Shown here: positions 1-64,000 of the stretch, piece after piece
Position numbering within the stretch: the stretch's first letter is position 1
Layout of the letters: each line of letters starts with the position of its first letter
NCBI GenBank assembly: GCA_021654635.1
Contig: AP025179.1
Coordinates: 930,001-994,000 of the forward strand
Length of the DNA: 64,000 bases
DNA from: Mycobacterium kiyosense
GTDB lineage: Bacteria > Actinomycetota > Actinomycetes > Mycobacteriales > Mycobacteriaceae
Reading direction: 5' to 3'
Notes under the pieces: model-generated
Told to the model about the DNA's origin: nothing
What the model saw: only the letters and a program-made list of their open reading frames with translations
Database searches by the model: none
Program-made: the position numbers and the translations under genes

Positions 1-384
1 AATAAGTTAATGATGGTTCTGTCATCGTGAATGCCGCGAAATTGACGAGTTTCCGCCACTTAACGCCGGAATACCTGGAACAATCCGGCCGGACAACGGG
101 CCTGTACTTTGCAGCCGGTTCGCCAAATGCCGACAAAGTACCAGTTCAACGACTTTTACCGGCTAGAGTCCGGTCGAGACACAGGAGCGAATCATGGTTA
201 ACTTACCCGATGCAGCGGTATGGCCCGGTCGCCACCCCGTCCATCACCGGCGTCCATGCCCTTCACATAGCCGCGTTCGCGTCCGCGGCCTGTGCCGGAG
301 GTGTCCAGACCATCGATGCGATACCACCGCGAAACGCCGACGACAATCACCCGCATTTGCTGGAACAAGCATTAACTTATCTGC
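1..384. other. Intergenic or unassigned left edge
   Basis: I see no gene here that I can support. A reading frame from about 27 to 509 on the plus strand is open, but its product resembles no family I know and its 3' part overlaps the signal-peptide region of the next gene in another frame. The stretch probably holds the promoter of the downstream oxidoreductase. No clear inverted repeat or promoter hexamers stand out. Confidence 0.4.
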
Positions 385-2175
385 GTGGCACGCGCGCAGC
401 AAACTGGGCACCAGATGTCACGACGGTCGGTGCTCGCCGCCACGGCCGCAACCGCTGCCGCTGCCGCGCTGTCCGGCACGGTGCCCGCCGGCCGCGCAGC
501 CACCAATAAGTCGGTCGCCGTTTTCGGGGCCGGTGTGGCGGGGCTGACCGCGGCCCACGAACTCGCCGAACGCGGTTACGCCGTGACCGTGTACGAGCGG
601 AAGGCTCTGGGCGGCAAGGCTCGTTCCATTCCGGTGCCCAACACCGGACCCGACCCGCTGCCGGCCGAACACGGCTTCCGGTTCTTTCCCGGCTTCTACC
701 GCAACGTCCCCGATACCATGCGGCGAATCCCGTTCGCCGGCAACGCGAACGGCGTCTGGAACAACCTGACGCGGGCCACCTCGTACCTGCATTCGGGAAT
801 GGGTCGCGCCGATCTGACCATCCCGCTGCCGTTTCCGTTGCCCACCATCCCGAATCCGATCACCCCGAAGGCCTTCATCGAATCCGTTACCACCGTCTTC
901 CAGACGCTGTTCCGGCTGCCGTTGTGGGAAGCCGCTTACGCCGCGCAGAAACTCGCGGTCTATGTGACCAGTTGCACCGAGCGCAAGCTCGGCCAATGGG
1001 ACAATATGACCTGGTCGGACTATATCGGTGCGGACAAGAGATCGGCCGAGTACAACCGTTACCTGGCCGACGGGATCATCCGTAACCTGGCGGCATCGAA
1101 ATCCAAGGATGCCAGCGCCCATTCGATCGGACTGGTGGGCGAAGCCTCGGTCTGGTCGATTCTGCTGTTCGGCAACGATACCGACTGCAAAGGATTCGAC
1201 CGGGTGCTCAACGGCCCGACCAGCGCCCAGTGGTTAGATCCATGGATTGCCCATCTCACCTCCATGGGCGTGACATTCAGAGTGGGGCAAGCGCTTTCAC
1301 GCCTGAATCCGAACGGCAACCACATCGCGTCGGCCACCGTGACGGACGTGAACGGTCTGCCGCAGCCCGTAGTGGCGGACTGGTACGTCTCGGCGATCCC
1401 GTGTGAGAAGCTCGCGGCGGTGCTCACCCCGGACGTCATCGCCGCCGACCCGGGGCTGGCCAACGTCGCGCTGTTGCGTACCGAGTGGATGAACGGGCTG
1501 ATGTTCTACCTCAAGGAGCGCGTCGACGTCACCAAAGGCCATGTCAACTACGTCGACTCGGGCTGGGGTCTCACCTCGATCAGCCAAGAGCAGTTCTGGA
1601 AACGCAGCCTCACCACCTACGGCGATGGCACCGTCAAAGATTGTCTGTCCGCGATCATTTCGGATTGGAGCACGCCGGGCAACTTCAACCGCAAAAGTGC
1701 GCGGCAGTGCACGCCGACCGAGATCGCGCAGGAGGCGTGGGCGCAGATCAAGGCGCATCTGAGCGACACCGGTCATGTGGTCGACGACTCGATGCTGCAC
1801 TCGTGGTTCCTGGATCCCTCGATCATCGACTCGGGTACGCCCAACGTGCGCAACGACGAACCGCTCTTCATCCAGGATCCCGGCTCGTGGGGGCGTCGCC
1901 CCAATGCGGTCACCGGAATCGACAACCTGTTCCTGGCCGGCGAATGGATCCGGACCGACCAGAACGTGACGACGATGGAAGGTGCCAACGAGGGCGGTCG
2001 CTACGCCGCCAACGGCGTGTTGCAGGCCTCCGGTTATTCGGGGCAAATGGTGAATATTGTCAAGCTCTTTCAGGCGCCGTGGTGGGAGCCGATCAAAGCG
2101 GTGGACCAGGCCCGGTACCGCAAAGGGTTGCCGAACGCTCTCGACATCCTGGACACCCGCCGGCCGGGACAATAG
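385..2175 (+). CDS. Tat-exported FAD-dependent oxidoreductase, phytoene desaturase/amine oxidase superfamily
   Basis: The 596-residue product starts with a twin-arginine signal: SRRSVLAAT at residues 12-20, then an Ala-rich hydrophobic stretch to about residue 38. A Rossmann dinucleotide motif GAGVAG follows at residues 48-53. The C-terminal FAD-binding segment (NLFLAGEW, then MEGANEGGRYAANGV, near residues 515-545) is typical of flavin amine oxidases and carotenoid or hydroxysqualene desaturases. Together these suggest an enzyme folded with FAD in the cytosol and exported. The substrate is unknown; sterol, terpenoid or hydroxysqualene-like lipids are possible from the family. The start chosen is GTG 385. 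ATG 415, which would give MSRRSV at the N-terminus, is an equally good alternative. A TetR gene follows 47 bp downstream on the same strand and may be co-transcribed. Confidence 0.75.
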   Translation: MARAQQTGHQMSRRSVLAATAATAAAAALSGTVPAGRAATNKSVAVFGAGVAGLTAAHELAERGYAVTVYERKALGGKARSIPVPNTGPDPLPAEHGFRFFPGFYRNVPDTMRRIPFAGNANGVWNNLTRATSYLHSGMGRADLTIPLPFPLPTIPNPITPKAFIESVTTVFQTLFRLPLWEAAYAAQKLAVYVTSCTERKLGQWDNMTWSDYIGADKRSAEYNRYLADGIIRNLAASKSKDASAHSIGLVGEASVWSILLFGNDTDCKGFDRVLNGPTSAQWLDPWIAHLTSMGVTFRVGQALSRLNPNGNHIASATVTDVNGLPQPVVADWYVSAIPCEKLAAVLTPDVIAADPGLANVALLRTEWMNGLMFYLKERVDVTKGHVNYVDSGWGLTSISQEQFWKRSLTTYGDGTVKDCLSAIISDWSTPGNFNRKSARQCTPTEIAQEAWAQIKAHLSDTGHVVDDSMLHSWFLDPSIIDSGTPNVRNDEPLFIQDPGSWGRRPNAVTGIDNLFLAGEWIRTDQNVTTMEGANEGGRYAANGVLQASGYSGQMVNIVKLFQAPWWEPIKAVDQARYRKGLPNALDILDTRRPGQ

Positions 2176-2222
2176 TTCCACCGGCGCGACCGGTCGTCGC
2201 CGCACTGCCGTAGAGTACGGCT

Positions 2223-3488
2223 ATGTCGACGTCCCCCGCTCTGGGAACAGAGCGTCGGCGGCGTCCCCGGGATCGCAAGGAGCAGATCGCCCGCGTCTCG
2301 GCGGAGGCGTTCAGCGAGCTTGGCTACCACGGTGTGAGCATGGAACTGATCGCAGCGCGGGTGGGTGTCACCGCCGCGTCGCTATATCGCCACTATGCCC
2401 GCAAATACGATCTGTTCCGGGAGGCGGTGCTGGCGCTGGGGGAGCAGCTGGTGGAGTGCACGGCTTTCCTCGACGACGAATACGGCGACCGCGACGATCC
2501 CGAGGAGATCTGGGATCATGTTGTGGCACAGCTGATTAGCACAACACTGCGGAACAGGAGCAGCGGCGGACTGTACCGGTGGGAAGGGCGCTACCTCAAG
2601 CCTGAAGACCAAGAGGTGCTCAACCAGCAGATCAAATTGGTGAATCGCAGGCTGCAGCGACCGCTGTCCCGGCTACGGCCCCAACTGAAGTCGCGCCAGC
2701 GCTGGACGTTGTCCTCGGCGGTGCTCAGCGTCATCGGCAGCATCACCGACCACCGGGCGCAGCTACCCGACGAGCAGACGCACAGCACGCTGACGCGGAT
2801 CGCGCGGGCGGTGCGCGACGCCGACCTGCCCGACGACGAGCCTGGCGGCGACGGGGCGGCAAAGCCGTCCGTCGCGCTGGCCGCCGGTGAGTACGAGCAG
2901 ATCCTGCACGCCGCGATCATGCTGTTCAACGAGCGGGGATACCGCGAGACCGGGATGGACGACATCGCCGCGGCCGCTCATCTGCCGACCACCAGCCTGT
3001 ACCGCTTCTTCAGCGGCAAAGGTGCCATCCTGGCCGCCATCTACCGCCGTGCCGCCGACCGCGTTTCCAGTGATCTGTCCGAGATCCTGGGGTCCACGGA
3101 CAACCCGACCGACGCGGTCACCGAGTTGATCGCGGCCTACGTCCGGCGTTCCTTCGCCCGCCCCGAGCTCGCCTACGTCTATTACGCCGAACGCAGCAAC
3201 GTGCCGCCGGAAGAGCGAACCGCGCTGCGCAGCATCCAGCACGCGACGGTCGAGGCCTGGGTGCATCAGGTGCACCTCGCCACGCCCGAAATCCCAACGG
3301 AGGAAGCGCGATTCGCCGTGCACGCCGCATTCAGCCTGGTCGTCGACCTGGGGCGGCTGATGCAGTACGAGAACACCGAGATATCTCGCGCGGTGGTGTG
3401 TCATCTGCTGCACACCACCCTGTTGGGGCAGGCGCCGAAAGCCGCCACAGCGGCTCGTCGCGGACGAGCCCGGCAATCCCGCCGTTAG
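2223..3488 (+). CDS. Double-domain TetR family transcriptional regulator
   Basis: The 421-residue protein contains two complete TetR-like units in tandem. The first helix-turn-helix lies near residues 20-65 (around GVSMELIAARVGVTAASLYRHY). The second lies near residues 222-275 (around TGMDDIAAAAHLPTTSLYRF). Each is followed by a helical ligand-binding-like region. Normal TetR proteins are about 200 residues, so this is a fusion or internal duplication. Such double TetR proteins occur in mycobacteria; their ligands are mostly unknown. It sits 47 bp after the Tat oxidoreductase, its likely partner. Its TAG stop shares a TTAG tetranucleotide with the stop of the convergent DUF732 gene. Confidence 0.85.
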   Translation: MSTSPALGTERRRRPRDRKEQIARVSAEAFSELGYHGVSMELIAARVGVTAASLYRHYARKYDLFREAVLALGEQLVECTAFLDDEYGDRDDPEEIWDHVVAQLISTTLRNRSSGGLYRWEGRYLKPEDQEVLNQQIKLVNRRLQRPLSRLRPQLKSRQRWTLSSAVLSVIGSITDHRAQLPDEQTHSTLTRIARAVRDADLPDDEPGGDGAAKPSVALAAGEYEQILHAAIMLFNERGYRETGMDDIAAAAHLPTTSLYRFFSGKGAILAAIYRRAADRVSSDLSEILGSTDNPTDAVTELIAAYVRRSFARPELAYVYYAERSNVPPEERTALRSIQHATVEAWVHQVHLATPEIPTEEARFAVHAAFSLVVDLGRLMQYENTEISRAVVCHLLHTTLLGQAPKAATAARRGRARQSRR

Positions 3489-3820
3489 CGCCCAGCCTGC
3501 TGCAGGAAGCCCACGTGCTCGGGGCAGTAATGGTCCAGCGCGGCGCCGAGGAACTGGAAGGCCTGCCCCTGCGTGGTGCCCAGCGGCAGGTTGCGCTGCA
3601 GGAACTTGGCCGAGTCGTAGGCGGTGTGGTCGACGTTCCGGTCGATCCGCTGGCAACTGATCTTGCCCAGCCAGGCGTTGTAGTCCTGCGGGCCGTAGAT
3701 GCCGTAGGTGTGCAGCTGCGTGTTAAAGGGAGCGTCGTAGTCGTCGGCCTGGGCGGGGGCCGCCAACCCGACGGCGGCAACCGCGACGGCGACGAAACTG
3801 GCCAGCCTCGTTACCTTCAT
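3485..3820 (-). CDS. Small secreted DUF732-type protein (Rv0559c orthologue by synteny)
   Basis: The 111-residue product has a signal peptide (residues 1-25, cleavage near AQA/DD). The mature domain has two cysteines, C56 and C99, likely to form a disulphide, and the size and pattern of mycobacterial DUF732 proteins. It lies directly downstream of the methyltransferase gene, in the same orientation as Rv0560c-Rv0559c in M. tuberculosis, with a gap of about 33 bp, so co-transcription is likely. The function of the family is unknown; it is probably cell-wall or culture-filtrate located. The stop overlaps that of the convergent TetR gene. Confidence 0.85.
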   Translation of the reverse strand: MKVTRLASFVAVAVAAVGLAAPAQADDYDAPFNTQLHTYGIYGPQDYNAWLGKISCQRIDRNVDHTAYDSAKFLQRNLPLGTTQGQAFQFLGAALDHYCPEHVGFLQQAGR

Positions 3821-3853
3821 TAGACAGACTATACACCTCAGCCGTGGGCGCGA

Positions 3854-4595
<742 letters not shown>

Positions 4596-4608
4596 CGCGC
4601 CACTACAC

Positions 4609-5844
4609 TCAGCTGAACGGCGGCCGACGATCGATCAGCCGGGAGGCGCGGCCGCCGCCGCGCCACAGCCGCGCCACCCAGTCGGCGTCCTCGTCGGTGA
4701 CCAAGTTGGCCATCACCCGCACCGCGATCCGCATCAGGGTGGTGGAGCGCATCGCGATCGGCCCGGTCGCGGGCAGGAACCGCTGGAACGTCAGCAGCAG
4801 CGCCAGCCTGCGCGCCACCGAGAAGCCGCGGGCGTAGTGCTCGGTCAGCAGCGCCGGCCACAGCTGGGACAGGTCGCCCGAGTCCAGCACTTCGGCGGCC
4901 AGTCGCCCGGTCTCCAGGCCGTAGTCGATTCCCTCACCGTTGAGCGGGTTGACGCAGGCCGCGGCATCGCCGATCAGCATCCAGTTCGGCCCGGCCACCC
5001 CGGACACCGCGCCGCCCATCGGCAGCAATGCCGACGCGATCGCCCGCGGTGGGCCGTCGAAGCCCCACTCCTCCCGGCGCAGGTCGGTGTAGTAGGAGAT
5101 CAGCGGCCGAAGTGCCAGGTCGGCCGGCCGCTTGGTGGTGGACAGCGCGCCCACGCCGATGTTCACCTCGCCGTTGCCCAGCGGGAAGATCCACCCGTAG
5201 CCAGGCAGCACCGCACCGTCCGGGGAGCGCAGCTCCAGGTGCGACGTCAGCCACGGGTCTGCACTGCGCTCGGTGGTCAGGTAGCCCCTGGCGGCGACGC
5301 CGTACACCGTGTCCTGATGCCAGCGCCGGCCCAGTTTGCGGCCCAGCGGCGACCGTGCCCCGTCGGCGACGATCAGCTGCCGGCACCGCACCTCGGTCCG
5401 GTCGGCCAGCGTCAACGACACCGCTCTTCGTGACGAATCATGATGCACTTCAACGGCTTTGGTGCCCAGCAGCATGCGTGCCCCGGACTCCTCGGCGACC
5501 TTGCGGATCCGGTCGTCGAGTTCGAGCCGGGCCACCGCGCTGCTGTGCGCCGGGAACGACGGGCCGGGCCAGCCAACCTCCACCTCGCCGCCGAAGCCGC
5601 TCATCCGCAGGCCCCGATGCTTGATCCGGCCGTCCAGCCAGTCGCCCAGCCCCAGCTGGCGCAGCTCGGCGACGGCCCGCGGCGTCAGCCCGTCCCCGCA
5701 CGCTTTGTCCCGCGGGAAGCTGGCCGAGTCGACGACGAGCACGTCGCGGCCCGCGCGGGCGGCCCAGGCCGCCGCCGCCGACCCGGCCGGTCCCGCGCCC
5801 ACGACGACGACGTCGGCCTGGCAGACTCTGCTGTTCACGCTCAC
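4609..5844 (-). CDS. menJ: Menaquinone reductase MenJ (geranylgeranyl reductase family)
   Basis: MenJ saturates one isoprene unit of menaquinone to give MK-9(II-H2) at the membrane. The product is a 411-residue flavoprotein with the FAD motif GAGPAG at residues 16-21, the CGDGLTPRAV segment typical of geranylgeranyl reductases, and a second FAD-binding block LIGDAAACVNPLNGEG near residue 300. The reading frame is open to 6009, but that extension runs antisense into the divergent synthase gene. I therefore start at GTG 5844 (GTG 5838 is also possible), matching the roughly 408 residues I recall for Rv0561c. The next gene diverges 15 bp away and makes prenyl diphosphate, so the two act in one pathway. 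Confidence 0.9.
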   Translation of the reverse strand: MSVNSRVCQADVVVVGAGPAGSAAAAWAARAGRDVLVVDSASFPRDKACGDGLTPRAVAELRQLGLGDWLDGRIKHRGLRMSGFGGEVEVGWPGPSFPAHSSAVARLELDDRIRKVAEESGARMLLGTKAVEVHHDSSRRAVSLTLADRTEVRCRQLIVADGARSPLGRKLGRRWHQDTVYGVAARGYLTTERSADPWLTSHLELRSPDGAVLPGYGWIFPLGNGEVNIGVGALSTTKRPADLALRPLISYYTDLRREEWGFDGPPRAIASALLPMGGAVSGVAGPNWMLIGDAAACVNPLNGEGIDYGLETGRLAAEVLDSGDLSQLWPALLTEHYARGFSVARRLALLLTFQRFLPATGPIAMRSTTLMRIAVRVMANLVTDEDADWVARLWRGGGRASRLIDRRPPFS

Positions 5845-5859
5845 CAGTATGTTGGTCGA

Positions 5860-6867
5860 ATGAACACACCGGCGACCGTGGTGGCGGGCGTTGATCTGGG
5901 TGACGCCGAATTCGCGGCGACCGTGCGCGATGGTGTGGCCCGCGTCGAGAAGCTGATGGAAGCCGAGTTGCGCGGCTCCGACGAAGTGATGACCGAGTCG
6001 CTGCTGCATCTATTCAAGGCCGGCGGCAAACGGTTCCGGCCGCTGTTCACAATCCTGGCCGCGCAGACCGGGCCGAACCCGGAAAACGCCGAGGTCACCC
6101 TCGCCGGGGCGATCGTCGAACTCATCCACCTGGCGACGCTGTACCACGACGACGTGATGGACGAGGCCGAGGTGCGCCGCGGCGCGCCCAGCGCCAACGC
6201 CCGCTGGGGCAATAACGTGGCGATCCTGGCCGGCGACTACCTGTTGGCGACGTCGTCGCGGCTGGTGTCCCGGCTGGGTCCGGAAGCAGTCCGAATCGTC
6301 GCCGAGACGTTCGCCGAGCTGGTGACCGGGCAGATGCGGGAGACCCGCGGCACTCCCGAGGGCGCCGACCGCATCGAGCAGTACCTGAAGGTCGTGCACG
6401 AGAAGACGGGCAGCCTGATCGGCGCCGCGGGCCGGTTCGGCGCGATGTTCTCCGGCGCCGACGACGAGCAGGTGGAGCGGCTGAGTCGGCTCGGCGCCAC
6501 CGTGGGCACCGCCTTCCAGATCGCCGACGACATCATCGACATCGACAGCGAATCCGACGAGTCGGGCAAGGTGCCGGGCACCGATCTGCGGGAGGGTGTG
6601 CGCACGCTGCCGATGCTCTACGCCCTACAGGAGACCGGGCCCGACGGGGCGCGGCTGCGCGAGCTGCTGGCCGGGCCCATTCACGACGACGCCGAGGTGG
6701 CCGAGGCGTTGACGCTGCTGCGGGCGTCGTCGGGGATGGCCAAGGCGAAGGAGACACTCGCGCAATACGCGGCCCAGGCCCACCATGAGGTGAGCCTGCT
6801 GCCCGAGGGGCTCGGCCGCCGGGCATTGCAGGCGTTGGTCGACTACACCGTCAGCCGGCACGGTTGA
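5860..6867 (+). CDS. grcC1: Polyprenyl diphosphate synthase GrcC1 (Rv0562 type)
   Basis: This trans-type polyprenyl synthase of 335 residues has both aspartate-rich motifs: DDVMD at residues 97-101 in the first DDxxD, and DDIID at 223-227 in the second. The GGKRFRP motif at about residues 55-61 binds isopentenyl diphosphate. It condenses isopentenyl diphosphate onto an allylic primer to make the long prenyl chain probably used for menaquinone. ATG 5860 is chosen because it matches the known family N-terminus (MxTPATVVAGVDLG) and length; the frame is open further upstream only across menJ. The divergent start-to-start spacing to menJ is about 15 bp, so both genes share one promoter region. Confidence 0.92.
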   Translation: MNTPATVVAGVDLGDAEFAATVRDGVARVEKLMEAELRGSDEVMTESLLHLFKAGGKRFRPLFTILAAQTGPNPENAEVTLAGAIVELIHLATLYHDDVMDEAEVRRGAPSANARWGNNVAILAGDYLLATSSRLVSRLGPEAVRIVAETFAELVTGQMRETRGTPEGADRIEQYLKVVHEKTGSLIGAAGRFGAMFSGADDEQVERLSRLGATVGTAFQIADDIIDIDSESDESGKVPGTDLREGVRTLPMLYALQETGPDGARLRELLAGPIHDDAEVAEALTLLRASSGMAKAKETLAQYAAQAHHEVSLLPEGLGRRALQALVDYTVSRHG

Positions 6868-6964
6868 CCTGCGGATCGTGCTCACCCGGAACCTTCCGGG
6901 GCGTTCCGGGCGTTGAATCCGCGGTAATCGACAAAGCTGAACGTGTTCGTAGGAGGACGCACCA

Positions 6965-7831
6965 ATGACGTGGCATCCCCAGGTCAACAGGCTCAAGACG
7001 TTCCTGTTGTTGGTCGGCATGTCCGCGATGATCGTGTTCGTCGGCGCTCTGTTCGGCCGGACGACACTGATCCTGGCGACGGTGTTCGCCGTCGGGATGA
7101 ACGTCTACACGTACTTCAACAGCGACAAGCTGGCGCTGCGCGCGATGCACGCCCAACCCGTCTCGGAGCTGCAGGCCCCGGTGATGTACCGCATTGTGCG
7201 CGAGCTCGCCACGTCGGCCCACCAGCCGATGCCGCGGCTCTACATCAGCGACACCAGCGCGCCCAACGCCTTCGCCACCGGTCGCAACCCCCGCAACGCC
7301 GCCGTCTGCTGCACCACGGGCATCCTGCAGATCCTCGACGAGCGTGAGCTGCGCGCGGTGCTCGGTCACGAGCTCTCCCACGTCTACAACCGCGACATCC
7401 TGATCTCCTGTGTGGCGGGTGCGCTGGCGTCGGTGATCACCGCGCTGGCCAACATGGCCATGTGGTTCGGCGCATTCGGCGGCAACCGCGAAGGCGGCGC
7501 CAACCCCTTTGCGATGCTGCTGGTTTCGCTGTTGGGGCCGGTCGCCGCGACGGTAATCCGGCTGGCGGTGTCTCGCTCGCGCGAGTACCAGGCCGACGAG
7601 TCCGGCGCGGTGCTGACCGGCGACCCGCTGGCCCTGGCGTCGGCGCTGCGCAAGATCTCCGGTGGGGTGCAGCTGGCGCCGTTGCCGCCGGAACCGCAAC
7701 TGGCCAACCAGGCGCACCTGATGATCGCCAACCCGTTCCGCGCGGGTGAGCGGATCGGTTCGCTGTTCTCCACCCACCCGCCGATCGAGGACCGCATCCG
7801 CCGGTTGGAGGCGATGGCGCGTGGCGCCTAG
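6965..7831 (+). CDS. htpX: Membrane zinc protease HtpX
   Basis: This M48-family metalloprotease of 288 residues has two N-terminal membrane helices (residues 13-50), the zinc motif HELSH at 135-139, two further hydrophobic segments near residues 145-200, and the third-ligand region [11 protein letters not shown] near residue 208. HtpX degrades misfolded membrane proteins at the cytoplasmic side. A good ribosome-binding site (aggagg, 6951-6956) precedes ATG 6965. The position after grcC1 matches Rv0563. The stop codon shares the CTAG tetranucleotide with the convergent SulP gene. Confidence 0.93.
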
Positions 7832-9370
7832 GCAGCGGCGTCGGGCGCCTCGGTGGTCGTCAGCGACACCAGATGCCGGCGTGGCGGGTGGCCGCGCTCG
7901 AGCAGGCCGTCGATCCGGACTTCTCCGCCGGTTGCGTGGTGCCGCTGCTGCCAATCCGTAATCGCCTGGTGCGCAGCATGATCGAGGTAGCTGACGGCGA
8001 TGTGCAGTGTCACCGTGGTGCGTTCGGGCACTGACGCCAGCACCCGGGTCAGCCGGGGCAGGCTCAGGAAGGTGCAGGCGCCTTCGACGATCACTCGCCA
8101 TTCGTCGCCGTCGGCGATGGCGTCCACTTTGGCGCGCACCACCCGCCACCCGGTCATCGCGATGGCCAGTGCCAGCCCGATCATCACCCCGTGCAGCAGG
8201 TTGAGGAAGACCACGGCCACAATGGTCACCAGGTAGATCGCGAAATCGCCGGTTTTCACCGCGGTTTCGATGTGCGCCGGCTGCAGCAGCTGAATGCCGA
8301 TCACGATCAGCAGCCCGGCCAGCGCGGCACTGGGGATCTGCTCGATCAAGCCCGCGAAGGGCAGGGCGAACAGCAGGATCCAGCAGCCGTGCAGGATTGT
8401 CGAGGCGCTGGTCTTGGCGCCGGCCTTGATGTTGGCTGCGCTACGCACGATTACGCCCGCGATGGGCAGGCCGCCGATAGCTCCGGAGACCAGATTGGAG
8501 GCGCCCTGGCCGATCAGCTCGCGGTCGAGGTTGGTGCGCGGGCCGTCGTGCATGCGGTCGGTGGCCACCGCCGTCAGCAAGCTCTGCACGCTGCAGATCA
8601 GCGTGACGGTGATGATCCCGATGACCACCGCTGTCCAGTTGCCGCGCGGTATCGCCGGCAGTGTCAGCGCGTCGATCACCGAGCCGTCCAGCGTGATTCG
8701 CGAGACGTGGAACGGGAACGCCACGGAGACAACGGTTACCACCACGATCGCGACCAGCGGTCCGGGGACGGCGGCCAGCTTGGCCGGCACCCAGCGCCAG
8801 GCGACCATGATGGCGATCACCATCAGGCCGAGGAAGAGTCCGGGGCGGTGCGCGCCGACGATCTGGGCGGGCAACTCCACGACATTGACCCACGCCGAGC
8901 TGTGCGACTCGCCGCCGAGCAGGACGTGGGTCTGCTGCAGTGCGATGGTGATCCCGATGCCGGCCAGCATCGCATGCACCACCACCGGCGAAATCGCAAG
9001 TGCCGCACGCGCTACCCGGCTGAGACCCAGCAGAATCTGCATCAGACCTGCGACGGCGGTGATGAAGCAGGTTACCCCCCCAACCGAATTCGGCGATGAG
9101 GTCGGCAACGATGACGGTCAGGCCGGCGGCGGGACCGCTGACCTGTAGTGGTGACCCGCCCAGTGCCCCGCCGATGACCCCGCCGACGATCGCTGCGATC
9201 AGGCCGGCGAGCACCGGCGCGTCGGAGGCGATGGCAATGCCGAGTGACAGCGGTAGCGCGACCAGGAAGACCACCAGCGAGGACGGCAGGTCGTGGCGTA
9301 AGACCGATCGCCAACGCTCGCTTCGTGATTCGGCTGCATTCGCGTCGGCGAATGGTTCGAACTGTCGCAT
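7828..9370 (-). pseudogene. SulP family anion transporter, disrupted by a +1 frameshift in a 7-base C/G run
   Basis: The N-terminal frame (from ATG 9370) gives about 98 residues of SulP sequence: [20 protein letters not shown] and the [16 protein letters not shown] motif. It then loses homology after AEFGWGG. The rest of the transporter, from [17 protein letters not shown] to the C-terminal STAS-like domain, continues one base out of frame down to 7828. The switch falls at the homopolymer 9075-9081. Removing one base restores an uninterrupted protein of about 513 residues with the usual ten or more membrane helices. SulP proteins carry sulphate, bicarbonate or other anions. The gene interrupts the htpX-gpsA neighbourhood of M. 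tuberculosis. Real loss is possible, but a sequencing indel is more likely. Confidence 0.85.
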
Positions 9371-9641
9371 CGGAGGGCTCCCTCGGGGTCAAGCGGGGGG
9401 ACATTCCGACATCCCGCCCAGTATCACGGTCTCGTAACACATTGGCGCACAGGCGAATACGTGTCACCCGTAACGACGATGTTGTGGGCTGGACCGCCTG
9501 GCGACCACTTCCTGACGGTAGGTGGGTGGCCCGTTGCGGGCAACCAGACGCGCCAGGTGCATAGTGAACGCAAATTTTCTTTGTGAGCACCCAGGCATGG
9601 CCACCCATGGCGTGACGAAGGTCACAGGTAGGCGCTGCGGG

Positions 9642-10667
9642 TCAGAACCCCGACCCGTGCACCTCGTGCCCGGGTACCTCGGCGGCCAGCCCCTGGTAGG
9701 CCTGCTCGACGGTGGAGCCGTGGTTGATGACGGCATCGACCTCGCGCGCGATCGGCATGTTCAGCCCCAACTCGTTGGCGAATTCCATGATCACACTGGC
9801 GGCCTTGACGCCTTCGGCGACCTGGTTCATCGAGGCGATGATCTCGTCGATCGTCTTGCCGGCGCCCAGTTGTTCGCCGACGTGACGGTTGCGGCTGCGC
9901 TGGCTGGTACAGGTGACGATCAGATCGCCGAGGCCCGCCAGCCCGGGAAACGTTTCGGGGTCCCCGCCCATGGCCACGCCCAGCTTGGTCATCTCGCGCA
10001 GTGAACGGGCGATCACCAGGGCGCGGGTGTTCTCGCCGATGCCCAGCGAATACCCCATGCCGACGGCGATGGCGAACACGTTCTTCAGCGCCCCGGCCAT
10101 CTCGACGCCCACCACGTCGTCGGTGGTGTAGACGCGGAAGCGCCGGGTGCGGAACAGGCCGGACAGCCGGGTCGCCAGATGCTGGTCGGGCATGGCCAGC
10201 ACCGCGGCGGCGGCGTAGCCCTCGGCGACCTCGCGGGCGATGTTCGGCCCGGCCAGGATGCCCGCCGGATGCCCGGGCAGGATCTCCTCGATGATCTGCG
10301 ACATCCGCATGTTGGTGCCCTGCTCGAGACCTTTGACCAGGGAGACCACCGGCACCCAGGGGCGCAGTTCCTTGCTCAGTTCGGTGAGTACACCGCGGAA
10401 GCCGTGCGAAGGCACACCCATGACCAGAACGTCGGCACAGTTCGCGGCTTCGGCGAAATCGGTGGTGGCGCGCAGGGATTCGCTGAGCACTACCTCGTCA
10501 CCGAGATAGCGGCTGTTGCGATGGTTTTCGTTGATGTCCTTGGCGGTGTCCTCCGAACGCACCCACTGCAACGTCGGCCCGCGGCGCGCGCAAATGGACG
10601 CGACGGTGGTACCCCAGGACCCGCCACCGAGGACAACGACTTTGGGTTCGCGCTTGTCAGCTGGCAT
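9642..10667 (-). CDS. gpsA: NAD(P)-dependent glycerol-3-phosphate dehydrogenase (Rv0564c type)
   Basis: This 341-residue enzyme reduces dihydroxyacetone phosphate to sn-glycerol 3-phosphate for phospholipid synthesis. Visible motifs are the Rossmann GGGSWGTT near residues 14-21, the substrate-domain ALKNVFAIAVGMGYSLG, and GLGDLIVTCTSQRSRN in the C-terminal domain. The frame extends to 10712, but ATG 10667 (MPADKREPKVVVLGG) matches the N-terminus of Rv0564c (gpdA1). It sits divergent to the serine protease gene and downstream of the SulP gene in the same orientation. Confidence 0.93.
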   Translation of the reverse strand: MPADKREPKVVVLGGGSWGTTVASICARRGPTLQWVRSEDTAKDINENHRNSRYLGDEVVLSESLRATTDFAEAANCADVLVMGVPSHGFRGVLTELSKELRPWVPVVSLVKGLEQGTNMRMSQIIEEILPGHPAGILAGPNIAREVAEGYAAAAVLAMPDQHLATRLSGLFRTRRFRVYTTDDVVGVEMAGALKNVFAIAVGMGYSLGIGENTRALVIARSLREMTKLGVAMGGDPETFPGLAGLGDLIVTCTSQRSRNRHVGEQLGAGKTIDEIIASMNQVAEGVKAASVIMEFANELGLNMPIAREVDAVINHGSTVEQAYQGLAAEVPGHEVHGSGF

Positions 10668-10816
10668 GTTTGTCACCCTATTGCGGTAACCGGGCATTTC
10701 CCAAGGATTCACCCGGGATACCTACGGCCACGAGGCGTGGGACTTCGTCGTCCCTTGCCGCGGTGTCCGCGGCGACGGATCGTAGGGGGTCGGAGCTTGA
10801 TGGTGAGGAGGGGACG

Positions 10817-12202
10817 ATGTCGGGACGACGCCGGGCGAAGACGCTCGCGCTGTTGGCGGCTGCCGCATGCCTGGCGCCGGCGGGGGCGCCTGCGATGGCG
10901 TCGGCCGACGGGGGCCGGCCTCAGTCCAACCCGGAGGAAAGGGCGGCCGCACTGATCCGGCCCGCCGTCATGGTGCTGGGTGCGCAGACGTATGGCCTGG
11001 TCAAGCTGCCCGACGGCAAGACGCTGTCCCTGTTCGGCGAAGGATCCAGTGCCCCCATCATCGCCACCTGGACGTGCACGGCCTTCGTTGTCAATCCCGA
11101 CGGCTGGGTGGCCACCGCAGGCCACTGCGTGGATCCGGACACCGCCAGACGGCTGATAATCACCCGGGCGGCGACCGAATACCTGCGGCAGTTCCCCGAC
11201 TCGCCGGTGGGGCACGACCCGCTGGTGGTGGCCGAATGGCTGTCGCGTGGCGCGACAATCGTCGGAAACGGGCCAGGGCAGAGTCCCACCGCCAGTCTCA
11301 CCCTGATATACGGCACCGGGACGAAGGTCACCGACAAGGTGCCTGCCAACGTGGTGGATTTCCGGCCGTTGGGCAAGGGCGACGTCGCGCTGCTCAAGCT
11401 GGACAAGCACAACCTGCCGTCGTCCGAACTCGCCACCGACGCCGAAGTCAACATCGGTACTGCGGTGCTGGCGGTGGGCTACCCGGAAACCACCCAGCGG
11501 GTGACCGGTCGGACGCTGGACCCCACCAACAAGAGCGGCAAGGTCAGCAAGAAGTCCAGCATGGAATCCAGCCCGGTCTATGAAATCGACGCCGCGGTGG
11601 CCGAAGGCATGAGCGGGGGTCCGACTGTCGACCTGTCCGGCCGGGTGATCGGTGTCAACAGCTTCGGACCCGTCGGCGAACCGCAGGCCTTCAACTTCGT
11701 CGCCCCTGCCGACGGCCTCGCGTCGCTGATGGCGGCCAAGGCCGTCAAGTCCACGCTCGGGGCTGCCGACCAGTACTACCGCACGGGCCTCGCCCATTAC
11801 TACGCGGGCCAGTACACCGACGCGATCAAAGATTTCGACCAGGCCCTGACGTTGTCGCCGGATTACCCCGGCCTGGTCGACCTCAAAGCCAGCGCGGCCA
11901 ACCTGCGCCAGCAGTACGGCGATGTGTCGACGCTACGCGGCTCAAAACTGTTGTGGTACATCGTGGGTGCCGCGTTGTTGGTCCTGGTGGCCGGCGGTTT
12001 GGCGGCCAGGGTTTGGGCGCGCCGGCGCCGCGACGCCGGGCTGCACGAAGCCGGCGGACCCCGGCCGTTGGAACTCGTTGCTCCGCAGCGGCTTTCGCCG
12101 GGGGAGCCGCATTTCTGCGCGCATTGCGGAGCCCAGCACCACCACGCCGAGAAGTTCTGTCCGAACTGCGGCGAGAAGATTGTGCAGGGCGAATCCGCCT
12201 GA
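10817..12202 (+). CDS. Exported trypsin-like serine protease with TPR, transmembrane helix and cytosolic zinc ribbon
   Basis: The 461-residue product has an N-terminal signal peptide (residues 1-30) and a chymotrypsin-fold protease with triad H103 (TAGHC), D189 (KGDVALLKL) and S266 (EGMSGGP). A TPR-like helical pair follows at about 316-366 (YRTGLAHYYAGQYTDAIKDF). One membrane helix lies at 378-398, followed by ARRRR, and a C-terminal zinc ribbon has C434, C437, C448 and C451. By the positive-inside rule the protease and TPR face the envelope and the zinc ribbon faces the cytosol. The start is ATG 10817, with gaggagggga just upstream; the longer frame has no signal. It has no counterpart I recall between Rv0564c and Rv0565c. 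The substrate is unknown. Confidence 0.85.
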   Translation: MSGRRRAKTLALLAAAACLAPAGAPAMASADGGRPQSNPEERAAALIRPAVMVLGAQTYGLVKLPDGKTLSLFGEGSSAPIIATWTCTAFVVNPDGWVATAGHCVDPDTARRLIITRAATEYLRQFPDSPVGHDPLVVAEWLSRGATIVGNGPGQSPTASLTLIYGTGTKVTDKVPANVVDFRPLGKGDVALLKLDKHNLPSSELATDAEVNIGTAVLAVGYPETTQRVTGRTLDPTNKSGKVSKKSSMESSPVYEIDAAVAEGMSGGPTVDLSGRVIGVNSFGPVGEPQAFNFVAPADGLASLMAAKAVKSTLGAADQYYRTGLAHYYAGQYTDAIKDFDQALTLSPDYPGLVDLKASAANLRQQYGDVSTLRGSKLLWYIVGAALLVLVAGGLAARVWARRRRDAGLHEAGGPRPLELVAPQRLSPGEPHFCAHCGAQHHHAEKFCPNCGEKIVQGESA

Positions 12203-12207
12203 CCGGG

Positions 12208-13716
12208 TCAGCCGGCCAGCGCCGCCCGATCCCCGGCCCGCCCGAACGCCATGGCTTCCTCGATGCGGTCGAACCGGTAGTCGATGGCGTCGGCGAAGTA
12301 GTTCTGCCGGACGTTCCAGGGCCGTTTGGTACCCGACTTGGGCAGCGCGTGCAGCGCGCGTCGCACGTAGCCGGCCTGGATGTCCCAGGCCGGCTTCTCC
12401 GCCATCTGCTGACCGCCCAGATGTGGACTGGCGTGGGTGTAGCCGTGCGCGGACATGTACTCGATCAGTTTGGCCGTCGCGCGGGCGGTCATGTCGGCGC
12501 GCAGCGTCCAGGACGCGTTGGTGTAGCCCACACACCAGAACAGGTTGGGTACGTCCTCGAGCATGTGCGCCTTGTAGACGAAGCGTTCGGTGGGATTGAT
12601 CGGGGTGCCGTCGATACTCAGGCTGGCGCCGCCGAGGGCCTGCAGTTGCAGGCCGGTAGCCGTGACGATGATGTCGGCGTCGAGATGCTTGCCGGATTTC
12701 AGCGCGATCCCGGTGGCGTCGAAATGGTCGATGTGGTCGGTGACGACTTCGGCCTTGCCGTCGCTGATCGCCTGGTAGAGGTCGGCGTCGGGAATCAGGC
12801 ACAGCCGCTGGTCCCACGGGTTGTAGTTGGGCTTGAAGTGCACGTCGACCGCGTAACCCTCGGGCAGGTTCTGGATCGCCTTGCGGCGCAGCAGCCACTT
12901 GACGTATCCCGGCGTCTTGCGGGACAGGAACCAGAGCACCGCTTCGGTCAACGCGCTGTAGAACCGGATCACCAGGTGAGCAGCCTTGCGCGGCAACAAC
13001 TTCCGGCTGATCCAGGCGACCTTGCCGTATTTGGATGCCGAGATCATGTAGGTGGGGGAGCGCTGCAGCATGATCACCTTGCCCGCGCGGTCGGCCATCG
13101 AGGGAATCAGCGTCACCGCGGTGGCCCCGCTGCCGATCACCACCACTTGCTTGCCGGTGTAGTCGAGGTCCTCGGGCCAGTGCTGGGGGTGCACCACGGT
13201 GCCGCCGAAGTTCTCGATGCCGGGAAAGTCGGGCGTGTAGCCCTCGTCGTAGTTGTAGTAGCCGCTGCCGAAGAACAGGAACCGGCACCGGCACTGCTGG
13301 GTGGTGCCCTGATGTTCGAAAGTGACGGTCCAGGTGTCGGTTGCCGAATCCCAGTCGGCGCCGCGCACGTAGCTGTTGAATCGGATGTGCTGGTCGATGC
13401 CGTACTTACGGGCCGTGTCGGCCAGGTATTGGCGGATGTGGTCGCCGTCGGCGACGCCCTCCTCACGGGTCCACGGCTCGAACGGGAAGCTCAGCGTGAA
13501 GATGCTGCTGTCCGAGCGCACCCCGGGGTAGCGGAACAGGTCCCAGGTGCCGCCGATCTGCTCGCGGCGTTCCAGGATCGTGTAGCTGATCGACGGGTTG
13601 CGCTGCTTGATCCGGTACGCCGCGCCGATGCCGGAGATGCCGGCTCCGACGATCAGCACGTCGACATAATCGACTTCGGCGGGGGTGTGGGCGGCTTCGT
13701 GGGAAGTCAGGGTCAT
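12208..13716 (-). CDS. Flavin-containing (Baeyer-Villiger type) monooxygenase, Rv0565c orthologue
   Basis: The 502-residue protein has an FAD motif GAGISG (residues 24-29) and an NADPH motif GSGATA (195-200). The Baeyer-Villiger fingerprint runs from F170 through H176 to W180 (FGGTVVHPQHW). It would insert oxygen into a ketone or oxidise a heteroatom using NADPH and O2. Family members include EthA-like activators of thioamide prodrugs, and Rv0565c is this gene by synteny, next to yajQ. It is convergent with the protease gene, with a gap of only 5 bp. The native substrate is unknown. Confidence 0.9.
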   Translation of the reverse strand: MTLTSHEAAHTPAEVDYVDVLIVGAGISGIGAAYRIKQRNPSISYTILERREQIGGTWDLFRYPGVRSDSSIFTLSFPFEPWTREEGVADGDHIRQYLADTARKYGIDQHIRFNSYVRGADWDSATDTWTVTFEHQGTTQQCRCRFLFFGSGYYNYDEGYTPDFPGIENFGGTVVHPQHWPEDLDYTGKQVVVIGSGATAVTLIPSMADRAGKVIMLQRSPTYMISASKYGKVAWISRKLLPRKAAHLVIRFYSALTEAVLWFLSRKTPGYVKWLLRRKAIQNLPEGYAVDVHFKPNYNPWDQRLCLIPDADLYQAISDGKAEVVTDHIDHFDATGIALKSGKHLDADIIVTATGLQLQALGGASLSIDGTPINPTERFVYKAHMLEDVPNLFWCVGYTNASWTLRADMTARATAKLIEYMSAHGYTHASPHLGGQQMAEKPAWDIQAGYVRRALHALPKSGTKRPWNVRQNYFADAIDYRFDRIEEAMAFGRAGDRAALAG

Positions 13717-13823
13717 CGTCTGAGAACCTCACTCGATGTCGGGGACGCGTAATCCAGAGTAGGCACCCACCGGTTGGTTGGGCCAGGGACCTTCGACTCT
13801 GTCGCCTCCGACGGCCCCGGAAG

Positions 13824-14315
13824 CTAGCGGTAGTTGACGAACTGCAGCGCCACGTCGAGGTCGGCCTGCTTGAGCAACGCCTGGACGGCCTGCAGGTCGT
13901 CACGCTTCTTGCTGGTCACCCGGATCTCGTCGCCCTGGATCTGCGTCTTGACCGACTTGGGGCCCTCGTCGCGGATCAGCTTGGTGATCTTCTTGGCGTT
14001 CTCGCTGTCGATGCCCTGCTTGAGGGTGCCGTTGACCTTGTAGGTCTTGCCGGACGCCTGCGGCTCGCCGGCGTCGAAGGCCTTCATGGAGATGTCGCGG
14101 CGGATCAGCTTCTCCTTGAACACGTCGACGGCGGCCTTGACCCGCTCCTCGGTGGACGAGGTCAGCTCGATGCCCTCCTCGCCCTTCCACGCGATCTTGG
14201 TGTCGGTGCCGCGGAAGTCGAAGCGGGTGGACAGCTCCTTGGCCGCCTGGTTGAGCGCGTTGTCGACTTCCTGCCGGTCGACCTTGCTGACGATGTCGAA
14301 TGATGAGTCCGCCAT
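13824..14315 (-). CDS. yajQ: YajQ family nucleotide-binding protein (Rv0566c)
   Basis: The 163-residue protein matches the UPF0234/YajQ family over its whole length: N-terminal [20 protein letters not shown], then [20 protein letters not shown], and the C-terminal [16 protein letters not shown]. YajQ proteins bind nucleotides or RNA, and some bind cyclic di-GMP. The length equals that of Rv0566c and the neighbours agree. A strong ribosome-binding site (gaaggaggg on the minus strand, near 14325-14333) fixes the start. A tRNA-Tyr gene lies divergently just upstream. Confidence 0.93.
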
Positions 14316-14384
14316 TGCGGTGTATCCCTCCTTCGGTACTGGCCGTTTGTGCTCTGTCTACCCGGTCGTTGTACCCTGCTAGGC

Positions 14385-14468
14385 GGCAGGTTGCCCGAGC
14401 GGCCAATGGGAGCGGACTGTAAATCCGTCGCGAAAGCTTCACAGGTTCGAATCCTGTACCTGCCACCA
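14385..14468 (+). tRNA. tyrT: tRNA-Tyr (GTA anticodon), CCA encoded
   Basis: The sequence folds as a class II tRNA. The acceptor stem pairs GGCAGGT (14385-14391) with ACCTGCC (14458-14464), followed by discriminator A and encoded CCA (14466-14468). The anticodon stem GCGGA/TCCGT encloses loop CTGTAAA with anticodon GTA at 14419-14421. A long variable arm comes next, then the T arm ACAGG-TTCGAAT-CCTGT. The long variable arm is normal for bacterial tRNA-Tyr. It marks the end of the block syntenic with Rv0559c-Rv0566c. Confidence 0.97.
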
Positions 14469-14594
14469 CCAGGTCTGGCCATGTGTCTGCCTTGCGCAGC
14501 CGGTTTGCGCTGCACCGTCGTCCGCGGAGCGTCCGCAGTAGTAAGCCGGCCGGATCGCCGGTGATCTAACGGGCTGTCACGTCACCCACCGGGG

Positions 14595-15404
14595 TCATCG
14601 CCCGATCCGGTCCAAGTACGCGCGCCGGCCGACCGGGTCGTAGTGCCCGGGCGGCCGCCTCAGTGTCGCAAGGTGTTTGACGCGCTGCAGCAGCGGCTCC
14701 GGCGTCACTTCTTCGATTAGACCGAACGGTGCCAGCCAGCGCGGCACGGTGACCTCGTTGCGTGGGCGGCGGGCACTGTCGGCGATCGCTGCGGCGATAT
14801 CGGCGGGCTGCCGGGTCGGTAACAGATCCAGGGAGACCCCTGAGGTCAGCTCGGTGTGCACGGCGGTCGGGAACACGGTCGTCAGTGTGACGTGCGTTCC
14901 CGCGATCTCGGCTCGCACCGCGCGGGACAGCGCGGCGACGGCGTACTTGGTGGCGCAGTACACCGACATCCCGGGAGTGGTCACTTTCGCCGCCATCGAA
15001 GCGACGTTGACGATGTGGCCGTGATCTCGCTCTAGCATGCCGGGCAGGAATTCGTGCATCCCATTGATCACCCCACCGAGGTTTACGGCGACCTCGCGGT
15101 GGTACAGCGACAGCTTCTGCTCGACGAACGGCCCCATGTACTGGATGCCGGCATTGTTGACCAGCATCGCGACGGGTCCGTCGGCGCCCGCCGCGGTGTG
15201 GAATGCGGCGACGCTGTCGGGATCGGTGACGTCCAGATGCACAGCGTGAGCGCCGATCCGCGCAGCGGTGCGCCGCGCTTCGTCGGCGTCGAGGTCACCG
15301 ATCCATACCCGGGCACCACGGCGAACCAACTCCTCGGCGGTGGCGGCGCCGATGCCTCGTGCGCCACCGGTGACGCACGCGATCGCACCCGGTAGGCCGA
15401 TCAT
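14595..15404 (-). CDS. Short-chain dehydrogenase/reductase
   Basis: This classical SDR of 269 residues has the cofactor motif TGGARGIG near residues 12-19, NNAG near residue 88, catalytic Ser in the VNVASMAAK segment and the YCATK (Tyr-x-x-x-Lys) motif. ATG 15404 is chosen because it overlaps the stop of the upstream gene in an ATGA arrangement and places the Rossmann fold at the usual distance from the N-terminus. It is translationally coupled to the unknown gene upstream and probably under control of the divergent TetR. The substrate is unknown; family members oxidise or reduce alcohols and ketones. Confidence 0.87.
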   Translation of the reverse strand: MIGLPGAIACVTGGARGIGAATAEELVRRGARVWIGDLDADEARRTAARIGAHAVHLDVTDPDSVAAFHTAAGADGPVAMLVNNAGIQYMGPFVEQKLSLYHREVAVNLGGVINGMHEFLPGMLERDHGHIVNVASMAAKVTTPGMSVYCATKYAVAALSRAVRAEIAGTHVTLTTVFPTAVHTELTSGVSLDLLPTRQPADIAAAIADSARRPRNEVTVPRWLAPFGLIEEVTPEPLLQRVKHLATLRRPPGHYDPVGRRAYLDRIGR

Positions 15405-16114
15405 GACGCGTCGGAAGTTTCGTCGCTGAACTCCCGCAGCGCGAAGTAGGCGATCAGCCGTACCTCGCCGTCGGGCATGGTGAGCAGCGCCCGACCCAGA
15501 TACAGACCCGGCGTCAATTCGACGATCTCGTCGCGAGTGCGCTTGATGGGGAAGGTGCGCACACTCGGGTTGCGGTAGGCCGCAACGGAATAGTCCAGGG
15601 CGCGCACTGTGATGAACGGTGCGACCGCAGCCGTGCCGAGGTGGTGGTTGAAGTGAAAACCGTTGAGTTCCTTGCCGACACGGCGCAGGCCCCGGTAGCC
15701 CGGTGCAATGATCGGCATCACCCACTGGGCGATCGGTGCGAGCCGGTTGAATCCGGTGTCGCCGGCACGATCGAAAGTTTTGCCGCGCCAGGTCGGCTCG
15801 ATCTTGAGCAGCGGGTTGGCCAGGTGTGCCTCGGGGATGCCGAACAGCTTGCCGACGATCAGGCCTTCCAGAGCACCGTCGATCTGTTCCGGTGCATCGC
15901 CGCGACCGAACAGTGCTGCGAGCTGGTCGTCTCGTCCGCGGTTGCCCAATTCCCTGAGGTAGTCCCAGCCCTGCCGTTGTGCCAGAAGCGGCGCAACGCG
16001 CGCGAGTTCACGAAGCTCGCGCAGCACGGATGTTCCGGCGTCGCCGGCCGTCGCCTCGGCAAGCGGAGGGACCTGGGGGGAGGTGCGCACGATTTTCCTT
16101 CCTATTTCTGGCAC
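15401..16114 (-). CDS. Conserved hypothetical protein coupled to an SDR
   Basis: I do not recognise this 237-residue protein beyond its look of a mycobacterial conserved hypothetical. It is soluble, with no signal peptide or membrane helix. It has an N-terminal helical half and a C-terminal mixed segment (FHFNHHLGTAAVAPFITVRALDYSVAAYRNPSVRT, in two parts) that could be a small ligand-binding or enzyme domain. It starts at GTG 16114 (GTG 16090 is an alternative). Its stop overlaps the start of the SDR by four bases, so the two form an operon divergent from a TetR gene 39 bp away. It may act in the same reaction as the SDR. Confidence 0.65.
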   Translation of the reverse strand: MPEIGRKIVRTSPQVPPLAEATAGDAGTSVLRELRELARVAPLLAQRQGWDYLRELGNRGRDDQLAALFGRGDAPEQIDGALEGLIVGKLFGIPEAHLANPLLKIEPTWRGKTFDRAGDTGFNRLAPIAQWVMPIIAPGYRGLRRVGKELNGFHFNHHLGTAAVAPFITVRALDYSVAAYRNPSVRTFPIKRTRDEIVELTPGLYLGRALLTMPDGEVRLIAYFALREFSDETSDAS

Positions 16115-16122
16115 GATTTAGT

Positions 16123-16138
16123 ACCAGAATGATCTGGT
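16123..16138. promoter_or_regulatory. Inverted repeat in the TetR/SDR divergent promoter region
   Basis: A perfect 6-bp inverted repeat, ACCAGA (16123-16128) and TCTGGT (16133-16138) with a 4-base spacer, lies in the 39 bp between the divergent genes starting at 16114 and 16154. Weaker outer symmetry (GGCAC...GTGCC) flanks it. Position and symmetry suit the operator of the adjacent TetR protein, repressing both itself and the SDR operon. This is inference. Confidence 0.55.
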
Positions 16139-16153
16139 CCGGAACGGTGCCAG

Positions 16154-16867
16154 ATGAGCCGGAGCGTTGTCAAGGGAGGTGGGACGACGAGAAAGTGCGA
16201 CGATCGTCCGGTGCCCGATGCCACCTCCCGTCCGTACGCCGGCCAGTCGGCAGACGTCCGTCGGCGGGATCGCAGAGCCCGGCTGACCGCAGCCGCGCTT
16301 GACGTCTTGGCCAATGGCGACTGGCGAGCCATCACCGTTGACAAGTTGTGTACCGCAGCCGGGTTGAACAAGCGCTACTTCTACGAGAGCTTCTCCGACC
16401 TCGACGCGGTAGCCGCGGCGGTGGTGGACGACATTGCCGAGCAATTGCGCGTGGTCGCGCTGCAGGCCACCGCGTCCACTGTGACCGAGCCGCTGGCGGT
16501 GCAGGCAGTAGCGGCGGTCAGCGCACTGGTGAACACGCTGGCCGATGATCCGCGACGCGCGAAGGTGCTGCTGGGAGCGGTGGCCTTATCGCCCGCACTG
16601 CAGCGTCACCGCGAGGACATCATGAGCGGCCTGACGGGGGTGCTCGTCGAATATGCCCGTACCGTGCACGATGTCGAACTCGAACGCGATCCGTTGGCTC
16701 AGGTGGCGCCCGCGTTCATCATCGGCGGCACCGCCGATGCGATCCTGGCGTTCGTAGAAGGCCGGGCCAGAGTCACCAAAGACGAACTGGTCCAGAGCAT
16801 CGCGACGCTATGGCTGATCACGGGTAACGGCGCTGCGCAGGTGGCGCAGTCCCGACGGGAGTCCTAG
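16154..16867 (+). CDS. TetR family transcriptional regulator
   Basis: The 237-residue protein has an N-terminal helix-turn-helix: ITVDKLCTAAGLNKRYFYESF spans about residues 57-77 (shown here only as its family-typical region), preceded by a basic tail rich in Arg (DVRRRDRRAR). The remainder is a helical ligand-binding domain with no recognisable specificity. It diverges from the two-gene SDR operon, and a palindrome sits between them, the usual arrangement for a local repressor. ATG 16154 follows the operator closely, so the transcript may have a very short leader; a later start near residue 20 is possible. Confidence 0.85.
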   Translation: MSRSVVKGGGTTRKCDDRPVPDATSRPYAGQSADVRRRDRRARLTAAALDVLANGDWRAITVDKLCTAAGLNKRYFYESFSDLDAVAAAVVDDIAEQLRVVALQATASTVTEPLAVQAVAAVSALVNTLADDPRRAKVLLGAVALSPALQRHREDIMSGLTGVLVEYARTVHDVELERDPLAQVAPAFIIGGTADAILAFVEGRARVTKDELVQSIATLWLITGNGAAQVAQSRRES

Positions 16868-17086
16868 AGGGACGCATCCACGATCGGCAGCGTGAACCCC
16901 GCTCGGCGGGCCGGGCATTGAGGTCGCCGAGGGGATGTCCGTCCGGCCGTTCCACCAGACTGCGTGTCCTTGACCGTTGTCGTCACTTGCCCTTCAATCT
17001 CTGGTGCAGGATTCGGACCATGCATCGCAACGGATCCGTCATTCTGCGCACGTCTCTCGGCTCTGATGGGTGCGGTGACGAAAGCT

Positions 17087-18640
17087 TCAGAGGTATTCGA
17101 AGCAGTAATCGGAAACCGGTGCGCGACGGCAGAATCGGCGCGTGCCCGTCATGGTCTGCGGCCGGTAGAACAGCGCCTCTCCCTGAGAATTGATGAAGTA
17201 GGTTCTGGAGTTCGACTTGCGGTTCTGTTCCAGGTCGAAGTAGAGCCGCACGGCTTTGCCGCGACGCGCGATGTCTTGGTTCCAACGATCGAAGGCCGCG
17301 CGCGTCACCGAGGTGACGGCGGCGTTTCGTGACTTGGCTTCGGTGATGATCCGAACGACGTGAGTGGCGATCGCGTCGACCCACTGGAACCACGCGATAC
17401 CTTGATACCCGAGGGCGCCAACCAGATCCCAACGATTGGGCAGCTCCGGACGCGCACTTCCGTTGTACGACCGTATTCCGTTGCGCCGGTACTCGTCGGC
17501 GAGGTCGAAGCCGTGGCGGCCAATGATGGTGCCGGGGCGGTAGCTCTCCGGGTCGATGAACAGGTCGTAACCGGTGGCTGTGACCAGTAGGTCGGCGGGA
17601 TACTCGGTGCCGTCCACGGTGCGAACACCGTGGGCGGTCACACGGTCGATCGCAGTGGTAACCAGGTGTGTGGTCGGATGGTTGAACGCCCGCACGTACG
17701 CAGTGCAGATCACCGGGCGTTTGGCCTGCAGGCCGGACTTTGGCACCAGCGCTTTGCGAGTTGCCTTGTCTCGCAAAGCTACCAGCAACCAGAACCGGAA
17801 GAGGAGCCGATAGAAGCTGTCGTACACCGACATAGCGTTGCGGGTGAACGACTCCGGCAGCCGGGGCATGATGTGGAACAGCGGGACATATTGGGAGTCC
17901 ATCGCATAGTCGCCGACAGCGACGATGGCACGCAGGACGCCCGGTATGCGCAGCATCTTGTTCAGCCAGCGGGGCATGGTGAAGTTGATCTTGGGCAGCA
18001 CCCACGTCGCGGTGCGCTGAAAGACGTGCAGCGAAGCGACCTTGCCCGAGATCGCGCCAGCGATCTGGGCGCCGCTGGAGCCGGTGCCGATAATCGCGAC
18101 GTTCTTATCCGTCAGGTCATACTCGTCGTCCCAGGCGTTGGGCCGCAGCACGGTTCCTTCGAAATCGTCCAGGCCCTCGAGGTCCGTCGACGCCTTGGCG
18201 TTGAGATACCCGCCCACCGCATTGATCACATACCGCGAACGCAGCGTCTCGCCGCTGCGCAGACGCAAAGTCCAGGTGCCGGACTGATCATCCCAGATTT
18301 GTTGCACCACCTCGGATTCGGTGCGTATGAGCGGCGTCAAACCTAACTCATCGACGGTCCGGGTCAGGTAGTGGTACACCTCCACTCCCGGAGCGAAGAA
18401 TTTCGACCAGTTCGGGTTGGGCGCGAAGGAAAACTGGTACCACAGCGACGGTATATCGACTTCCAGGCCAGGGTAGTGGTTGTCGCGCCAAGTGCCGCCA
18501 ATGTTCGACGCGCGCTCGAGGATCAGTAGGTCAGTGATTCCCTTGCTGCGCAGGTGATAGGCCGCCGTGATGCCGCCCAGTCCAGCGCCAATGATCAAGA
18601 CCTCGGCGTCGAGTTTGCCCTCGCCGTCGGCGATAGTCAC
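17087..18640 (-). CDS. FAD-dependent monooxygenase, Baeyer-Villiger-like with altered fingerprint
   Basis: The 517-residue flavoprotein has an FAD motif GAGLGG (residues 18-23), an ATG-like GGTWRDNHYPGLEVD segment at 48-62 typical of cyclohexanone-type monooxygenases, and an NADPH motif GTGSSG at 185-190. The Baeyer-Villiger fingerprint FxGxxxHxxxW reads F160-E-G-T-V-L-R166-P-N-A-W170, so the conserved His is Arg. It may therefore act as another kind of flavin monooxygenase, or with changed specificity. The gene diverges from a membrane protein gene over a 623-bp region that holds two matching inverted repeats, suggesting specific control. Confidence 0.87.
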   Translation of the reverse strand: MTIADGEGKLDAEVLIIGAGLGGITAAYHLRSKGITDLLILERASNIGGTWRDNHYPGLEVDIPSLWYQFSFAPNPNWSKFFAPGVEVYHYLTRTVDELGLTPLIRTESEVVQQIWDDQSGTWTLRLRSGETLRSRYVINAVGGYLNAKASTDLEGLDDFEGTVLRPNAWDDEYDLTDKNVAIIGTGSSGAQIAGAISGKVASLHVFQRTATWVLPKINFTMPRWLNKMLRIPGVLRAIVAVGDYAMDSQYVPLFHIMPRLPESFTRNAMSVYDSFYRLLFRFWLLVALRDKATRKALVPKSGLQAKRPVICTAYVRAFNHPTTHLVTTAIDRVTAHGVRTVDGTEYPADLLVTATGYDLFIDPESYRPGTIIGRHGFDLADEYRRNGIRSYNGSARPELPNRWDLVGALGYQGIAWFQWVDAIATHVVRIITEAKSRNAAVTSVTRAAFDRWNQDIARRGKAVRLYFDLEQNRKSNSRTYFINSQGEALFYRPQTMTGTRRFCRRAPVSDYCFEYL

Positions 18641-18783
18641 GCGCGGGCTCCGTCAGGGCCGGTGAGATCGGGACCTGACAGCGGCGTCTTCGCCGCAGAA
18701 CGACGCGAAATCCCAGCCATAGTTACCTCCGCCGGTCCGTGTGCGTCAGGGGGGTCGTGCCCGGATTGCTCCGATGCCAGCCT

Positions 18784-18813
18784 TACCATACATAATTACG
18801 ATAGTGTATGGTA
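18784..18813. promoter_or_regulatory. Inverted repeat, operator copy 1 (TACCATACA-N12-TGTATGGTA)
   Basis: A perfect 9-bp inverted repeat has arms at 18784-18792 and 18805-18813 and a 12-base spacer. It lies 144 bp upstream of the monooxygenase start. Chance occurrence of such a long AT-containing palindrome in GC-rich DNA is low, and a second copy with the same spacing lies 267 bp away. It is probably the binding site of a dimeric regulator, perhaps the TetR encoded at 20443-21126. Confidence 0.65.
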
Positions 18814-19052
18814 TGAGTGATGTCGAGGCCCCAGGCTTCTACCGCCTCGGCCCGCACTCAGTACTGAGTTCCCAGGCGATCGAGTATCGTGCAACACCGC
18901 CGGGGGGTCACTCCAGCACCGAAACTACAACCTGCGCAGGGTTTCCCGTAGGCCGATGCGGACGTAACTCGCAATCGTGTTTTGTCCTGACGAGCGCGGC
19001 AGCCGATCTCTTTCCTCAGGGCGACGTCAGCGCGCATTTTTCAGACCCCGAA

Positions 19053-19078
19053 CCATACGTCTTATCGCCAGCGTATGG
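19053..19078. promoter_or_regulatory. Inverted repeat, operator copy 2 (CCATACG-N12-CGTATGG)
   Basis: A perfect 7-bp inverted repeat has arms at 19053-19059 and 19072-19078. It has the same core CCATAC/GTATGG and the same 12-base spacer as copy 1, and 7 of the 12 spacer bases also match. It lies about 190 bp upstream of the membrane protein start. The shared architecture argues for one regulator acting on both divergent genes. Confidence 0.65.
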
Positions 19079-19191
19079 CCACGAGCTGCGATCCGGCCGC
19101 ATCGGACGCCAACTCTCGCGACTGCGACCTTAGATAAAAGGCTGTGCGGGAACATATCTCGCTTTGCGGGTGGCGGCCGTCCGACGCCCAC

Positions 19192-19220
19192 TTGTTATGG
19201 GCATACAGATCTGTCATAGT
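19192..19220 (+). promoter_or_regulatory. Putative sigma-A type promoter of the membrane protein gene
   Basis: TTGTTA (19192-19197) and CATAGT (19215-19220) are separated by 17 bases, about 43 bp before ATG 19264. The -35 box is a fair match and the -10 box a weak one. The spacer contains a GGCATACAGATCTGTCATAG stretch with partial symmetry. This is prediction from sequence only. Confidence 0.35.
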
Positions 19221-19263
19221 GTGTGTCTGGGTCAGTTGGATCGCCCGGAGTGAAGGACTAACG

Positions 19264-20292
19264 ATGTCGGCCAGCCTGCTCGTTTTCAACAGTCCGCTAC
19301 GTCTCGGCTGGAAAAACAACGCGGCGGAAGCGTTGAATCTGGGGCTGTTCGCGGTATTCGCCTGGTATTCGATCGTCCAGTTCCGTCGCAATAACCGTGT
19401 CTACGCGTTTGTCATGGTGACCGCGCTGATCTACGGGGTATCGCTAGAGCTGATGGGGATGGCGACGGTCAATCTGTATACCCAGGGGCCGTTCACGGTG
19501 ATGTTGAACTTCCCGGTCATCCCGCTCTTCGAGGGCACCACAGCAATGCCGCTTTACGTCAGCATCTACTACCCGGTGATTTTCATGACGGGCTTCAAAG
19601 TGCTCGAGGGGCTGGGTATTGCCACGCGATGGAGGGCCGCCGTTGCGGGCGGCCTTTTCCTGATCTGCCAGGAGGCGCCCTTTGTCATACAGGGCGGACT
19701 CACCGACGTTCGATGGTTCACATGGCGTCACGATCCGATGTTGCAGTTCTTCATGGGTTGGCCGCTGGTGGACATGTATTGGCAAATCACTTGGGGCACA
19801 GTGTTTTTCTATCTTGTGCTGAGAGCGCGCGCCAACATCGACGGTGCGGCGACAGCGCAGCGGTGGTCGACGGGAAGGGCGCTGGGGCTATGGGCTCCGG
19901 TAGTGGCCGCCGCTGTCATCGTTGTGGGGTGCATACTCTTCGCGCCGATCATCCTCGCAAAGGTCACGATCGGGCGGCACTGGCCGGTGCTGGCGGTGTT
20001 GGTGGCTGGTTATCTGGTCGTGACGGTGACGGCGTTGCGCGCCGCGCAACCCCCGTCGCGGCGCATCCAGGGCGTGACCCTCGGCGTCGTTGTCGCCTAT
20101 GTCGGAACGTTCGCGGCAATGGTCATTGCCAACGCGGTACATGAGGAGGGGATCACCGCCTACATGGTCGTGCAGACCCTCGGATTGATCGGTGTCACCG
20201 CCCTGGCAACCTTCCCGTTGTGGTCCCGGCAGGACTCCGAGGCTGGCGACTCGGTCGGGGTGAAAGCGCAAGGCGCGCAGCACTCGAGCTGA
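19264..20292 (+). CDS. Polytopic membrane protein of unknown function
   Basis: I do not recognise this 342-residue protein. It has about eight or nine hydrophobic segments, starting near residues 21-38 (LNLGLFAVFAWYSIVQF), with conserved-looking polar residues in between (ELMG, EAPF, WRHDP, HEEG) that could line a site in the membrane. ATG 19264 is chosen for its ribosome-binding site (ggagtgaagg) and because the upstream extension is not hydrophobic. It diverges from a flavin monooxygenase across a region with paired operators and is followed by a convergent TetR gene, so the three may form one locus for a lipid or xenobiotic. Confidence 0.7.
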   Translation: MSASLLVFNSPLRLGWKNNAAEALNLGLFAVFAWYSIVQFRRNNRVYAFVMVTALIYGVSLELMGMATVNLYTQGPFTVMLNFPVIPLFEGTTAMPLYVSIYYPVIFMTGFKVLEGLGIATRWRAAVAGGLFLICQEAPFVIQGGLTDVRWFTWRHDPMLQFFMGWPLVDMYWQITWGTVFFYLVLRARANIDGAATAQRWSTGRALGLWAPVVAAAVIVVGCILFAPIILAKVTIGRHWPVLAVLVAGYLVVTVTALRAAQPPSRRIQGVTLGVVVAYVGTFAAMVIANAVHEEGITAYMVVQTLGLIGVTALATFPLWSRQDSEAGDSVGVKAQGAQHSS

Positions 20293-20442
20293 GTGCGTGT
20301 CGAAATGCGGCTCCGACGCCGTGGCGTCAACCCTGTGCAGTCGAGCCGGTTAACGTCTTTGACCGCAAGAACTTTCACTGCTGTGGACCGGCATCGGATT
20401 GGTGAATGCTTTGCCGCGCACCTAAGAATCCGGTGTTCGCCG

Positions 20443-21126
20443 TCACCGCACAGAGCGCGGGCCTGTTCGGCGGGGAGCAGCCGTCGGGTTGAGCGAGTTT
20501 ATGGTCTGGGCGAGTCGCGGATAGATCAGCGCGGGTCCCAGTGTCCGGGTGAGGAAACCACGAAGGGCCGATGGACTGCGCGGCGGGTCACCGCGGTCCA
20601 TGCAAAACGATTGCAACAGGCGCAGGGTGAACTCGCAAAGCTCGTCGAGTGCGGCGTCGTCAAAGCCATGGGCCTCCCAGTCGACGTCGTACCGATCGAG
20701 CATTGCCCGGCCAAAAGCCGTGCTGGTGTCGGACGTGATCGAGTGTGCGAATCCCCCCATTTTGGGGGTCGTGAGCATGGCGACGATCGGATCGTCATCT
20801 GCGAGCTCTTCGATCGCGAATGCGACTCCCTCCACGATCGCACTCAGTGGAGTGGTGCGACCCTGCAGATGTCGGGTCAGCTTGTCGAGGAAACCATCTC
20901 CCGACCGCATCGCAGTCGCCACCTGCAGGGCCCGGGTACTGGGAAAGTAGCGATACACCGTTTGCCTGGTAACGCCGATGGCACGCGCCACGTCGGCGAT
21001 CCGCATCGCGTTTCCGCGCTCGGCGATGATCTCATCGGCGGCATCAAGAATCCGGTTGATTGCTTCCTGCTCGGAGGTCGGTGTATTGCCCGACCACCCA
21101 TGACTGCGCACCAAGATTAACCTCAT
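20443..21126 (-). CDS. TetR family transcriptional regulator
   Basis: The 227-residue protein has a clear helix-turn-helix at about residues 41-61 (RIADVARAIGVTRQTVYRY) preceded by an ILDAADEIIAERG helix, and a C-terminal effector domain. It stands alone, convergent with the membrane protein gene. It is the closest regulator to the two CCATAC/GTATGG operators at 18.8 and 19.1 kb and so the first candidate to bind them. No palindrome of that type is seen at its own promoter (21127-21254), so it may not be autoregulated through it. Confidence 0.87.
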   Translation of the reverse strand: MRLILVRSHGWSGNTPTSEQEAINRILDAADEIIAERGNAMRIADVARAIGVTRQTVYRYFPSTRALQVATAMRSGDGFLDKLTRHLQGRTTPLSAIVEGVAFAIEELADDDPIVAMLTTPKMGGFAHSITSDTSTAFGRAMLDRYDVDWEAHGFDDAALDELCEFTLRLLQSFCMDRGDPPRSPSALRGFLTRTLGPALIYPRLAQTINSLNPTAAPRRTGPRSVR

Positions 21127-21254
21127 CAGGCGAGAAGTTAGTGGCCGGATTCTATCGGCCCTGTCATCACATGATGTGGCCAGCCGGTGGTCGCCGTTAA
21201 GTCGCGGCTACTGTCCTGGTGAGTTTGCTATGCAGATGCCAAGCCAACCACGTG

Positions 21255-22187
21255 TTACGACAGCTGCGGCAGCACCTCCGTCGCGAACAGCTCAAGCTGC
21301 GCCAAGTCGCTCATGTCGGCAGGCTGCGCGTACACCCGCTGCACGCCCAACTCGCCCCACGGGCCCAGCTTGTCGACGATCTCGCTGGGCGTGCCGACCA
21401 GCGGGCTGTTGGACCGCATCTCGTCGACCTCCCGGCCGATCACCGCGGCGCGCCGGGCGATCTCGGCCTCGTCGCGCCCGGTGCAGAGCACGAATGCGCA
21501 CGAGTAGACCATCGAGCCGGCCGCCCGCCCGGCGGCGGCGACCGCATCGGCCACCCGCCCGAACTGGGTTCGCACCACGTCCATCGGCGCAAAGGGCACG
21601 TTGAATTCGGCCGCGTACTGCGCGGCCAGCGCCGGAGTCCGTTTGGCGCCGGTGCCGCCGATCACGATCGGCGGATGCGGGGCTTGCACCGGTTTTGGCA
21701 GCGCCGGTGAGTCAACGATGGTGTAGTGCTCACCGGTGTAGTCGAACGTCTCACCCGCCGGCGTGGTCCACAGGCCGGTGACGACCGCGAGCTGCTCGGT
21801 GAGCCGGTCGAACCGTTCCCGCACCGGGGGAAAGGGTATCCCGTAGGCTCGGTGCTCAGCTTCGAACCAGCCACTGCCCAAACCGAATTCGACTCGGCCG
21901 CCACTCATTTCGTCGACTTGGGCCACCGCGATCGCCAACGGCCCCGGGTATCGGAACGTCGCCGACGTCACCAGCGTGCCCAACCGGATCGTCGACGTCT
22001 CGCGGGCGATCGCGCCGAGCGTCACCCACGAATCGGTCGGGCCCGGCAGGCCGTCGCCGCTCATCGCCGAGTAGTGATCGGACCGGAAGAAAGCCGCAAA
22101 ACCGAGTTGCTCGGACGTTTGGGCGACGGCCAGCTGGTCGGCGTAGCTGGCTCCTTGCTGGGGTTCGACGAAGGTGCGGAATTCCAT
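21255..22187 (-). CDS. Luciferase-like (LLM class) F420-dependent oxidoreductase
   Basis: This TIM-barrel luciferase-like enzyme of 310 residues has FRTFVEPQQGASYADQLAVA at the N-terminus, LGTLVTSATFRYPGPLA in the strand that usually contacts the cofactor, VEFGLGSGWFEAEHRAYGI, and KPVQAPHPPIVIGGTG. Mycobacterial members of this class mostly use coenzyme F420 rather than FMN. ATG 22187 is preferred over GTG 22196 because the family starts at MEFRTF. The substrate is unknown. It lies between a TetR gene and a YihY-type gene on the same strand, with moderate gaps. Confidence 0.87.
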   Translation of the reverse strand: MEFRTFVEPQQGASYADQLAVAQTSEQLGFAAFFRSDHYSAMSGDGLPGPTDSWVTLGAIARETSTIRLGTLVTSATFRYPGPLAIAVAQVDEMSGGRVEFGLGSGWFEAEHRAYGIPFPPVRERFDRLTEQLAVVTGLWTTPAGETFDYTGEHYTIVDSPALPKPVQAPHPPIVIGGTGAKRTPALAAQYAAEFNVPFAPMDVVRTQFGRVADAVAAAGRAAGSMVYSCAFVLCTGRDEAEIARRAAVIGREVDEMRSNSPLVGTPSEIVDKLGPWGELGVQRVYAQPADMSDLAQLELFATEVLPQLS

Positions 22188-22226
22188 TGGTCCCACTGTA
22201 ATCGGCTGCGCCGCAACGGTATGAAT

Positions 22227-23204
22227 TCAGGGGGTACGGGTGTTCTTGGGCTCGAGATCGGTGAACTTGACGCTGACGCGCTGGAAGCGTTTGACCCGTT
22301 CGGCTTTCGCCTTGCGCGTGTAGGTCTTTCGGTCAGCGGTCGTGAGGTCGGCGTCCTCGGTGAACGGAGTGAGCAACGAGCGCGGATGCAGCTTCTCCAC
22401 CAGGACCACGTTGATCTCGGCGCACAGCACCAGCGTCGAAGACACCAGAAACAGGAATGCGAGCAACCCCAGCACCAACGCGAAGACGCTGTTGGTCGCG
22501 CTGGCCGACTTCACCACATGCCCGATATAGCCGGCGCCGAACCACTGCAGAACCTGCCAGACGAAAGCAGCGGTGACGGCTCCCGGCAGCACCTCGCGGT
22601 AGCTGAGGTCGCGCACGGTGGTGACGCGGAACGCCACCAGACAGATCAACGCGTTGATGCCCACCGCGATCAGGGCGACACCGATCCGGCCGAAACCGCC
22701 CAGCGACCCGGCGGCCTGGCCGATCGCCGAGACCAGGGTGGCCGTGATCGCGGCCGTGCCGAGCACCAACAGCAACAGCAAACTGTGCTTACGTGACCGG
22801 ATCGGATCGCGACGGGTGTGTTTGGGCACCGCCCATACCGAATCCATGGCATTCTGCACCGCCTGACCCACGTTCAGACCGCCGTAGAGCGCGCCCAGAA
22901 CACCGACCAGTACTGCGACCGTCCCGCCGCTGAGATGTTCGGGTTGGTGCAACTGGCTGCCGATGACGGGAAATTGGCTCAGCGTGCTGTCGAGCACCCG
23001 CGCCTTCAGGTCGGGCCGGCCCGCCAGCACCACGCCGAGGCCGGTGGTCAGCAACAGCAGCATCGGGAACAGCGCCACGAACGCGTAATACGTGATCAGG
23101 GCGGCAAGGTAACCGCCCTGGTCGTCGATGTACTTATAGACGACGGCCACCACCGCACCCAGCGCTCGGTTGCGTTGCTGCAGCCTGTCCAGCCAACCGA
23201 CCAT
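22227..23204 (-). CDS. YihY/BrkB family inner membrane protein
   Basis: The 325-residue protein has six hydrophobic segments and the family pattern: LAALITYYAFVALFPMLLLL near residues 35-54, YGGLNVGQAVQNAMDSVW near 108-125, and a long central helix set ending in LVSSTLVLCAEINVVL. A basic cytosolic tail closes it. The family was once called ribonuclease BN in error; its role is unknown, with links to the envelope and complement resistance in Bordetella. It starts with ATG 23204. Confidence 0.87.
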   Translation of the reverse strand: MVGWLDRLQQRNRALGAVVAVVYKYIDDQGGYLAALITYYAFVALFPMLLLLTTGLGVVLAGRPDLKARVLDSTLSQFPVIGSQLHQPEHLSGGTVAVLVGVLGALYGGLNVGQAVQNAMDSVWAVPKHTRRDPIRSRKHSLLLLLVLGTAAITATLVSAIGQAAGSLGGFGRIGVALIAVGINALICLVAFRVTTVRDLSYREVLPGAVTAAFVWQVLQWFGAGYIGHVVKSASATNSVFALVLGLLAFLFLVSSTLVLCAEINVVLVEKLHPRSLLTPFTEDADLTTADRKTYTRKAKAERVKRFQRVSVKFTDLEPKNTRTP

Positions 23205-23294
23205 CGCCGATCACTTCGTTTCCGCGGACGCCATCCCTTTTGCAGGGCTAACGGGGGGCTACCCTCGTTCGTCGCGCGTCAATCGCCGAGCTGC

Positions 23295-24863
23295 TCACAC
23301 CGTCGCGCGGTCGCGGCCGTCCCAGTACGGCTTGCGCAGATCCTTCTTCATGATCTTGCCCGTCGGGTTGCGTGGTAACTCGTCGGCGAAGTCGACGGAC
23401 TTGGGACACTTGTAGGCGGCCAGCCGTTCGCGGGCGAACGCGATGATCTCCTCCTCGGTGGCCTCACCCTCAAGGGAGACAACGGCTTTCACCACCTCAC
23501 CCCACCTGTCGTCGGGGACCCCGATGATCGCGACCTCGGCCACCGCCGGGTGTTCGGCCAGCACCTGCTCCACCTCGATCGAGTAGATGTTCTCCCCGCC
23601 CGAGATGATCATGTCCTTGAGCCGATCCTCGACGAAGATGTAGCCGCCCTCGTCGACGCGCCCGATGTCGCCGGTCCGGAACCAGCCGTCCTCGGTGACC
23701 GCCTCGGCCGTCGCCTCCGGCTTGTTGTGGTAACCCTTCATCAATTGTGGTGTGCGGAACCATAATTCACCCTGCTCACCGGCGGGTACGTCTTCGAGCG
23801 TGAACGGGTCGACCACTCGCACCTCCGCGTTGGGCACCAGCGTGCCCGCGCTGCCGAGCCGTTCCGGGTTGTCTTGCGCGCGGTGCGCATCCGGCAGCAG
23901 GTGGCTGATCACGCCACACACTTCGGTCAGTCCGTAGGCCTGGATGAAGTCGGTGTTCGGCCACGCCTCCAGCGCGGCTCGCAGCAACGGCAGCGGCATC
24001 GGCGACGCGCCGTAGGAATACGTCTTGAGCGCCCCGAACAGTTTTACGGCGTCCTCGCCGGACTCGAGCACCTTCGCCAGCACGGCAGGCACCAGGAATG
24101 TTCGGTTGGCGCCCTTGAGGATTGCGCCGGCCAGCGTCATGCCGTCGACGTCGCGCGTCATCACGCTGGCCACGCCGTCGTGAATGCCGAACTGCACATA
24201 GGACGATCCGCCGACATGGAACAGCGGCATCGACACCATGCTCTTGTCGCCGGGGTCGAACTCGAAGCCCTCGTGCGCGTTGATCGTGTGCGCGATGATG
24301 TTCGCCTGCGTCAGCATCACGCCTTTGGGGCGGCCGGTGGTGCCCGAGGAGTACATGATGATGCACACGTCATCGGGTTCGACGTCTTCGGACCGGCCGA
24401 CTGGAGTGGCTCCGGCCAGCAGCGCCTCGTATTCGTCGCCGTCGCCGCCTTCCGGTGTCACCTCGATGATGTGTTCCACCTTGGTGAGATCACCGCGGAT
24501 CTTGTCGATGCTCGGCTTGAACTCCGAGCCGACGATGAGCACCTTGGCTCCCGAATCGTTGAGGACATAGTCGAGTTCGTCGGCGGCCAGCCTGAAATTG
24601 ATGATGGCGTTGGCCGCCCCCAGCGACGCGGCGGCGATGGTCAGCTCGACACACGCCGGGTGGTTCTTGTCCAGAAACGCCACCACGTCGCCGCGCTTCA
24701 CGCCGAACTCGGTCAACGCACCCGCCAGCCGGCGGACCCTGTCGTTCCACTGCGCCCAGGTCCAATTCCGGTCCAGGTAGTCCATCGCCTCCTCGTCGGG
24801 CTTGGTGGCGGCCCAGTGGGCCAGGCGTTCGTCGAGGAAACGGGGATCGGCTAGGTCAGACAT
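23295..24863 (-). CDS. Acyl-CoA synthetase (FadD type, ANL superfamily)
   Basis: The 522-residue adenylate-forming enzyme has the P-loop YSSGTTGRPKGVML (residues 171-184), YGLTE and GSAG motifs, the WFRTGDIGRVDEGG hinge aspartate region and the C-terminal catalytic lysine in NPTGKIMKKDLR (near residue 505). It would convert a carboxylic acid to its CoA thioester via an acyl-AMP. The exact chain type is not readable. It lies 15 bp downstream of a mycofactocin-type SDR gene in the same direction, so the two probably belong to one catabolic operon. Confidence 0.9.
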   Translation of the reverse strand: MSDLADPRFLDERLAHWAATKPDEEAMDYLDRNWTWAQWNDRVRRLAGALTEFGVKRGDVVAFLDKNHPACVELTIAAASLGAANAIINFRLAADELDYVLNDSGAKVLIVGSEFKPSIDKIRGDLTKVEHIIEVTPEGGDGDEYEALLAGATPVGRSEDVEPDDVCIIMYSSGTTGRPKGVMLTQANIIAHTINAHEGFEFDPGDKSMVSMPLFHVGGSSYVQFGIHDGVASVMTRDVDGMTLAGAILKGANRTFLVPAVLAKVLESGEDAVKLFGALKTYSYGASPMPLPLLRAALEAWPNTDFIQAYGLTEVCGVISHLLPDAHRAQDNPERLGSAGTLVPNAEVRVVDPFTLEDVPAGEQGELWFRTPQLMKGYHNKPEATAEAVTEDGWFRTGDIGRVDEGGYIFVEDRLKDMIISGGENIYSIEVEQVLAEHPAVAEVAIIGVPDDRWGEVVKAVVSLEGEATEEEIIAFARERLAAYKCPKSVDFADELPRNPTGKIMKKDLRKPYWDGRDRATV

Positions 24864-24878
24864 GGGATGAGCCTTTCA

Positions 24879-25682
24879 TCAGTGAATGCGGGCGCTGCCA
24901 CCGAGGCCGACTTCCAGCACACTGCCGGTGATGACCCCGCGGTCGGTGACCAGGTACACCACCGCGCGGCTGACATCTTCGGGCTCGATCCAGGGCTGCG
25001 GAATCGGGTTAGCCTTCATCATCCGGCGCACCAGTTCGTCGGGGACGTCGTCGCCGCCCTCGGGCTGGACCATCGGCGTCCGGGTCGTGGTCGGACACAC
25101 GACGTTGATGGTGATGCCCTCCTTGGCGACCTCCAGCGCAGCGGACTTGGCCAACCCGATGACACCCCATTTGGTGGCGTTGTAGGCCGCCAGTTCGGGA
25201 ATGCCCATCCGCCCGCCCATCGAGGAGGTCACCACGATCCGACCGAACCGCTGGCGGCGCATCACCGGGATGGCGGCACGCAATGTGTGGAAGACACCGG
25301 TCAGGTTGGTGTCGAGCAGCTGCTGCCAGATGGTGTCGCTGACCTGGTCCAACGGCCCGGTACTGACGACGCCGGCGTTGGCTACCACGATGTCGAGGCT
25401 GCCCAGATCGGTCACCGTCTGCTCCACGGCCGTGCCCACCTGCGCCGCGTCGCGCACGTCGACGGTCAACGGCACGCAGCGCCGACCCAGTTCTTCGACC
25501 AGTTTGGTGGTCACGCGCAGATCGTCCTCGGTGCCCAGCGGGTAGGTCAGGTCCTGCATCGGCCGTGGCGCATCGGCGACGACGATATCGGCGCCCTCGG
25601 CTGCCAGCGCCAGTGCATGGGTGCGGCCCTGCCCGCGCGCCCCTCCGGTGATCAACGCGACCCGTCCATCCAACGCACCCAT
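24879..25682 (-). CDS. Mycofactocin-coupled type SDR oxidoreductase
   Basis: The 267-residue SDR has TGGARGQGRTHA at residues 12-23, the extended loop after strand beta-2 (DAPRPMQDLTYPLGTEDDL) and the YNATK catalytic motif near residue 162. The GQGR motif plus the extra loop are hallmarks of SDRs that hold NAD tightly and re-oxidise it through mycofactocin. It likely oxidises an alcohol. It is co-directional with, and 15 bp upstream of, the acyl-CoA ligase gene. The mycofactocin genes themselves are not in this window. Confidence 0.85.
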   Translation of the reverse strand: MGALDGRVALITGGARGQGRTHALALAAEGADIVVADAPRPMQDLTYPLGTEDDLRVTTKLVEELGRRCVPLTVDVRDAAQVGTAVEQTVTDLGSLDIVVANAGVVSTGPLDQVSDTIWQQLLDTNLTGVFHTLRAAIPVMRRQRFGRIVVTSSMGGRMGIPELAAYNATKWGVIGLAKSAALEVAKEGITINVVCPTTTRTPMVQPEGGDDVPDELVRRMMKANPIPQPWIEPEDVSRAVVYLVTDRGVITGSVLEVGLGGSARIH

Positions 25683-25772
25683 AACCCGTCAGGTTAGCAG
25701 TAGCGCCTGGTCACGAAAACACTTGCAGCGCGCGCTGTTTAGCACCGCCGAACGACTACGGCAGCGGCCCAG

Positions 25773-27152
25773 CTAGAACCAGGGCCCGGGGTAGTGGCCG
25801 TCGGTGTCGCGGGCCAGCAGGATCTCCCGGCAGTCGCCCTTCTGCTCCGGTGCGGTCTCGCCGCGACAGACCAGCGTCCAGTCGGTGATCCGGCCGAACG
25901 GCCGGTCGGTCCAGTTGGTCGCCACCGGATTGGTGGCGGGCAGGGCAAGCACCGAGAAGCTGCCGTCTGATTTGGTGATGTAGAGATGGCCGCCGAAGAA
26001 CGCCAGTTTGGTGATCGGCTGCTTCTTGGCATCGTCGCGGCTGACCAGCAGATCCCAGTGCTGGGTACGCAGATTCCACACGCCGTAGCCGAATTGCGAA
26101 GTGTCCGAACCGCGTCCGTCGACGAAGAGGTTTCCGTCGGACAAGGTCGCGGCCAGGCTGCCACCGGAGATCCGGTCGGTGTCACCGAGTTTGAGGACGG
26201 AGCGCGAGGCCAGGTCGAAGAACATGGTGGACGTCACCGATGGACTCTCCGAATCCCGGTGTGTGATCTGCACGAATCTGTCTGGTCCGTCCGACAATTC
26301 GCTGTCCACGCTGATAACGCCGTTGTCTTGGAAGACGGGTTCGCCGGTGGGTAAACGCAATTCGGCACCCAGCGCATTGCCGACCTGGGTGCTGGGCAGG
26401 GGGCTGGGCTCGGTGCTGCGCTGGAACGCGAGAATGTCCTGCCAGATGCGTCCGGGCTGTGCGTCGTCCCACAGTGTCGACAGATCGGTGTTGGACAGGA
26501 CTACCGTTTTCGGTTGCGTCGCCGCTCCGCCCGCGTCGGTGTAGGGGTGTAGCCATGCCACGCCGGTGGTGGTGGGGGCCAGTCGCCATTCCTTGGGCGC
26601 GGCGAGTCTGAGGTCTGCGGGCGGTTGCAGTTCTCTGGTCGCCAGCGGCTGGCTCGACTTCAGGTCGACCACGTAGGCCGTGGTTTTGGTGACTTGAGGC
26701 TGCGGTCCTTCAGCGGGCTTGAGCGTGTTGACCAGGTAGACGACTTTCATGTCGGTGACATTGTTCGACAATGCGCAGATGGCGCCCGTGACGGTTTCGC
26801 CGGGGGCGATCGCAGGGATGGCGGGCATTATCAAATCCGCGGTGTTGGGGTCCAGGACTTTGGGCCGGATATCGTCGAGTGCGGATTTGCTGGCTGTGAA
26901 GTCGGTGGGGCAGCCGAAGTAGACGGTTCCGCCGTAGGTTTTCCAATCTTTGGCCAACGGGCTGATGTGCGGGGGAGGCGGCGCGACCGAGTTGGCCGCG
27001 GGTGTCGACGTCGGGATTTTGGTGCTGCCGGGCTGCGCGTCGGGCGGTTTCACGGTCGCCGAGGTGGCGCAGGACGCGCAGGTCAGGGCGGCGACCACCG
27101 CAGCCAGCGCACCCGCGCGTCTGGACGCGAACAGCCTGTTCGGCACACTCAT
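25773..27152 (-). CDS. Exported, possibly lipid-anchored protein of unknown function
   Basis: The 459-residue product has a basic N-terminus and a hydrophobic signal segment ending in LTCASCATS near residues 23-31. A lipobox-like Cys-Ala-Ser-Cys is present, though Cys at -3 is unusual. A Pro/Thr/Ala-rich linker follows (to about residue 65), then a domain of repeated beta-strand sections (for example GNLFVDGRGSDTSQFGYGVW, LAFFGGHLYI) suggestive of a beta-propeller. I do not recognise the family. It diverges from the large LuxR-type regulator across 148 bp, and the two could be functionally paired. Confidence 0.7.
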   Translation of the reverse strand: MSVPNRLFASRRAGALAAVVAALTCASCATSATVKPPDAQPGSTKIPTSTPAANSVAPPPPHISPLAKDWKTYGGTVYFGCPTDFTASKSALDDIRPKVLDPNTADLIMPAIPAIAPGETVTGAICALSNNVTDMKVVYLVNTLKPAEGPQPQVTKTTAYVVDLKSSQPLATRELQPPADLRLAAPKEWRLAPTTTGVAWLHPYTDAGGAATQPKTVVLSNTDLSTLWDDAQPGRIWQDILAFQRSTEPSPLPSTQVGNALGAELRLPTGEPVFQDNGVISVDSELSDGPDRFVQITHRDSESPSVTSTMFFDLASRSVLKLGDTDRISGGSLAATLSDGNLFVDGRGSDTSQFGYGVWNLRTQHWDLLVSRDDAKKQPITKLAFFGGHLYITKSDGSFSVLALPATNPVATNWTDRPFGRITDWTLVCRGETAPEQKGDCREILLARDTDGHYPGPWF

Positions 27153-27300
27153 CAGCGTTCCCCCCGCTAAGTCCTGTGTGTTCTGAGCCTAAAGCGGGCG
27201 CCAGGTTACGGCGAATCGAGCAAATTCGCGGGTTTTGCCTCGGTGTTCTCCGAGTTTGCACGGATGTTTTGCCGTCGAGGCTGCGCACATGCTGGCTAGC

Positions 27301-30300
27301 ATGAGCGCAGATACGGTGAATTGGAGCGACCTGGGCGTGAACGAGCTGCCGACCGGAACGGTGACGCTGCTGCTCGCCGACATCGAGGGGTCGACCCGAC
27401 TGTGGGAAACCCAGCCCGAGCAGATGGCGTCCGCCGTCGCGCGGTTGGATCGCACGCTGGGTGATCTCGTCACCACCCACCACGGCGTGCGCCCGATCGA
27501 ACAGGGCGAGGGTGACAGCTTCGTGATCGCCTTCAGTCGCGCCGCCGACGCGGTGGCCTGTGCGGTCGATCTGCAGCGGGCCCCGTTGCAACCGATCCGG
27601 TTGCGTATCGGCATGCATACCGGCGACGTCCAGCTGCGCGATCCGGTGAGCGGGGATGCGAACTACGTCGGGCCGGCGATCAACCGGGCCGGCCGGCTGC
27701 GTGATCTGGCGCACGGGGGACAGACGGTGCTGTCCAGCGCGACCGAGGCGATGGTCCTCGACAACCTGCCCGCGCAGGCGTGGCTCACCGATCTGGGCAC
27801 CTATCGGCTTCGCGATCTGCCGCGCCCGGAGCAAGTTCTGCAGCTGTGCCACCCGGAGCTCGGTAACGAGTTCCCGCCCTTACGTACACCGAAAACTGGT
27901 GCAGTACATAATCTTCCAGCGCAGCTGACCAGCTTCATCGGGCGCGGTGAACAACTGGCCGAGATACGGCGCATGTTGGGCACCAGCCGGCTGGTGACGT
28001 TGACGGGTGCCGGCGGCGTAGGGAAAACCCGGCTGGCCATCGAGGTCGCCGGTGGGTTGGCCACCGAGCCGACGGGTGCGCTGTGGTTCGTCGACCTGGC
28101 GCCGATCGCCGATTCCGACATCGTGGCGATCGCCGCGGCGCGGGCGCTGGGCCTGCCCGACCAGCCGGGCCGCTCCACCACGGAGACGCTGGTGGGCTTC
28201 ATCGGGGACCGTCAGATGCTGATCGTGCTGGACAACTGCGAGCACCTGTTGGACGCGACGGCGGCGCTGGTGGGGGCGCTGCTCAGCGCGTGCGCGGGGC
28301 TGCGGTTGCTGGTGACCAGCCGGGAGCCGATCGGCGTGGCAGGCGAGGCGATCTGGCGGGTGCCGTCGCTGTCGCTGAACGACGAGGCGGTCGACCTGTT
28401 CGTCGACCGGGCTCGACTGGTCCGGCCCGAGTTCCGCCTCGCCGACCAGCGCGACGTGGTCTGCGACATCTGCAGTCGGCTGGACGGGATGCCGCTGGCC
28501 ATCGAACTGGCGGCCGCGCGGGTGCGCGCGCTGTCCGTGGACGAGATCCGCGACAGCCTGCACGACCGTTTCCGGCTGTTGACCGGCACCACTCGCGCCG
28601 CGGTGCGGCGTCAGCAGACGCTGCGGGCTTCGGTCGACTGGTCGCACGCGTTGTTGACCGAATCGGAACGGGTGCTGTTCCGGCGACTGGCGGCGTTCGT
28701 CGGCGGCTTCGATCTGGCAGCGGTGCGTGCCGTTGCCGGGGGTAGCGAGGTCGAGCGTTACCAGGTGCTCGACCAGCTCACCTTGCTGGTGGACAAGTCG
28801 CTGGTAGTTGCCGAAAGCCCTAGTGGTGCAACGCGATACCGGATGTTGGAGACGGTGCGCCAGTACGCGCTGGAGAAGCTCGGTGAGTCGGGCGAAGGTG
28901 ACGACGTACGAGCGCGTCACCGTGACCACTATCTGGAAGTCGCGGCGTCGCTGGAAAACGGGGCGGCCGATCAACAGCAGATCGACCGGGTGGCTGTCGA
29001 GATCGATAATCTGCGTGCGGTTCTCGCCTGGAGCGTGGACCAGGGTGACAGCGACAGCGCCTTGCGGTTGGCGTCGGCGCTGGTGCCGCTGTGGTTGATC
29101 AGCGGGCGGGTACGCGAGGCGCTGATGGCGTGGTTCGATGCGGCGCTGGGCCAAAATGAAGGCGCCGCAGCAACATCCGCGGTTCGCGCTCGTGCCCTCG
29201 CCGACCGCGCCCTGCTGCACACCTGGGCGATCGGGGTGGACAGCGCGACGTGGGCCGAACAAGCCGTGACGATGGCTCGCGAAATCGGCGACCCGGCGCT
29301 GCTTGCCCGTGCGCTCACGGCCTGCGGGGTGATGACCGCCTATGGTGGCCAAGACGGCCGGCAGTATTTCGACGAGGCGTTCGGTTTGGCCCGCCCGCTG
29401 GGCGACAAGTGGCTGATTGTCCAGCTGTTGGGGTGGCAAACGAACTTGGCTTTCATGAACGGTGACGTTCCGGCCGCTCGCAAGTTCGGAGAAGAAGGGG
29501 AGCAGCTGGCGGAGGTCGTCGGTGATCGCTTCACCCGCCGACAGTGTTGCAACTGGCTGGGCTGGGCTCGAACTGTCAGCGGAGATCTCGCGGGCGCGAT
29601 CGACCAGCTGCGGGGCGTCGAAGCGGACGCGGAGGCGGCCGGCGACGGTATGTGGTGGACGGTGAGCAGGCACATGCTCGGATTAGCCCATGCGTACCGA
29701 GGCGACCTCGAGACCGCTCTGGGCATCTTCGACGAAAGTATGCCGATCCTTGCCGAGATGGGTGACCTTTGGCTCGGTAACGGCAACGGTGTGCACGCCG
29801 CGGCGATGCTGGCGGCGGGGGAGGTGCTCGAGGCGGACCGGCTGAGTGAATTGTGCCGCCAGCAGTTGAACGCTAACCCGATACACCAGTGGATGCACAC
29901 CTATCTACGGGCCGAAGTCGCGCTGGCTCAGGGCGACCCGGCCGGGGCGCACCGGTGGGCTGATGAGTCGGTCTCGGTGTCCTCCGGCTGGTACCGGGTG
30001 TTGGCGCTTGAGGCCCGCACCCGGGTGGCGATCGCGCGGGGGGAATACGAGCAGGCCGAGCGCGATGCCCACGAGGCGTTGTCGCTGGCGGCGAATCTGG
30101 GCGCGTTGCTCGGAATTCCGGATATCTTCGAGCTGCTGGCGATACTCGCCGGCCAGGCCGAGCGGCGTGCTGAAGCGTGCCGGCTGTTCGGCGCCGCTGC
30201 CGCGCTCCGGCAGCGGATGGGCGCGGTCCGGTTCAAGGTGCACGACGCCGCGCCCGACGATGCGGTCGCTCGGTTACGGGATGCCTTCGGCGACAACGAA

Positions 30301-30588
30301 TTCGACGTCGCATACGCCGAGGGCGCCGCGATGTCCACCGAGGATTCGATCGCTTATGCGCAACGGGGCCGCGGGGAGCGGCGCCGTCCGTCCACCGGTT
30401 GGGCGTCGCTCACCCCGACCGAGTGCGCCGTCGTCGGCCTGGTCAGCGAGGGACTGGGGAACAAAGCAATCGCCGCAAGGCTTTTCGTCTCGCTGCGGAC
30501 GGTGGAGAGCCACCTCACCCATGTGTATACGAAGCTCGGATTGTCATCCCGGGTCCAGCTGGTGCAGGAGGCCGCTCGCCATTCGTGA
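27301..30588 (+). CDS. Cyclase-like / NB-ATPase / LuxR transcriptional regulator (Rv0386, Rv1358, Rv2488c family)
   Basis: The 1095-residue protein has, in order, a class III cyclase domain (about residues 18-180), an NB-ARC/AAA-type ATPase (Walker A GAGGVGKT at 236-243, Walker B LIVLDNCEHLL near 308), a helical TPR-like region and a C-terminal LuxR helix-turn-helix (last 60 residues, with LTPTECAVVGLVSEGLGNKA). In the cyclase, metal aspartates D27 and D72 and transition-state N128 and R132 are kept. The purine-selecting Lys and Asp are Gln68 and Asn121, the noncanonical pair described for Rv0386, so activity may be weak or altered. ATG 27301 is preferred. The amidase gene begins 13 bp downstream. 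Confidence 0.88.
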   Translation: MSADTVNWSDLGVNELPTGTVTLLLADIEGSTRLWETQPEQMASAVARLDRTLGDLVTTHHGVRPIEQGEGDSFVIAFSRAADAVACAVDLQRAPLQPIRLRIGMHTGDVQLRDPVSGDANYVGPAINRAGRLRDLAHGGQTVLSSATEAMVLDNLPAQAWLTDLGTYRLRDLPRPEQVLQLCHPELGNEFPPLRTPKTGAVHNLPAQLTSFIGRGEQLAEIRRMLGTSRLVTLTGAGGVGKTRLAIEVAGGLATEPTGALWFVDLAPIADSDIVAIAAARALGLPDQPGRSTTETLVGFIGDRQMLIVLDNCEHLLDATAALVGALLSACAGLRLLVTSREPIGVAGEAIWRVPSLSLNDEAVDLFVDRARLVRPEFRLADQRDVVCDICSRLDGMPLAIELAAARVRALSVDEIRDSLHDRFRLLTGTTRAAVRRQQTLRASVDWSHALLTESERVLFRRLAAFVGGFDLAAVRAVAGGSEVERYQVLDQLTLLVDKSLVVAESPSGATRYRMLETVRQYALEKLGESGEGDDVRARHRDHYLEVAASLENGAADQQQIDRVAVEIDNLRAVLAWSVDQGDSDSALRLASALVPLWLISGRVREALMAWFDAALGQNEGAAATSAVRARALADRALLHTWAIGVDSATWAEQAVTMAREIGDPALLARALTACGVMTAYGGQDGRQYFDEAFGLARPLGDKWLIVQLLGWQTNLAFMNGDVPAARKFGEEGEQLAEVVGDRFTRRQCCNWLGWARTVSGDLAGAIDQLRGVEADAEAAGDGMWWTVSRHMLGLAHAYRGDLETALGIFDESMPILAEMGDLWLGNGNGVHAAAMLAAGEVLEADRLSELCRQQLNANPIHQWMHTYLRAEVALAQGDPAGAHRWADESVSVSSGWYRVLALEARTRVAIARGEYEQAERDAHEALSLAANLGALLGIPDIFELLAILAGQAERRAEACRLFGAAAALRQRMGAVRFKVHDAAPDDAVARLRDAFGDNEFDVAYAEGAAMSTEDSIAYAQRGRGERRRPSTGWASLTPTECAVVGLVSEGLGNKAIAARLFVSLRTVESHLTHVYTKLGLSSRVQLVQEAARHS

Positions 30589-30601
30589 TAGACCGAATGT
30601 T

Positions 30602-32053
30602 ATGAGTGGACTTGCCGAGGAAACCCGATGGATGGACGCCACCGATCAAGCTGCGCTGATCGCCAAGAAAGAGGTGACACCCGGCGAACTGCTGGAAGCG
30701 GCCATCGAACGCATCGAGCAATCCAACGCAACACTGAACGCTGTCGTCATCGAATGGTTCGAACACGCCCGAGCGGTCGCCGCCGACGCGGGTTTGCCGC
30801 ACGGGCCGCCGCGTCCCTTTCAAGGCGTCCCATTCCTGCTCAAGGATCTCTACACCAGCTTCGCCGGCCAGACGCTGTCCAACGGCAACGCGGCCCTCAA
30901 GGCGGCGGCCAAGATCGACACCGCCGACACCACGTTGGTATCCCGGTTCAAGGCGGCCGGACTGGTCATCGCCGGGCGAACCAACAGTCCCGAGATGGGC
31001 AGCCTGCCCACCACTCAACCTTTGGCGTGGGGGCCGACCCGTAACCCCTATGCGCTGGACCGTACCCCGGGTGGCTCCAGTGGCGGTGCGGCAGCGGCGG
31101 TCGCCGTCGGGATGGTTCCGTTCGCCAACGCCTCGGACGGCGGCGGCAGCATCCGGATCCCGGCGTCGTGCTGCGGGCTGGTCGGACTCAAGCCCAGCCA
31201 GGGCCGCATCACGGTTGGGCCGTTGCGCGCCGAGGCGGGCCTGGGCGTGGAGCTGTGTGTCAGTCGCACGGTGCGTGACACGGCGGGACTGCTGGACGCC
31301 GTGCGCGGCCCCGGGGTCGGCGACACGGTGATCGCCCCTGCGCCGCAACGGCCTTACGTCGACGAGCTCGGTGCCGACCCGGGCCGGCTTCGGGTCGGGT
31401 TGCTCGACATCCATCCGCGGGGAGGGTTCCTGCACCCGGACTGTGTGACGGCGGTGCGCTCGGCGGCCTCCATGCTGGAGGGGCTCGGGCACATCGTCGA
31501 ACCGGCGTGGCCGTCGGCCCTGGCCGACGATACGTTGCAGCAGAAGTTCATGGCGCTGTGGGCAACGCAGCTGGCGATGGCGGCGCGTGGCTTCGGCGCG
31601 ACGCTCGGCCGGGAGTTGACCGCCGACGACATCGAGCCGGTCAACTGGGTGCTGATCGAACGTGCGCGGGGGGTCAGCGCCGTCGACTACGCCGCGGCCG
31701 AGAACGCGGTGTACGCCTTCCGTCGGGCACTGCAACAGTGGTGGGCCGACGGTTGGGACCTGCTGCTCACCCCCACGGTCGCCGAACCGCCGTTGCCGTT
31801 GGCCGAGTTCGAGAACAAGCCCGAGCACCCGACCGCGCCGATGCGCCGTGGCGGCGAGTTCGCGGCGTTCACGCCGCCTTTCAACATGAGCGGGCAGCCG
31901 GCCATCAGCCTGCCGCTGCACCGCAACGGCGACGGGCTGCCCATCGGCATCCAGTTGGCCGCCGCTTACGGCCGGGAGGATGTCCTGATTCGCGTTGCGG
32001 CCCAACTGGAATCCGCTCACCCCTGGTCGTCCTGTCGACCGCCGCTGGCCTGA
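30602..32053 (+). CDS. Amidase signature family hydrolase
   Basis: The 483-residue enzyme has the complete Ser-cisSer-Lys triad: K81 (FLLKDLYT), S159 in the GGSSGG loop and S183 in [11 protein letters not shown]. It hydrolyses amides, or an aryl or alkyl amide relative; the exact substrate cannot be read. ATG 30602 lies 13 bp after the regulator stop, while the open frame upstream overlaps the regulator and is not used. This spacing suggests co-transcription with the regulator gene and possibly with the acyl-CoA operon 106 bp downstream. Confidence 0.9.
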
Positions 32054-32159
32054 GTGTCGCCGCGCTCATCGGTCGAACCCGATCGGCGGTCTGGTTGCTG
32101 CCGGCCGCCGGCGCGTGGGTGCCGGCAGTCGATCGGCCGCCGGCCGCTAGTGTCGCTGT

Positions 32160-33338
32160 GTGGACTTCGAGCTCGACGACGAGCAGCGGGCCTGGCTGGC
32201 CGAGGTGCGTCAGTTCCTCGCGGACAACGTCACGGCAGCGCTGCGCGCCGAGATGGCCGAGCATGACCTCGAATTCCAGGGCGGTGAACTTTCGGCTTTT
32301 CGCCGCAAAATCGGTGCACGCGGCTGGTTCGGGCTGAACTGGCCCCGCGAGTACGGCGGCCTCGGGCTGACGGCCACCCACCAGCACCTGTTGATGAGTG
32401 AGTTCGAGTACGCGGGCGTCCCGGGCCCGGACCTGACCGTCACCTCGGTGGCACCGATGATCATGCGGCACGGCACCGAGCAGAACAAGAAGGAATTCCT
32501 GCCGCCGATCGCCCGCGGCGAAATCATCTGTGCGGTGGGTTATTCCGAGCCCAATGCCGGCACTGACCTGGCCGGCTTGAAGACGCGCGCGGTCCGGGAC
32601 GGCGACCAGTGGGTGATCACCGGGTCCAAGATCTGGAACAGTGGGGCACAGCGCTGCACGCACGAATGGCTTTGCGTCCGGACCGATCCCGACGCGCCGC
32701 GGCACCGCGGGATCTCGGTGATCATGGTCCCCATCGACACGCCCGGCATCGAGATCCATCCGCTCTACGCGTGGTCGGGTTATCGCACCAACGAGACATT
32801 CTTCCGCGACGTACGGGTGCCCGTCACCAACCTGATCGGGGAGGTCAACCGCGGCTGGACCTACATCACCGGCGCGCTGGACTTGGAGCGTGGTGCGCTG
32901 ACCAATGCAGGCGATCTGCGCCGAGCCCTCGACGAGTTGGTGGCGTTGGCGTCCCGACCGTGCCGCGACGGTTTCGTGCCGGCCGGCGACCCTGCGTTTC
33001 GCCGGCGCCTGGCCCAAGCCGAGGCCGACGTGGAAGTGGCGAAACTGATGGGCTACGAAGCCGCCTCGTTGCTGGACTCCGGACGGATACCCACCGTCGA
33101 GGTCAGCGTCGAGAAGATCTTCACCAGCGAATTACGGCAGCGCATCGCGGATTTGGCGATCGACCTGCTCGGTCCCGACGGACTGCTGGCGCATCGCAGC
33201 GCCGACGCGCCCGCGGCCGGCTTCTTCGAGCGGCTGTACCGGGTGGCACCGCTGATGCGGTTCGGCGGCGGCACCAACGAGGTGCTGCGGGATGTGATCG
33301 CCCAGCGCGGTCACGCAATGCCCTCCTACGGCAGGTGA
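32160..33338 (+). CDS. Acyl-CoA dehydrogenase, FadE26/FadE28-like subunit
   Basis: The 392-residue flavoenzyme has the FAD/acyl-binding loop GYSEPNAGTDLA (near residues 125-136) and the C-terminal FGGGTNEVLRD. In standard medium-chain enzymes the last motif carries the catalytic Glu (YEGT); here it is GGGT, as in mycobacterial heteromeric FadE proteins, where the base sits elsewhere. It starts at GTG 32160 in a tight operon. Together with the next, shorter FadE it probably forms an alpha2beta2 enzyme of the ChsE type acting on bulky steroid-like acyl-CoA. The specific substrate is unknown. Confidence 0.88.
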   Translation: MDFELDDEQRAWLAEVRQFLADNVTAALRAEMAEHDLEFQGGELSAFRRKIGARGWFGLNWPREYGGLGLTATHQHLLMSEFEYAGVPGPDLTVTSVAPMIMRHGTEQNKKEFLPPIARGEIICAVGYSEPNAGTDLAGLKTRAVRDGDQWVITGSKIWNSGAQRCTHEWLCVRTDPDAPRHRGISVIMVPIDTPGIEIHPLYAWSGYRTNETFFRDVRVPVTNLIGEVNRGWTYITGALDLERGALTNAGDLRRALDELVALASRPCRDGFVPAGDPAFRRRLAQAEADVEVAKLMGYEAASLLDSGRIPTVEVSVEKIFTSELRQRIADLAIDLLGPDGLLAHRSADAPAAGFFERLYRVAPLMRFGGGTNEVLRDVIAQRGHAMPSYGR

Positions 33339-33342
33339 CCGC

Positions 33343-34455
33343 ATGCGACTGATACCCGATCAGGATGAGCAGGATCTGGCCGCCATGTGCCGCAAGGTAT
33401 TGAGCGCCGCCGGTCCCGCGACAGTGCCGCGTGCACCGCACGGCAACGACCACGTAACACCGGGACTTTGGAAATCGTTGGCCGAAGCGGGTCTGCTCGG
33501 ACTGCCGATCGAGGAGCGACTCGGCGGATCCGGCGGCACCCTGTCCGAATTCGGCGTCTTCTGCGTCGAAGCCGGACGGGCGTTGTGCCCCATGGGTGTG
33601 CACAGCAGCACGCATGCCGCGCTGGCCGTCGACTGGCTGGGTGGTTCGGCAGCGCGCGAAACCTGGCTGCCGGCGCTGGCGTCGGGCACTGCACGCGCGA
33701 CGACCGCGCTGTACAACCCGCGGGACGCCGCTGATGTCACCCCGAGGTTGCGCGCCCGCGCCGACGGCGACGGGCGCTGGCTGTTAACCGGTCGCCTGGA
33801 CTTCGTCAGCGACGCCGCTGCGGCCGACCTGATTGTCGTCACCGCCGATACCGGTTCAGCGACAATGGGTTTCGTTGTCGACACCGCCGACCTGCGGGTC
33901 CAGCCACTCGCCCTGATGGGCGGGTATCGGGCGTTCGCGGTGGAGTTGCACGATGTGCTCGTCGACGACCACCGCCGCGTCCTGGGTGAGCTGGCCGGCC
34001 CGGAGCTGCGCCGGGTGGTCAACGCGGCGGTGGCGCTGTTGAGCCTTGATTTGGTCGGCGTGGCCGACGCGGTGCTGCAACGTACCGTCGAGTACACCAA
34101 GATGCGCGAACAGTTCGGCCGTCCGATCGCCTCCTTCCAGGCGGCCCAGCATCTGGTGGCGGACATGCACATCGCGCTGGCGGCGGCGAGGTTGGCCGCT
34201 CACTCCGCGGTGTTCTGGATCGGTCGCGGCCGCACGGCCACCCGCGAGACCGCGATCGCCAGGATGCAGGCGTGCCGGGTCAAGCAGATCACGCTGGATG
34301 CCCACCAGTTGCACGGCGGCATGGGCTACGTCGTCGACACCGACCTGCACCTGTTCTCCGAACGCGCGCGCATCCTCGCGACGGTCGGGGGCGGCGCCGA
34401 CGAAGCCGCGAGATGGCTTGACGCAGAGATGAATTGGGAGGGCATGGGTGACTGA
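33343..34455 (+). CDS. Acyl-CoA dehydrogenase, FadE27/FadE29-like subunit
   Basis: The 370-residue protein starts 4 bp after the preceding FadE. The C-terminal ACAD domain is clear (TKMREQFGRPIASFQAAQHLVADM, in the AQH helix, and HGGMGYVVDTDLHLF), whereas the N-terminal half is divergent and lacks the full acyl-binding loop. That asymmetry is the pattern of the partner subunit in ChsE-type heterotetramers, where only one subunit of each pair holds a complete active site. It overlaps the start of the next gene by 8 bp. Confidence 0.87.
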   Translation: MRLIPDQDEQDLAAMCRKVLSAAGPATVPRAPHGNDHVTPGLWKSLAEAGLLGLPIEERLGGSGGTLSEFGVFCVEAGRALCPMGVHSSTHAALAVDWLGGSAARETWLPALASGTARATTALYNPRDAADVTPRLRARADGDGRWLLTGRLDFVSDAAAADLIVVTADTGSATMGFVVDTADLRVQPLALMGGYRAFAVELHDVLVDDHRRVLGELAGPELRRVVNAAVALLSLDLVGVADAVLQRTVEYTKMREQFGRPIASFQAAQHLVADMHIALAAARLAAHSAVFWIGRGRTATRETAIARMQACRVKQITLDAHQLHGGMGYVVDTDLHLFSERARILATVGGGADEAARWLDAEMNWEGMGD

Positions 34456-34948
34456 AAGCCTCATCGATCCGGACTCGATGGCGCGCGTCGGCAGCGTGGT
34501 AGCCACCGCCGTCGGCGAGGTGAGCAGGCGGGACTGGCAACGGTGGGCCGCCGCGGTCGGCGACCACAACCCGTTGTGGTTCGAACCCGAATACGCACGC
34601 GCACATGGTTACCGAGACATCGTCTGCCCACCGCTTTACCTGCAGTACGCCGTCCTGGGCGTCACCAGCCTGGACGAGCTGCGACCCGACGGGTCATCCG
34701 GCGCCACCACCGGCAGCCTGGCTTTCCCGCGCGCTCCGCGGCGGATGGCCGGCGGCGAGAGCACCACCTTCCACGCCCCGGCCTATCACCACGACCAGGT
34801 ACAGCTGGTGCGGACCATCGACTCGATCGTGGAAAAGGAAGGCAGATCAGGCCGATTCGTCCTGGTGACCTGGAGTGCCGAATACCGCAATCAGGGTGGC
34901 GAGCTTCTTGCCGAAACCACCACGTCGATGATCGCGAGGCCCGCGTGA
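34448..34948 (+). CDS. MaoC-like hotdog protein, ChsH2 N-domain type
   Basis: The 166-residue hotdog-fold protein has VGDHNPLWFEPEYARAHGY near residues 37-55. The hydratase motif keeps Asp and Asn, but the catalytic His after NPL is Trp, so it may be the non-catalytic partner. In the cholesterol igr operon, ChsH2 has such a MaoC domain fused to a DUF35 domain; here the MaoC part is a separate gene and the DUF35 protein is encoded two genes later. It starts at GTG 34448, and a GTGA overlap with the next gene implies coupled translation and a heteromeric complex. Confidence 0.85.
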   Translation: MTESLIDPDSMARVGSVVATAVGEVSRRDWQRWAAAVGDHNPLWFEPEYARAHGYRDIVCPPLYLQYAVLGVTSLDELRPDGSSGATTGSLAFPRAPRRMAGGESTTFHAPAYHHDQVQLVRTIDSIVEKEGRSGRFVLVTWSAEYRNQGGELLAETTTSMIARPA

Positions 34949-35370
34949 CCGGGCAGCTATACTATGAGGACGTCGAAACCGGTTCGGCGATAACCACATT
35001 GACCGTGACGGTGACCGAGACGCAGATGTTCTTGTTCAGCGCCGCGACCTATAACGGGCACCGCATCCACTACGACAAGGATTGGGCGCGCGACGTCGAA
35101 GGCTACGACAACGTCCTGGTCCAGGGGCCGCTCCAGGCGGCCTTGTTGTCGCGGGCGCTGACCGACTGGGTCGGCGGCGACGGCAGACTGGTCCGGTTCT
35201 CGGTGCAGAACCGCGCCGTCGCATACCCGGGTCAGGAGTTGACGTTCGGTGGCGTCGTGACCGGCAAGGCGGACGGCCTGGTGGACCTGGACGTCTTCTG
35301 CCGGCGCGGCGACGACGTGTTGATGCCCGGCACTGCGACCGTCGCACTGCCGCACCGGGCCGGCCGATGA
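34945..35370 (+). CDS. MaoC-like enoyl-CoA hydratase, ChsH1 type
   Basis: The 141-residue hotdog hydratase has the SAATYNGHRIHYDKDWARDV segment near residues 28-47, carrying the catalytic His of single-hotdog dehydratases, and VLVQGPLQAALLSRAL in the central helix. The start is GTG 34945, inside the preceding stop (GTGA), and the stop overlaps the next start (ATGA). It most likely pairs with the MaoC protein encoded just before to hydrate the enoyl-CoA made by the FadE pair. The inference rests on the igr operon model. Confidence 0.87.
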   Translation: MTGQLYYEDVETGSAITTLTVTVTETQMFLFSAATYNGHRIHYDKDWARDVEGYDNVLVQGPLQAALLSRALTDWVGGDGRLVRFSVQNRAVAYPGQELTFGGVVTGKADGLVDLDVFCRRGDDVLMPGTATVALPHRAGR

Positions 35371-36569
35371 GCGGATTGCGGGGCGAGGCGGCCATCGTCG
35401 GCATCGCGGAACTGCCCGCCGAACGCCGCCAGAGTCGGCCGCCGTCGTTCACCCTGGACCAGTACGCACTGCTGGCGAAGATGGTGATCGAGGACGCGGG
35501 CGTCGATGCGGCGGTGGTGAACGGTCTTTCGTGTCACGGCCTCGCGGAGTCGGACATGTTTGCGCCGGCCACCCTTTCGGAGTATCTGGGGATCCCGCTG
35601 GACTTCGGCGACCGAGTGGACCTGGGCGGTGCGACCGCTGCCGGCATGGTCTGGCGGGCGGCCGCGGCGGTGGAACTGGGTGTGTGCGACGCGGTGCTGG
35701 TGGTGGTTCCGGGGTCGTTGGAGATTCCGCGCTCGCAGCGCCGGCCCGGCCGCACCCTGGGCTGGTACGGGGCGTCGAGCAACAACTATGGTTCACCGCA
35801 GGCCGAGTTCGAGATCCCCTACGGCAACGTCGGACAGAACGCGCCGTACGCCCAGATAGCCCAGCGCTATGCGGCCGAATACGGCTACGATGCAGCCGCT
35901 TTGGCGCGGATCGCAGTACAGCAGCGCACCAACGCCTGCGCCCACCCGGGCGCGGTGTTCCACGGCAAGCCGCTCACCGTCGAGGATGTGCTGAGCAGCC
36001 CGGTGATCGCCGACCCGATCCGCATGCTGGAGACGGTGATGCGGGTGCAGGGTGGGGCCGGGGTGTTGGTCGCCAATGCCGATGTGGCGCGCCGTGCCCG
36101 GCACCGGCCGGTCTGGGTCAAGGGCTTCGGTGAGCACATCCGCTTCAAAACCCCCACCTACGCCGACGATCTGCTGCACACCCCGATCGGCCGCGCCGCC
36201 GAAAAGGCTTTCACGATGGCCGGTTTGGTCCGCGACGACGTTGACGTCGCTTCGATCTATGACTGCTACACCATCACCGTGCTGATGACGCTGGAAGATG
36301 CGGGCTTCTGCAGCAAAGGTGCGGGCATGAGGTGGCTCACCGAACACGACCTGACCTTCCGGGGCGATTTCCCGGTCAACACCGCCGGCGGCCAATTGTC
36401 GTTCGGACAGGCCGGGATGGCCGGCGGCATGCATCACGTGGTCGACGGCGCCCGGCAGCTCATGGGCCGGTCCGGGGATGCGCAGGTCCGCGACTGCAAC
36501 ACCGCATTCGTGACGGGCAATGGCGGCATCATGAGCGAGCAGGTTGCCCTGCTGCTGGGAGGCGACTGA
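35367..36569 (+). CDS. Thiolase-fold lipid-transfer protein, Ltp2-like aldolase
   Basis: The 400-residue thiolase-superfamily protein has a thiolase-like N-terminal domain (VDLGGATAAGMVWRAAAAVE) in which the nucleophilic Cys of true thiolases is absent. The C-terminal part has SIYDCYTITVLMTLEDAGFC and NTAGGQLSFGQAGMAGGMH in place of the usual Cys-Gly loop. Loss of the thiolase cysteines is the mark of Ltp2-type retro-aldolases, which cleave beta-hydroxy acyl-CoA in steroid side-chain removal with a DUF35 partner. ATG 35367 overlaps the previous stop. The DUF35 gene follows directly, supporting this role. Confidence 0.85.
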   Translation: MSGLRGEAAIVGIAELPAERRQSRPPSFTLDQYALLAKMVIEDAGVDAAVVNGLSCHGLAESDMFAPATLSEYLGIPLDFGDRVDLGGATAAGMVWRAAAAVELGVCDAVLVVVPGSLEIPRSQRRPGRTLGWYGASSNNYGSPQAEFEIPYGNVGQNAPYAQIAQRYAAEYGYDAAALARIAVQQRTNACAHPGAVFHGKPLTVEDVLSSPVIADPIRMLETVMRVQGGAGVLVANADVARRARHRPVWVKGFGEHIRFKTPTYADDLLHTPIGRAAEKAFTMAGLVRDDVDVASIYDCYTITVLMTLEDAGFCSKGAGMRWLTEHDLTFRGDFPVNTAGGQLSFGQAGMAGGMHHVVDGARQLMGRSGDAQVRDCNTAFVTGNGGIMSEQVALLLGGD

Positions 36570-36570
36570 G

Positions 36571-36978
36571 ATGACTGATCCCCGGCCGCTGCCCGAGCCG
36601 ACGCCGGTATCGCAGCCATTCTGGGATGCGTTGCGCGAGCACAAGATCCGGATTCAATACTCGCCGTCGACCGGTCGCTACGTCTTCTACCCGCGCACCT
36701 TGGCGCCCGGAACGCTGGCCGACGACCTGGAATGGCGCGAAATCGACGGCGCCGGAACGTTGTACACCTACACGGTCGCGCGCCGTCCCACCGGTCCGCC
36801 ATGGGCAGATCAGCTGCCGCAACTTCTCGCGGTCGTGCAGTGGGACGTCGGACCCCGGGTCAGCACCGAGTTGGTCGAGGTCGCGCCCGAGGACATCCGG
36901 ATCGGCATGCGGGTCTGCCCGGTGTTCTGCGACGCCGGCGACGTGACGTTGTTGCGGTACAGGCCCGCCGATGATTGA
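36571..36978 (+). CDS. DUF35-type OB-fold protein without the zinc-ribbon cysteines
   Basis: The 135-residue protein matches the DUF35 layout: an N-terminal helix (PVSQPFWDALREHKIRIQY), a ribbon position, then an OB fold (GAGTLYTYTVARRP, LLAVVQWDVGPRVSTEL, IRIGMRVCPVF). The usual CxxC...CxxC is missing; the first pair reads as S-P-S-T and there is no second pair. The start is ATG 36571, directly after the aldolase stop, and the gene overlaps the ligase start by 8 bp. DUF35 proteins dock onto Ltp2 aldolases, so it is the likely partner of the preceding gene product. Confidence 0.85.
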   Translation: MTDPRPLPEPTPVSQPFWDALREHKIRIQYSPSTGRYVFYPRTLAPGTLADDLEWREIDGAGTLYTYTVARRPTGPPWADQLPQLLAVVQWDVGPRVSTELVEVAPEDIRIGMRVCPVFCDAGDVTLLRYRPADD

Positions 36979-38593
36979 AACTCTGCAGCAGCTGCTGCGC
37001 TCCCGCATGCAGGACGACTCCGTGGCGGTGATGCACAATGATCGGACCTGGACCTGGCGCGAGCACCTGCGCGAGGCCTCGGCCGAGGCGTCGATGGTGT
37101 TGAACCTCCTCGACCGGCGCCGGCCGCTGCATGTCGCTGCGCTGCTGGGCAATTCGCCGGCGATGCTGCGGTCGATGGCTGCCGCCGCGCTGGGCGGGTA
37201 CGTGCTGTGCGGCATCAACACGACCCGTCGCGGGGCGGGTCTGGCGGCCGACATCGCCCGCTCGGACTCCCAACTGGTGCTGGTCGACGACGATCACCGG
37301 GCGCTGCTCGACGGTCTCGACCTGGGCGGTGTCGCCGTAGTCAACGTCGACGAAGCCGGGTATCGCGACGCGGTGGCGGCGGCGGGACCGCTGGTGCCCC
37401 GTGAGGTCGGCGGAGCCGATCCGGTGGTGATTATCTTCACCTCCGGCACCAGCGGCGATCCGAAGGCAGTGCGATTCGCCCACGCGATGGGCGTGCTGTG
37501 TGGGGCCAGTCTGGTTGAACGATTCGGGCTCACCCGCGACGACGTGTGCTACCTGGCGATGCCGCTGTTCCACTCCAACGGTGTCGCGGCGGGCTGGGTG
37601 GTGGCCCTGTGCGCGGGCGCGGCGATGGTGCCAGTCAAGTTCTCGCCGTCGCGATTCCTGGCCGACATCCGCCGCTACGGCATCACCTACCTGAACTACG
37701 TCGGCAAGCCACTGGCGCTGGTGCTGGCCACGCCGGAGCAGCCCGACGATGCCGACAACACGCTGCGTGCGGCGTTCGGGAACGAGGCCACCGAGCGCGA
37801 CATCGAGGAATTCGCAAAGCGTTTCGGCTGCCGGGTGGTGGACAGCTTCGGTTCCAGCGAATTCGCCGTCGTCGTGATGCGCGAAGACGGGACGCCGGCC
37901 GGCTCGATCGGCAGGGGGTATCCGGGCGTGAGTGTGTACCACCCCGACACGCTGACCGAATGTGCCCCAGCGCTTTTCGACGAGCACGACGCACTGACCA
38001 ACTTCGACGACGCCGTCGGCGAACTGGTCAACACCTACGGTTCCGGCGGCTTCACCGGCTACTACAACGATGCCGCGGCCACCGGTGAGCGGATGCGCCA
38101 CGGCATGTACTGGTCGGGCGATCTGGCCTACCGCGACGCCGACGGGTGGATCTACCTGGCCGGGCGGACCGCGGACTGGATGCGGGTGGACGGCGAGAAT
38201 CTCGCCGCAGGACCAATCGAGCGGATCCTGCAACGCCTACCCGAGGTCAACCACCTCGCCGTCTACGCCGTTCCCGACGAACGCGTCGGCGACCAGGTGA
38301 TGGCCGCGCTGGTGCTCAACAACGGAGCAACGTTGACGCCCAACCAATTCGGTGAATTCCTGGCCGCGCAGCCGGACCTGTCACCGAAAGCGTGGCCGCG
38401 GTATGTGCGGATCGAGGCCGCGCTGCCGCGGACCCCGACCAACAAGATCCTCAAACGCGAACTCGTCAAGGCCGGCCCGACCGCCGGGGACGGTGGGGTG
38501 TTGTGGGTGCGCTCGGAGCGGGGGCGGAGTACGTCGCTGCCGGTTAGTCGGGTCCGGGAGATAAATCAACGGCGGCAGCGTTTTTCGCTGTGA
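36971..38593 (+). CDS. Acyl-CoA synthetase, FadD17-like
   Basis: The 540-residue ANL enzyme has the P-loop IIFTSGTSGDPKAV (near residues 154-167), GSSEFAV, YWSGDLAYRDADG, and the C-terminal lysine in TPTNKILKREL. It closely resembles M. tuberculosis FadD17 (GTSGDPKAV, SMPLFHSN/AMPLFHSN and YVGKPL segments), which sits beside fadE26-fadE27 in that species. It would supply the CoA thioester that the rest of the operon degrades. The start overlaps the DUF35 gene by 8 bp. The last 40 or so residues are a basic extension (RSERGRSTSLPVSRVREINQ) beyond the usual family end. Confidence 0.88.
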   Translation: MIETLQQLLRSRMQDDSVAVMHNDRTWTWREHLREASAEASMVLNLLDRRRPLHVAALLGNSPAMLRSMAAAALGGYVLCGINTTRRGAGLAADIARSDSQLVLVDDDHRALLDGLDLGGVAVVNVDEAGYRDAVAAAGPLVPREVGGADPVVIIFTSGTSGDPKAVRFAHAMGVLCGASLVERFGLTRDDVCYLAMPLFHSNGVAAGWVVALCAGAAMVPVKFSPSRFLADIRRYGITYLNYVGKPLALVLATPEQPDDADNTLRAAFGNEATERDIEEFAKRFGCRVVDSFGSSEFAVVVMREDGTPAGSIGRGYPGVSVYHPDTLTECAPALFDEHDALTNFDDAVGELVNTYGSGGFTGYYNDAAATGERMRHGMYWSGDLAYRDADGWIYLAGRTADWMRVDGENLAAGPIERILQRLPEVNHLAVYAVPDERVGDQVMAALVLNNGATLTPNQFGEFLAAQPDLSPKAWPRYVRIEAALPRTPTNKILKRELVKAGPTAGDGGVLWVRSERGRSTSLPVSRVREINQRRQRFSL

Positions 38594-38670
38594 GTGAAAT
38601 CTTCTGCTCGGGCGGGTTTCCGCGCTTGCGGGAGCGCTATTTGTCGGTGGGTCTTCGTAGCATTCGGGGT

Positions 38671-40038
38671 ATGACGGCAAGCAGTCGCGAGGAGATCGTC
38701 GCGATCCTCGACGGGATCGACGAACTTCAGGACCGGTTGTGCGCGCTGACATTTGACGGACTGACCACACCCGAACACAAGCGGATCGTCCATCGGCTGG
38801 AACGCCAGGCCCGGCGTCCCCGAGCCGTCCAGCACACCCTGATCAACCAGCTGGCCGCCGGGGCCACGAAGGAAGAGTTGGGCGGATCCTTGAGTTCGGC
38901 GCTGGCCGACCTGCTGCACATCAACAAGAAAGAGGCGAGCCGCCGCATCGCCGACGCGGCCGACCTGGGACAGCGCCGCGCCATCACCGGGGAGCCGCTG
39001 GACCCGCTGTTGTCGAACACCGCCGCGGCGCACCTGGACGGGCGCATCGGTGACGGGCACCTGAAAGCGATCCGGGACTTCCTCAAGGATCTGCCCGCCA
39101 CGGTGGATCTCGGTGTTCGCGAAAGCGCGGAGGCCGTGCTGGCCGAGCTGGCCGTGGATCGTCGTCCCGACGAGCTAGCCGGCTTGGCATCGCAGCTGTT
39201 GGACTGGCTGCACCCCGATGGTGATTTCTCCGATGAGGAGCGCGCCCGCAAGCGCGGTATCAAACTCGGCAAGCAGCAATCCGACGGCATGTCCGCGATC
39301 AGCGGTCTGGTCAATCCGGAACTGCGAGCCACGCTCGAGGCTGTGTTGGCCAAGCTGGCAGCGCCCGGCGCGTGCAACCCTCAGGACGACGCCCCGGTGG
39401 TAGACGGCACACCCGATGCGGACGCGGCGCGTCGTGACTCCCGCAGCCAGGAGCAACGCAACCACGATGGCCTGTTGGCGGGACTGCGCGGGCTGTTGGC
39501 GTCGGGCGAGCTCGGCAGCCACCGCGGTCTGCCGGTGTCGATCGTGGTCACCGCCACCTTGCAGGATCTGGAGTCCGCGGCCGGTCGAGGGGTGACGGGT
39601 GGCGGCTCGAAAGTCCCTATCTCGGACCTGATTCGGATGGCGAGTCATGCGAATCATTACCTCGCCCTGTTCGATGGGGCCAAACCGCTGGCGCTGTACC
39701 ACACCAGGCGGCTGGCCTCACCCGCCCAGCGAATCATGTTGTATGCCAGGGATCGTGGGTGCACGCGGCCCGGTTGCACCGCGCCGGCGTACCACAGCGA
39801 GGTTCACCACGTCAGCGGCTGGAAGAACACCGGGCGCACCGACATCGGCGACCTGACGCTGGCCTGTGGCATCGACAACCGCCTGGTCGAAGACGGCGGA
39901 TTCACGACCCGCACCAACGCCAAGGGCGAGACAGAATGGCTGCCGCCGGCACACCTGGACCATGGGCAGCCGCGGATCAATCGGTATCACCACCCGGAGA
40001 AGCTGCTGATACCCGGCGATGACGACGACGAGCCTTAG
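38671..40038 (+). CDS. DUF222/13E12 repeat family protein with HNH nuclease domain
   Basis: The 455-residue protein has a long helical DUF222 region and, near residues 360-405, an HNH-like module: CTRPGCTAPAYHSEVHH, then DLTLACGIDNRLV. The 13E12 family is abundant and mobile-looking in mycobacteria, with many copies per genome; its function is unclear. The start is ATG 38671; the longer frame runs back to the ligase stop. The stop codon shares TTAG with the convergent P450 gene. It may have inserted between the catabolic operon and its P450. Confidence 0.87.
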   Translation: MTASSREEIVAILDGIDELQDRLCALTFDGLTTPEHKRIVHRLERQARRPRAVQHTLINQLAAGATKEELGGSLSSALADLLHINKKEASRRIADAADLGQRRAITGEPLDPLLSNTAAAHLDGRIGDGHLKAIRDFLKDLPATVDLGVRESAEAVLAELAVDRRPDELAGLASQLLDWLHPDGDFSDEERARKRGIKLGKQQSDGMSAISGLVNPELRATLEAVLAKLAAPGACNPQDDAPVVDGTPDADAARRDSRSQEQRNHDGLLAGLRGLLASGELGSHRGLPVSIVVTATLQDLESAAGRGVTGGGSKVPISDLIRMASHANHYLALFDGAKPLALYHTRRLASPAQRIMLYARDRGCTRPGCTAPAYHSEVHHVSGWKNTGRTDIGDLTLACGIDNRLVEDGGFTTRTNAKGETEWLPPAHLDHGQPRINRYHHPEKLLIPGDDDDEP

Positions 40039-41294
40039 TCAGCGGTTCCGGATGATCTTGGGCACTTGCTCCGGTAATCGACTTGCCAGTGCTTGATGCC
40101 GGTGATGAACGGCGAGCGCAGCCGCTCGGGTTCGGCCAGCGAAGCCACGTCGGGCAAGGTGTCGGCGATGGCGTTGAACATCAGGTCGATCGTCATGCGA
40201 GCCAGGTTGGCGCCGATGCAGTAATGCGCGCCGGTGCCCCCGAATCCGACGTGCGGGTTGGGGTTTCGCAGGATATTGAACGCCAGCGGATCGTCGAACA
40301 CGTCTTCATCGAAGTTGGCGGAGCGGTAGAACAGCACCACCCGCTGGCCCTTCTTGATTGCGACACCGCCGACTTCGGTGTCGACCATCGCGGTGCGCTG
40401 GAACGCGGTGATGGGTGTGGCCCACCGGATGATCTCGTCGGCCGCGGTTTTGGGGCGTTGGGCCTTGAACAGTTCCCACTGGTCGGGAAAGTCGGTGAAC
40501 GCCATCATGCCGTGGGTAATCGAGTTGCGGGTGGTCTCGTTTCCGGCGATGGCGAGCGTGACCACGAACATGCCGAACTCGGCCTCGGACAGGTTGCCGT
40601 CGGCGTCGGCCCGCAGCAGCGTCGAGACTATGTCGGGACCGGGATTCTCGGCCTTGCTGGCCGCCAATTGCATGGCGTACCACATCATTTCGGCAGCGGC
40701 CGTCAACGAGTTGTGCTCGGCGAACTCGGGGTCGTCGCTGCCGATCATCTGGTTCGACCAGTCGAACAACTGCTCGCGGTCCTCCACCGGCACCCCGAGC
40801 AGCCCGGCGATGGCCTGCAGCGGCAATTCGCAGGCCACCTGTCGGACGAAATCGCCCGACCCCTCGGCCGCCGCGCGGGCCGCGATCCGCTGCGCCCGCT
40901 CGCCGAGGTCGGCGCGCAACCGTTCCACGGCACGGGGCGTGAACCCGCGGGCGATGATCTTGCGCAGCCGGGTGTGCTCGGGGTCGTCCATCATGATCAT
41001 CGACGCCCGCCCGGCCTCGACCTGCGCCTGTGCCGCCTCCTGCGGGTAACGCGGCACGACGGACTTCTCGGCGGAGGAGAACACGTCACTGCGCAACGAC
41101 ACGTCGCGAACATCGCGGTGCTTGGTCACCACCCAGTAGCCGCCGTCACCGAATCCGCCCTGATCCAGTGGCTGCTCGTTCCACCAGACCGGGGCGGTGG
41201 CGCGTAACTCGGCGAATTCCTGCACCGGCAGGCGATGCGCATAGATGTCGGGATCGGTGAAGTCGAAGCCCGGTGGCAGGTTCGGAGCGGCCAT
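40035..41294 (-). CDS. Cytochrome P450 of the CYP125 type
   Basis: The 419-residue P450 has AGNETT at residues 250-255 (oxygen-activating I-helix), the ExxR motif EIIR at 287-290 and the heme-binding FGGTGAHYCIG with ligand C359. The N-terminus NLPPGFDFTDPDIYAHRLPV and the blocks RGFTPRAV, CELPLQAIAGLLGVP and FNILRNPNPHVGFGG are nearly those of M. tuberculosis CYP125, the steroid C26/C27 hydroxylase that heads the igr operon. It therefore probably hydroxylates a sterol-like side chain for the neighbouring FadE-MaoC-Ltp operon. Subfamily assignment needs alignment. Confidence 0.88.
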   Translation of the reverse strand: MAAPNLPPGFDFTDPDIYAHRLPVQEFAELRATAPVWWNEQPLDQGGFGDGGYWVVTKHRDVRDVSLRSDVFSSAEKSVVPRYPQEAAQAQVEAGRASMIMMDDPEHTRLRKIIARGFTPRAVERLRADLGERAQRIAARAAAEGSGDFVRQVACELPLQAIAGLLGVPVEDREQLFDWSNQMIGSDDPEFAEHNSLTAAAEMMWYAMQLAASKAENPGPDIVSTLLRADADGNLSEAEFGMFVVTLAIAGNETTRNSITHGMMAFTDFPDQWELFKAQRPKTAADEIIRWATPITAFQRTAMVDTEVGGVAIKKGQRVVLFYRSANFDEDVFDDPLAFNILRNPNPHVGFGGTGAHYCIGANLARMTIDLMFNAIADTLPDVASLAEPERLRSPFITGIKHWQVDYRSKCPRSSGTAD

Positions 41295-41388
41295 GGGACT
41301 TCCTCCTCGATGAGGTGCCGAGCGCGGCGTTGCGCCTGATCGTAGCCGCCTGACCCGCCGACGGTGAAGAGCTCAAGTGTGGATGAAC

Positions 41389-43620
41389 TCAATTCACCCG
41401 GGAGTCAGGGGATTTGAGTACCGCGTCGGCATCCAGGTGGGTTGCGGCGGCGACCACCACCCGGTCGATCTGCCGCAGCTGGTGCAGAACAGCGGGATGA
41501 CGCCGCGGATCCGGTCCGGGCCGGCCGGGATCGAAGGTGTCGTCGTGCTCCTGGGCCAACGTTTCCGCGGCATCCAGGGCATCGGAAGCTGAGATGATGG
41601 TCGTGGCGTGCTCGCCGTCGAGCGTGGCGATCAGAGCGTCGATGTTGCGCCGAACCTGGGTCGCGGCATCGGTGACGGCGTCGGCGAGCTCGGCCGGGCA
41701 GTCGGGGTGGTGATACTGCTCGCTGCGGCGGGCCAGCACCCGGGCGTAGCGATCGCAGGCGGCGAACAATCGCAGGCTGCGCTGAATGCTGCGGCGCCCG
41801 GCCAGCCCGGTGACGCCGGCGAGCAGCGGTTTGGCGGTGGCCCGATACTGCTGCAGTTTGCGGTCGAGTTGGCGTGCCTGCTCCGTCGGGCTGCCGGCCG
41901 GACCGCGGTCGAACATCGCGGCCATGGAGGTGTCGATCAGGGTGGACAACGCCGTGAGGAATTCGCGGGTGTCGCTGCGCACGGTGGCGCCGATGTTGGT
42001 GGGCAGCACCAGAATTGCCACGGCAACTCCGATGACGGCGCCGATTGCGGTCTCCTCGATGCGGAGCAGCAGCACGTCCACGCTGAACTGACCCATCAGC
42101 CCGTACAGCAGCGCCAGCATGGTGGTGATCCAGAATGCCATCAGGCTCTGGGTGACCTGCATGAAGTAGAACGCGCAGAACAGGCACACGAAGACCATCA
42201 CCAGCGAGGCGACCTCGTTGCCGGAGAAAAGGGTGGCGACCAGCATCCCGCACGGCACACCCAGGGCCGTGCCCAGCAGTCGCTGCCAGCCCTTGGTGAG
42301 GCTTTCACCCCAGGTGTTGGTGCCGGCGAAGACCACGAATGCGGCGATCACGGCCCAATACCAGCGGTCCGGTGACACCCGGTCGCCGGCGACGATCGCC
42401 AGTGCCGCCGCGACGCACGCCTGGATGGCTTGCCGGGTGGTGGGCCGCAGACCCGCGGCGGGTGGCTCGGTGTCGGTGTCCGTGTCGGGGCCGGTGTCCG
42501 GCTCGGGATTTTCGTCTTCCGCTTCGGAATCCTGAGTGACTTCGTCGGTGACGTGCTCAATCTGCGTGCGGGCCTCCGAAGTGGCTGTCGCAGCGGCGAT
42601 TATCGACATGGCAAGCCGGCGCACCGCGATCTCGCCCAGTCTTTCCGAGCTCGCGGGGTGGCCGTCGAGCACCCGCTGGGCGCGATCCGCGGCGGCCCGC
42701 AGCCCGCCCTGGCTGGGAAACCTGATGGCCCGCGCGAGTTCGCTGAGCGCGGCGACGAGTTCGCCGCGGGTCTCGGGCGGTATCTCCGAAGCGACGAGGG
42801 CCGCCCGCTGACCGGCCAGCGCGACCCACTCGACGGCGAGTTCCGCATCGAACAGCCACGGTGCCAGTCGTTCTCCGACCGGGGCCGGGTTGGCCTTGTC
42901 CTCGATTCGGTCCTGCACCATCAACGCCGTGTCGTTGAGCCGCGCGATGCGGGCTCGCACCCGGCGCCGGCGCCGTTCGTCGAGCCGGCCCGCCTGCAGC
43001 CCGTCGGCGGTGGTGTCGACCACGATCGCCATTCGCGCCCGCAGTGAGCGAATAGTGGCTCGCAACACACGATCTGGATCATCGGGCAGCACGTAGGCCG
43101 TCATCAGGAACGTGAACAAGGTGCCTACCACCACGGCGCCGACCATCCAGGGCACCTCGTGCACGCCGGCCCGGAGGTAGAGGGTGAAGAAGTAGGCCAT
43201 GAAACCCACCATGCCCAGCGCGCGACCGCGGGCACCGAAGCGCCGGATGTAGACCGCGATGAAAACCACCACCACGAAGACGATGTCGCCGGCCAGTCGA
43301 TGCGGCGCCAGCAGCGTGGCGACGACGATGGACAGCGCCGCCGGCAGCGGCAGCAACGCCATCGTGATCCGCTGCTCGCGGGGGTCGGGTTCGTTGACCG
43401 AGCGGGACGCGACCATGGTGATCACCGCACCGAGCAGGGCGACGGTAAGCGGCTGCCCGGTCGCCCGGGTCAACACGAACATCACCAACAGCGAACAGCC
43501 CAGGGCGAGTGTCGTGCGGATCGCCAGCCTCAGCCTCAGCAAGCCGGGGTCGGAGCCGATCGTCCAGGTCTGCGCCCGCTGGTAGAACGTCGCCACCGGT
43601 TCGATTGTGACCGGACTCAT
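41389..43620 (-). CDS. FUSC family membrane protein (aromatic acid exporter-like)
   Basis: The 743-residue protein has a repeated architecture. A first cluster of about six hydrophobic helices (residues 25-160) is followed by a helical cytosolic section, an acidic linker near residues 355-390 rich in Asp/Glu/Pro/Thr, a second cluster of helices (about 400-550) and a long cytosolic C-terminus. This is the FUSC/YccS pattern of putative aromatic-acid or toxic-compound efflux proteins. No partner adaptor is seen nearby. It starts at ATG 43620. Confidence 0.85.
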   Translation of the reverse strand: MSPVTIEPVATFYQRAQTWTIGSDPGLLRLRLAIRTTLALGCSLLVMFVLTRATGQPLTVALLGAVITMVASRSVNEPDPREQRITMALLPLPAALSIVVATLLAPHRLAGDIVFVVVVFIAVYIRRFGARGRALGMVGFMAYFFTLYLRAGVHEVPWMVGAVVVGTLFTFLMTAYVLPDDPDRVLRATIRSLRARMAIVVDTTADGLQAGRLDERRRRRVRARIARLNDTALMVQDRIEDKANPAPVGERLAPWLFDAELAVEWVALAGQRAALVASEIPPETRGELVAALSELARAIRFPSQGGLRAAADRAQRVLDGHPASSERLGEIAVRRLAMSIIAAATATSEARTQIEHVTDEVTQDSEAEDENPEPDTGPDTDTDTEPPAAGLRPTTRQAIQACVAAALAIVAGDRVSPDRWYWAVIAAFVVFAGTNTWGESLTKGWQRLLGTALGVPCGMLVATLFSGNEVASLVMVFVCLFCAFYFMQVTQSLMAFWITTMLALLYGLMGQFSVDVLLLRIEETAIGAVIGVAVAILVLPTNIGATVRSDTREFLTALSTLIDTSMAAMFDRGPAGSPTEQARQLDRKLQQYRATAKPLLAGVTGLAGRRSIQRSLRLFAACDRYARVLARRSEQYHHPDCPAELADAVTDAATQVRRNIDALIATLDGEHATTIISASDALDAAETLAQEHDDTFDPGRPGPDPRRHPAVLHQLRQIDRVVVAAATHLDADAVLKSPDSRVN

Positions 43621-43653
43621 CCTTCGGTTTGTGTTGTGCGCAAAGAGAACTAC

Positions 43654-44139
43654 CTATTCGCCCGGGGTGAACTTGATCGCAACGAGTTTCAGTCGTTCGA
43701 TCGCCTCGGCGAATTCCTGCAGCGTCGGGATTCGGTTGTCGCGGAAGCTTATTCCCATCATCCGCTGGGCCTTCTTGACTCCGTAGGACTGCGCGCAGCG
43801 CAGGTAGAGTTCGTGCGTCTTGGCCCTGTCCTCGACGATTTCACCGCGCATCGGCCTGGTCTTGCCGTCGTAGACCACCTGCGCGAGGCCGCCGCCGGAG
43901 AAGTTGTACTTCCAGTTGGCGCCGGCCAGCGCGTACAGCTCGTTGTCGATGACGTGCGCGCTCACCGGAACCGAAAACTGTTTACCGGACTTGCGCCCGG
44001 TGAAGTTGAGCACCATCAGCTGCTTGCGCAGCGGACCGGCGAACGGCGTGCCCAGCAGAAAACCCAGGATCGGGTTGACGGCACGAAGCAGAGCCGACGG
44101 CGGATGGCCCACGTCTACGGCATACGACTGTTCTGTCAT
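43654..44139 (-). CDS. Ddn-like small protein, possible F420-dependent reductase
   Basis: The 161-residue protein has LMVLNFTGRKSGKQFSVPV near residues 41-59, a motif like the TTGRKSG loop of deazaflavin-dependent nitroreductase (Ddn) type split beta-barrel proteins. An ELYALAGANWKYNF strand pair follows. This family in mycobacteria uses F420H2 to reduce quinones or nitro compounds, but members of unknown activity are common and this one is divergent. It lies 33 bp upstream of the FUSC gene on the same strand, so they may be co-transcribed. Confidence 0.65.
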   Translation of the reverse strand: MTEQSYAVDVGHPPSALLRAVNPILGFLLGTPFAGPLRKQLMVLNFTGRKSGKQFSVPVSAHVIDNELYALAGANWKYNFSGGGLAQVVYDGKTRPMRGEIVEDRAKTHELYLRCAQSYGVKKAQRMMGISFRDNRIPTLQEFAEAIERLKLVAIKFTPGE

Positions 44140-44245
44140 GAACCAACCGTAAGACCTGTCGCCTTCCGGCGTGGCGAGCAGTGCCCGCCGAACGAAGCGC
44201 CGCGGAGCCTGCCCGGCCCCGCGGCGCTCCTCGTGGCGGTCTCGG

Positions 44246-44953
44246 TCAGGGCGTGATGACGGTCTGGGTGTCGATAGCGTGCATCGCGTCCATCAGTTGC
44301 GCCGAATCTGCGTCGAGTGAGTCGGCGTCGAGCTGCAGCAGGTAGGTGCCGTTCGGTCCGGTGATCACCACCGTCTTCTGCGCGGCGCTCCGCTTCTTGC
44401 CGTCCTTGGTGTAGGAACCACCGAACTGCCAGGCCTTGAACGACTGCCCGGGGGGCACGCCGAGGGTGGATTCGCTTCCGTTGGGGCTGCTGCCCTCGAA
44501 CCCGGACAGATTCTTCAACTCACCCGGCGCGTATTCGAAAATCTTGGCCGGGTCGACGTCACCTTCGAGTTTGGTCACGATCGCCAGGACGGTGGGAACC
44601 ACACTGGGGTCCGAGGGAGAGGTCAAGACGATGGCGCCGTAGGAGGGGACGTTGGGGTCACTGCTTGTATCCCAGCCGGGAGGAATGGGCAAGTCGAGGT
44701 TCGGGGCGCCGGGGTCACCGCGTTTGACGACCGTCGTCTTGATGTTCTTGTCCCGGAAGTAGTCGTCGACGGTGTAGTTGGCCTGACCCGGCGGCGGGGT
44801 CGGCGTCGCGGAGGCGGCAGCGGTCGACGTCGAGGTGGACGTGCTCGTCGAAGTCGAAGTCGAGGTCTTCACTTCGGTCTTCTTGTCCGACCCGCAACCG
44901 ACGAGCGTCAGGCTCAACGCCACAGTGGCGATCGCCGCGGTGAGAAGCTTCAT
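44246..44953 (-). CDS. lpqN: Lipoprotein LpqN
   Basis: The 235-residue lipoprotein has signal peptide [20 protein letters not shown] with lipobox LVGC (Cys20). A Ser-Thr alternating linker (T30-T44) follows, then the LpqN/LpqT domain ([31 protein letters not shown], and the C-terminal [14 protein letters not shown]). It closely resembles Rv0583c in sequence and position, next to the Rv0584 and Rv0585c homologues. LpqN is reported as a cell-envelope lipoprotein important in infection and in mycolate transport interactions. It diverges from the mannosidase gene over 151 bp. Confidence 0.92.
44822..44866. repeat. Low-complexity Ser-Thr coding repeat within lpqN
   Basis: Forty-five bases encode a perfect alternation of Thr and Ser (residues 30-44 of LpqN) from loosely repeated 6-bp units such as TCGACT/TCGACG. 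The stretch is an extracytoplasmic linker after the lipid anchor. Its length may vary between strains through slippage. Confidence 0.7.
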
Positions 44954-45104
44954 CTTTTACTGTCTCCCAAGCTTGGGTCCCGGGCTCTGTGCCGGCGACG
45001 TCGGACTGACACTAGTCGAACAGCGCGGATGGTCCACAGGTAGCTGGGCGCGTCGTTTGCCGAAATGCGCCCCCTGGGGCCCTCGGTGGAGTAAGGAGAC
45101 AGCT

Positions 45105-47731
45105 ATGCGGTCGCGGCGGGCGTTGCGGGTTCTCGTCGCAATCCTTGCGGTGCCGATCCTGTTCGTACCGCTGCTGGCGGGCCCGCCCACCGCGTACGAC
45201 GGCGAACCCACCATGGTCGGCAATCCAGTCGAGCACGTCGACACCCTGATCGGCACCGGGACCGGTGGCGCGGTGGTGGGCGAGATCAACGGATTCCCGG
45301 GGCGCTACCGTGCCGTTCGGCATGGTGCAGTACTCGCCGGACACGGTCAACAACTACGCGGGCTACGCCTACGACAATCCGCGGGCCACCGGGTTCAGCA
45401 TGACCCATGCATCGGTGGGTTGTCCTGCGTTCGGGGACATTTCGATGTTGCCGACCACCAGTGCCATCGGTTCGCAACCCTGGTACTCCTGGGAGCGGAT
45501 CGCGCACGACCGCACCGAAGTGGGCACGCCCGGTTACTACACGGTGCGGTTTCCCGACACGGGAGTCAAAAGCCGAACTCACCGCCGCCACCCACACCGG
45601 CATCGGCCGATTCAGCTACCCGCACGACGGCCGGCGGGCGCTGTTCCAGGTGCGTTCCGGTGCGTCGCTGGCCGGGACCTCCCGCGCGACCATCCAGATC
45701 GAGGAGGACAACACCACGATCACCGGGTGGGCCACCAGCGGATCGTTCTGCGACAAGTCCAACACCTACACCGTCTTCTTCGCGATGAAGTTCAATCAGC
45801 CGTTCCAGGCGTACGGCACCTGGGACGGCTACACGGTGACCGACGGTTCCCGCAACGCGAATTCCCCCTACAGCGGCGGATATGTCGAATTCCCCGCCGG
45901 TGCGGTGGTCGAGGTGCGAACCGCGATCTCCTACGTGGGCATCGAGGGTGCCCAGGCGAACCTCGCCGCCGAGGGTGCGACCAGCTTCGACGACATGCAC
46001 GCGGCTGCGGCCGCCGAATGGAACAGCGCACTCAAGCGCATCGCGATAGCCAGCCGCAATCCCAGCGATGTGCAGACCTTTTACAGCTGCCTGTACCGGT
46101 CGCTGTTGCACCCCAACACCTTCAACGACCACGACGGCCGCTACATCGGCTTCGACAACGTCATACACGTCGTGCCACAAGGACATACGCAATACGCCAA
46201 CTTTTCTGACTGGGATACCTATCGCAGCCTGGCCGCCCTGCAGGCACTGATCTTCCCAGAACGCGCCAGCGACATGGCCCAGTCGCTGGTCAACGACGCC
46301 GAGCAGAGCGGGGCGCTACCCCGGTGGGCGCTGGCGAACGCCGCGACCAGCCAGATGACCGGCGACAGCGTGGTTCCGCTCATCGTGGGCTTCTACATGT
46401 TCGGGGCCAAGGATTTCGATACCCGGGCGGCGCTGGGCTACATGGTCGATGCGGCAACGAGTGGCGGTGCCGGACGCAACGGATACGTGGAGCGGCCCGG
46501 AATCGATACCTATCTACGGCTGGGCTACGCGCCGCAGCTGCCCGAATTCGGGCCCGGCGCCTCGGTCACCCTGGAATGGTCGCTCGCCGACTTCACCATC
46601 GGCCGATTCGCCGACGCACTGGGCGACTCCGCCACCGCCGCGGAATTTCAGCGCCGATCCCAGTATTGGCAGAACCTGTTCAATCCCACAACCCGGTACA
46701 TCTCGCCGCGCGGCCCGAACGGATTTTTCCGCACCGGGCCGGGATTCGTGGAAAACCACTCGGGATTCGGCCAATTCGGTTACGACGAGGGCAATGCCGA
46801 GCAGTATCTGTGGTGGGTGCCCCACAACGTGGCCGGGTTGGCTACCGCGCTGGGCGGTCGCAGCGCTGCCGCACAGCGGCTCGACCGGTTCACCAAGCGC
46901 CTCAACGTGGGGCCGAACAAGCCCTACCTGTGGGCGGGCAACGAGCCGGGTTTCGGCGTGCCGTGGTTGTACAACTACTTCGGTCAACCCTGGCAGACCC
47001 AGCGCACCGTCGACCGGGTGCGCGGCCTGTTCGCCCCGAGCCCCGACGGCGCTCCGGGCAACGACGATCTCGGAGCGCTGTCCAGCTGGTATGTCTGGGC
47101 GGCGCTGGGCCTGTATCCGAGCACCCCGGGCACTCCGATCCTGACGGTCGCCACACCGCTGTTCGACCGCGCTGAAATCGCCCTTCCGGCAGGTAAATTC
47201 ATCCGGATCACCGCGCCCGGGGCCTCCGGTGTCAACCGGTTGAAGTACATCAGGAGCCTCAGCATCGACGGGCAACCCACCGATCGCACCTACCTGCCCG
47301 AATCGATCATCCGCACCGGCGGTGATCTCGCCTTCATGCTGGCGGGGCGACCCGACAAATCCTGGGGCACCGCCGAGTCCTCGGCGCCGCCGTCTTTCCA
47401 GGCGGGTAGCGCGGCGGTGACCAGCAACGTCGCCCAACCGGTACTGGCCATCGCGCCGGGGACGACGGGAACCGTCGAACTCGACTTGCAGCGGATGATC
47501 GACGGCCCCGCCGGCTACACAGTCTCCGGCGCCGTAGCAGCGGGCGGAGTCACGGTGGCGCCGGTATCCGGGCAGTTCGGCGACGACGGTTCAGCCACCG
47601 TCGACGTCGCGATCACAGTGGCATCGTCGGTGCCCGACGACCAATACCCGGTCTATCTGACGACCACCGTGGACGGCAGCAGAAGTCGCGCCGTAGTCGT
47701 CCTGGTGACCCGCCCGTCGTTCGATGAATAG
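45105..47731 (+). pseudogene. GH92-type exported alpha-mannosidase (Rv0584 homologue), two frameshifts as sequenced
   Basis: The coding region spans three frames. Frame one (ATG 45105) gives a signal peptide ([19 protein letters not shown]) and [11 protein letters not shown]. After INGFPG it shifts at the G run 45299-45302 to [20 protein letters not shown]. After DTGVK it shifts again at the A run 45568-45571 to [16 protein letters not shown], which continues to the stop. Removing one base at each run gives a full-length product of about 874 residues, close to the 877 I recall for Rv0584. The PFGMVQ-SPDT, GFS-TH and W-NYFGQPW blocks fit family GH92 alpha-1,2-mannosidases. Rv0584 is between lpqN and Rv0585c, as here. 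Confidence 0.87.
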
Positions 47732-47740
47732 CTGAGCCGC

Positions 47741-50122
47741 TCAGACCATTTCGTTCTTGGTGAGCCAGCGCATCACCGGCCATCCGATGAACACCGGCAG
47801 CCAGCAGGTGAGCACCCGGTACAGCAGCACCGACGGCACCCCGATGGCCGCGGGCACCCCGAACGCGGCGAGTCCACCGATGAGTGCGGCCTCCACCGCT
47901 CCGACGCCACCCGGGGTGGGGGCAGCCGAGGCCAGCGTCCCGCCCACCATCGTCACCACCGTGACGGTGACGAACGTGGTACCCCCGCCGAACGCTTCGA
48001 CGCTGGCCCACAACGCCAGCGCGGCGCCGAGAGTCGTTCCGGCACTTCCCAATACGATCAGCGCGAGTCGTTTCGGCTCCTTGGCCAACTCGACGAGGTC
48101 GTTGCTGACCTCCTTCAGTTTGGGCTGCACCTCGGTGGCCAACCAGCGACGCAGGTTGGGCACGAACAAGAAAGTGCCGACGATGCCCAGTGCGACCCCG
48201 GCGATCAGGTACAGCACGGTGGCATTCGGCACGAAGTGCGACAGGTCGGTCGAGGTTCCTGCGACCGCGCTGAAAAAGATCAACAACGACAGGTGGACGA
48301 TCACCTGCACGGCTTGCTGCAATGCCACCGCGGCGGTGGCACGCAGCGCATTGAGGCCGCCCTTTTGCAGGAAGCGCGTACTGAGAGCCAGGCCGCCCAC
48401 GCCGGCCGGGGTCGTGGTCGCCGCGAAAGTGTTCGCGATCTGCATGATGGTGAGCTTCCAGAAACTCACCAGCCCGTCGGCGCAAGCCCACAGCGCACCG
48501 GCCGCACCGACATAGGTCAACGCCGACACCGTCAAGCCCAGCAGCGCCCACCACCAGTTCGCATTGCGGAGTTCGGAGAAGAACGTCGGCACGGTGCTGA
48601 TGAACGGGTACGCGACATAGACCAGGGCTCCGATCAGCACCAGCTGAATGACCTGGCTACGGCTGAACCGGGTGATCGTCTCGTCTTTGATCTGGTCGGC
48701 ACCGGTCTGGCGCTTGACCTCTGCACGGGCATCGGCGATCACCGCTTTGGCATTGGGCACCTGTGCCCGGATCCGTTTGGGCACAGCGGATTTCGTGAGA
48801 CGCCGGGAGGCGTCGAGGATGGTGGGCTTGCCGAACGCGTCGATCGCGGCGGCCACCGCGGCCTGCGCGTCGTACAACGCCGAAGTGGTCACCAGCAGGT
48901 GGGCGATGTCGGACTGCAGCTGGGCGTCGGTGGCGCCGTATTCGGCAGCGCCGAAACCACCGAACAAAACTCGGCCCTCGGCGACGGTGATCTCGTGGCA
49001 GCGCAGGTCGCCGTGGGAGACCTGGTGGTCGTTGAGGGTCCGCAGCGTCTTCCACACCTCCGACACCGGCGTCTGGGCAGCGCACTCGTCCAGCGGGATG
49101 CCCTGAACGGGGTTGTGCGCGTACAACGTCCAGCCGCGGTCGAGCGCGGCCATCGCGATCGTGGCGGAATTGGCGACGCCGATGTCGCCAATCGCGATGG
49201 CCATCAGCGCCCGGTGCTCGACGGCACGGCGCAGCGAGGTCTGCAGGGGAGCGGTCTCCGATCCGCGCAGCCGCAACTTCCACCAGAGCTGGCGCAGGGC
49301 GCCGCCGCTGCGTTGATGCGGTCCGTACAGTTCGACGGTCGCGGTGGCCTCGGGATCGGTGGATTCGGCCGACAGCACCAGCGGTCCGGGGCCACCGGGC
49401 CGAACCACCAGCAGCCTGGACGCCAGAAATCCGCGCTTGGCCAGCGCGCGGACCGCGCCGTCCAGCGGCACCTCGAGTGCCGGAGTTCCGACGACGAGCA
49501 CCACGAATGCGCCGACGAACCAGCCCACCGCCAGTCCGACCACGGCGCGGGCCGGGACGATGGCGCTGACCACCAGGTGGATCGGCACGAAGGCCAGCAG
49601 CAGACCCCACCACCAGTGCCGCCAGCGGGCCGGCAGCCACGGCCCCGACACCGTCAGCACCGCCGCAAGCATCGCGATCCACCGGGGATCGTCCAGAAAC
49701 TGGGCGGGCAGCGTGCTGAGTTTGTCGGATAGGTCGAAGTGCCAGCGCGGCGCGGCGATCCGGTTGCTGCTGATCGACAGCGGCAGGAAGGCCATCAACC
49801 CGGCCGCCGCGTACGCGGCGAGCAGCTTCCACTGCCGGGAAACGATCAGTCCGATCAGGATCACGAACGGCAGCGCCAGGATCGCGGTGCCGTACACCAG
49901 GTACACCAGATCGGCCTGGTTGGGGCTGAGCACGCCCACGATCTCGGAGATGGACTTCTCCAGGGCCACCCACCGCGGCCGGGTGATCAGCGAACTGGTC
50001 ACCACGGCTATCAGTGCCACCGTTGCCAGCGCCAGCCGGATGATGTCGTTGGTCCGCCGGGTGAGTGGTTGCAGCAAGTTGCCGGACACGGTGATGTCGC
50101 GACCGTCAACTCGCATGTGCAC
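47741..50122 (-). CDS. Large integral membrane protein with flippase-like domain and embedded kinase-like segment (Rv0585c)
   Basis: The 793-residue protein has an N-terminal set of about six membrane helices (residues 28-230), then a cytosolic segment of about 270 residues, then a second membrane domain (about 500-785) of the lysylphosphatidylglycerol synthase/UPF0104 flippase type (TTPAGVGGLALSTRFLQKGG, APTPGGVGAVEAALIGGLAA). The cytosolic segment has kinase-like VSHGDLRCHEI and, 8 residues later, FGGFGAAEYG where DFG is expected. Size and position match Rv0585c. It may move or modify an envelope lipid or glycan; the actual cargo is unknown. Confidence 0.85.
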   Translation of the reverse strand: MHMRVDGRDITVSGNLLQPLTRRTNDIIRLALATVALIAVVTSSLITRPRWVALEKSISEIVGVLSPNQADLVYLVYGTAILALPFVILIGLIVSRQWKLLAAYAAAGLMAFLPLSISSNRIAAPRWHFDLSDKLSTLPAQFLDDPRWIAMLAAVLTVSGPWLPARWRHWWWGLLLAFVPIHLVVSAIVPARAVVGLAVGWFVGAFVVLVVGTPALEVPLDGAVRALAKRGFLASRLLVVRPGGPGPLVLSAESTDPEATATVELYGPHQRSGGALRQLWWKLRLRGSETAPLQTSLRRAVEHRALMAIAIGDIGVANSATIAMAALDRGWTLYAHNPVQGIPLDECAAQTPVSEVWKTLRTLNDHQVSHGDLRCHEITVAEGRVLFGGFGAAEYGATDAQLQSDIAHLLVTTSALYDAQAAVAAAIDAFGKPTILDASRRLTKSAVPKRIRAQVPNAKAVIADARAEVKRQTGADQIKDETITRFSRSQVIQLVLIGALVYVAYPFISTVPTFFSELRNANWWWALLGLTVSALTYVGAAGALWACADGLVSFWKLTIMQIANTFAATTTPAGVGGLALSTRFLQKGGLNALRATAAVALQQAVQVIVHLSLLIFFSAVAGTSTDLSHFVPNATVLYLIAGVALGIVGTFLFVPNLRRWLATEVQPKLKEVSNDLVELAKEPKRLALIVLGSAGTTLGAALALWASVEAFGGGTTFVTVTVVTMVGGTLASAAPTPGGVGAVEAALIGGLAAFGVPAAIGVPSVLLYRVLTCWLPVFIGWPVMRWLTKNEMV

Positions 50123-50260
50123 GGGTCGTCCTTCGGGGTCCTTCGGATCGGTTGCGCGTGCCGGCGTCGGCTGTTCTACGACAACTTAACGTGCCGACCT
50201 CCGCCGATCCTGCTCAAGTAGGGTCGGCACGGATGTGTCCTGCGACGAGGAGGGCTGGGC

Positions 50261-51214
50261 GTGGCGCGCAGCGATGGCGACAGTTGGGAGATCACCGAAA
50301 GCGTGGGGGCGACCGCGCTGGGGGTGGCCGCGGGCCGGGCCGCCGAGACCGAGAGTGAAAATCCGCTGATCAGCGACCCTTTTGCCCGCGTATTTCTGGA
50401 TGCCGCCGGTGATGGGGTGTGGAACTGGTTCGCGACCGTGGAGCTGCCCGACGAGGTGCTCGAGGCCGAGCCGCAGTTGCCCCAGCAGATGCAGTCGATG
50501 GTGGACTACATGGCGTGTCGGACCGCGTTCTTCGACGGCTTTTTCCTCGACGCCGCCCGCGCCGGGGTGCACCAGGCGGTGATCCTGGCCGCCGGACTGG
50601 ACTCGCGGGCGTGGCGGTTGCCTTGGCCCGACGGCGTCACGGTGTACGAACTCGACCAGGCCAAGGTGCTGGATTTCAAGGTGTCCACGCTGGCCGATCA
50701 TCCGTCGGGCGGCGCTGCCGCACCGTCCTGCCACCGCGTCGGTGTCGCGGTGGACCTGCGCGAGGACTGGCCTGCCGCGCTGCGGCAGGCCGGGTTCGAC
50801 GCCTCAGCTCCGAGCGCGTGGTCGGTCGAGGGTCTGCTGCCGTATCTACCGGCCGCGGCGCACGAGTTGCTGTTCGAGCGCATTCATGCGCTAGCCGCCG
50901 CGGGCAGTCGGATCGCGGTGGAGGCGCCCGGCCCCGACTGGATGGACCCGGATCTGCTGGCGCGGCGGCAGGAGCGAATGCAGCGGCTGCGTGAGCTGAT
51001 CGCCGAGGCGGACCCGGATCGGGAGATGCCCGCCACCCAGGAACTGTGGTACTTCGAGGAGCGCGAAGACGTCGGCGCCTGGCTGAGCCGACACGGGTGG
51101 AACGCGAATGTGACTCCGGCCGATGAACTGATGGCTGGTTACGGTCGCGGAGTCCCCGACGGGGTCGAGGACACCACGCCGCGCACGCTGTTCGTCTCGG
51201 CGGTGCGCTCGTAG
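50261..51214 (+). CDS. SAM-dependent methyltransferase, mycobacterial TIGR00027 family
   Basis: The 317-residue protein has the family blocks [20 protein letters not shown] at the N-terminus, [26 protein letters not shown], the SAM site [16 protein letters not shown] (near residues 106-121), and FVSAVRS at the end. M. tuberculosis has more than ten paralogues of this family, putatively acting on O-methylated lipids or sugars; most are uncharacterised. It starts at GTG 50261, about 138 bp from the divergent Rv0585c homologue. It lies in a segment where synteny with M. tuberculosis is broken. Confidence 0.9.
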
Positions 51215-51220
51215 CCGCCG

Positions 51221-52492
51221 CTAGGCCACGCTGCCCTTGACCAGACTGCCGCCCTTGATGATGGCGCTGAACGTCTCGGCGGGCCGGGTGATCAGGGAGA
51301 TGTCGGCGACCGGGTCGCCGTCGACCAGGATCAGGTCGGCCAGGGCTGCTGCGGCCACCACTCCCAGCTGTCCCGGGTAGGGGTTGCGCGGCCCGGACAT
51401 GGCCAGCAGCTGAGCGTTGTGAAATGTCGCCTGCTGCAACACTTCTGCCGGTGTGAACCATCGGGTCAGCTTGGCCAGCTGAGCGCCCTGGCGCGTCGCG
51501 AGGTGTGCGTCGAACAAGGTGTCGGTGCCGAACGCAATCTTGACTTTGTGCTTGATCGCGAGTTCGTAGGCGCGGTCGGTGCCGGCAACCATCTGTTTGA
51601 ACTTGGGGAGGCTGGCCGGGGGCAAGGGGGTCGCGTCTTCGTCGTCGAGGAACGGCTGCAGGCACCACCAGATGTCCTTTTCGGCAAGCATCGCGACCGT
51701 CTCCTCGTCGAGCAGTTGGCCGTGCTCGATACACCGGACTCCGGCCGCCACCGCGGTGCGGACAGCTCGCGGGGTATAGGCGTGCACCGTGACGTAGGTT
51801 CCCCAGTTCTCGGCGGCCTCCACCGCCGCACGCATTTCGGCGAGGGTGAACTGGGAGACGTCGAGCGGGTCGTAGCTCGACGCGACGCCGCCGCCGGCCA
51901 TCAGCTTCACCTGAGATGCACCGCGGCGCAGCACTTCTCGCGCGCCGCGCAGCACTTCGGCCTCACCGTCGGCGATGACCGCCGCACCGACGATCTCGGT
52001 GTAGCTCAGGTGGCCGCAGATGCCGCGCGGCACCTCGTTGGGCAGCCGGAAGTCGCCGTGCCCGCCGGATTGCGAGATGAAGGCCCCGGCCGGAAAGATG
52101 CGCGGCCCCAGGATCGCGCCCTCGTCGATGGCCTGCTTGATACCGAACACCGGGCCGCCCAGATCGCGGACGGTAGTGAACCCACGCAACAGCGTCTCCT
52201 CCGCGCTGACGACGGCTTTGGCGAAGACATAGCCGATCTCGCTGAGCTGCGCCATGATCGCCGGGATGGTGGTGAACGCGGCGTGCCAGTGCGCATCGAT
52301 CAGGCCCGGCAGTAGCGTCTTGCCGGTGCCGTCGATCGTTGGGCCGGTTGATGTTTCGGCTCCGTTGTCGGCAGTCGGGGTGACCGCGGCGATCAGACCG
52401 CCGCGGACCGTGACGTCCATAGGTTCGGTGATGCGGGCGTCGACGCTGTCGAAGACGTGGACGTTCGAGATGCGGAGGTCGTGCGTTTCCAT
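51221..52492 (-). CDS. Metal-dependent amidohydrolase (imidazolonepropionase/prolidase-like)
   Basis: The 423-residue enzyme has the metal motif LLPGLIDAHWHAAF (HxH, near residues 62-75), a Lys-containing strand SQVKLMAGGGV, His in VHAYT and CIEHG, and the Asp in AFGTDTLF. This is the binuclear amidohydrolase set. It would hydrolyse an amide, dipeptide or cyclic ureide. ATG 52492 has GAGGAG about 10 bp upstream and gives the family's usual start (METHDLRISNVHVFD); the longer frame to 52543 is not used. It is convergent with the methyltransferase, with a gap of 6 bp. Confidence 0.87.
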   Translation of the reverse strand: METHDLRISNVHVFDSVDARITEPMDVTVRGGLIAAVTPTADNGAETSTGPTIDGTGKTLLPGLIDAHWHAAFTTIPAIMAQLSEIGYVFAKAVVSAEETLLRGFTTVRDLGGPVFGIKQAIDEGAILGPRIFPAGAFISQSGGHGDFRLPNEVPRGICGHLSYTEIVGAAVIADGEAEVLRGAREVLRRGASQVKLMAGGGVASSYDPLDVSQFTLAEMRAAVEAAENWGTYVTVHAYTPRAVRTAVAAGVRCIEHGQLLDEETVAMLAEKDIWWCLQPFLDDEDATPLPPASLPKFKQMVAGTDRAYELAIKHKVKIAFGTDTLFDAHLATRQGAQLAKLTRWFTPAEVLQQATFHNAQLLAMSGPRNPYPGQLGVVAAAALADLILVDGDPVADISLITRPAETFSAIIKGGSLVKGSVA

Positions 52493-52575
52493 CCGGGACT
52501 CCTCGTCGAGACGCGGGAAACTGCCGTCGCTGGACGCCGCCAAGCATCCGTGGCCAGCCTAAAGAACGCGTCTGT

Positions 52576-53127
52576 TCATCGTGGAGGCGGTGGCGCGGGT
52601 GGGTACTGGCCATAGATTCCCCACGGCTCACCGGATAGGAACGCTTGGTGCTGGCCGTCGGCGCGGGCCGCGATCCTGGCCTGCTCCGCACGACGGTCGA
52701 GCGCGCGTTCGTAGGCCCGGTAGCCGAGATAGCCCAGGCCCGCCAGCGCCACCACCCCGAGGAACACCGCGGGATGGCTCACCGCCACGCCCAGCAGGAA
52801 CAGGCCGCCGAAGACGCCGGCGATGATCAGGCCGGTGTTCGACTGGCCCGCGACCCGGGGCCGGGACGGGCTGGCGATCGCCACGATCAGCCAGATGGGT
52901 AGCCACATGCCGCAGGTCAGCAACGTCAACACCAGGTGCAGGGCGTGGTTGGGACCACCGGTGAGCACCACAGGCGGTGGCGTGCCGACGTTGTTGTTGA
53001 TGATGATCGCCGGCGCGGGCGGGGGCGGCGGCTGACGGTAGGTCCACTGCCGGCCGTCGAAAAAGCGTTGTCCGGGCACGCCGGACGGATCCGGGTACCA
53101 GCCGGGAGAAGGTGTATTGCTGTGCAT
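52576..53127 (-). CDS. DUF2510 membrane protein of unknown function
   Basis: The 183-residue protein begins with the DUF2510 motif (GWYPDPSGVPGQRFFDGRQW, residues 9-28). A Pro/Ala-rich spacer follows, then three hydrophobic helices (LVLTLLTCGMWLPIWLIVAIA, then GLIIAGVFGGLFLLGVAVSH and FLGVVALAGLGYLGY) and a charged tail ending in Pro-rich sequence. DUF2510 is a short actinobacterial N-terminal module found on many membrane proteins; the function is unknown. ATG 53127 is used because the longer frame upstream is antisense to the start of the helicase. Confidence 0.8.
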   Translation of the reverse strand: MHSNTPSPGWYPDPSGVPGQRFFDGRQWTYRQPPPPPAPAIIINNNVGTPPPVVLTGGPNHALHLVLTLLTCGMWLPIWLIVAIASPSRPRVAGQSNTGLIIAGVFGGLFLLGVAVSHPAVFLGVVALAGLGYLGYRAYERALDRRAEQARIAARADGQHQAFLSGEPWGIYGQYPPAPPPPR

Positions 53128-53199
53128 GGTGCGAATGCTAGGACCAGGGTCCGACAGCCCCGATCGAGTCGACCGGTGGTCCGGTGATGTGTCGGTTCG

Positions 53200-56100
53200 A
53201 TGCGTTACGGTGCCGGCGTGGAGGAAGGTCTCTATGAATCGCTGGTGACCGAGCGGCTGAGCCGGGCGCTGGCCGCGCGTGCGGATCTCGAACCCGATAT
53301 CGGGCCGGTCGACGACGCCGAGCAGCCGCTCACGCTGACCAGGCATCTGACGCCGCTGATCGAGCGCTCGCTGCGCGCGTCCAGGACTGCGCAGGCGCGG
53401 GCCCGGTTGGTGGACAAAATCTTGGCCGCGCTTTCGGATCCCGCGGTGCTGGACGAGACGCTGCATCAAGACGACCCGGCCAGGATCGACCGACTCGAAT
53501 CCGTGGTGCGGGCGCACAAGCTCGGCGCGTCCCGCCCGGTGCGTCCGGTCACTCCGTTGTCGGATGCCGCGCTGATGACCAACGCCCGCAACGAGCCGAC
53601 GCTGGCCGCGGAGCTGCGGGCTGAACTAGCCAGCGCTGATCGGGTGGATCTGTTGTGTGCCTTCGTCAAATGGCAGGGGTTGCGGCTACTCGAGGACCAA
53701 CTGAACGAGCTGCGGCGCCGCAACGTGCCGGTGCGGGTGATCACGACAACCTATCTGGGGGCTACCGACGCGAAAGCCTTGGATGCGCTGGTTGACGACT
53801 TCGGTGCCGAGGTGCGCGTCAACTACGAAACGGACCGGACCCGTTTGCACGCCAAGGCCTGGCTACTGCGGCGAAACACCGGATTCGACACCGCGTACGT
53901 GGGCTCGAGCAATCTGTCGCACGCGGCGTTGGTGGACGGGTTGGAGTGGAATGTGCGGCTGTCGGCGATTGCGACGCCGCACTTGCTGGAAAAGTTTCGC
54001 GCTACCTTCGAATCATATTGGGAGAACTCGGAATTCGTCCATTATCAGCCGTCCGCCGATGGCGAGAAGTTGCGGCGTGCGCTTGACGTCGCCTCCGGGG
54101 CGCAATCGCGCGACCGGCTGACCGTCACGCTGTCCGGCCTGGATGTACAGCCCAAACCCTTTCAGGCCGAAATGCTGGAGGAGCTTGACGCAGAACGGGT
54201 TCTGCATGATCGTCACCGCAATCTGATCGTCGCGGCCACCGGAACCGGGAAGACCGTGGTTGCTGCGCTGGACTACCGGCGGCTCGCTCGAGACGTGCAC
54301 GGTCGCGACCTGAAGTTGCTGTTCGTCGCGCACCGCAAGGAGATCCTGACGCAAGCGCGTCGCATTTATCAGGAGGTACTGACAGATCCCACCTTCGGTG
54401 AGCTGCTCGTCGACGGCCAGGTCCCGGTGCGATGGCGTCAAGTGTTCGCCAGCATCCAATCACTGTCCGCCGAACGGCTTGCCAAGCTGGAACCAGAACA
54501 TTTCGACGTCGTCGTCGTCGACGAGTTCCACCATGCCGAGGCATCCTCGTACCGGCGTCTGCTCGATCATGTGAAACCGTTGGAACTACTCGGTCTAACG
54601 GCTACCCCTGAGCGCGGCGACGGCGTAGACGTACGCGAATTCTTCGACGGGCGGGTGGCCGCCGAGCTGCGACTCTGGGAGGCGCTGGAGCAGAACTTGC
54701 TCTGCCCGTTCCATTACTTCGGGATCCACGACGGTACGGATCTGGCAGACCTGCAATGGAAGCGCGGCGGCTACGACCTGGATGCGTTGAGCAATCTCTA
54801 CACCGGCAACGACGCGCGGACCCGCGTCGTGCTCAAGGAGTTGCGCGACAAGGTGTCCGACGTGGCGGCCATGCGGGCGCTGGGTTTCTGTGTGAGCGTC
54901 GACCACGCGCGCTACATGACGCAACGTTTTCTCGCAGCGGGGATCAAGGCCCGGGCGGTGTGGGCGCAGACCGGGCCTGCCGAACGCCGGGCGGCGCTGA
55001 CCGACCTGCGCAATCGGGAGATCAACGTGCTGTTCGCTGTTGATCTGTTCAACGAAGGACTGGACATTCCCGAGGTCGATACCGTGCTGTTCCTCCGGCC
55101 GACCGAGAGTGCCACGGTCTTCCTTCAGCAATTGGGCCGTGGTTTGCGGTTGACGCCGGGTAAGACGGTGCTCACCGCGCTGGATTTCGTCGGTAACCAA
55201 CGCCGGGAGTTCCGTTTCGATCAGCGGTTCCGTGCGCTGACCGGGTTGGGGCGAAAAGCTTTGGAACGCCAGATACAGAACGGGTTTCCGTTCTTGCCGT
55301 CAGGTAGCCAGATCGTGCTCGACCCGGTGGCGCAGAATCTGGTGCTGGAAAACATTCGTCAGCAACTCGCACCGCGCTCCGCCGCGTTGGTGTCCGAGAT
55401 CCGCTCTCATCCCAACGGCGAACTGTCTTCCTACCTGGACGAGTACGGACGCAGTCTCGAGGATCTGCTGCGACCGGGACGCTCATGGACGACGTTGTGC
55501 CGCGAAGCCGGCAAGCCGGTAGCCGCGCCAGGTCCACAGGAGCGCGTCCTGGTCAAACGGGTGCGAGCCGTTGCCCACGTCGACGACAGGCGACGCCGCG
55601 CTGCCTATCAGGCGATGTTAGGCGGTGAGACGCCGAGTCCCGCGGAAGAGCGTTTGGCGGAGATGCTGTTCTTCTCGCTATTTCCCGACGGCGGTGGCTT
55701 TCCAAGCGCCGCAGCAGGTCTCGCTGCGCTGCGGCAGGAGCCGGTCGCCGATGAGATGCGCCAAGTGATCGACATCGCCTTCGATGGTGCGCACCGCAGC
55801 ACATACCCGTTAGGCCAGTTCGTTCCCGAACTCGACCGAGTGCCACTGGCCGTGCATGCCAGCTACTCCCGAGAGGAGATACTCGCCGCGCTCGGGTTCG
55901 CGTCACTGCGTCGCACCCCGAGCACCATGCGCGAGGGTGTCGCCTGGTGTGAATCGGCGCGCACCGATGCATTCCTGATCACGTTGAAGAAGAGTGAAAC
56001 GGATTATTCTCCGACGACGATGTACCGCGACTTCGCGCTGAACCAGCAGCTATTTCACTGGGAATCGCAGTCCACCACCACTTCGGCGTCGCCGACCGGG

Positions 56101-56313
56101 CAGCGTTACATCAATCACCGTGAACGTGGCTCCCACATCTTGCTGTTCGTGCGCGAAACGAAGGGAAACGCATTCGGGGCCGCCCCGTATGTCTTCCTCG
56201 GTCCCGCTGACTACGTGTCGCACGAGGGCGAACGGCCCATGGCGATCACCTGGCGACTGCGTTGCCCGATGCCCACCGAGGTATACATGGCAGCGCGTGC
56301 TGCGGTCGCCTAG
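53200..56313 (+). CDS. PLD-like nuclease / superfamily 2 helicase / DUF3427 protein
   Basis: The 1037-residue protein has, in order, an N-terminal helical part, a phospholipase-D-like domain with H-x-K in RLHAKAWLL (near residue 215) and SSNLSHAAL, and an SF2 helicase with Walker A ATGTGKTVVA (about 346-355), DEFHH (about 441) and LTATPER. A second RecA lobe (NEGLDIPEVDTVLF, LGRGLR) and a C-terminal DUF3427 domain (about 700-1030) follow. It could cleave and unwind DNA; the PLD nuclease makes it look like a repair or defence protein. The start may instead be GTG 53218. Its stop overlaps that of the convergent HNH gene in CTAG, and RecBCD genes follow. Confidence 0.88.
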   Translation: MRYGAGVEEGLYESLVTERLSRALAARADLEPDIGPVDDAEQPLTLTRHLTPLIERSLRASRTAQARARLVDKILAALSDPAVLDETLHQDDPARIDRLESVVRAHKLGASRPVRPVTPLSDAALMTNARNEPTLAAELRAELASADRVDLLCAFVKWQGLRLLEDQLNELRRRNVPVRVITTTYLGATDAKALDALVDDFGAEVRVNYETDRTRLHAKAWLLRRNTGFDTAYVGSSNLSHAALVDGLEWNVRLSAIATPHLLEKFRATFESYWENSEFVHYQPSADGEKLRRALDVASGAQSRDRLTVTLSGLDVQPKPFQAEMLEELDAERVLHDRHRNLIVAATGTGKTVVAALDYRRLARDVHGRDLKLLFVAHRKEILTQARRIYQEVLTDPTFGELLVDGQVPVRWRQVFASIQSLSAERLAKLEPEHFDVVVVDEFHHAEASSYRRLLDHVKPLELLGLTATPERGDGVDVREFFDGRVAAELRLWEALEQNLLCPFHYFGIHDGTDLADLQWKRGGYDLDALSNLYTGNDARTRVVLKELRDKVSDVAAMRALGFCVSVDHARYMTQRFLAAGIKARAVWAQTGPAERRAALTDLRNREINVLFAVDLFNEGLDIPEVDTVLFLRPTESATVFLQQLGRGLRLTPGKTVLTALDFVGNQRREFRFDQRFRALTGLGRKALERQIQNGFPFLPSGSQIVLDPVAQNLVLENIRQQLAPRSAALVSEIRSHPNGELSSYLDEYGRSLEDLLRPGRSWTTLCREAGKPVAAPGPQERVLVKRVRAVAHVDDRRRRAAYQAMLGGETPSPAEERLAEMLFFSLFPDGGGFPSAAAGLAALRQEPVADEMRQVIDIAFDGAHRSTYPLGQFVPELDRVPLAVHASYSREEILAALGFASLRRTPSTMREGVAWCESARTDAFLITLKKSETDYSPTTMYRDFALNQQLFHWESQSTTTSASPTGQRYINHRERGSHILLFVRETKGNAFGAAPYVFLGPADYVSHEGERPMAITWRLRCPMPTEVYMAARAAVA

Positions 56314-57407
56314 AAACGATCAGGGCCGGCTTCGATCCACCAGGGTGGGACGCTGATATCCAGTCGGGTGCTCGCGCGATATCCGGCCCACGTGGGCACG
56401 CCCGCCGGCTGCCCACGGTAAATGCCGCGCGCGGCCGCGATGACCCGGGGCCGCTGAGTTGGCCACTGGATGTCATTGGCAATCTGCTCCAACAGATTTG
56501 GGTCGCGCTCCAAGACCCGGTCGACGATGTCCACGGCGGGCAGCGCACCGCTCTTGTCGCTGTTGCATCTGCCGCACGCCAGCACCAGGTTGGCTTAGCC
56601 GTCGATTCCGACCAACGACCAGGGGAGCACATGGTCGATCGGGTTGTTGGTCGGTAAATGCGTATTGCAGTAGAAGCAGTGCGCGCCGAAAGCTTCTTTC
56701 AGTGGATCCCGGACAATGGCCAAGGCGGTACGCTCCCTGCCGAAGAGATGTCCCGCGACGTCGGGCACCTCGGCGTCGAGAAACCTGTTCATCCGGCGGA
56801 CGTCGTCGACCCACATGATTTCCAGCGCGGGTTTGAGCAGTCCGGACAGCCGTGCCAGGCCGTGCGCCACCCCTGGGTGCAGCACGATGGCGTCCCCGTG
56901 GGCGCGCAGCGACGACCGGGAAACGTGATCGTGCAGGAACGAGTCGTCGTACAGAAACGGATCGCTTTGCGCCGACCCGGGCAGCCGTTGCAGCCGGTGC
57001 AGCGGCTGCTGCGCCAGGCACAGCGCAATCTCGTCAAGTGCACGCCGATATACCTCCGGCACGCGGATCATCGCCACGTCCAGCGAGCGTCCACTGTTTC
57101 CGACAGCGGACGCTATACGTAACTGGTTGACGGTGTGCAGGATCCGGGCTTTGGGTTGGGTGGACTGCTGCAATTCATGTCCGTCGAAGGGGCGCACCTG
57201 GCGCCAGTAGATCTCCAACACCCGGTGGGCCAGATCGGGAATCGGGACCGTCAACCTGTCCTCGGGTGCCGGCGGCAGATTCTCGATGCAGAAGTCGATG
57301 AGCGCGGTCAGGGTCGCCAGTTTGTAGGTCGCGGTGCGCAACCCGGTCTCCAGGATCGCCACGACGCGCTGCCCCAGTAGCAGCGGATCCAAACGATTCT
57401 CGTCCAT
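56310..57407 (-). pseudogene. HNH endonuclease gene interrupted by an in-frame TAA stop
   Basis: Reading in one frame from ATG 57407, a 270-residue N-terminal part (MDENRLDPLLLGQ...) leads to CFYCNTHLPTNNPIDHVLPW, the start of an HNH module. A TAA at 56595-56597 then follows DG. The frame resumes without shift as ANLVLACGRCNSDKSGALPA, the second half of the HNH site (Cys, Cys, Asn, Lys), and ends at 56310. So the stop splits the two metal/catalytic halves. A GTG at 56585 could restart translation, but the fragment would lack the catalytic His. It is convergent with the PLD-helicase. It may be a recent nonsense mutation, a miscall, or a recoded codon. Confidence 0.82.
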
Positions 57408-57623
57408 CGCCCACAGTCACCTCTTCATCCACAATCCTAGGGTTTCCGGTGCCTGCGACCCAGGCTCGGCGCCCTCTCGTGTCAGAACTCGGCGCGACAC
57501 TCGAGGCAGTCGAAACTTCGAGTTGCAGCTCGCGCGAAAAGACAACGGGCAGTTGGCAACTCTGGATAGCGGGCTGGCGGCCCTGCACAGCGACGTCGCC
57601 GTGCTCGTTCCCGTCGCGCCCGG

Positions 57624-59396
57624 CTAAATCGCCCGAGTGGCGTGCAGCCGATGCGCAAGCCCGCTGGCCCGGATCGCCCGTCGGCCGACGGCGGCGCGCA
57701 CCGTGCTCTCGGAACCGACTACTCGGACCTTCTTCTTGGCCCGGGTGACCGCGGTGTAGAACAGCTCACGCGTCAGCAGCCGCGAATCCTCCGGCGGCAT
57801 CAGCACAGTGACGTCGTCGGCCTGGCTGCCCTGGCTCTTGTGGATCGTCATCGCGTGCATGGTCTCGACATCGGACAGCCGGCTGGAGGCGAACCCGAGC
57901 AAGCCGTCGGTGCCGGCGATGACGACGCGAAGCGCACCTTCGTGCTCCGCGTCCAGGACAGTCACCCCGGCGTCGCCGTTGTAGACGCCCAGCCCATAGT
58001 CGTTGGTGGTGACAAGCACCGGTCTGCCGACGTACCAGGACGACCAGATCGGCTCGCCGGTAGCCTCGGCCAGCCAGCGCTCGACCTGTCGGTTCCAATA
58101 TTGGATACCGTGCGGACCGCGGCGGTGCGCACACAACAGACGATGCTCGTCGAGGGTCGCCAGCGCGGCCGTCGCATCACCCAGCACCGCTGCCGCACGC
58201 AACCGAAGCGCGTGCGGGACAAGTACCTTACGCAGCTCATCGGTGGGCTCGGCGGTGTCGATCCACTCGACGTGATCCCCGCCGGCCCGCAACACTTCGA
58301 CCGCCAGGTCGGCGTCACCGTCGCGGATCGCCAACGCCAGCGCACCGATCGACTCACCGAAGCGATGGGAGGTCTTCAACACCGCCAGTGCCTCGTCCTG
58401 CGGGCCCAAGCCGTCCACCAGGTCGGCCAGCACAGCGCCGGCCTCCACCGATGCCAACTGGTCCGGGTCGCCGACCAGCAGCAGACGCGTCTGGGGGCGC
58501 ACCGACTCGAGCAGCCGGGCCATCATGGTCAGCGACACCATCGAACACTCGTCGACCACGATGACGTCGTGCGGCAAACGGTTGGCGCGGTGATGGCGAA
58601 ACCGCGACGAGGAATCCGGCCGACTGCCCAACAACCGGTGCAGTGTGGTGGCGCGCAGACCCGAAACCCGTTGCTGGTCAACCTCACTGAGCTCACCGAT
58701 CTCCAACTGTACCGCCTCGTTGAGCCGAGCCGCGGCCTTGCCCGTGGGCGCCGACAATGCGATGCGCAACCGCGGCCCGCCGGCCAGCTCCTGCTGCTCG
58801 GCGAACAGCGCCAACAACCGTGCCACCGTGCTGGTCTTGCCGGTGCCCGGCCCGCCGGTGAGCACCGTCAAGCCTTGGCGCAGTGCGGTGTTCGCGGCCG
58901 CCCGCTGTTCTTCGTAGTCGTGGGGGAACAGCCGGTCGAGCCCGGATATCTGCCCCGCCGCGCGGTTCGACAACAAGGCGCGGTTTGACAACAAGGCTAC
59001 GAAATCGTCGGCGACCTGTTGTTCCTCCCGCCAATACCGGTCCAGGTACAGCAGGCGGCCGTCGTAAACCCGCAGCACGGGCGGGGATCCGGCCAGCGGG
59101 CTGGCCAGGACGGCGGCCAGCCACTCGTCGGGATCCGGCCACGGCAACCTCGGCACACCGACCTGTGCCTCCACCATGCGCAGGTCCAGGCAGACCGAGC
59201 CGCCCCGCAACGCGCGCACCACCAAGGCCACCGCCAGCGAAACCGACGGATCCGATTCGCCCGACATCTCCGAAAGCCGCTGCGCGACATGGACGTCCGC
59301 CGATTCGATCACGCCGGCCTCGTTGAAGGTCCGCAAAATCCCGGCAGCCCCCACGGCCTGCCGCCAGTCGGCCGGGTCGACGATCTCCACCGTCAT
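57624..59396 (-). CDS. recD: Exodeoxyribonuclease V subunit RecD
   Basis: The 590-residue SF1B 5'-3' helicase subunit of RecBCD has Walker A GGPGTGKT at residues 181-188, DECSMVS (Walker B region), the GDPDQL motif, and C-terminal AMTIHKSQGSQ and YTAVTRAKKKV motifs. It is slightly longer than the 575 residues I recall for M. tuberculosis RecD, partly because of a 6-residue tandem duplication (LLSNRA twice, residues 135-146). It overlaps the recB stop by 4 bases (ATGA), so translation is coupled in the order recC-recB-recD. RecBCD degrades linear DNA and processes breaks; in mycobacteria it acts mainly in single-strand annealing. Confidence 0.95.
   Translation of the reverse strand: MTVEIVDPADWRQAVGAAGILRTFNEAGVIESADVHVAQRLSEMSGESDPSVSLAVALVVRALRGGSVCLDLRMVEAQVGVPRLPWPDPDEWLAAVLASPLAGSPPVLRVYDGRLLYLDRYWREEQQVADDFVALLSNRALLSNRAAGQISGLDRLFPHDYEEQRAAANTALRQGLTVLTGGPGTGKTSTVARLLALFAEQQELAGGPRLRIALSAPTGKAAARLNEAVQLEIGELSEVDQQRVSGLRATTLHRLLGSRPDSSSRFRHHRANRLPHDVIVVDECSMVSLTMMARLLESVRPQTRLLLVGDPDQLASVEAGAVLADLVDGLGPQDEALAVLKTSHRFGESIGALALAIRDGDADLAVEVLRAGGDHVEWIDTAEPTDELRKVLVPHALRLRAAAVLGDATAALATLDEHRLLCAHRRGPHGIQYWNRQVERWLAEATGEPIWSSWYVGRPVLVTTNDYGLGVYNGDAGVTVLDAEHEGALRVVIAGTDGLLGFASSRLSDVETMHAMTIHKSQGSQADDVTVLMPPEDSRLLTRELFYTAVTRAKKKVRVVGSESTVRAAVGRRAIRASGLAHRLHATRAI
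58960..58995. repeat. 18-bp tandem duplication inside recD
   Basis: Two adjacent 18-bp units, 58960-58977 and 58978-58995, differ at a single base (GCGCGGTTCGACAACAAG and GCGCGGTTTGACAACAAG). They add six residues, so the protein reads LLSNRALLSNRA in the linker before the helicase core. The frame is kept. It looks like a recent slippage or duplication. Confidence 0.9.
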
Positions 59397-62300
59397 GCCG
59401 CAGCCCTGCCGGCGTCGAGCAAATCAGAAATCGACGTCACCAGCGCCGCCGGCGGCGCCCAACTGAACACCCCGGCCGGATGCCCGTCCACCACCGGGGT
59501 GTCCGGTCCGCACATGCCGCGCAAGAACAGATACAGCACCCCGCCCAGGTGACGGGCCGGATCGTAGTCGGGCACGCGCCAGCGTAGAAAGCGGTGCAGC
59601 ACAACGCTATACAGCAATGCTTGCAGCGGATAGTCCGAATGCAGCATCGCCTCGACCAGTCGCGGTCGGGTGTAATCGGCCGCCGTCAGCGAGGACCGGT
59701 CCGCATCGCCGAGCCAGTTGGTCTTGTAGTCGACCACCAGATACCGGTGTTCGGTGCCGTCGGGAATCCGCAACACCGCGTCGACCGAACCACTGAGATA
59801 CCCGCGCAACGATTGGTCGCCCAGCGGTTCGCCGGCCAACCTGTCGGCATAGCAGGCCAACGGGTCATCGGCGGGTAGGTGCGAGCGCAACAACAAACCG
59901 ACATCGGACAGCCGAACATCGGCCGCGCCCGCGCGGACGTCACCGCCGGCCAGGGGAAACTCGAAGTCCAACTCGCGCAGCCGGTCCGGCAGACCGATCT
60001 GCCGTAGCGTCACCCCCGCGGCCAGCGGGCCCAGGGGAGTGTCGTGCATCGTGACCAGAGCGGCGGCCAGTTCCGCGGCAGGCGTGTCCACCGGCCACCA
60101 GACCGAATGCACCCGGATCTGCGCTTCGAGCTCAGCGGCGAGATCGGCGGCGAACGGATCGGCCGTCTCCAGCACCGCGTGGACCAACGAACCGAACTTC
60201 GCGCCGGTCGGCAGTGCGGCCATCGGCGAGGGCACCGCGGATGTGGCTGCCGGCCTGGTCAACGGAATGTCGCCGACTTCGTCGTCCAGCTCGGCCACCT
60301 CAGGCTCGCTGCTCACGCCGACGGACACCCCCGGCCGCTCCGAGACCCGGATCAGCCCCGAGTAGGACGTGCGCCGCCATGCGGTGTCGATGGGCCGATG
60401 GAAGTGCCGAATGTCCAGGTCCGACGGCGCCATGCGGTCCGGAACGCCGGGCGACGGGCCGATCACCGATTCCTCGATGACCGGACCACTGGCGTCTTCC
60501 CACTCCCGCAGTCGCAACCACGCTTCCTCGTCGCTGATCTTGGCGGGCGTGCAGCGGTCGGGCACCACGGAATCCCCGGGGCGCCGGCCCCGCAGCAGCC
60601 GGGACAGGCCGCCGTTGGGTTCGTCGTGTGCTGGCGACCACCAGGCCACCACCTGTGACTGGGCCCGCGTCAGCGCGACGTACGTAAGCCGGCTGTCGTC
60701 GCTGGCCGCCTCTTGACAACCCAGCTGTTCCACCGCGGCGAAATCCGGACTGTCCTTGCCACCGACATGCAGGCAACGCACATCCCCGTCGTGGAACAGC
60801 ACCAGATCGCGTTCCTGGATGTTGCGATTGAACGCGAACGGCAGGTACACGACGGGATATTGCAGGCCCTTGCTCACCCACACCGTCATGATCTGCACCG
60901 CCGCGGCGTCGCTGTCCAGCCTGCGGTTGCGCTCGGTGGCGCCACCCCGCTCGTCGCGCTGGTCGCGCAGCCAATCCCGCAGCGCGGGCAGCGAATACTG
61001 CTCGCGGTGGGCGGTTTCCTGCAGTAGCTGCGTCAAATGCGCCAGGTCGGTCATGTGTCGCTCGCCGCCCTGCCAGGACAGCACCCGATCGCTCATCCCG
61101 GCCATCTGCGCCGCCTCGAATATCGCCGCCACGCCGCGCTGCCGGGCGTGGTCGGCCCAGCCGCGCAAGGTGTCGGCGACGCGGTCGGTGAGCGCGTCCC
61201 CGCCGCTTGCCAGGTCCTCGGCGGTGTGGCCGAAGAACATCGTCGCCGCGGCGGCGCGCACGATGCCGGGGCGGTGCGGTTGGTCGAAGGCTTCCAGCAG
61301 CGCCAGCCAGTCGTCGGCGGCGGCTGAGGCGAACACATCCGAATCGCCGGTGTACACCGCGGGGATACCGGCGTCGGCAAGGGCGCGATGGCAGGCGCGG
61401 GCATCCTTGTGCGTCTCGACGATCACCGCGACGTGACCGGCCCCCAGCGGTTTGCCGTCGAACGTGGCGCCGCCGGCCAGCAGCGCGCCGATGTCCGCGG
61501 CGAGGTCGCGACCGATGTGCTCCCGCAGTTCGCCGATAGGAAGATTTTGAAGTCCATTGCGGCCCAATGTTTCTCGTTTCACAACGCGAAGCCGGAACGG
61601 ATGGTTGCGGGGCGCCCCGGCCAGGCGGTGGCCCTGATGACAGGCCGTCACGTCGCGGACGACGATGTCGGGGCCGCCGAGTTCGGCACCCAGCAGCACC
61701 GCCTGCAGCCGGTCGACGAGCGCGGCGTCGCTGCGCCAGTTCATCGCCAGCGTCCGTTTGTCGCCCGCGGTCGCGGCGGCATGCAGGTAGGTCACGATGT
61801 CGCCGCCGCGAAACGCGTAGATGGCCTGCTTGGGGTCACCGATGAGGATCAGCGTGGACCGGCCGCTGAACGCACGCTGCAACACCTGCCACTGCACCGG
61901 GTCGGTGTCCTGAAACTCGTCGACCATCACGATCGGCCAGCGTTGATGCATGCGGACCCGGGCCGGGGAATCGTCGGTGTCGAGGGCGTCGGCCAACCGG
62001 ATGAGCAGATCGTCGTAACCCAGGATGCCGCGCTTTCGCTTGCGCCTTTCCAGCTCGGCGAGAACGCTTTTGACGAAATTCACGCGCACCGCGGCCGGGG
62101 AGCCCTGCGCCGGATCGAGTGGCCGCAGCTGCGTCGACGGGTTGTTCACCGCCTTGCGGGCGATCCGCAGCGCCTCGGGATAATCCAGTACCGGATCGTC
62201 ACGCTGCTGCCCGAAATGCGCAAGGTACAGATCGTCGACGATCTCGGTGACCAACTCGTCGAGATCTTCAACCAGAGTGACGCCGGCGTCCGTATCACCG

Positions 62301-62707
62301 GCCACACCAAGTGATTTCAGCACCAACTGGCAGAACTGGTGGATGGTGGCGATGGTCGCGGAGTCGAAGTCGGCCAACGCATCCCGCAGGCGTTGCCGGC
62401 GCCCCGCACGTTCGGAATCGGTGCCCGCGACGAGACGGCCCACCAGCTGGTTGTCGCCGACCGCGCCCGGATCGTCGAAAGCATTGAGCGTATCCACGAT
62501 TTGGCATCGCACCCGTTCGCGGAGCTCCTGGCTGGCCGCCCGCCCGAACGTGATGAGCAACATTTCATCCAGGGTGGCCCGGCCCTCGGCGACGTACCGG
62601 GTCACCAGGCCGGCCAACGCGAACGTCTTACCGGTTCCGGCGCTGGCCTCCAGCACCGTGGTGGAGCGCGCGCCGGGCAGCGGGCCGAGCAGGTCGAACG
62701 GTTGCAT
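59393..62707 (-). CDS. recB: Exodeoxyribonuclease V subunit RecB
   Basis: The 1104-residue subunit has Walker A EASAGTGKT (residues 20-28), IVMVDEFQDTDPVQWQVLQ (motif II), LIGDPKQAIYAFRGGD (motif III), and a C-terminal nuclease with GSVDAVLRI and VVDYKTN (motifs of the RecB/Cas4 family nuclease, Asp and Lys). It is the 3'-5' helicase and nuclease of RecBCD. The start ATG overlaps the recC stop by one base (TGATG). Length is close to the 1094 residues I recall for M. tuberculosis. Order and spacing fit the recC-recB-recD operon. Confidence 0.95.
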   Translation of the reverse strand: MQPFDLLGPLPGARSTTVLEASAGTGKTFALAGLVTRYVAEGRATLDEMLLITFGRAASQELRERVRCQIVDTLNAFDDPGAVGDNQLVGRLVAGTDSERAGRRQRLRDALADFDSATIATIHQFCQLVLKSLGVAGDTDAGVTLVEDLDELVTEIVDDLYLAHFGQQRDDPVLDYPEALRIARKAVNNPSTQLRPLDPAQGSPAAVRVNFVKSVLAELERRKRKRGILGYDDLLIRLADALDTDDSPARVRMHQRWPIVMVDEFQDTDPVQWQVLQRAFSGRSTLILIGDPKQAIYAFRGGDIVTYLHAAATAGDKRTLAMNWRSDAALVDRLQAVLLGAELGGPDIVVRDVTACHQGHRLAGAPRNHPFRLRVVKRETLGRNGLQNLPIGELREHIGRDLAADIGALLAGGATFDGKPLGAGHVAVIVETHKDARACHRALADAGIPAVYTGDSDVFASAAADDWLALLEAFDQPHRPGIVRAAAATMFFGHTAEDLASGGDALTDRVADTLRGWADHARQRGVAAIFEAAQMAGMSDRVLSWQGGERHMTDLAHLTQLLQETAHREQYSLPALRDWLRDQRDERGGATERNRRLDSDAAAVQIMTVWVSKGLQYPVVYLPFAFNRNIQERDLVLFHDGDVRCLHVGGKDSPDFAAVEQLGCQEAASDDSRLTYVALTRAQSQVVAWWSPAHDEPNGGLSRLLRGRRPGDSVVPDRCTPAKISDEEAWLRLREWEDASGPVIEESVIGPSPGVPDRMAPSDLDIRHFHRPIDTAWRRTSYSGLIRVSERPGVSVGVSSEPEVAELDDEVGDIPLTRPAATSAVPSPMAALPTGAKFGSLVHAVLETADPFAADLAAELEAQIRVHSVWWPVDTPAAELAAALVTMHDTPLGPLAAGVTLRQIGLPDRLRELDFEFPLAGGDVRAGAADVRLSDVGLLLRSHLPADDPLACYADRLAGEPLGDQSLRGYLSGSVDAVLRIPDGTEHRYLVVDYKTNWLGDADRSSLTAADYTRPRLVEAMLHSDYPLQALLYSVVLHRFLRWRVPDYDPARHLGGVLYLFLRGMCGPDTPVVDGHPAGVFSWAPPAALVTSISDLLDAGRAAA

Positions 62708-64000
62708 CAGCGGTGGCTCCGTTCCGCGTGCACTTCGGCCCGCAGCATCGGCAGCCAGAGTCGAGCGGCGTAGGCGCCCAGGCGATTGTCTTCTCCCTCG
62801 TATTCCTCGCCGGGGCGCAGCGGCTGCATCAGATCAGTCAGCGGGGCGTGCCGTCCCCAGGCTCGCACGTGAGCCGGCTCGTCGTCCTCGCCGGGGTACC
62901 GGTCGGATTTCCACCGGTACCGGGCCTTGGTAATCGGGTCCTCACCGGCATAGCGGGCCACCGCCCACGCGTAGGAAGTCTTGACGGGCAACGGAATCGG
63001 CTCCCGGCGTCCGGCGTCGTAGATGGCCACCAGGTCACGCAACAGATCGGCGGCGGGCTGCGGTGGTTGTCCGAGGCACTCCTCGCGCGCAGTAGTGCCC
63101 CCGCTTCGGCCGGCCGATGCAGACGGCCGACCAGTCACGCCCGGGGAACTGGGCGAACAACGCCAACAACGGGATCCACGATTGCAGCAGATGCTTGCCG
63201 TCGAGCTTGGAGTACGTCACCGACACCAACCGGTCGCCGAACACATGCGGCACCGTGCCCGTCAACCGTCGACCGCCGAGGTCGATGTCGACGTCGTAGG
63301 CGGCCGCGTCGACGTGCCGGTGCTGCCGCGCCGCGTCCGCGAGCAGGGCGGCCTGGTCGCGGATCTCGGTCACCTTGCGCCAGCCGAGCCGGCCGGGTGG
63401 CAGCGTCCCGCGCCGCCACTCCGCGTGCCGGGCCTGGTCGGGAGCCATGCCGGCCAGGATGTCGTTGAGCATCCGATCACCGACGGTCCACGCCTCCAGC
63501 GCGTCGATCTCCACCGGCATGGCGTCCGCGACGCCGTCGACGTCCCACGGCAACGTGTACTCCAGCGCCCGGAAGAACCCCTTCACCGGATCTTTGAAGA
63601 ACGAGACCAGGTCTGCGAGTGCGATGTCGTCGATCGGTGGGGGCGGCAGCGGCCCGCAGATGAACTTCGGTTGCTCGGCGCGCACACCGCTGGCCGACCG
63701 GGCCGCGCGCAAGACGGTCGGATCGAAGCTGAACGGCACCCCCGGGACCAGTCGGCCACGCTCGACGTTACGAATATCGAAGGGCTGCAACGGATGTTCG
63801 GTGACTATCCGGGAACGAACGTGTTGCTCGGTCGTGTTGTCCAGGGTGTCGAGCAACTCGGCCAGCGGGACCGCGGGTGGCCGACGTTGACCCGAATACT
63901 CGTTCGCGCCGGTGTAGGTGATGACCAGATGGTCGGTGGCCGCCCCGACGGCGTCGAGCAGCAGTTGCCGGTCCTCGGAACGGATGTCGCGCTCACCGGT
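62707..64000 (-). pseudogene. recC: Exodeoxyribonuclease V subunit RecC, 3' part, with a +1 frameshift as sequenced
   Basis: The gene enters from the right edge of the window in frame (TGERDIRSEDRQLLLDAVGA...). It reads through SFDPTVLRAARSASGV and GRDWSAVCIGRPKRG to about 63100, where it shifts. The remainder, from TTAREECLGQPP to the stop at 62707, is one base out of frame. The shift lies in the C/G run 63098-63102; removing one base gives a continuous C-terminal part of about 430 residues. RecC scans DNA for the regulatory site and holds RecB and RecD. The N-terminal two thirds lie outside the window. A sequencing indel is the likely cause, as recB and recD are intact. Confidence 0.87.

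Follow-up and report, generated by a model that had tools for sequence, protein, structure and literature searches.

In the literature surveyed (papers are cited here from excerpts), removal of acetyl-CoA from steroid side chains by aldolysis is reported for Proteobacteria; the actinobacterial form given there is the HBC side branch. For the CtSal-CtShy system of Comamonas testosteroni, whose CtSal is a bile-acid aldolase, excerpts give the chemistry of CtSal and the identity of PDB entry 9MYR (PMC12329534) and describe Shy (PMC11321319); CtShy is a single MaoC-DUF35 hydratase, and a His59 loop of CtSal and a C3H1 zinc finger (a CtShy feature) are said to exclude flat sterols (PMC12329534). 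The HBC operon of Mycolicibacterium neoaurum, atf1-chsH4-chsE6-kstR3, encodes a Sal-type aldolase and a stand-alone DUF35 protein; Atf1 has been proven by knock-out and is complemented by sal1 (excerpt of PMC10398937). In M. neoaurum the aldolase genes thlA and thlB are both reported as necessary for 4-HBC (excerpt of PMC12409849), and one or the other might be a relative of the aldolase discussed below. Rhodococcus jostii RHA1, which has the cas cluster, is said to lack Sal1 and to process the C5 chain by thiolysis with CasB (excerpt of PMC8399759); according to the same excerpt, CasG (steroid-24-oyl-CoA synthetase) acts on C5 side chains and CasI on C3, and thiolysis saves re-activation of the C3 acid while aldolysis does not. 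In the igr operon, cyp125-fadE28-fadE29-chsH2-chsH1-ltp2, ChsH2 is one MaoC-DUF35 protein.

Gene layout

The window, the whole stretch of 64,000 nucleotides of Mycobacterium kiyosense DNA analysed here, contains a cassette of six genes and a ligase in the order FadE-FadE-MaoC-MaoC-aldolase-DUF35-CoA ligase, for which no description was found in the excerpts of open-access literature surveyed. All seven genes lie on the forward strand, and their junctions, from FadEa through FadD in order, are a gap of 4 bp, overlaps of 8, 4 and 4, a gap of 1 bp and an overlap of 8. A CYP125 gene on the reverse strand is convergent with the cassette.

32148..32153, forward: TAGTGT, weak candidate -10 box, lying 6 nt upstream of the GTG start codon
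32160..33338, forward: FadEa, acyl-CoA dehydrogenase (Pfam), alpha-type subunit, 392 aa, presumed catalytic
33343..34455, forward: FadEb, acyl-CoA dehydrogenase (Pfam), partner subunit, 370 aa, presumed non-catalytic
34448..34948, forward: MaoC1, Pfam FAS1_DH_region, predicted ChsH2-like inert hydratase subunit
34945..35370, forward: MaoC2, Pfam MaoC_dehydratas, predicted ChsH1-like catalytic hydratase subunit
35367..36569, forward: aldolase, Pfam Thiolase_C_1, predicted Sal-type retro-aldolase, 400 aa
36571..36978, forward: DUF35 protein, Pfam OB_ChsH2_C, PF01796, stand-alone OB-fold partner, 135 aa
36971..38593, forward: FadD1 acyl-CoA ligase, Pfam AMP-binding, 540 aa
38590..40038, forward: DUF222/HNH gene (Pfam), between ligase and P450
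40035..41294, reverse: CYP125-family P450, Pfam p450, 419 aa

A first-pass annotation had read the locus as a second igr-like cassette. Its gene order, strands and tight junctions are borne out, with every named gene where it was placed, and its gene list stands except that the DUF222/HNH gene was overlooked. The igr-like layout is likewise real (paired FadE, an inert and a catalytic MaoC, an aldolase with DUF35); as a description "igr-like" fits this layout and not ancestry, for the clades differ. Compared with the igr operon, the layout, the enzyme classes and a CYP125 homologue are common to both, but the cassette proteins belong to other clades, Sal replaces Ltp2, a ligase is added, the P450 is convergent and outside the operon, and ChsH2 corresponds to two genes (34448-34948 and 36571-36978). 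That split had been taken as a special feature, which does not hold: ChsH4 is already known as a stand-alone DUF35 protein (excerpt of PMC10398937), and a Nocardioides Ltp2-type operon (L157) looks split too.

Aldolase and DUF35 partner

The aldolase was first annotated as Ltp2-like. Judged by tree and active-site residues it is of the Sal type, and its identity to the igr Ltp2 is 30-32%. A PDB search scores 438.6 bits to CtSal (9MYR_A) against 129.3 bits to Ltp2 (6OK1_A), and the tree places the protein in the Sal clade with CtSal (support 100/100), the Ltp2 clade standing apart (100/99). Its dyad, Tyr298/Cys300, lies within YDCY, as in CtSal, where Ltp2 has YDHF. In the alignment, Q157, Y161, Y298, C300, Y301, Q343, Q348 and G387 are all CtSal residues, while the Ltp2 rows read P, V, Y, H, F, Q or L, E and G at those eight columns. 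YDCY also occurs in a protein placed outside the Sal clade (own_L019), so the motif alone is no proof. The column of CtSal Gln352 holds Glu of TcLtp2 in this alignment; the excerpt of PMC12329534 pairs Tyr344 there. The DUF35 protein, encoded directly beside the aldolase, scores 124.7 bits to the DUF35 domain of CtShy (9MYR_B).

The cassette thus shares with CtSal-CtShy the aldolase clade, the YDCY dyad, most of the active-site residues named in the excerpted paper, and the DUF35 partner. It differs in having two separate MaoC genes, inert and catalytic; in CtSal Thr355, which is Met in the window aldolase; in the His59 loop, absent from the aligned window proteins; in the C3H1 zinc finger, absent from the window DUF35, whose alignment shows the zinc cysteines replaced; and in the aldehyde dehydrogenase, of which there is none among the 36 window proteins scanned. 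Aldolases without the features said to exclude flat sterols from CtSal may be of use for C22 steroid building blocks. The sequence of the aldolase predicts that it releases acetyl-CoA, from a side chain of the C5 type, and not propionyl-CoA from C3. Sal-type aldolysis is best known in Proteobacteria that feed on bile acids; with this step predicted, the cassette would be more than another copy of the cholesterol igr operon.

Other cassette proteins and the P450

The best PDB match of FadEa is 6WY8_B (274 bits), with 4X28_A (264 bits) among other entries; we take both structures to be steroid enzymes. Its catalytic residue is presumably the glutamate of DLERG, by analogy to isovaleryl-CoA dehydrogenase. 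In the tree, FadEa forms its own clade beside FadE26/FadE29, and the FadEa-FadEb pair is a third clade, separate from FadE28/FadE29, so that the equation with the latter made at first is not supported. The FadE tree carries a long-branch warning, which concerns the pairing of FadE27 and FadE28 and that of the fused FadE with FadEb and others.

MaoC1 is predicted to be the inert and MaoC2 the catalytic hydratase subunit. None of the 23 aligned MaoC1 rows has the catalytic His, its place being taken by Trp or Tyr. The highest-ranking Foldseek matches of MaoC1 are HadA and, from ChsH1-ChsH2, the longer chain; a PDB sequence search gives distant matches only, weak ones to the ChsH1-ChsH2 chains. 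In MaoC2, Asn37 and His42 (N-x-H-R-I-H) are invariant (19 of 19 rows) and the top Foldseek match is the shorter chain of ChsH1-ChsH2; its NGHRIHYD stretch is identical in itaconyl-CoA hydratase.

The ligase, previously called FadD17-like, passes the FadD1 profile NF009927 (904.8 bits, curated cut-off 800) and falls below those of FadD17 (NF005897, 564 bits, cut-off 850) and CasI (NF052587, 510.6 bits, cut-off 900). Its tree places it in the FadD17/CasI group, where it clusters with FadD1 of other cassettes.

The P450 was correctly recognized: by sequence kinship it is a true CYP125 homologue, with 646.5 bits to the CYP125 structure 3IVY and 305.2 bits to the first non-CYP125 match, CYP124A1. 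It falls outside the igr CYP125 group (support 93/100), in a tree that omits the row own_L015 and an igr fragment. There the cassette-side CYP125s form two groups whose joining fork is open (an earlier tree with own_L015 joined ten at 89/94), so a single origin for them is not proven. Three M. neoaurum CYP125s act on cholesterol (excerpt of PMC13254585).

Distribution and genomic context

The order and strand of FadEa-FadEb-MaoC1-MaoC2-aldolase-DUF35 are kept in 74 of the 80 loci retained; the other six are without one to three of the six genes, and five of these are short, ending at a contig end. This gene order is conserved far beyond chance. FadD1 (at least 70%) is found in 70 of the 80, and CYP125 (at least 67%) within the fetched flanks of 24, on the far side of the aldolase in 21 of these and upstream of FadEa in the other three. 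The cassette genes are under purifying selection, with pN/pS of 0.11-0.44 across eight genes against five near relatives; FadEb (0.30-0.44) is evolving faster than FadEa (0.12-0.16).

The same genome has a canonical igr region at about 5.81 Mb, as the reading of a second cassette beside igr had supposed; the idea of a displaced sole igr operon is rejected. The igr region shows frame breaks, which may be assembly errors. It also has, at 258 kb (L034), an HBC-type operon with the Atf1, ChsE6, KstR3 set.

In Nocardioides and Amycolatopsis, the company kept by the cassette is steroidal. CasG is over the cut-off in all nine Nocardioides genomes with the cassette aldolase and in 33 of the 187 without (n = 196; Fisher p 4.6e-7, kinship between genomes ignored); it occurs in 42 of 196 overall, only nine of these with the cassette aldolase. 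In six of the nine, CasG lies 9.6-11.2 kb from the aldolase on the same strand. Ltp2 of the A. taiwanensis type is found in eight of the nine and in 6 of the 187. In A. taiwanensis the order is the cassette, a CasI-like ligase (638 bits, below the cut-off of 900), an amidase, ChsH2/ChsH1/Ltp2/FadA5-like genes, then CasG; ligases of the kinds known from the RHA1 cas cluster (excerpt of PMC8399759) accompany the cassette as CasG-type in Nocardioides and Amycolatopsis and as CasI-like in Amycolatopsis. FadD1 occupies the position of the CasI-like ligase in Amycolatopsis. No CasG over the cut-off is present in any of three mycobacterial genomes tested, which leaves relatives in other genera as the basis for connecting the cassette with 24-oates.

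Proposed function and alternatives

It would appear, with a probability that we put at nearly 0.6, that the cassette gives actinobacteria an aldolytic module acting on a side chain of C5 type (24-oyl), carried by a steroid or a steroid-like compound. In the route we infer, the 24-oyl-CoA would come either from the joint action of a P450 of the CYP125 kind and standard beta-oxidation or from an imported acid resembling a bile acid; FadEa-FadEb would introduce the C22-C23 double bond; the MaoC1-MaoC2 heterodimer would hydrate at C22; and the Sal-type aldolase, held by DUF35, would split C22-C23 via Tyr298/Cys300 to acetyl-CoA and a C22 carbonyl product. With a putative aldehyde-oxidising enzyme, FadD1 would then re-esterify the C22 acid for the Ltp2 cycle. 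The first-pass idea of igr logic on a different substrate or step survives sharpened: the step is probably the one before, in which aldolysis releases acetyl-CoA. Such a cassette suggests a fuller, widespread actinobacterial version of aldolysis with its own dehydrogenase, hydratase and ligase, and would be a pathway context for FadD1 and extra CYP125 copies.

A Baeyer-Villiger-type gene (at least 55%) occurs in 53 of 83 loci, or 53 of 74 among mycobacterial loci, a presence that suits a ketone no less than an aldehyde. We regard it as possible, if doubtful, that mycobacteria have a route in which Sal-type retro-aldol cleavage is coupled not to aldehyde oxidation but to Baeyer-Villiger oxidation with ester hydrolysis, and that in the lineage of the window (M. 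gordonae/asiaticum type) the monooxygenase/esterase-like pair has disappeared or been relocated and a dedicated CYP125 is kept.

A non-steroid substrate, a cyclic or methyl-branched isoprenoid, is unlikely. Retro-aldol cleavage would there remove acetyl-CoA where a beta-branch blocks thiolysis, leaving a methyl ketone to be shortened by Baeyer-Villiger oxidation and ester hydrolysis. Consistent with this are that Baeyer-Villiger-type gene, an alpha/beta hydrolase (at least 45%, also in 53 of 83 loci), the window's lack of a strict KstR1 box, and a Rhodococcus plasmid form of the cassette beside AlkB, Rieske, ABC transporter and SDR genes, a context not specific to steroids. The one Baeyer-Villiger-type protein compared scores 540.6 bits to phenylacetone monooxygenase, but matches steroid monooxygenase best, at 618.6 bits; nothing in the window genome comes closer than 54% to this cassette monooxygenase, and the CasG/Ltp2 linkage in Nocardioides and Amycolatopsis and the nearby CYP125 genes also argue for a steroid.

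We think it improbable that the cassette is a redundant HBC isozyme set, one that brings its own hydratase and dehydrogenase and cuts sterol-derived 22-hydroxy-24-oyl-CoA at C22-C23 just as Atf1-ChsH4 does. In favour of it, the aldolase and the DUF35 protein each have 63-64% identity to their counterparts in the HBC-type operon at 258 kb, and the two aldolases are adjacent in the tree (87/69). Against this, 248 genomes sampled from the genus include 85 with the cassette-type aldolase (at least 76%), and a second match is listed in the same search for 71 of those 85, so the two types are mostly kept together. The cassette also has its own separate FadE genes, two MaoC and FadD1, without the fused double FadE, and different neighbours, an amidase and the HNH gene and not a TetR gene (HBC operon as in the excerpt of PMC10398937).

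A true igr-like C3 cassette, releasing propionyl-CoA by an Ltp2-type cut, would account for the shared layout and the nearby CYP125 and is very improbable given the Sal clade and residues of the aldolase, a FadE pair that is not FadE28/29, identities of just 27-41% to igr counterparts for all proteins except CYP125 (the maximum over short MaoC1 stretches), and a separate Ltp2 in all six non-mycobacterial relatives tested.

DUF222/HNH gene and upstream region

The DUF222/HNH gene, which we take to be 13E12-like, has a relative at the same position in one of the 80 loci (L110), and L040 has a 56-residue piece; it is probably a later insertion outside the pathway. An operator scan with what we take to be the KstR1 motif finds no strict match in the window; the igr promoter has one (L033:14153), as does the fadE26 promoter (L038:8185). 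Palindromes before FadEa are clade-limited, with no common operator among 79 upstream regions; the best is TGGTC-N6-GACCA, in 14. The spacing of the candidate -10 box would weakly suggest a leaderless transcript. Immediately 5' of the start, TANTGTCGC is present in all 11 of the upstream regions listed (79 collected).

A conserved cassette and its neighbors

The cassette is real and conserved, a Sal-type module that most likely acts on a steroid C5 side chain. Its genome is 6.35 Mb in size, with M. gordonae and M. asiaticum the closest named relatives as judged by the cassette, and also carries an HBC-type operon. Positions are those of the window (G000:C1:930001-994000) unless a locus is named.

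32160-38593, + strand: FadEa, FadEb, MaoC1, MaoC2, aldolase, DUF35 and FadD1 (seven genes; spacing from 4 bp to an 8-bp overlap)
38590-40038: DUF222/HNH gene, directly after FadD1
40035-41294, - strand: CYP125, after the DUF222/HNH gene
L034:7488-13610 (the 258-kb locus): HBC-type operon, with TetR, fused double FadE, Sal-type aldolase and DUF35, followed by an aldehyde dehydrogenase on the opposite strand

Reading frames are open in all cassette genes, the HNH gene and CYP125. In comparisons with five near relatives, CYP125 and every cassette gene except FadEb have pN/pS values of 0.11-0.27; FadEb (33343-34455) evolves faster (0.30-0.44). Relatives of the aldolase were found at 364 places in 84,980 species (one genome per species), and the best 80 of the 364 were kept. 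The six-gene order from FadEa to DUF35 is preserved on a single strand in 74 of these 80 loci, and FadD1 (at least 70% identity) is found in 70; six of the ten loci that have none lie outside Mycobacterium, and four (L057, L061, L081, L100) end soon past the aldolase or DUF35 gene. CYP125 (at least 67%) falls inside the flanks of 24 of the 80, at two positions. Within the genus, the aldolase has a match at E 1e-150 in 168 of 248 genomes; the matches listed form two groups, at least 76% identical (85 genomes) and at most 66%, with an empty gap between, the latter group being the type of the genome's own second copy at 258 kb.

The DUF222/HNH gene looks like a targeted insertion. Its start coincides with the FadD1 stop codon, FadD1 itself has a C-terminus unlike that of ten relatives compared, and a relative of the HNH gene (62%) occupies the same place in one of the 80 loci (L110). 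An amidase precedes the cassette, and the gene upstream of the amidase (27235-30588) encodes a protein of 1117 aa that contains cyclase and LuxR-type domains. At 45407-47731 lies a family 92 glycosyl hydrolase.

Ancestry of the enzymes

The first-pass annotation proposed a second igr-like cassette, and the layout, with the same enzyme classes, bears this out; the ancestry does not. The aldolase, taken there to be Ltp2-like, finds its best solved relative in 9MYR_A at 438.6 bits, versus 129.3 bits for Ltp2 of Thermomonospora curvata (TcLtp2). The 9MYR structure shows the Comamonas testosteroni aldolase CtSal together with the DUF35 domain of its partner CtShy (PMC12329534). A tree of 23 rows places the window aldolase within the Sal clade (support 100/100), with the 258-kb paralog adjoining the cassette aldolase clade (87/69), while six Ltp2s form another clade (100/99). 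The motif YDCY appears in 12 of 12 Sal-clade rows and YDHF in all six Ltp2 rows; the genome's paralog at L019, outside both clades, likewise has YDCY. CtSal residues Gln161, Tyr165, Gln347, Gln352 and Gly391 are retained, and Thr355 is replaced by Met. TcLtp2 has Glu in the Gln352 column by our alignment; PMC12329534 pairs Tyr344 instead. The window aldolase probably uses retro-aldol chemistry. The His59 loop of CtSal, said to clash with flat sterols (PMC12329534), is missing from the window aldolase, and the zinc cysteines of CtShy are missing from its DUF35 partner, as both are from the HBC-type pair; their absence would fit a flat-ring substrate.

A FadE28/FadE29-type pair and a FadD17-like ligase had also been proposed, and neither assignment stands. 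FadEa (99/100) and FadEb (100/99) each make up a separate clade, distinct from FadE26+FadE29 (98/98) and FadE27+FadE28 (95/92), with identities of 35-38% to igr FadE29 and 29-30% to igr FadE28. The only curated cut-off reached by the ligase is that of FadD1; FadD17 (564 bits) and CasI (510.6 bits) come next, both below cut-off. A second FadD1 is encoded in the same genome (62% identity, 920 bits).

The hydratase seems to keep the ChsH1-ChsH2 division of labor, with the DUF35 part on its own gene, given the residues and predicted-fold matches of MaoC1 and MaoC2. MaoC1 has Trp or Tyr at the catalytic-His position in 23 of 23 rows, resembling the Tyr of ChsH2 (PMC11321319), and MaoC2 has an invariant Asn and His (19/19 rows) in an arrangement also present in itaconyl-CoA hydratase. 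The predicted folds (mean pLDDT 78.5 and 80.0) best match HadA and the longer ChsH1-ChsH2 chain for MaoC1, and the shorter chain for MaoC2; chain labels differ between the two PDB entries. The split of ChsH2 is not the special feature it was taken for: ChsH4 is described as a stand-alone DUF35 protein (PMC10398937), and an Ltp2-type operon of Nocardioides appears split too (L157:1542-1961, 1958-2536).

CYP125 and the genuine igr region

The neighboring P450 is CYP125 by sequence, as first annotated. It is one of three in the genome, with others at 2.97 Mb (71%) and in igr (66%), and lies outside the igr CYP125 group (93/100), the deeper forks of the tree being unsupported. Three CYP125s of M. 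neoaurum are reported to oxidize cholesterol (PMC13254585). A search for the canonical igr operon elsewhere located its Ltp2, ChsH2 and FadE29 near 5.81 Mb (L033). As read, CYP125 and FadE28 of igr (L033:11734-14054) are each split over two frames, and the genome's fadD17 (L038:11507-12115) is broken; these breaks may be real decay or assembly error. Relatives' FadE28 is in one frame in four of four loci compared, and their igr CYP125 in three of four (two frames in L147). A KstR1-type box stands at igr and before fadE26; a search for strict matches to the KstR1 motif found none in the 64-kb window.

Evidence for a probable steroid substrate

The balance favors a steroid as substrate, and its side chain is likely C5 rather than C3. 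CasG, a steroid-24-oyl-CoA synthetase, is described as acting on side chains of C5 type and CasI on those of C3 type (review PMC8399759). On the same account, aldolysis needs re-activation of the C3 acid, which thiolysis would spare, and RHA1 is without Sal1. A CasI/FadD17-group ligase in the cassette is what the aldolytic route needs. Among 196 genomes of Nocardioides (genus of G256, the source of L083), nine have the cassette aldolase. CasG is over cut-off in 9/9 of these versus 33/187 of the remainder (p 4.6e-7, kinship ignored), and an Ltp2 of the Amycolatopsis taiwanensis type (81-86%) in 8/9 versus 6/187 (p 5.6e-10, kinship ignored). Aldolase and CasG start 9.6-11.2 kb apart on the same strand in six of the nine, 53 and 71 kb apart in two, and are on separate contigs in one. 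Across the non-mycobacterial genomes tested, that Ltp2 is in 6/6 (83-85% in five, the query itself in one) and CasG over cut-off in 6/6; CasG is over cut-off in 0/3 mycobacteria.

At A. taiwanensis loci L112, L161 and L162, the cassette includes two CoA-transferases. Beyond it come a CasI-like ligase (638 bits, short of the 900 cut-off) and an amidase, then genes resembling ChsH2, ChsH1, Ltp2 and FadA5, one double and one single FadE, and CasG (800 bits against a cut-off of 750). A carboxyltransferase-like gene (mmdA-type model, below cut-off) lies directly 3' of CasG (L162:8384-9892). Nocardioides and Rhodococcus loci also hold two CoA-transferases within the cassette; no FadD1 turned up in them at thresholds of 40% for coverage and 30% for identity. 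We found no description of the cassette in the literature surveyed; one of the M. neoaurum aldolase genes thlA and thlB might be related to its aldolase.

A Baeyer-Villiger-type gene

The least explained part of the picture is an associated Baeyer-Villiger-type gene. A flavin monooxygenase at least 55% identical to that of L064 occurs in 53 of 83 fetched loci, every one of them from the mycobacterial set of 74, and an alpha/beta hydrolase (at least 45%) in 53 of 83; in most cases these genes sit between those for DUF35 and FadD1 or shortly past CYP125. The best solved matches of the L064 enzyme are steroid monooxygenase (618.6 bits) and phenylacetone monooxygenase (540.6). No close copy was found in the window genome (best 54%), and none in its cassette. 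A more distant flavin monooxygenase is present in L083, L108, L117 (50%), L119 and L120 (54%), so the association may have more than one origin. A Baeyer-Villiger enzyme of Caenibius is reported to convert progesterone to testosterone acetate (PMC12239570), and together the monooxygenase and the hydrolase could remove a C22 aldehyde or C20 ketone. L120 is a plasmid-borne cassette relative from Rhodococcus qingshengii (NZ_CP147922.1 25272-56471), which also encodes an ABC transporter, two CoA-transferases, SDRs, the flavin monooxygenase, a Rieske protein and AlkB.
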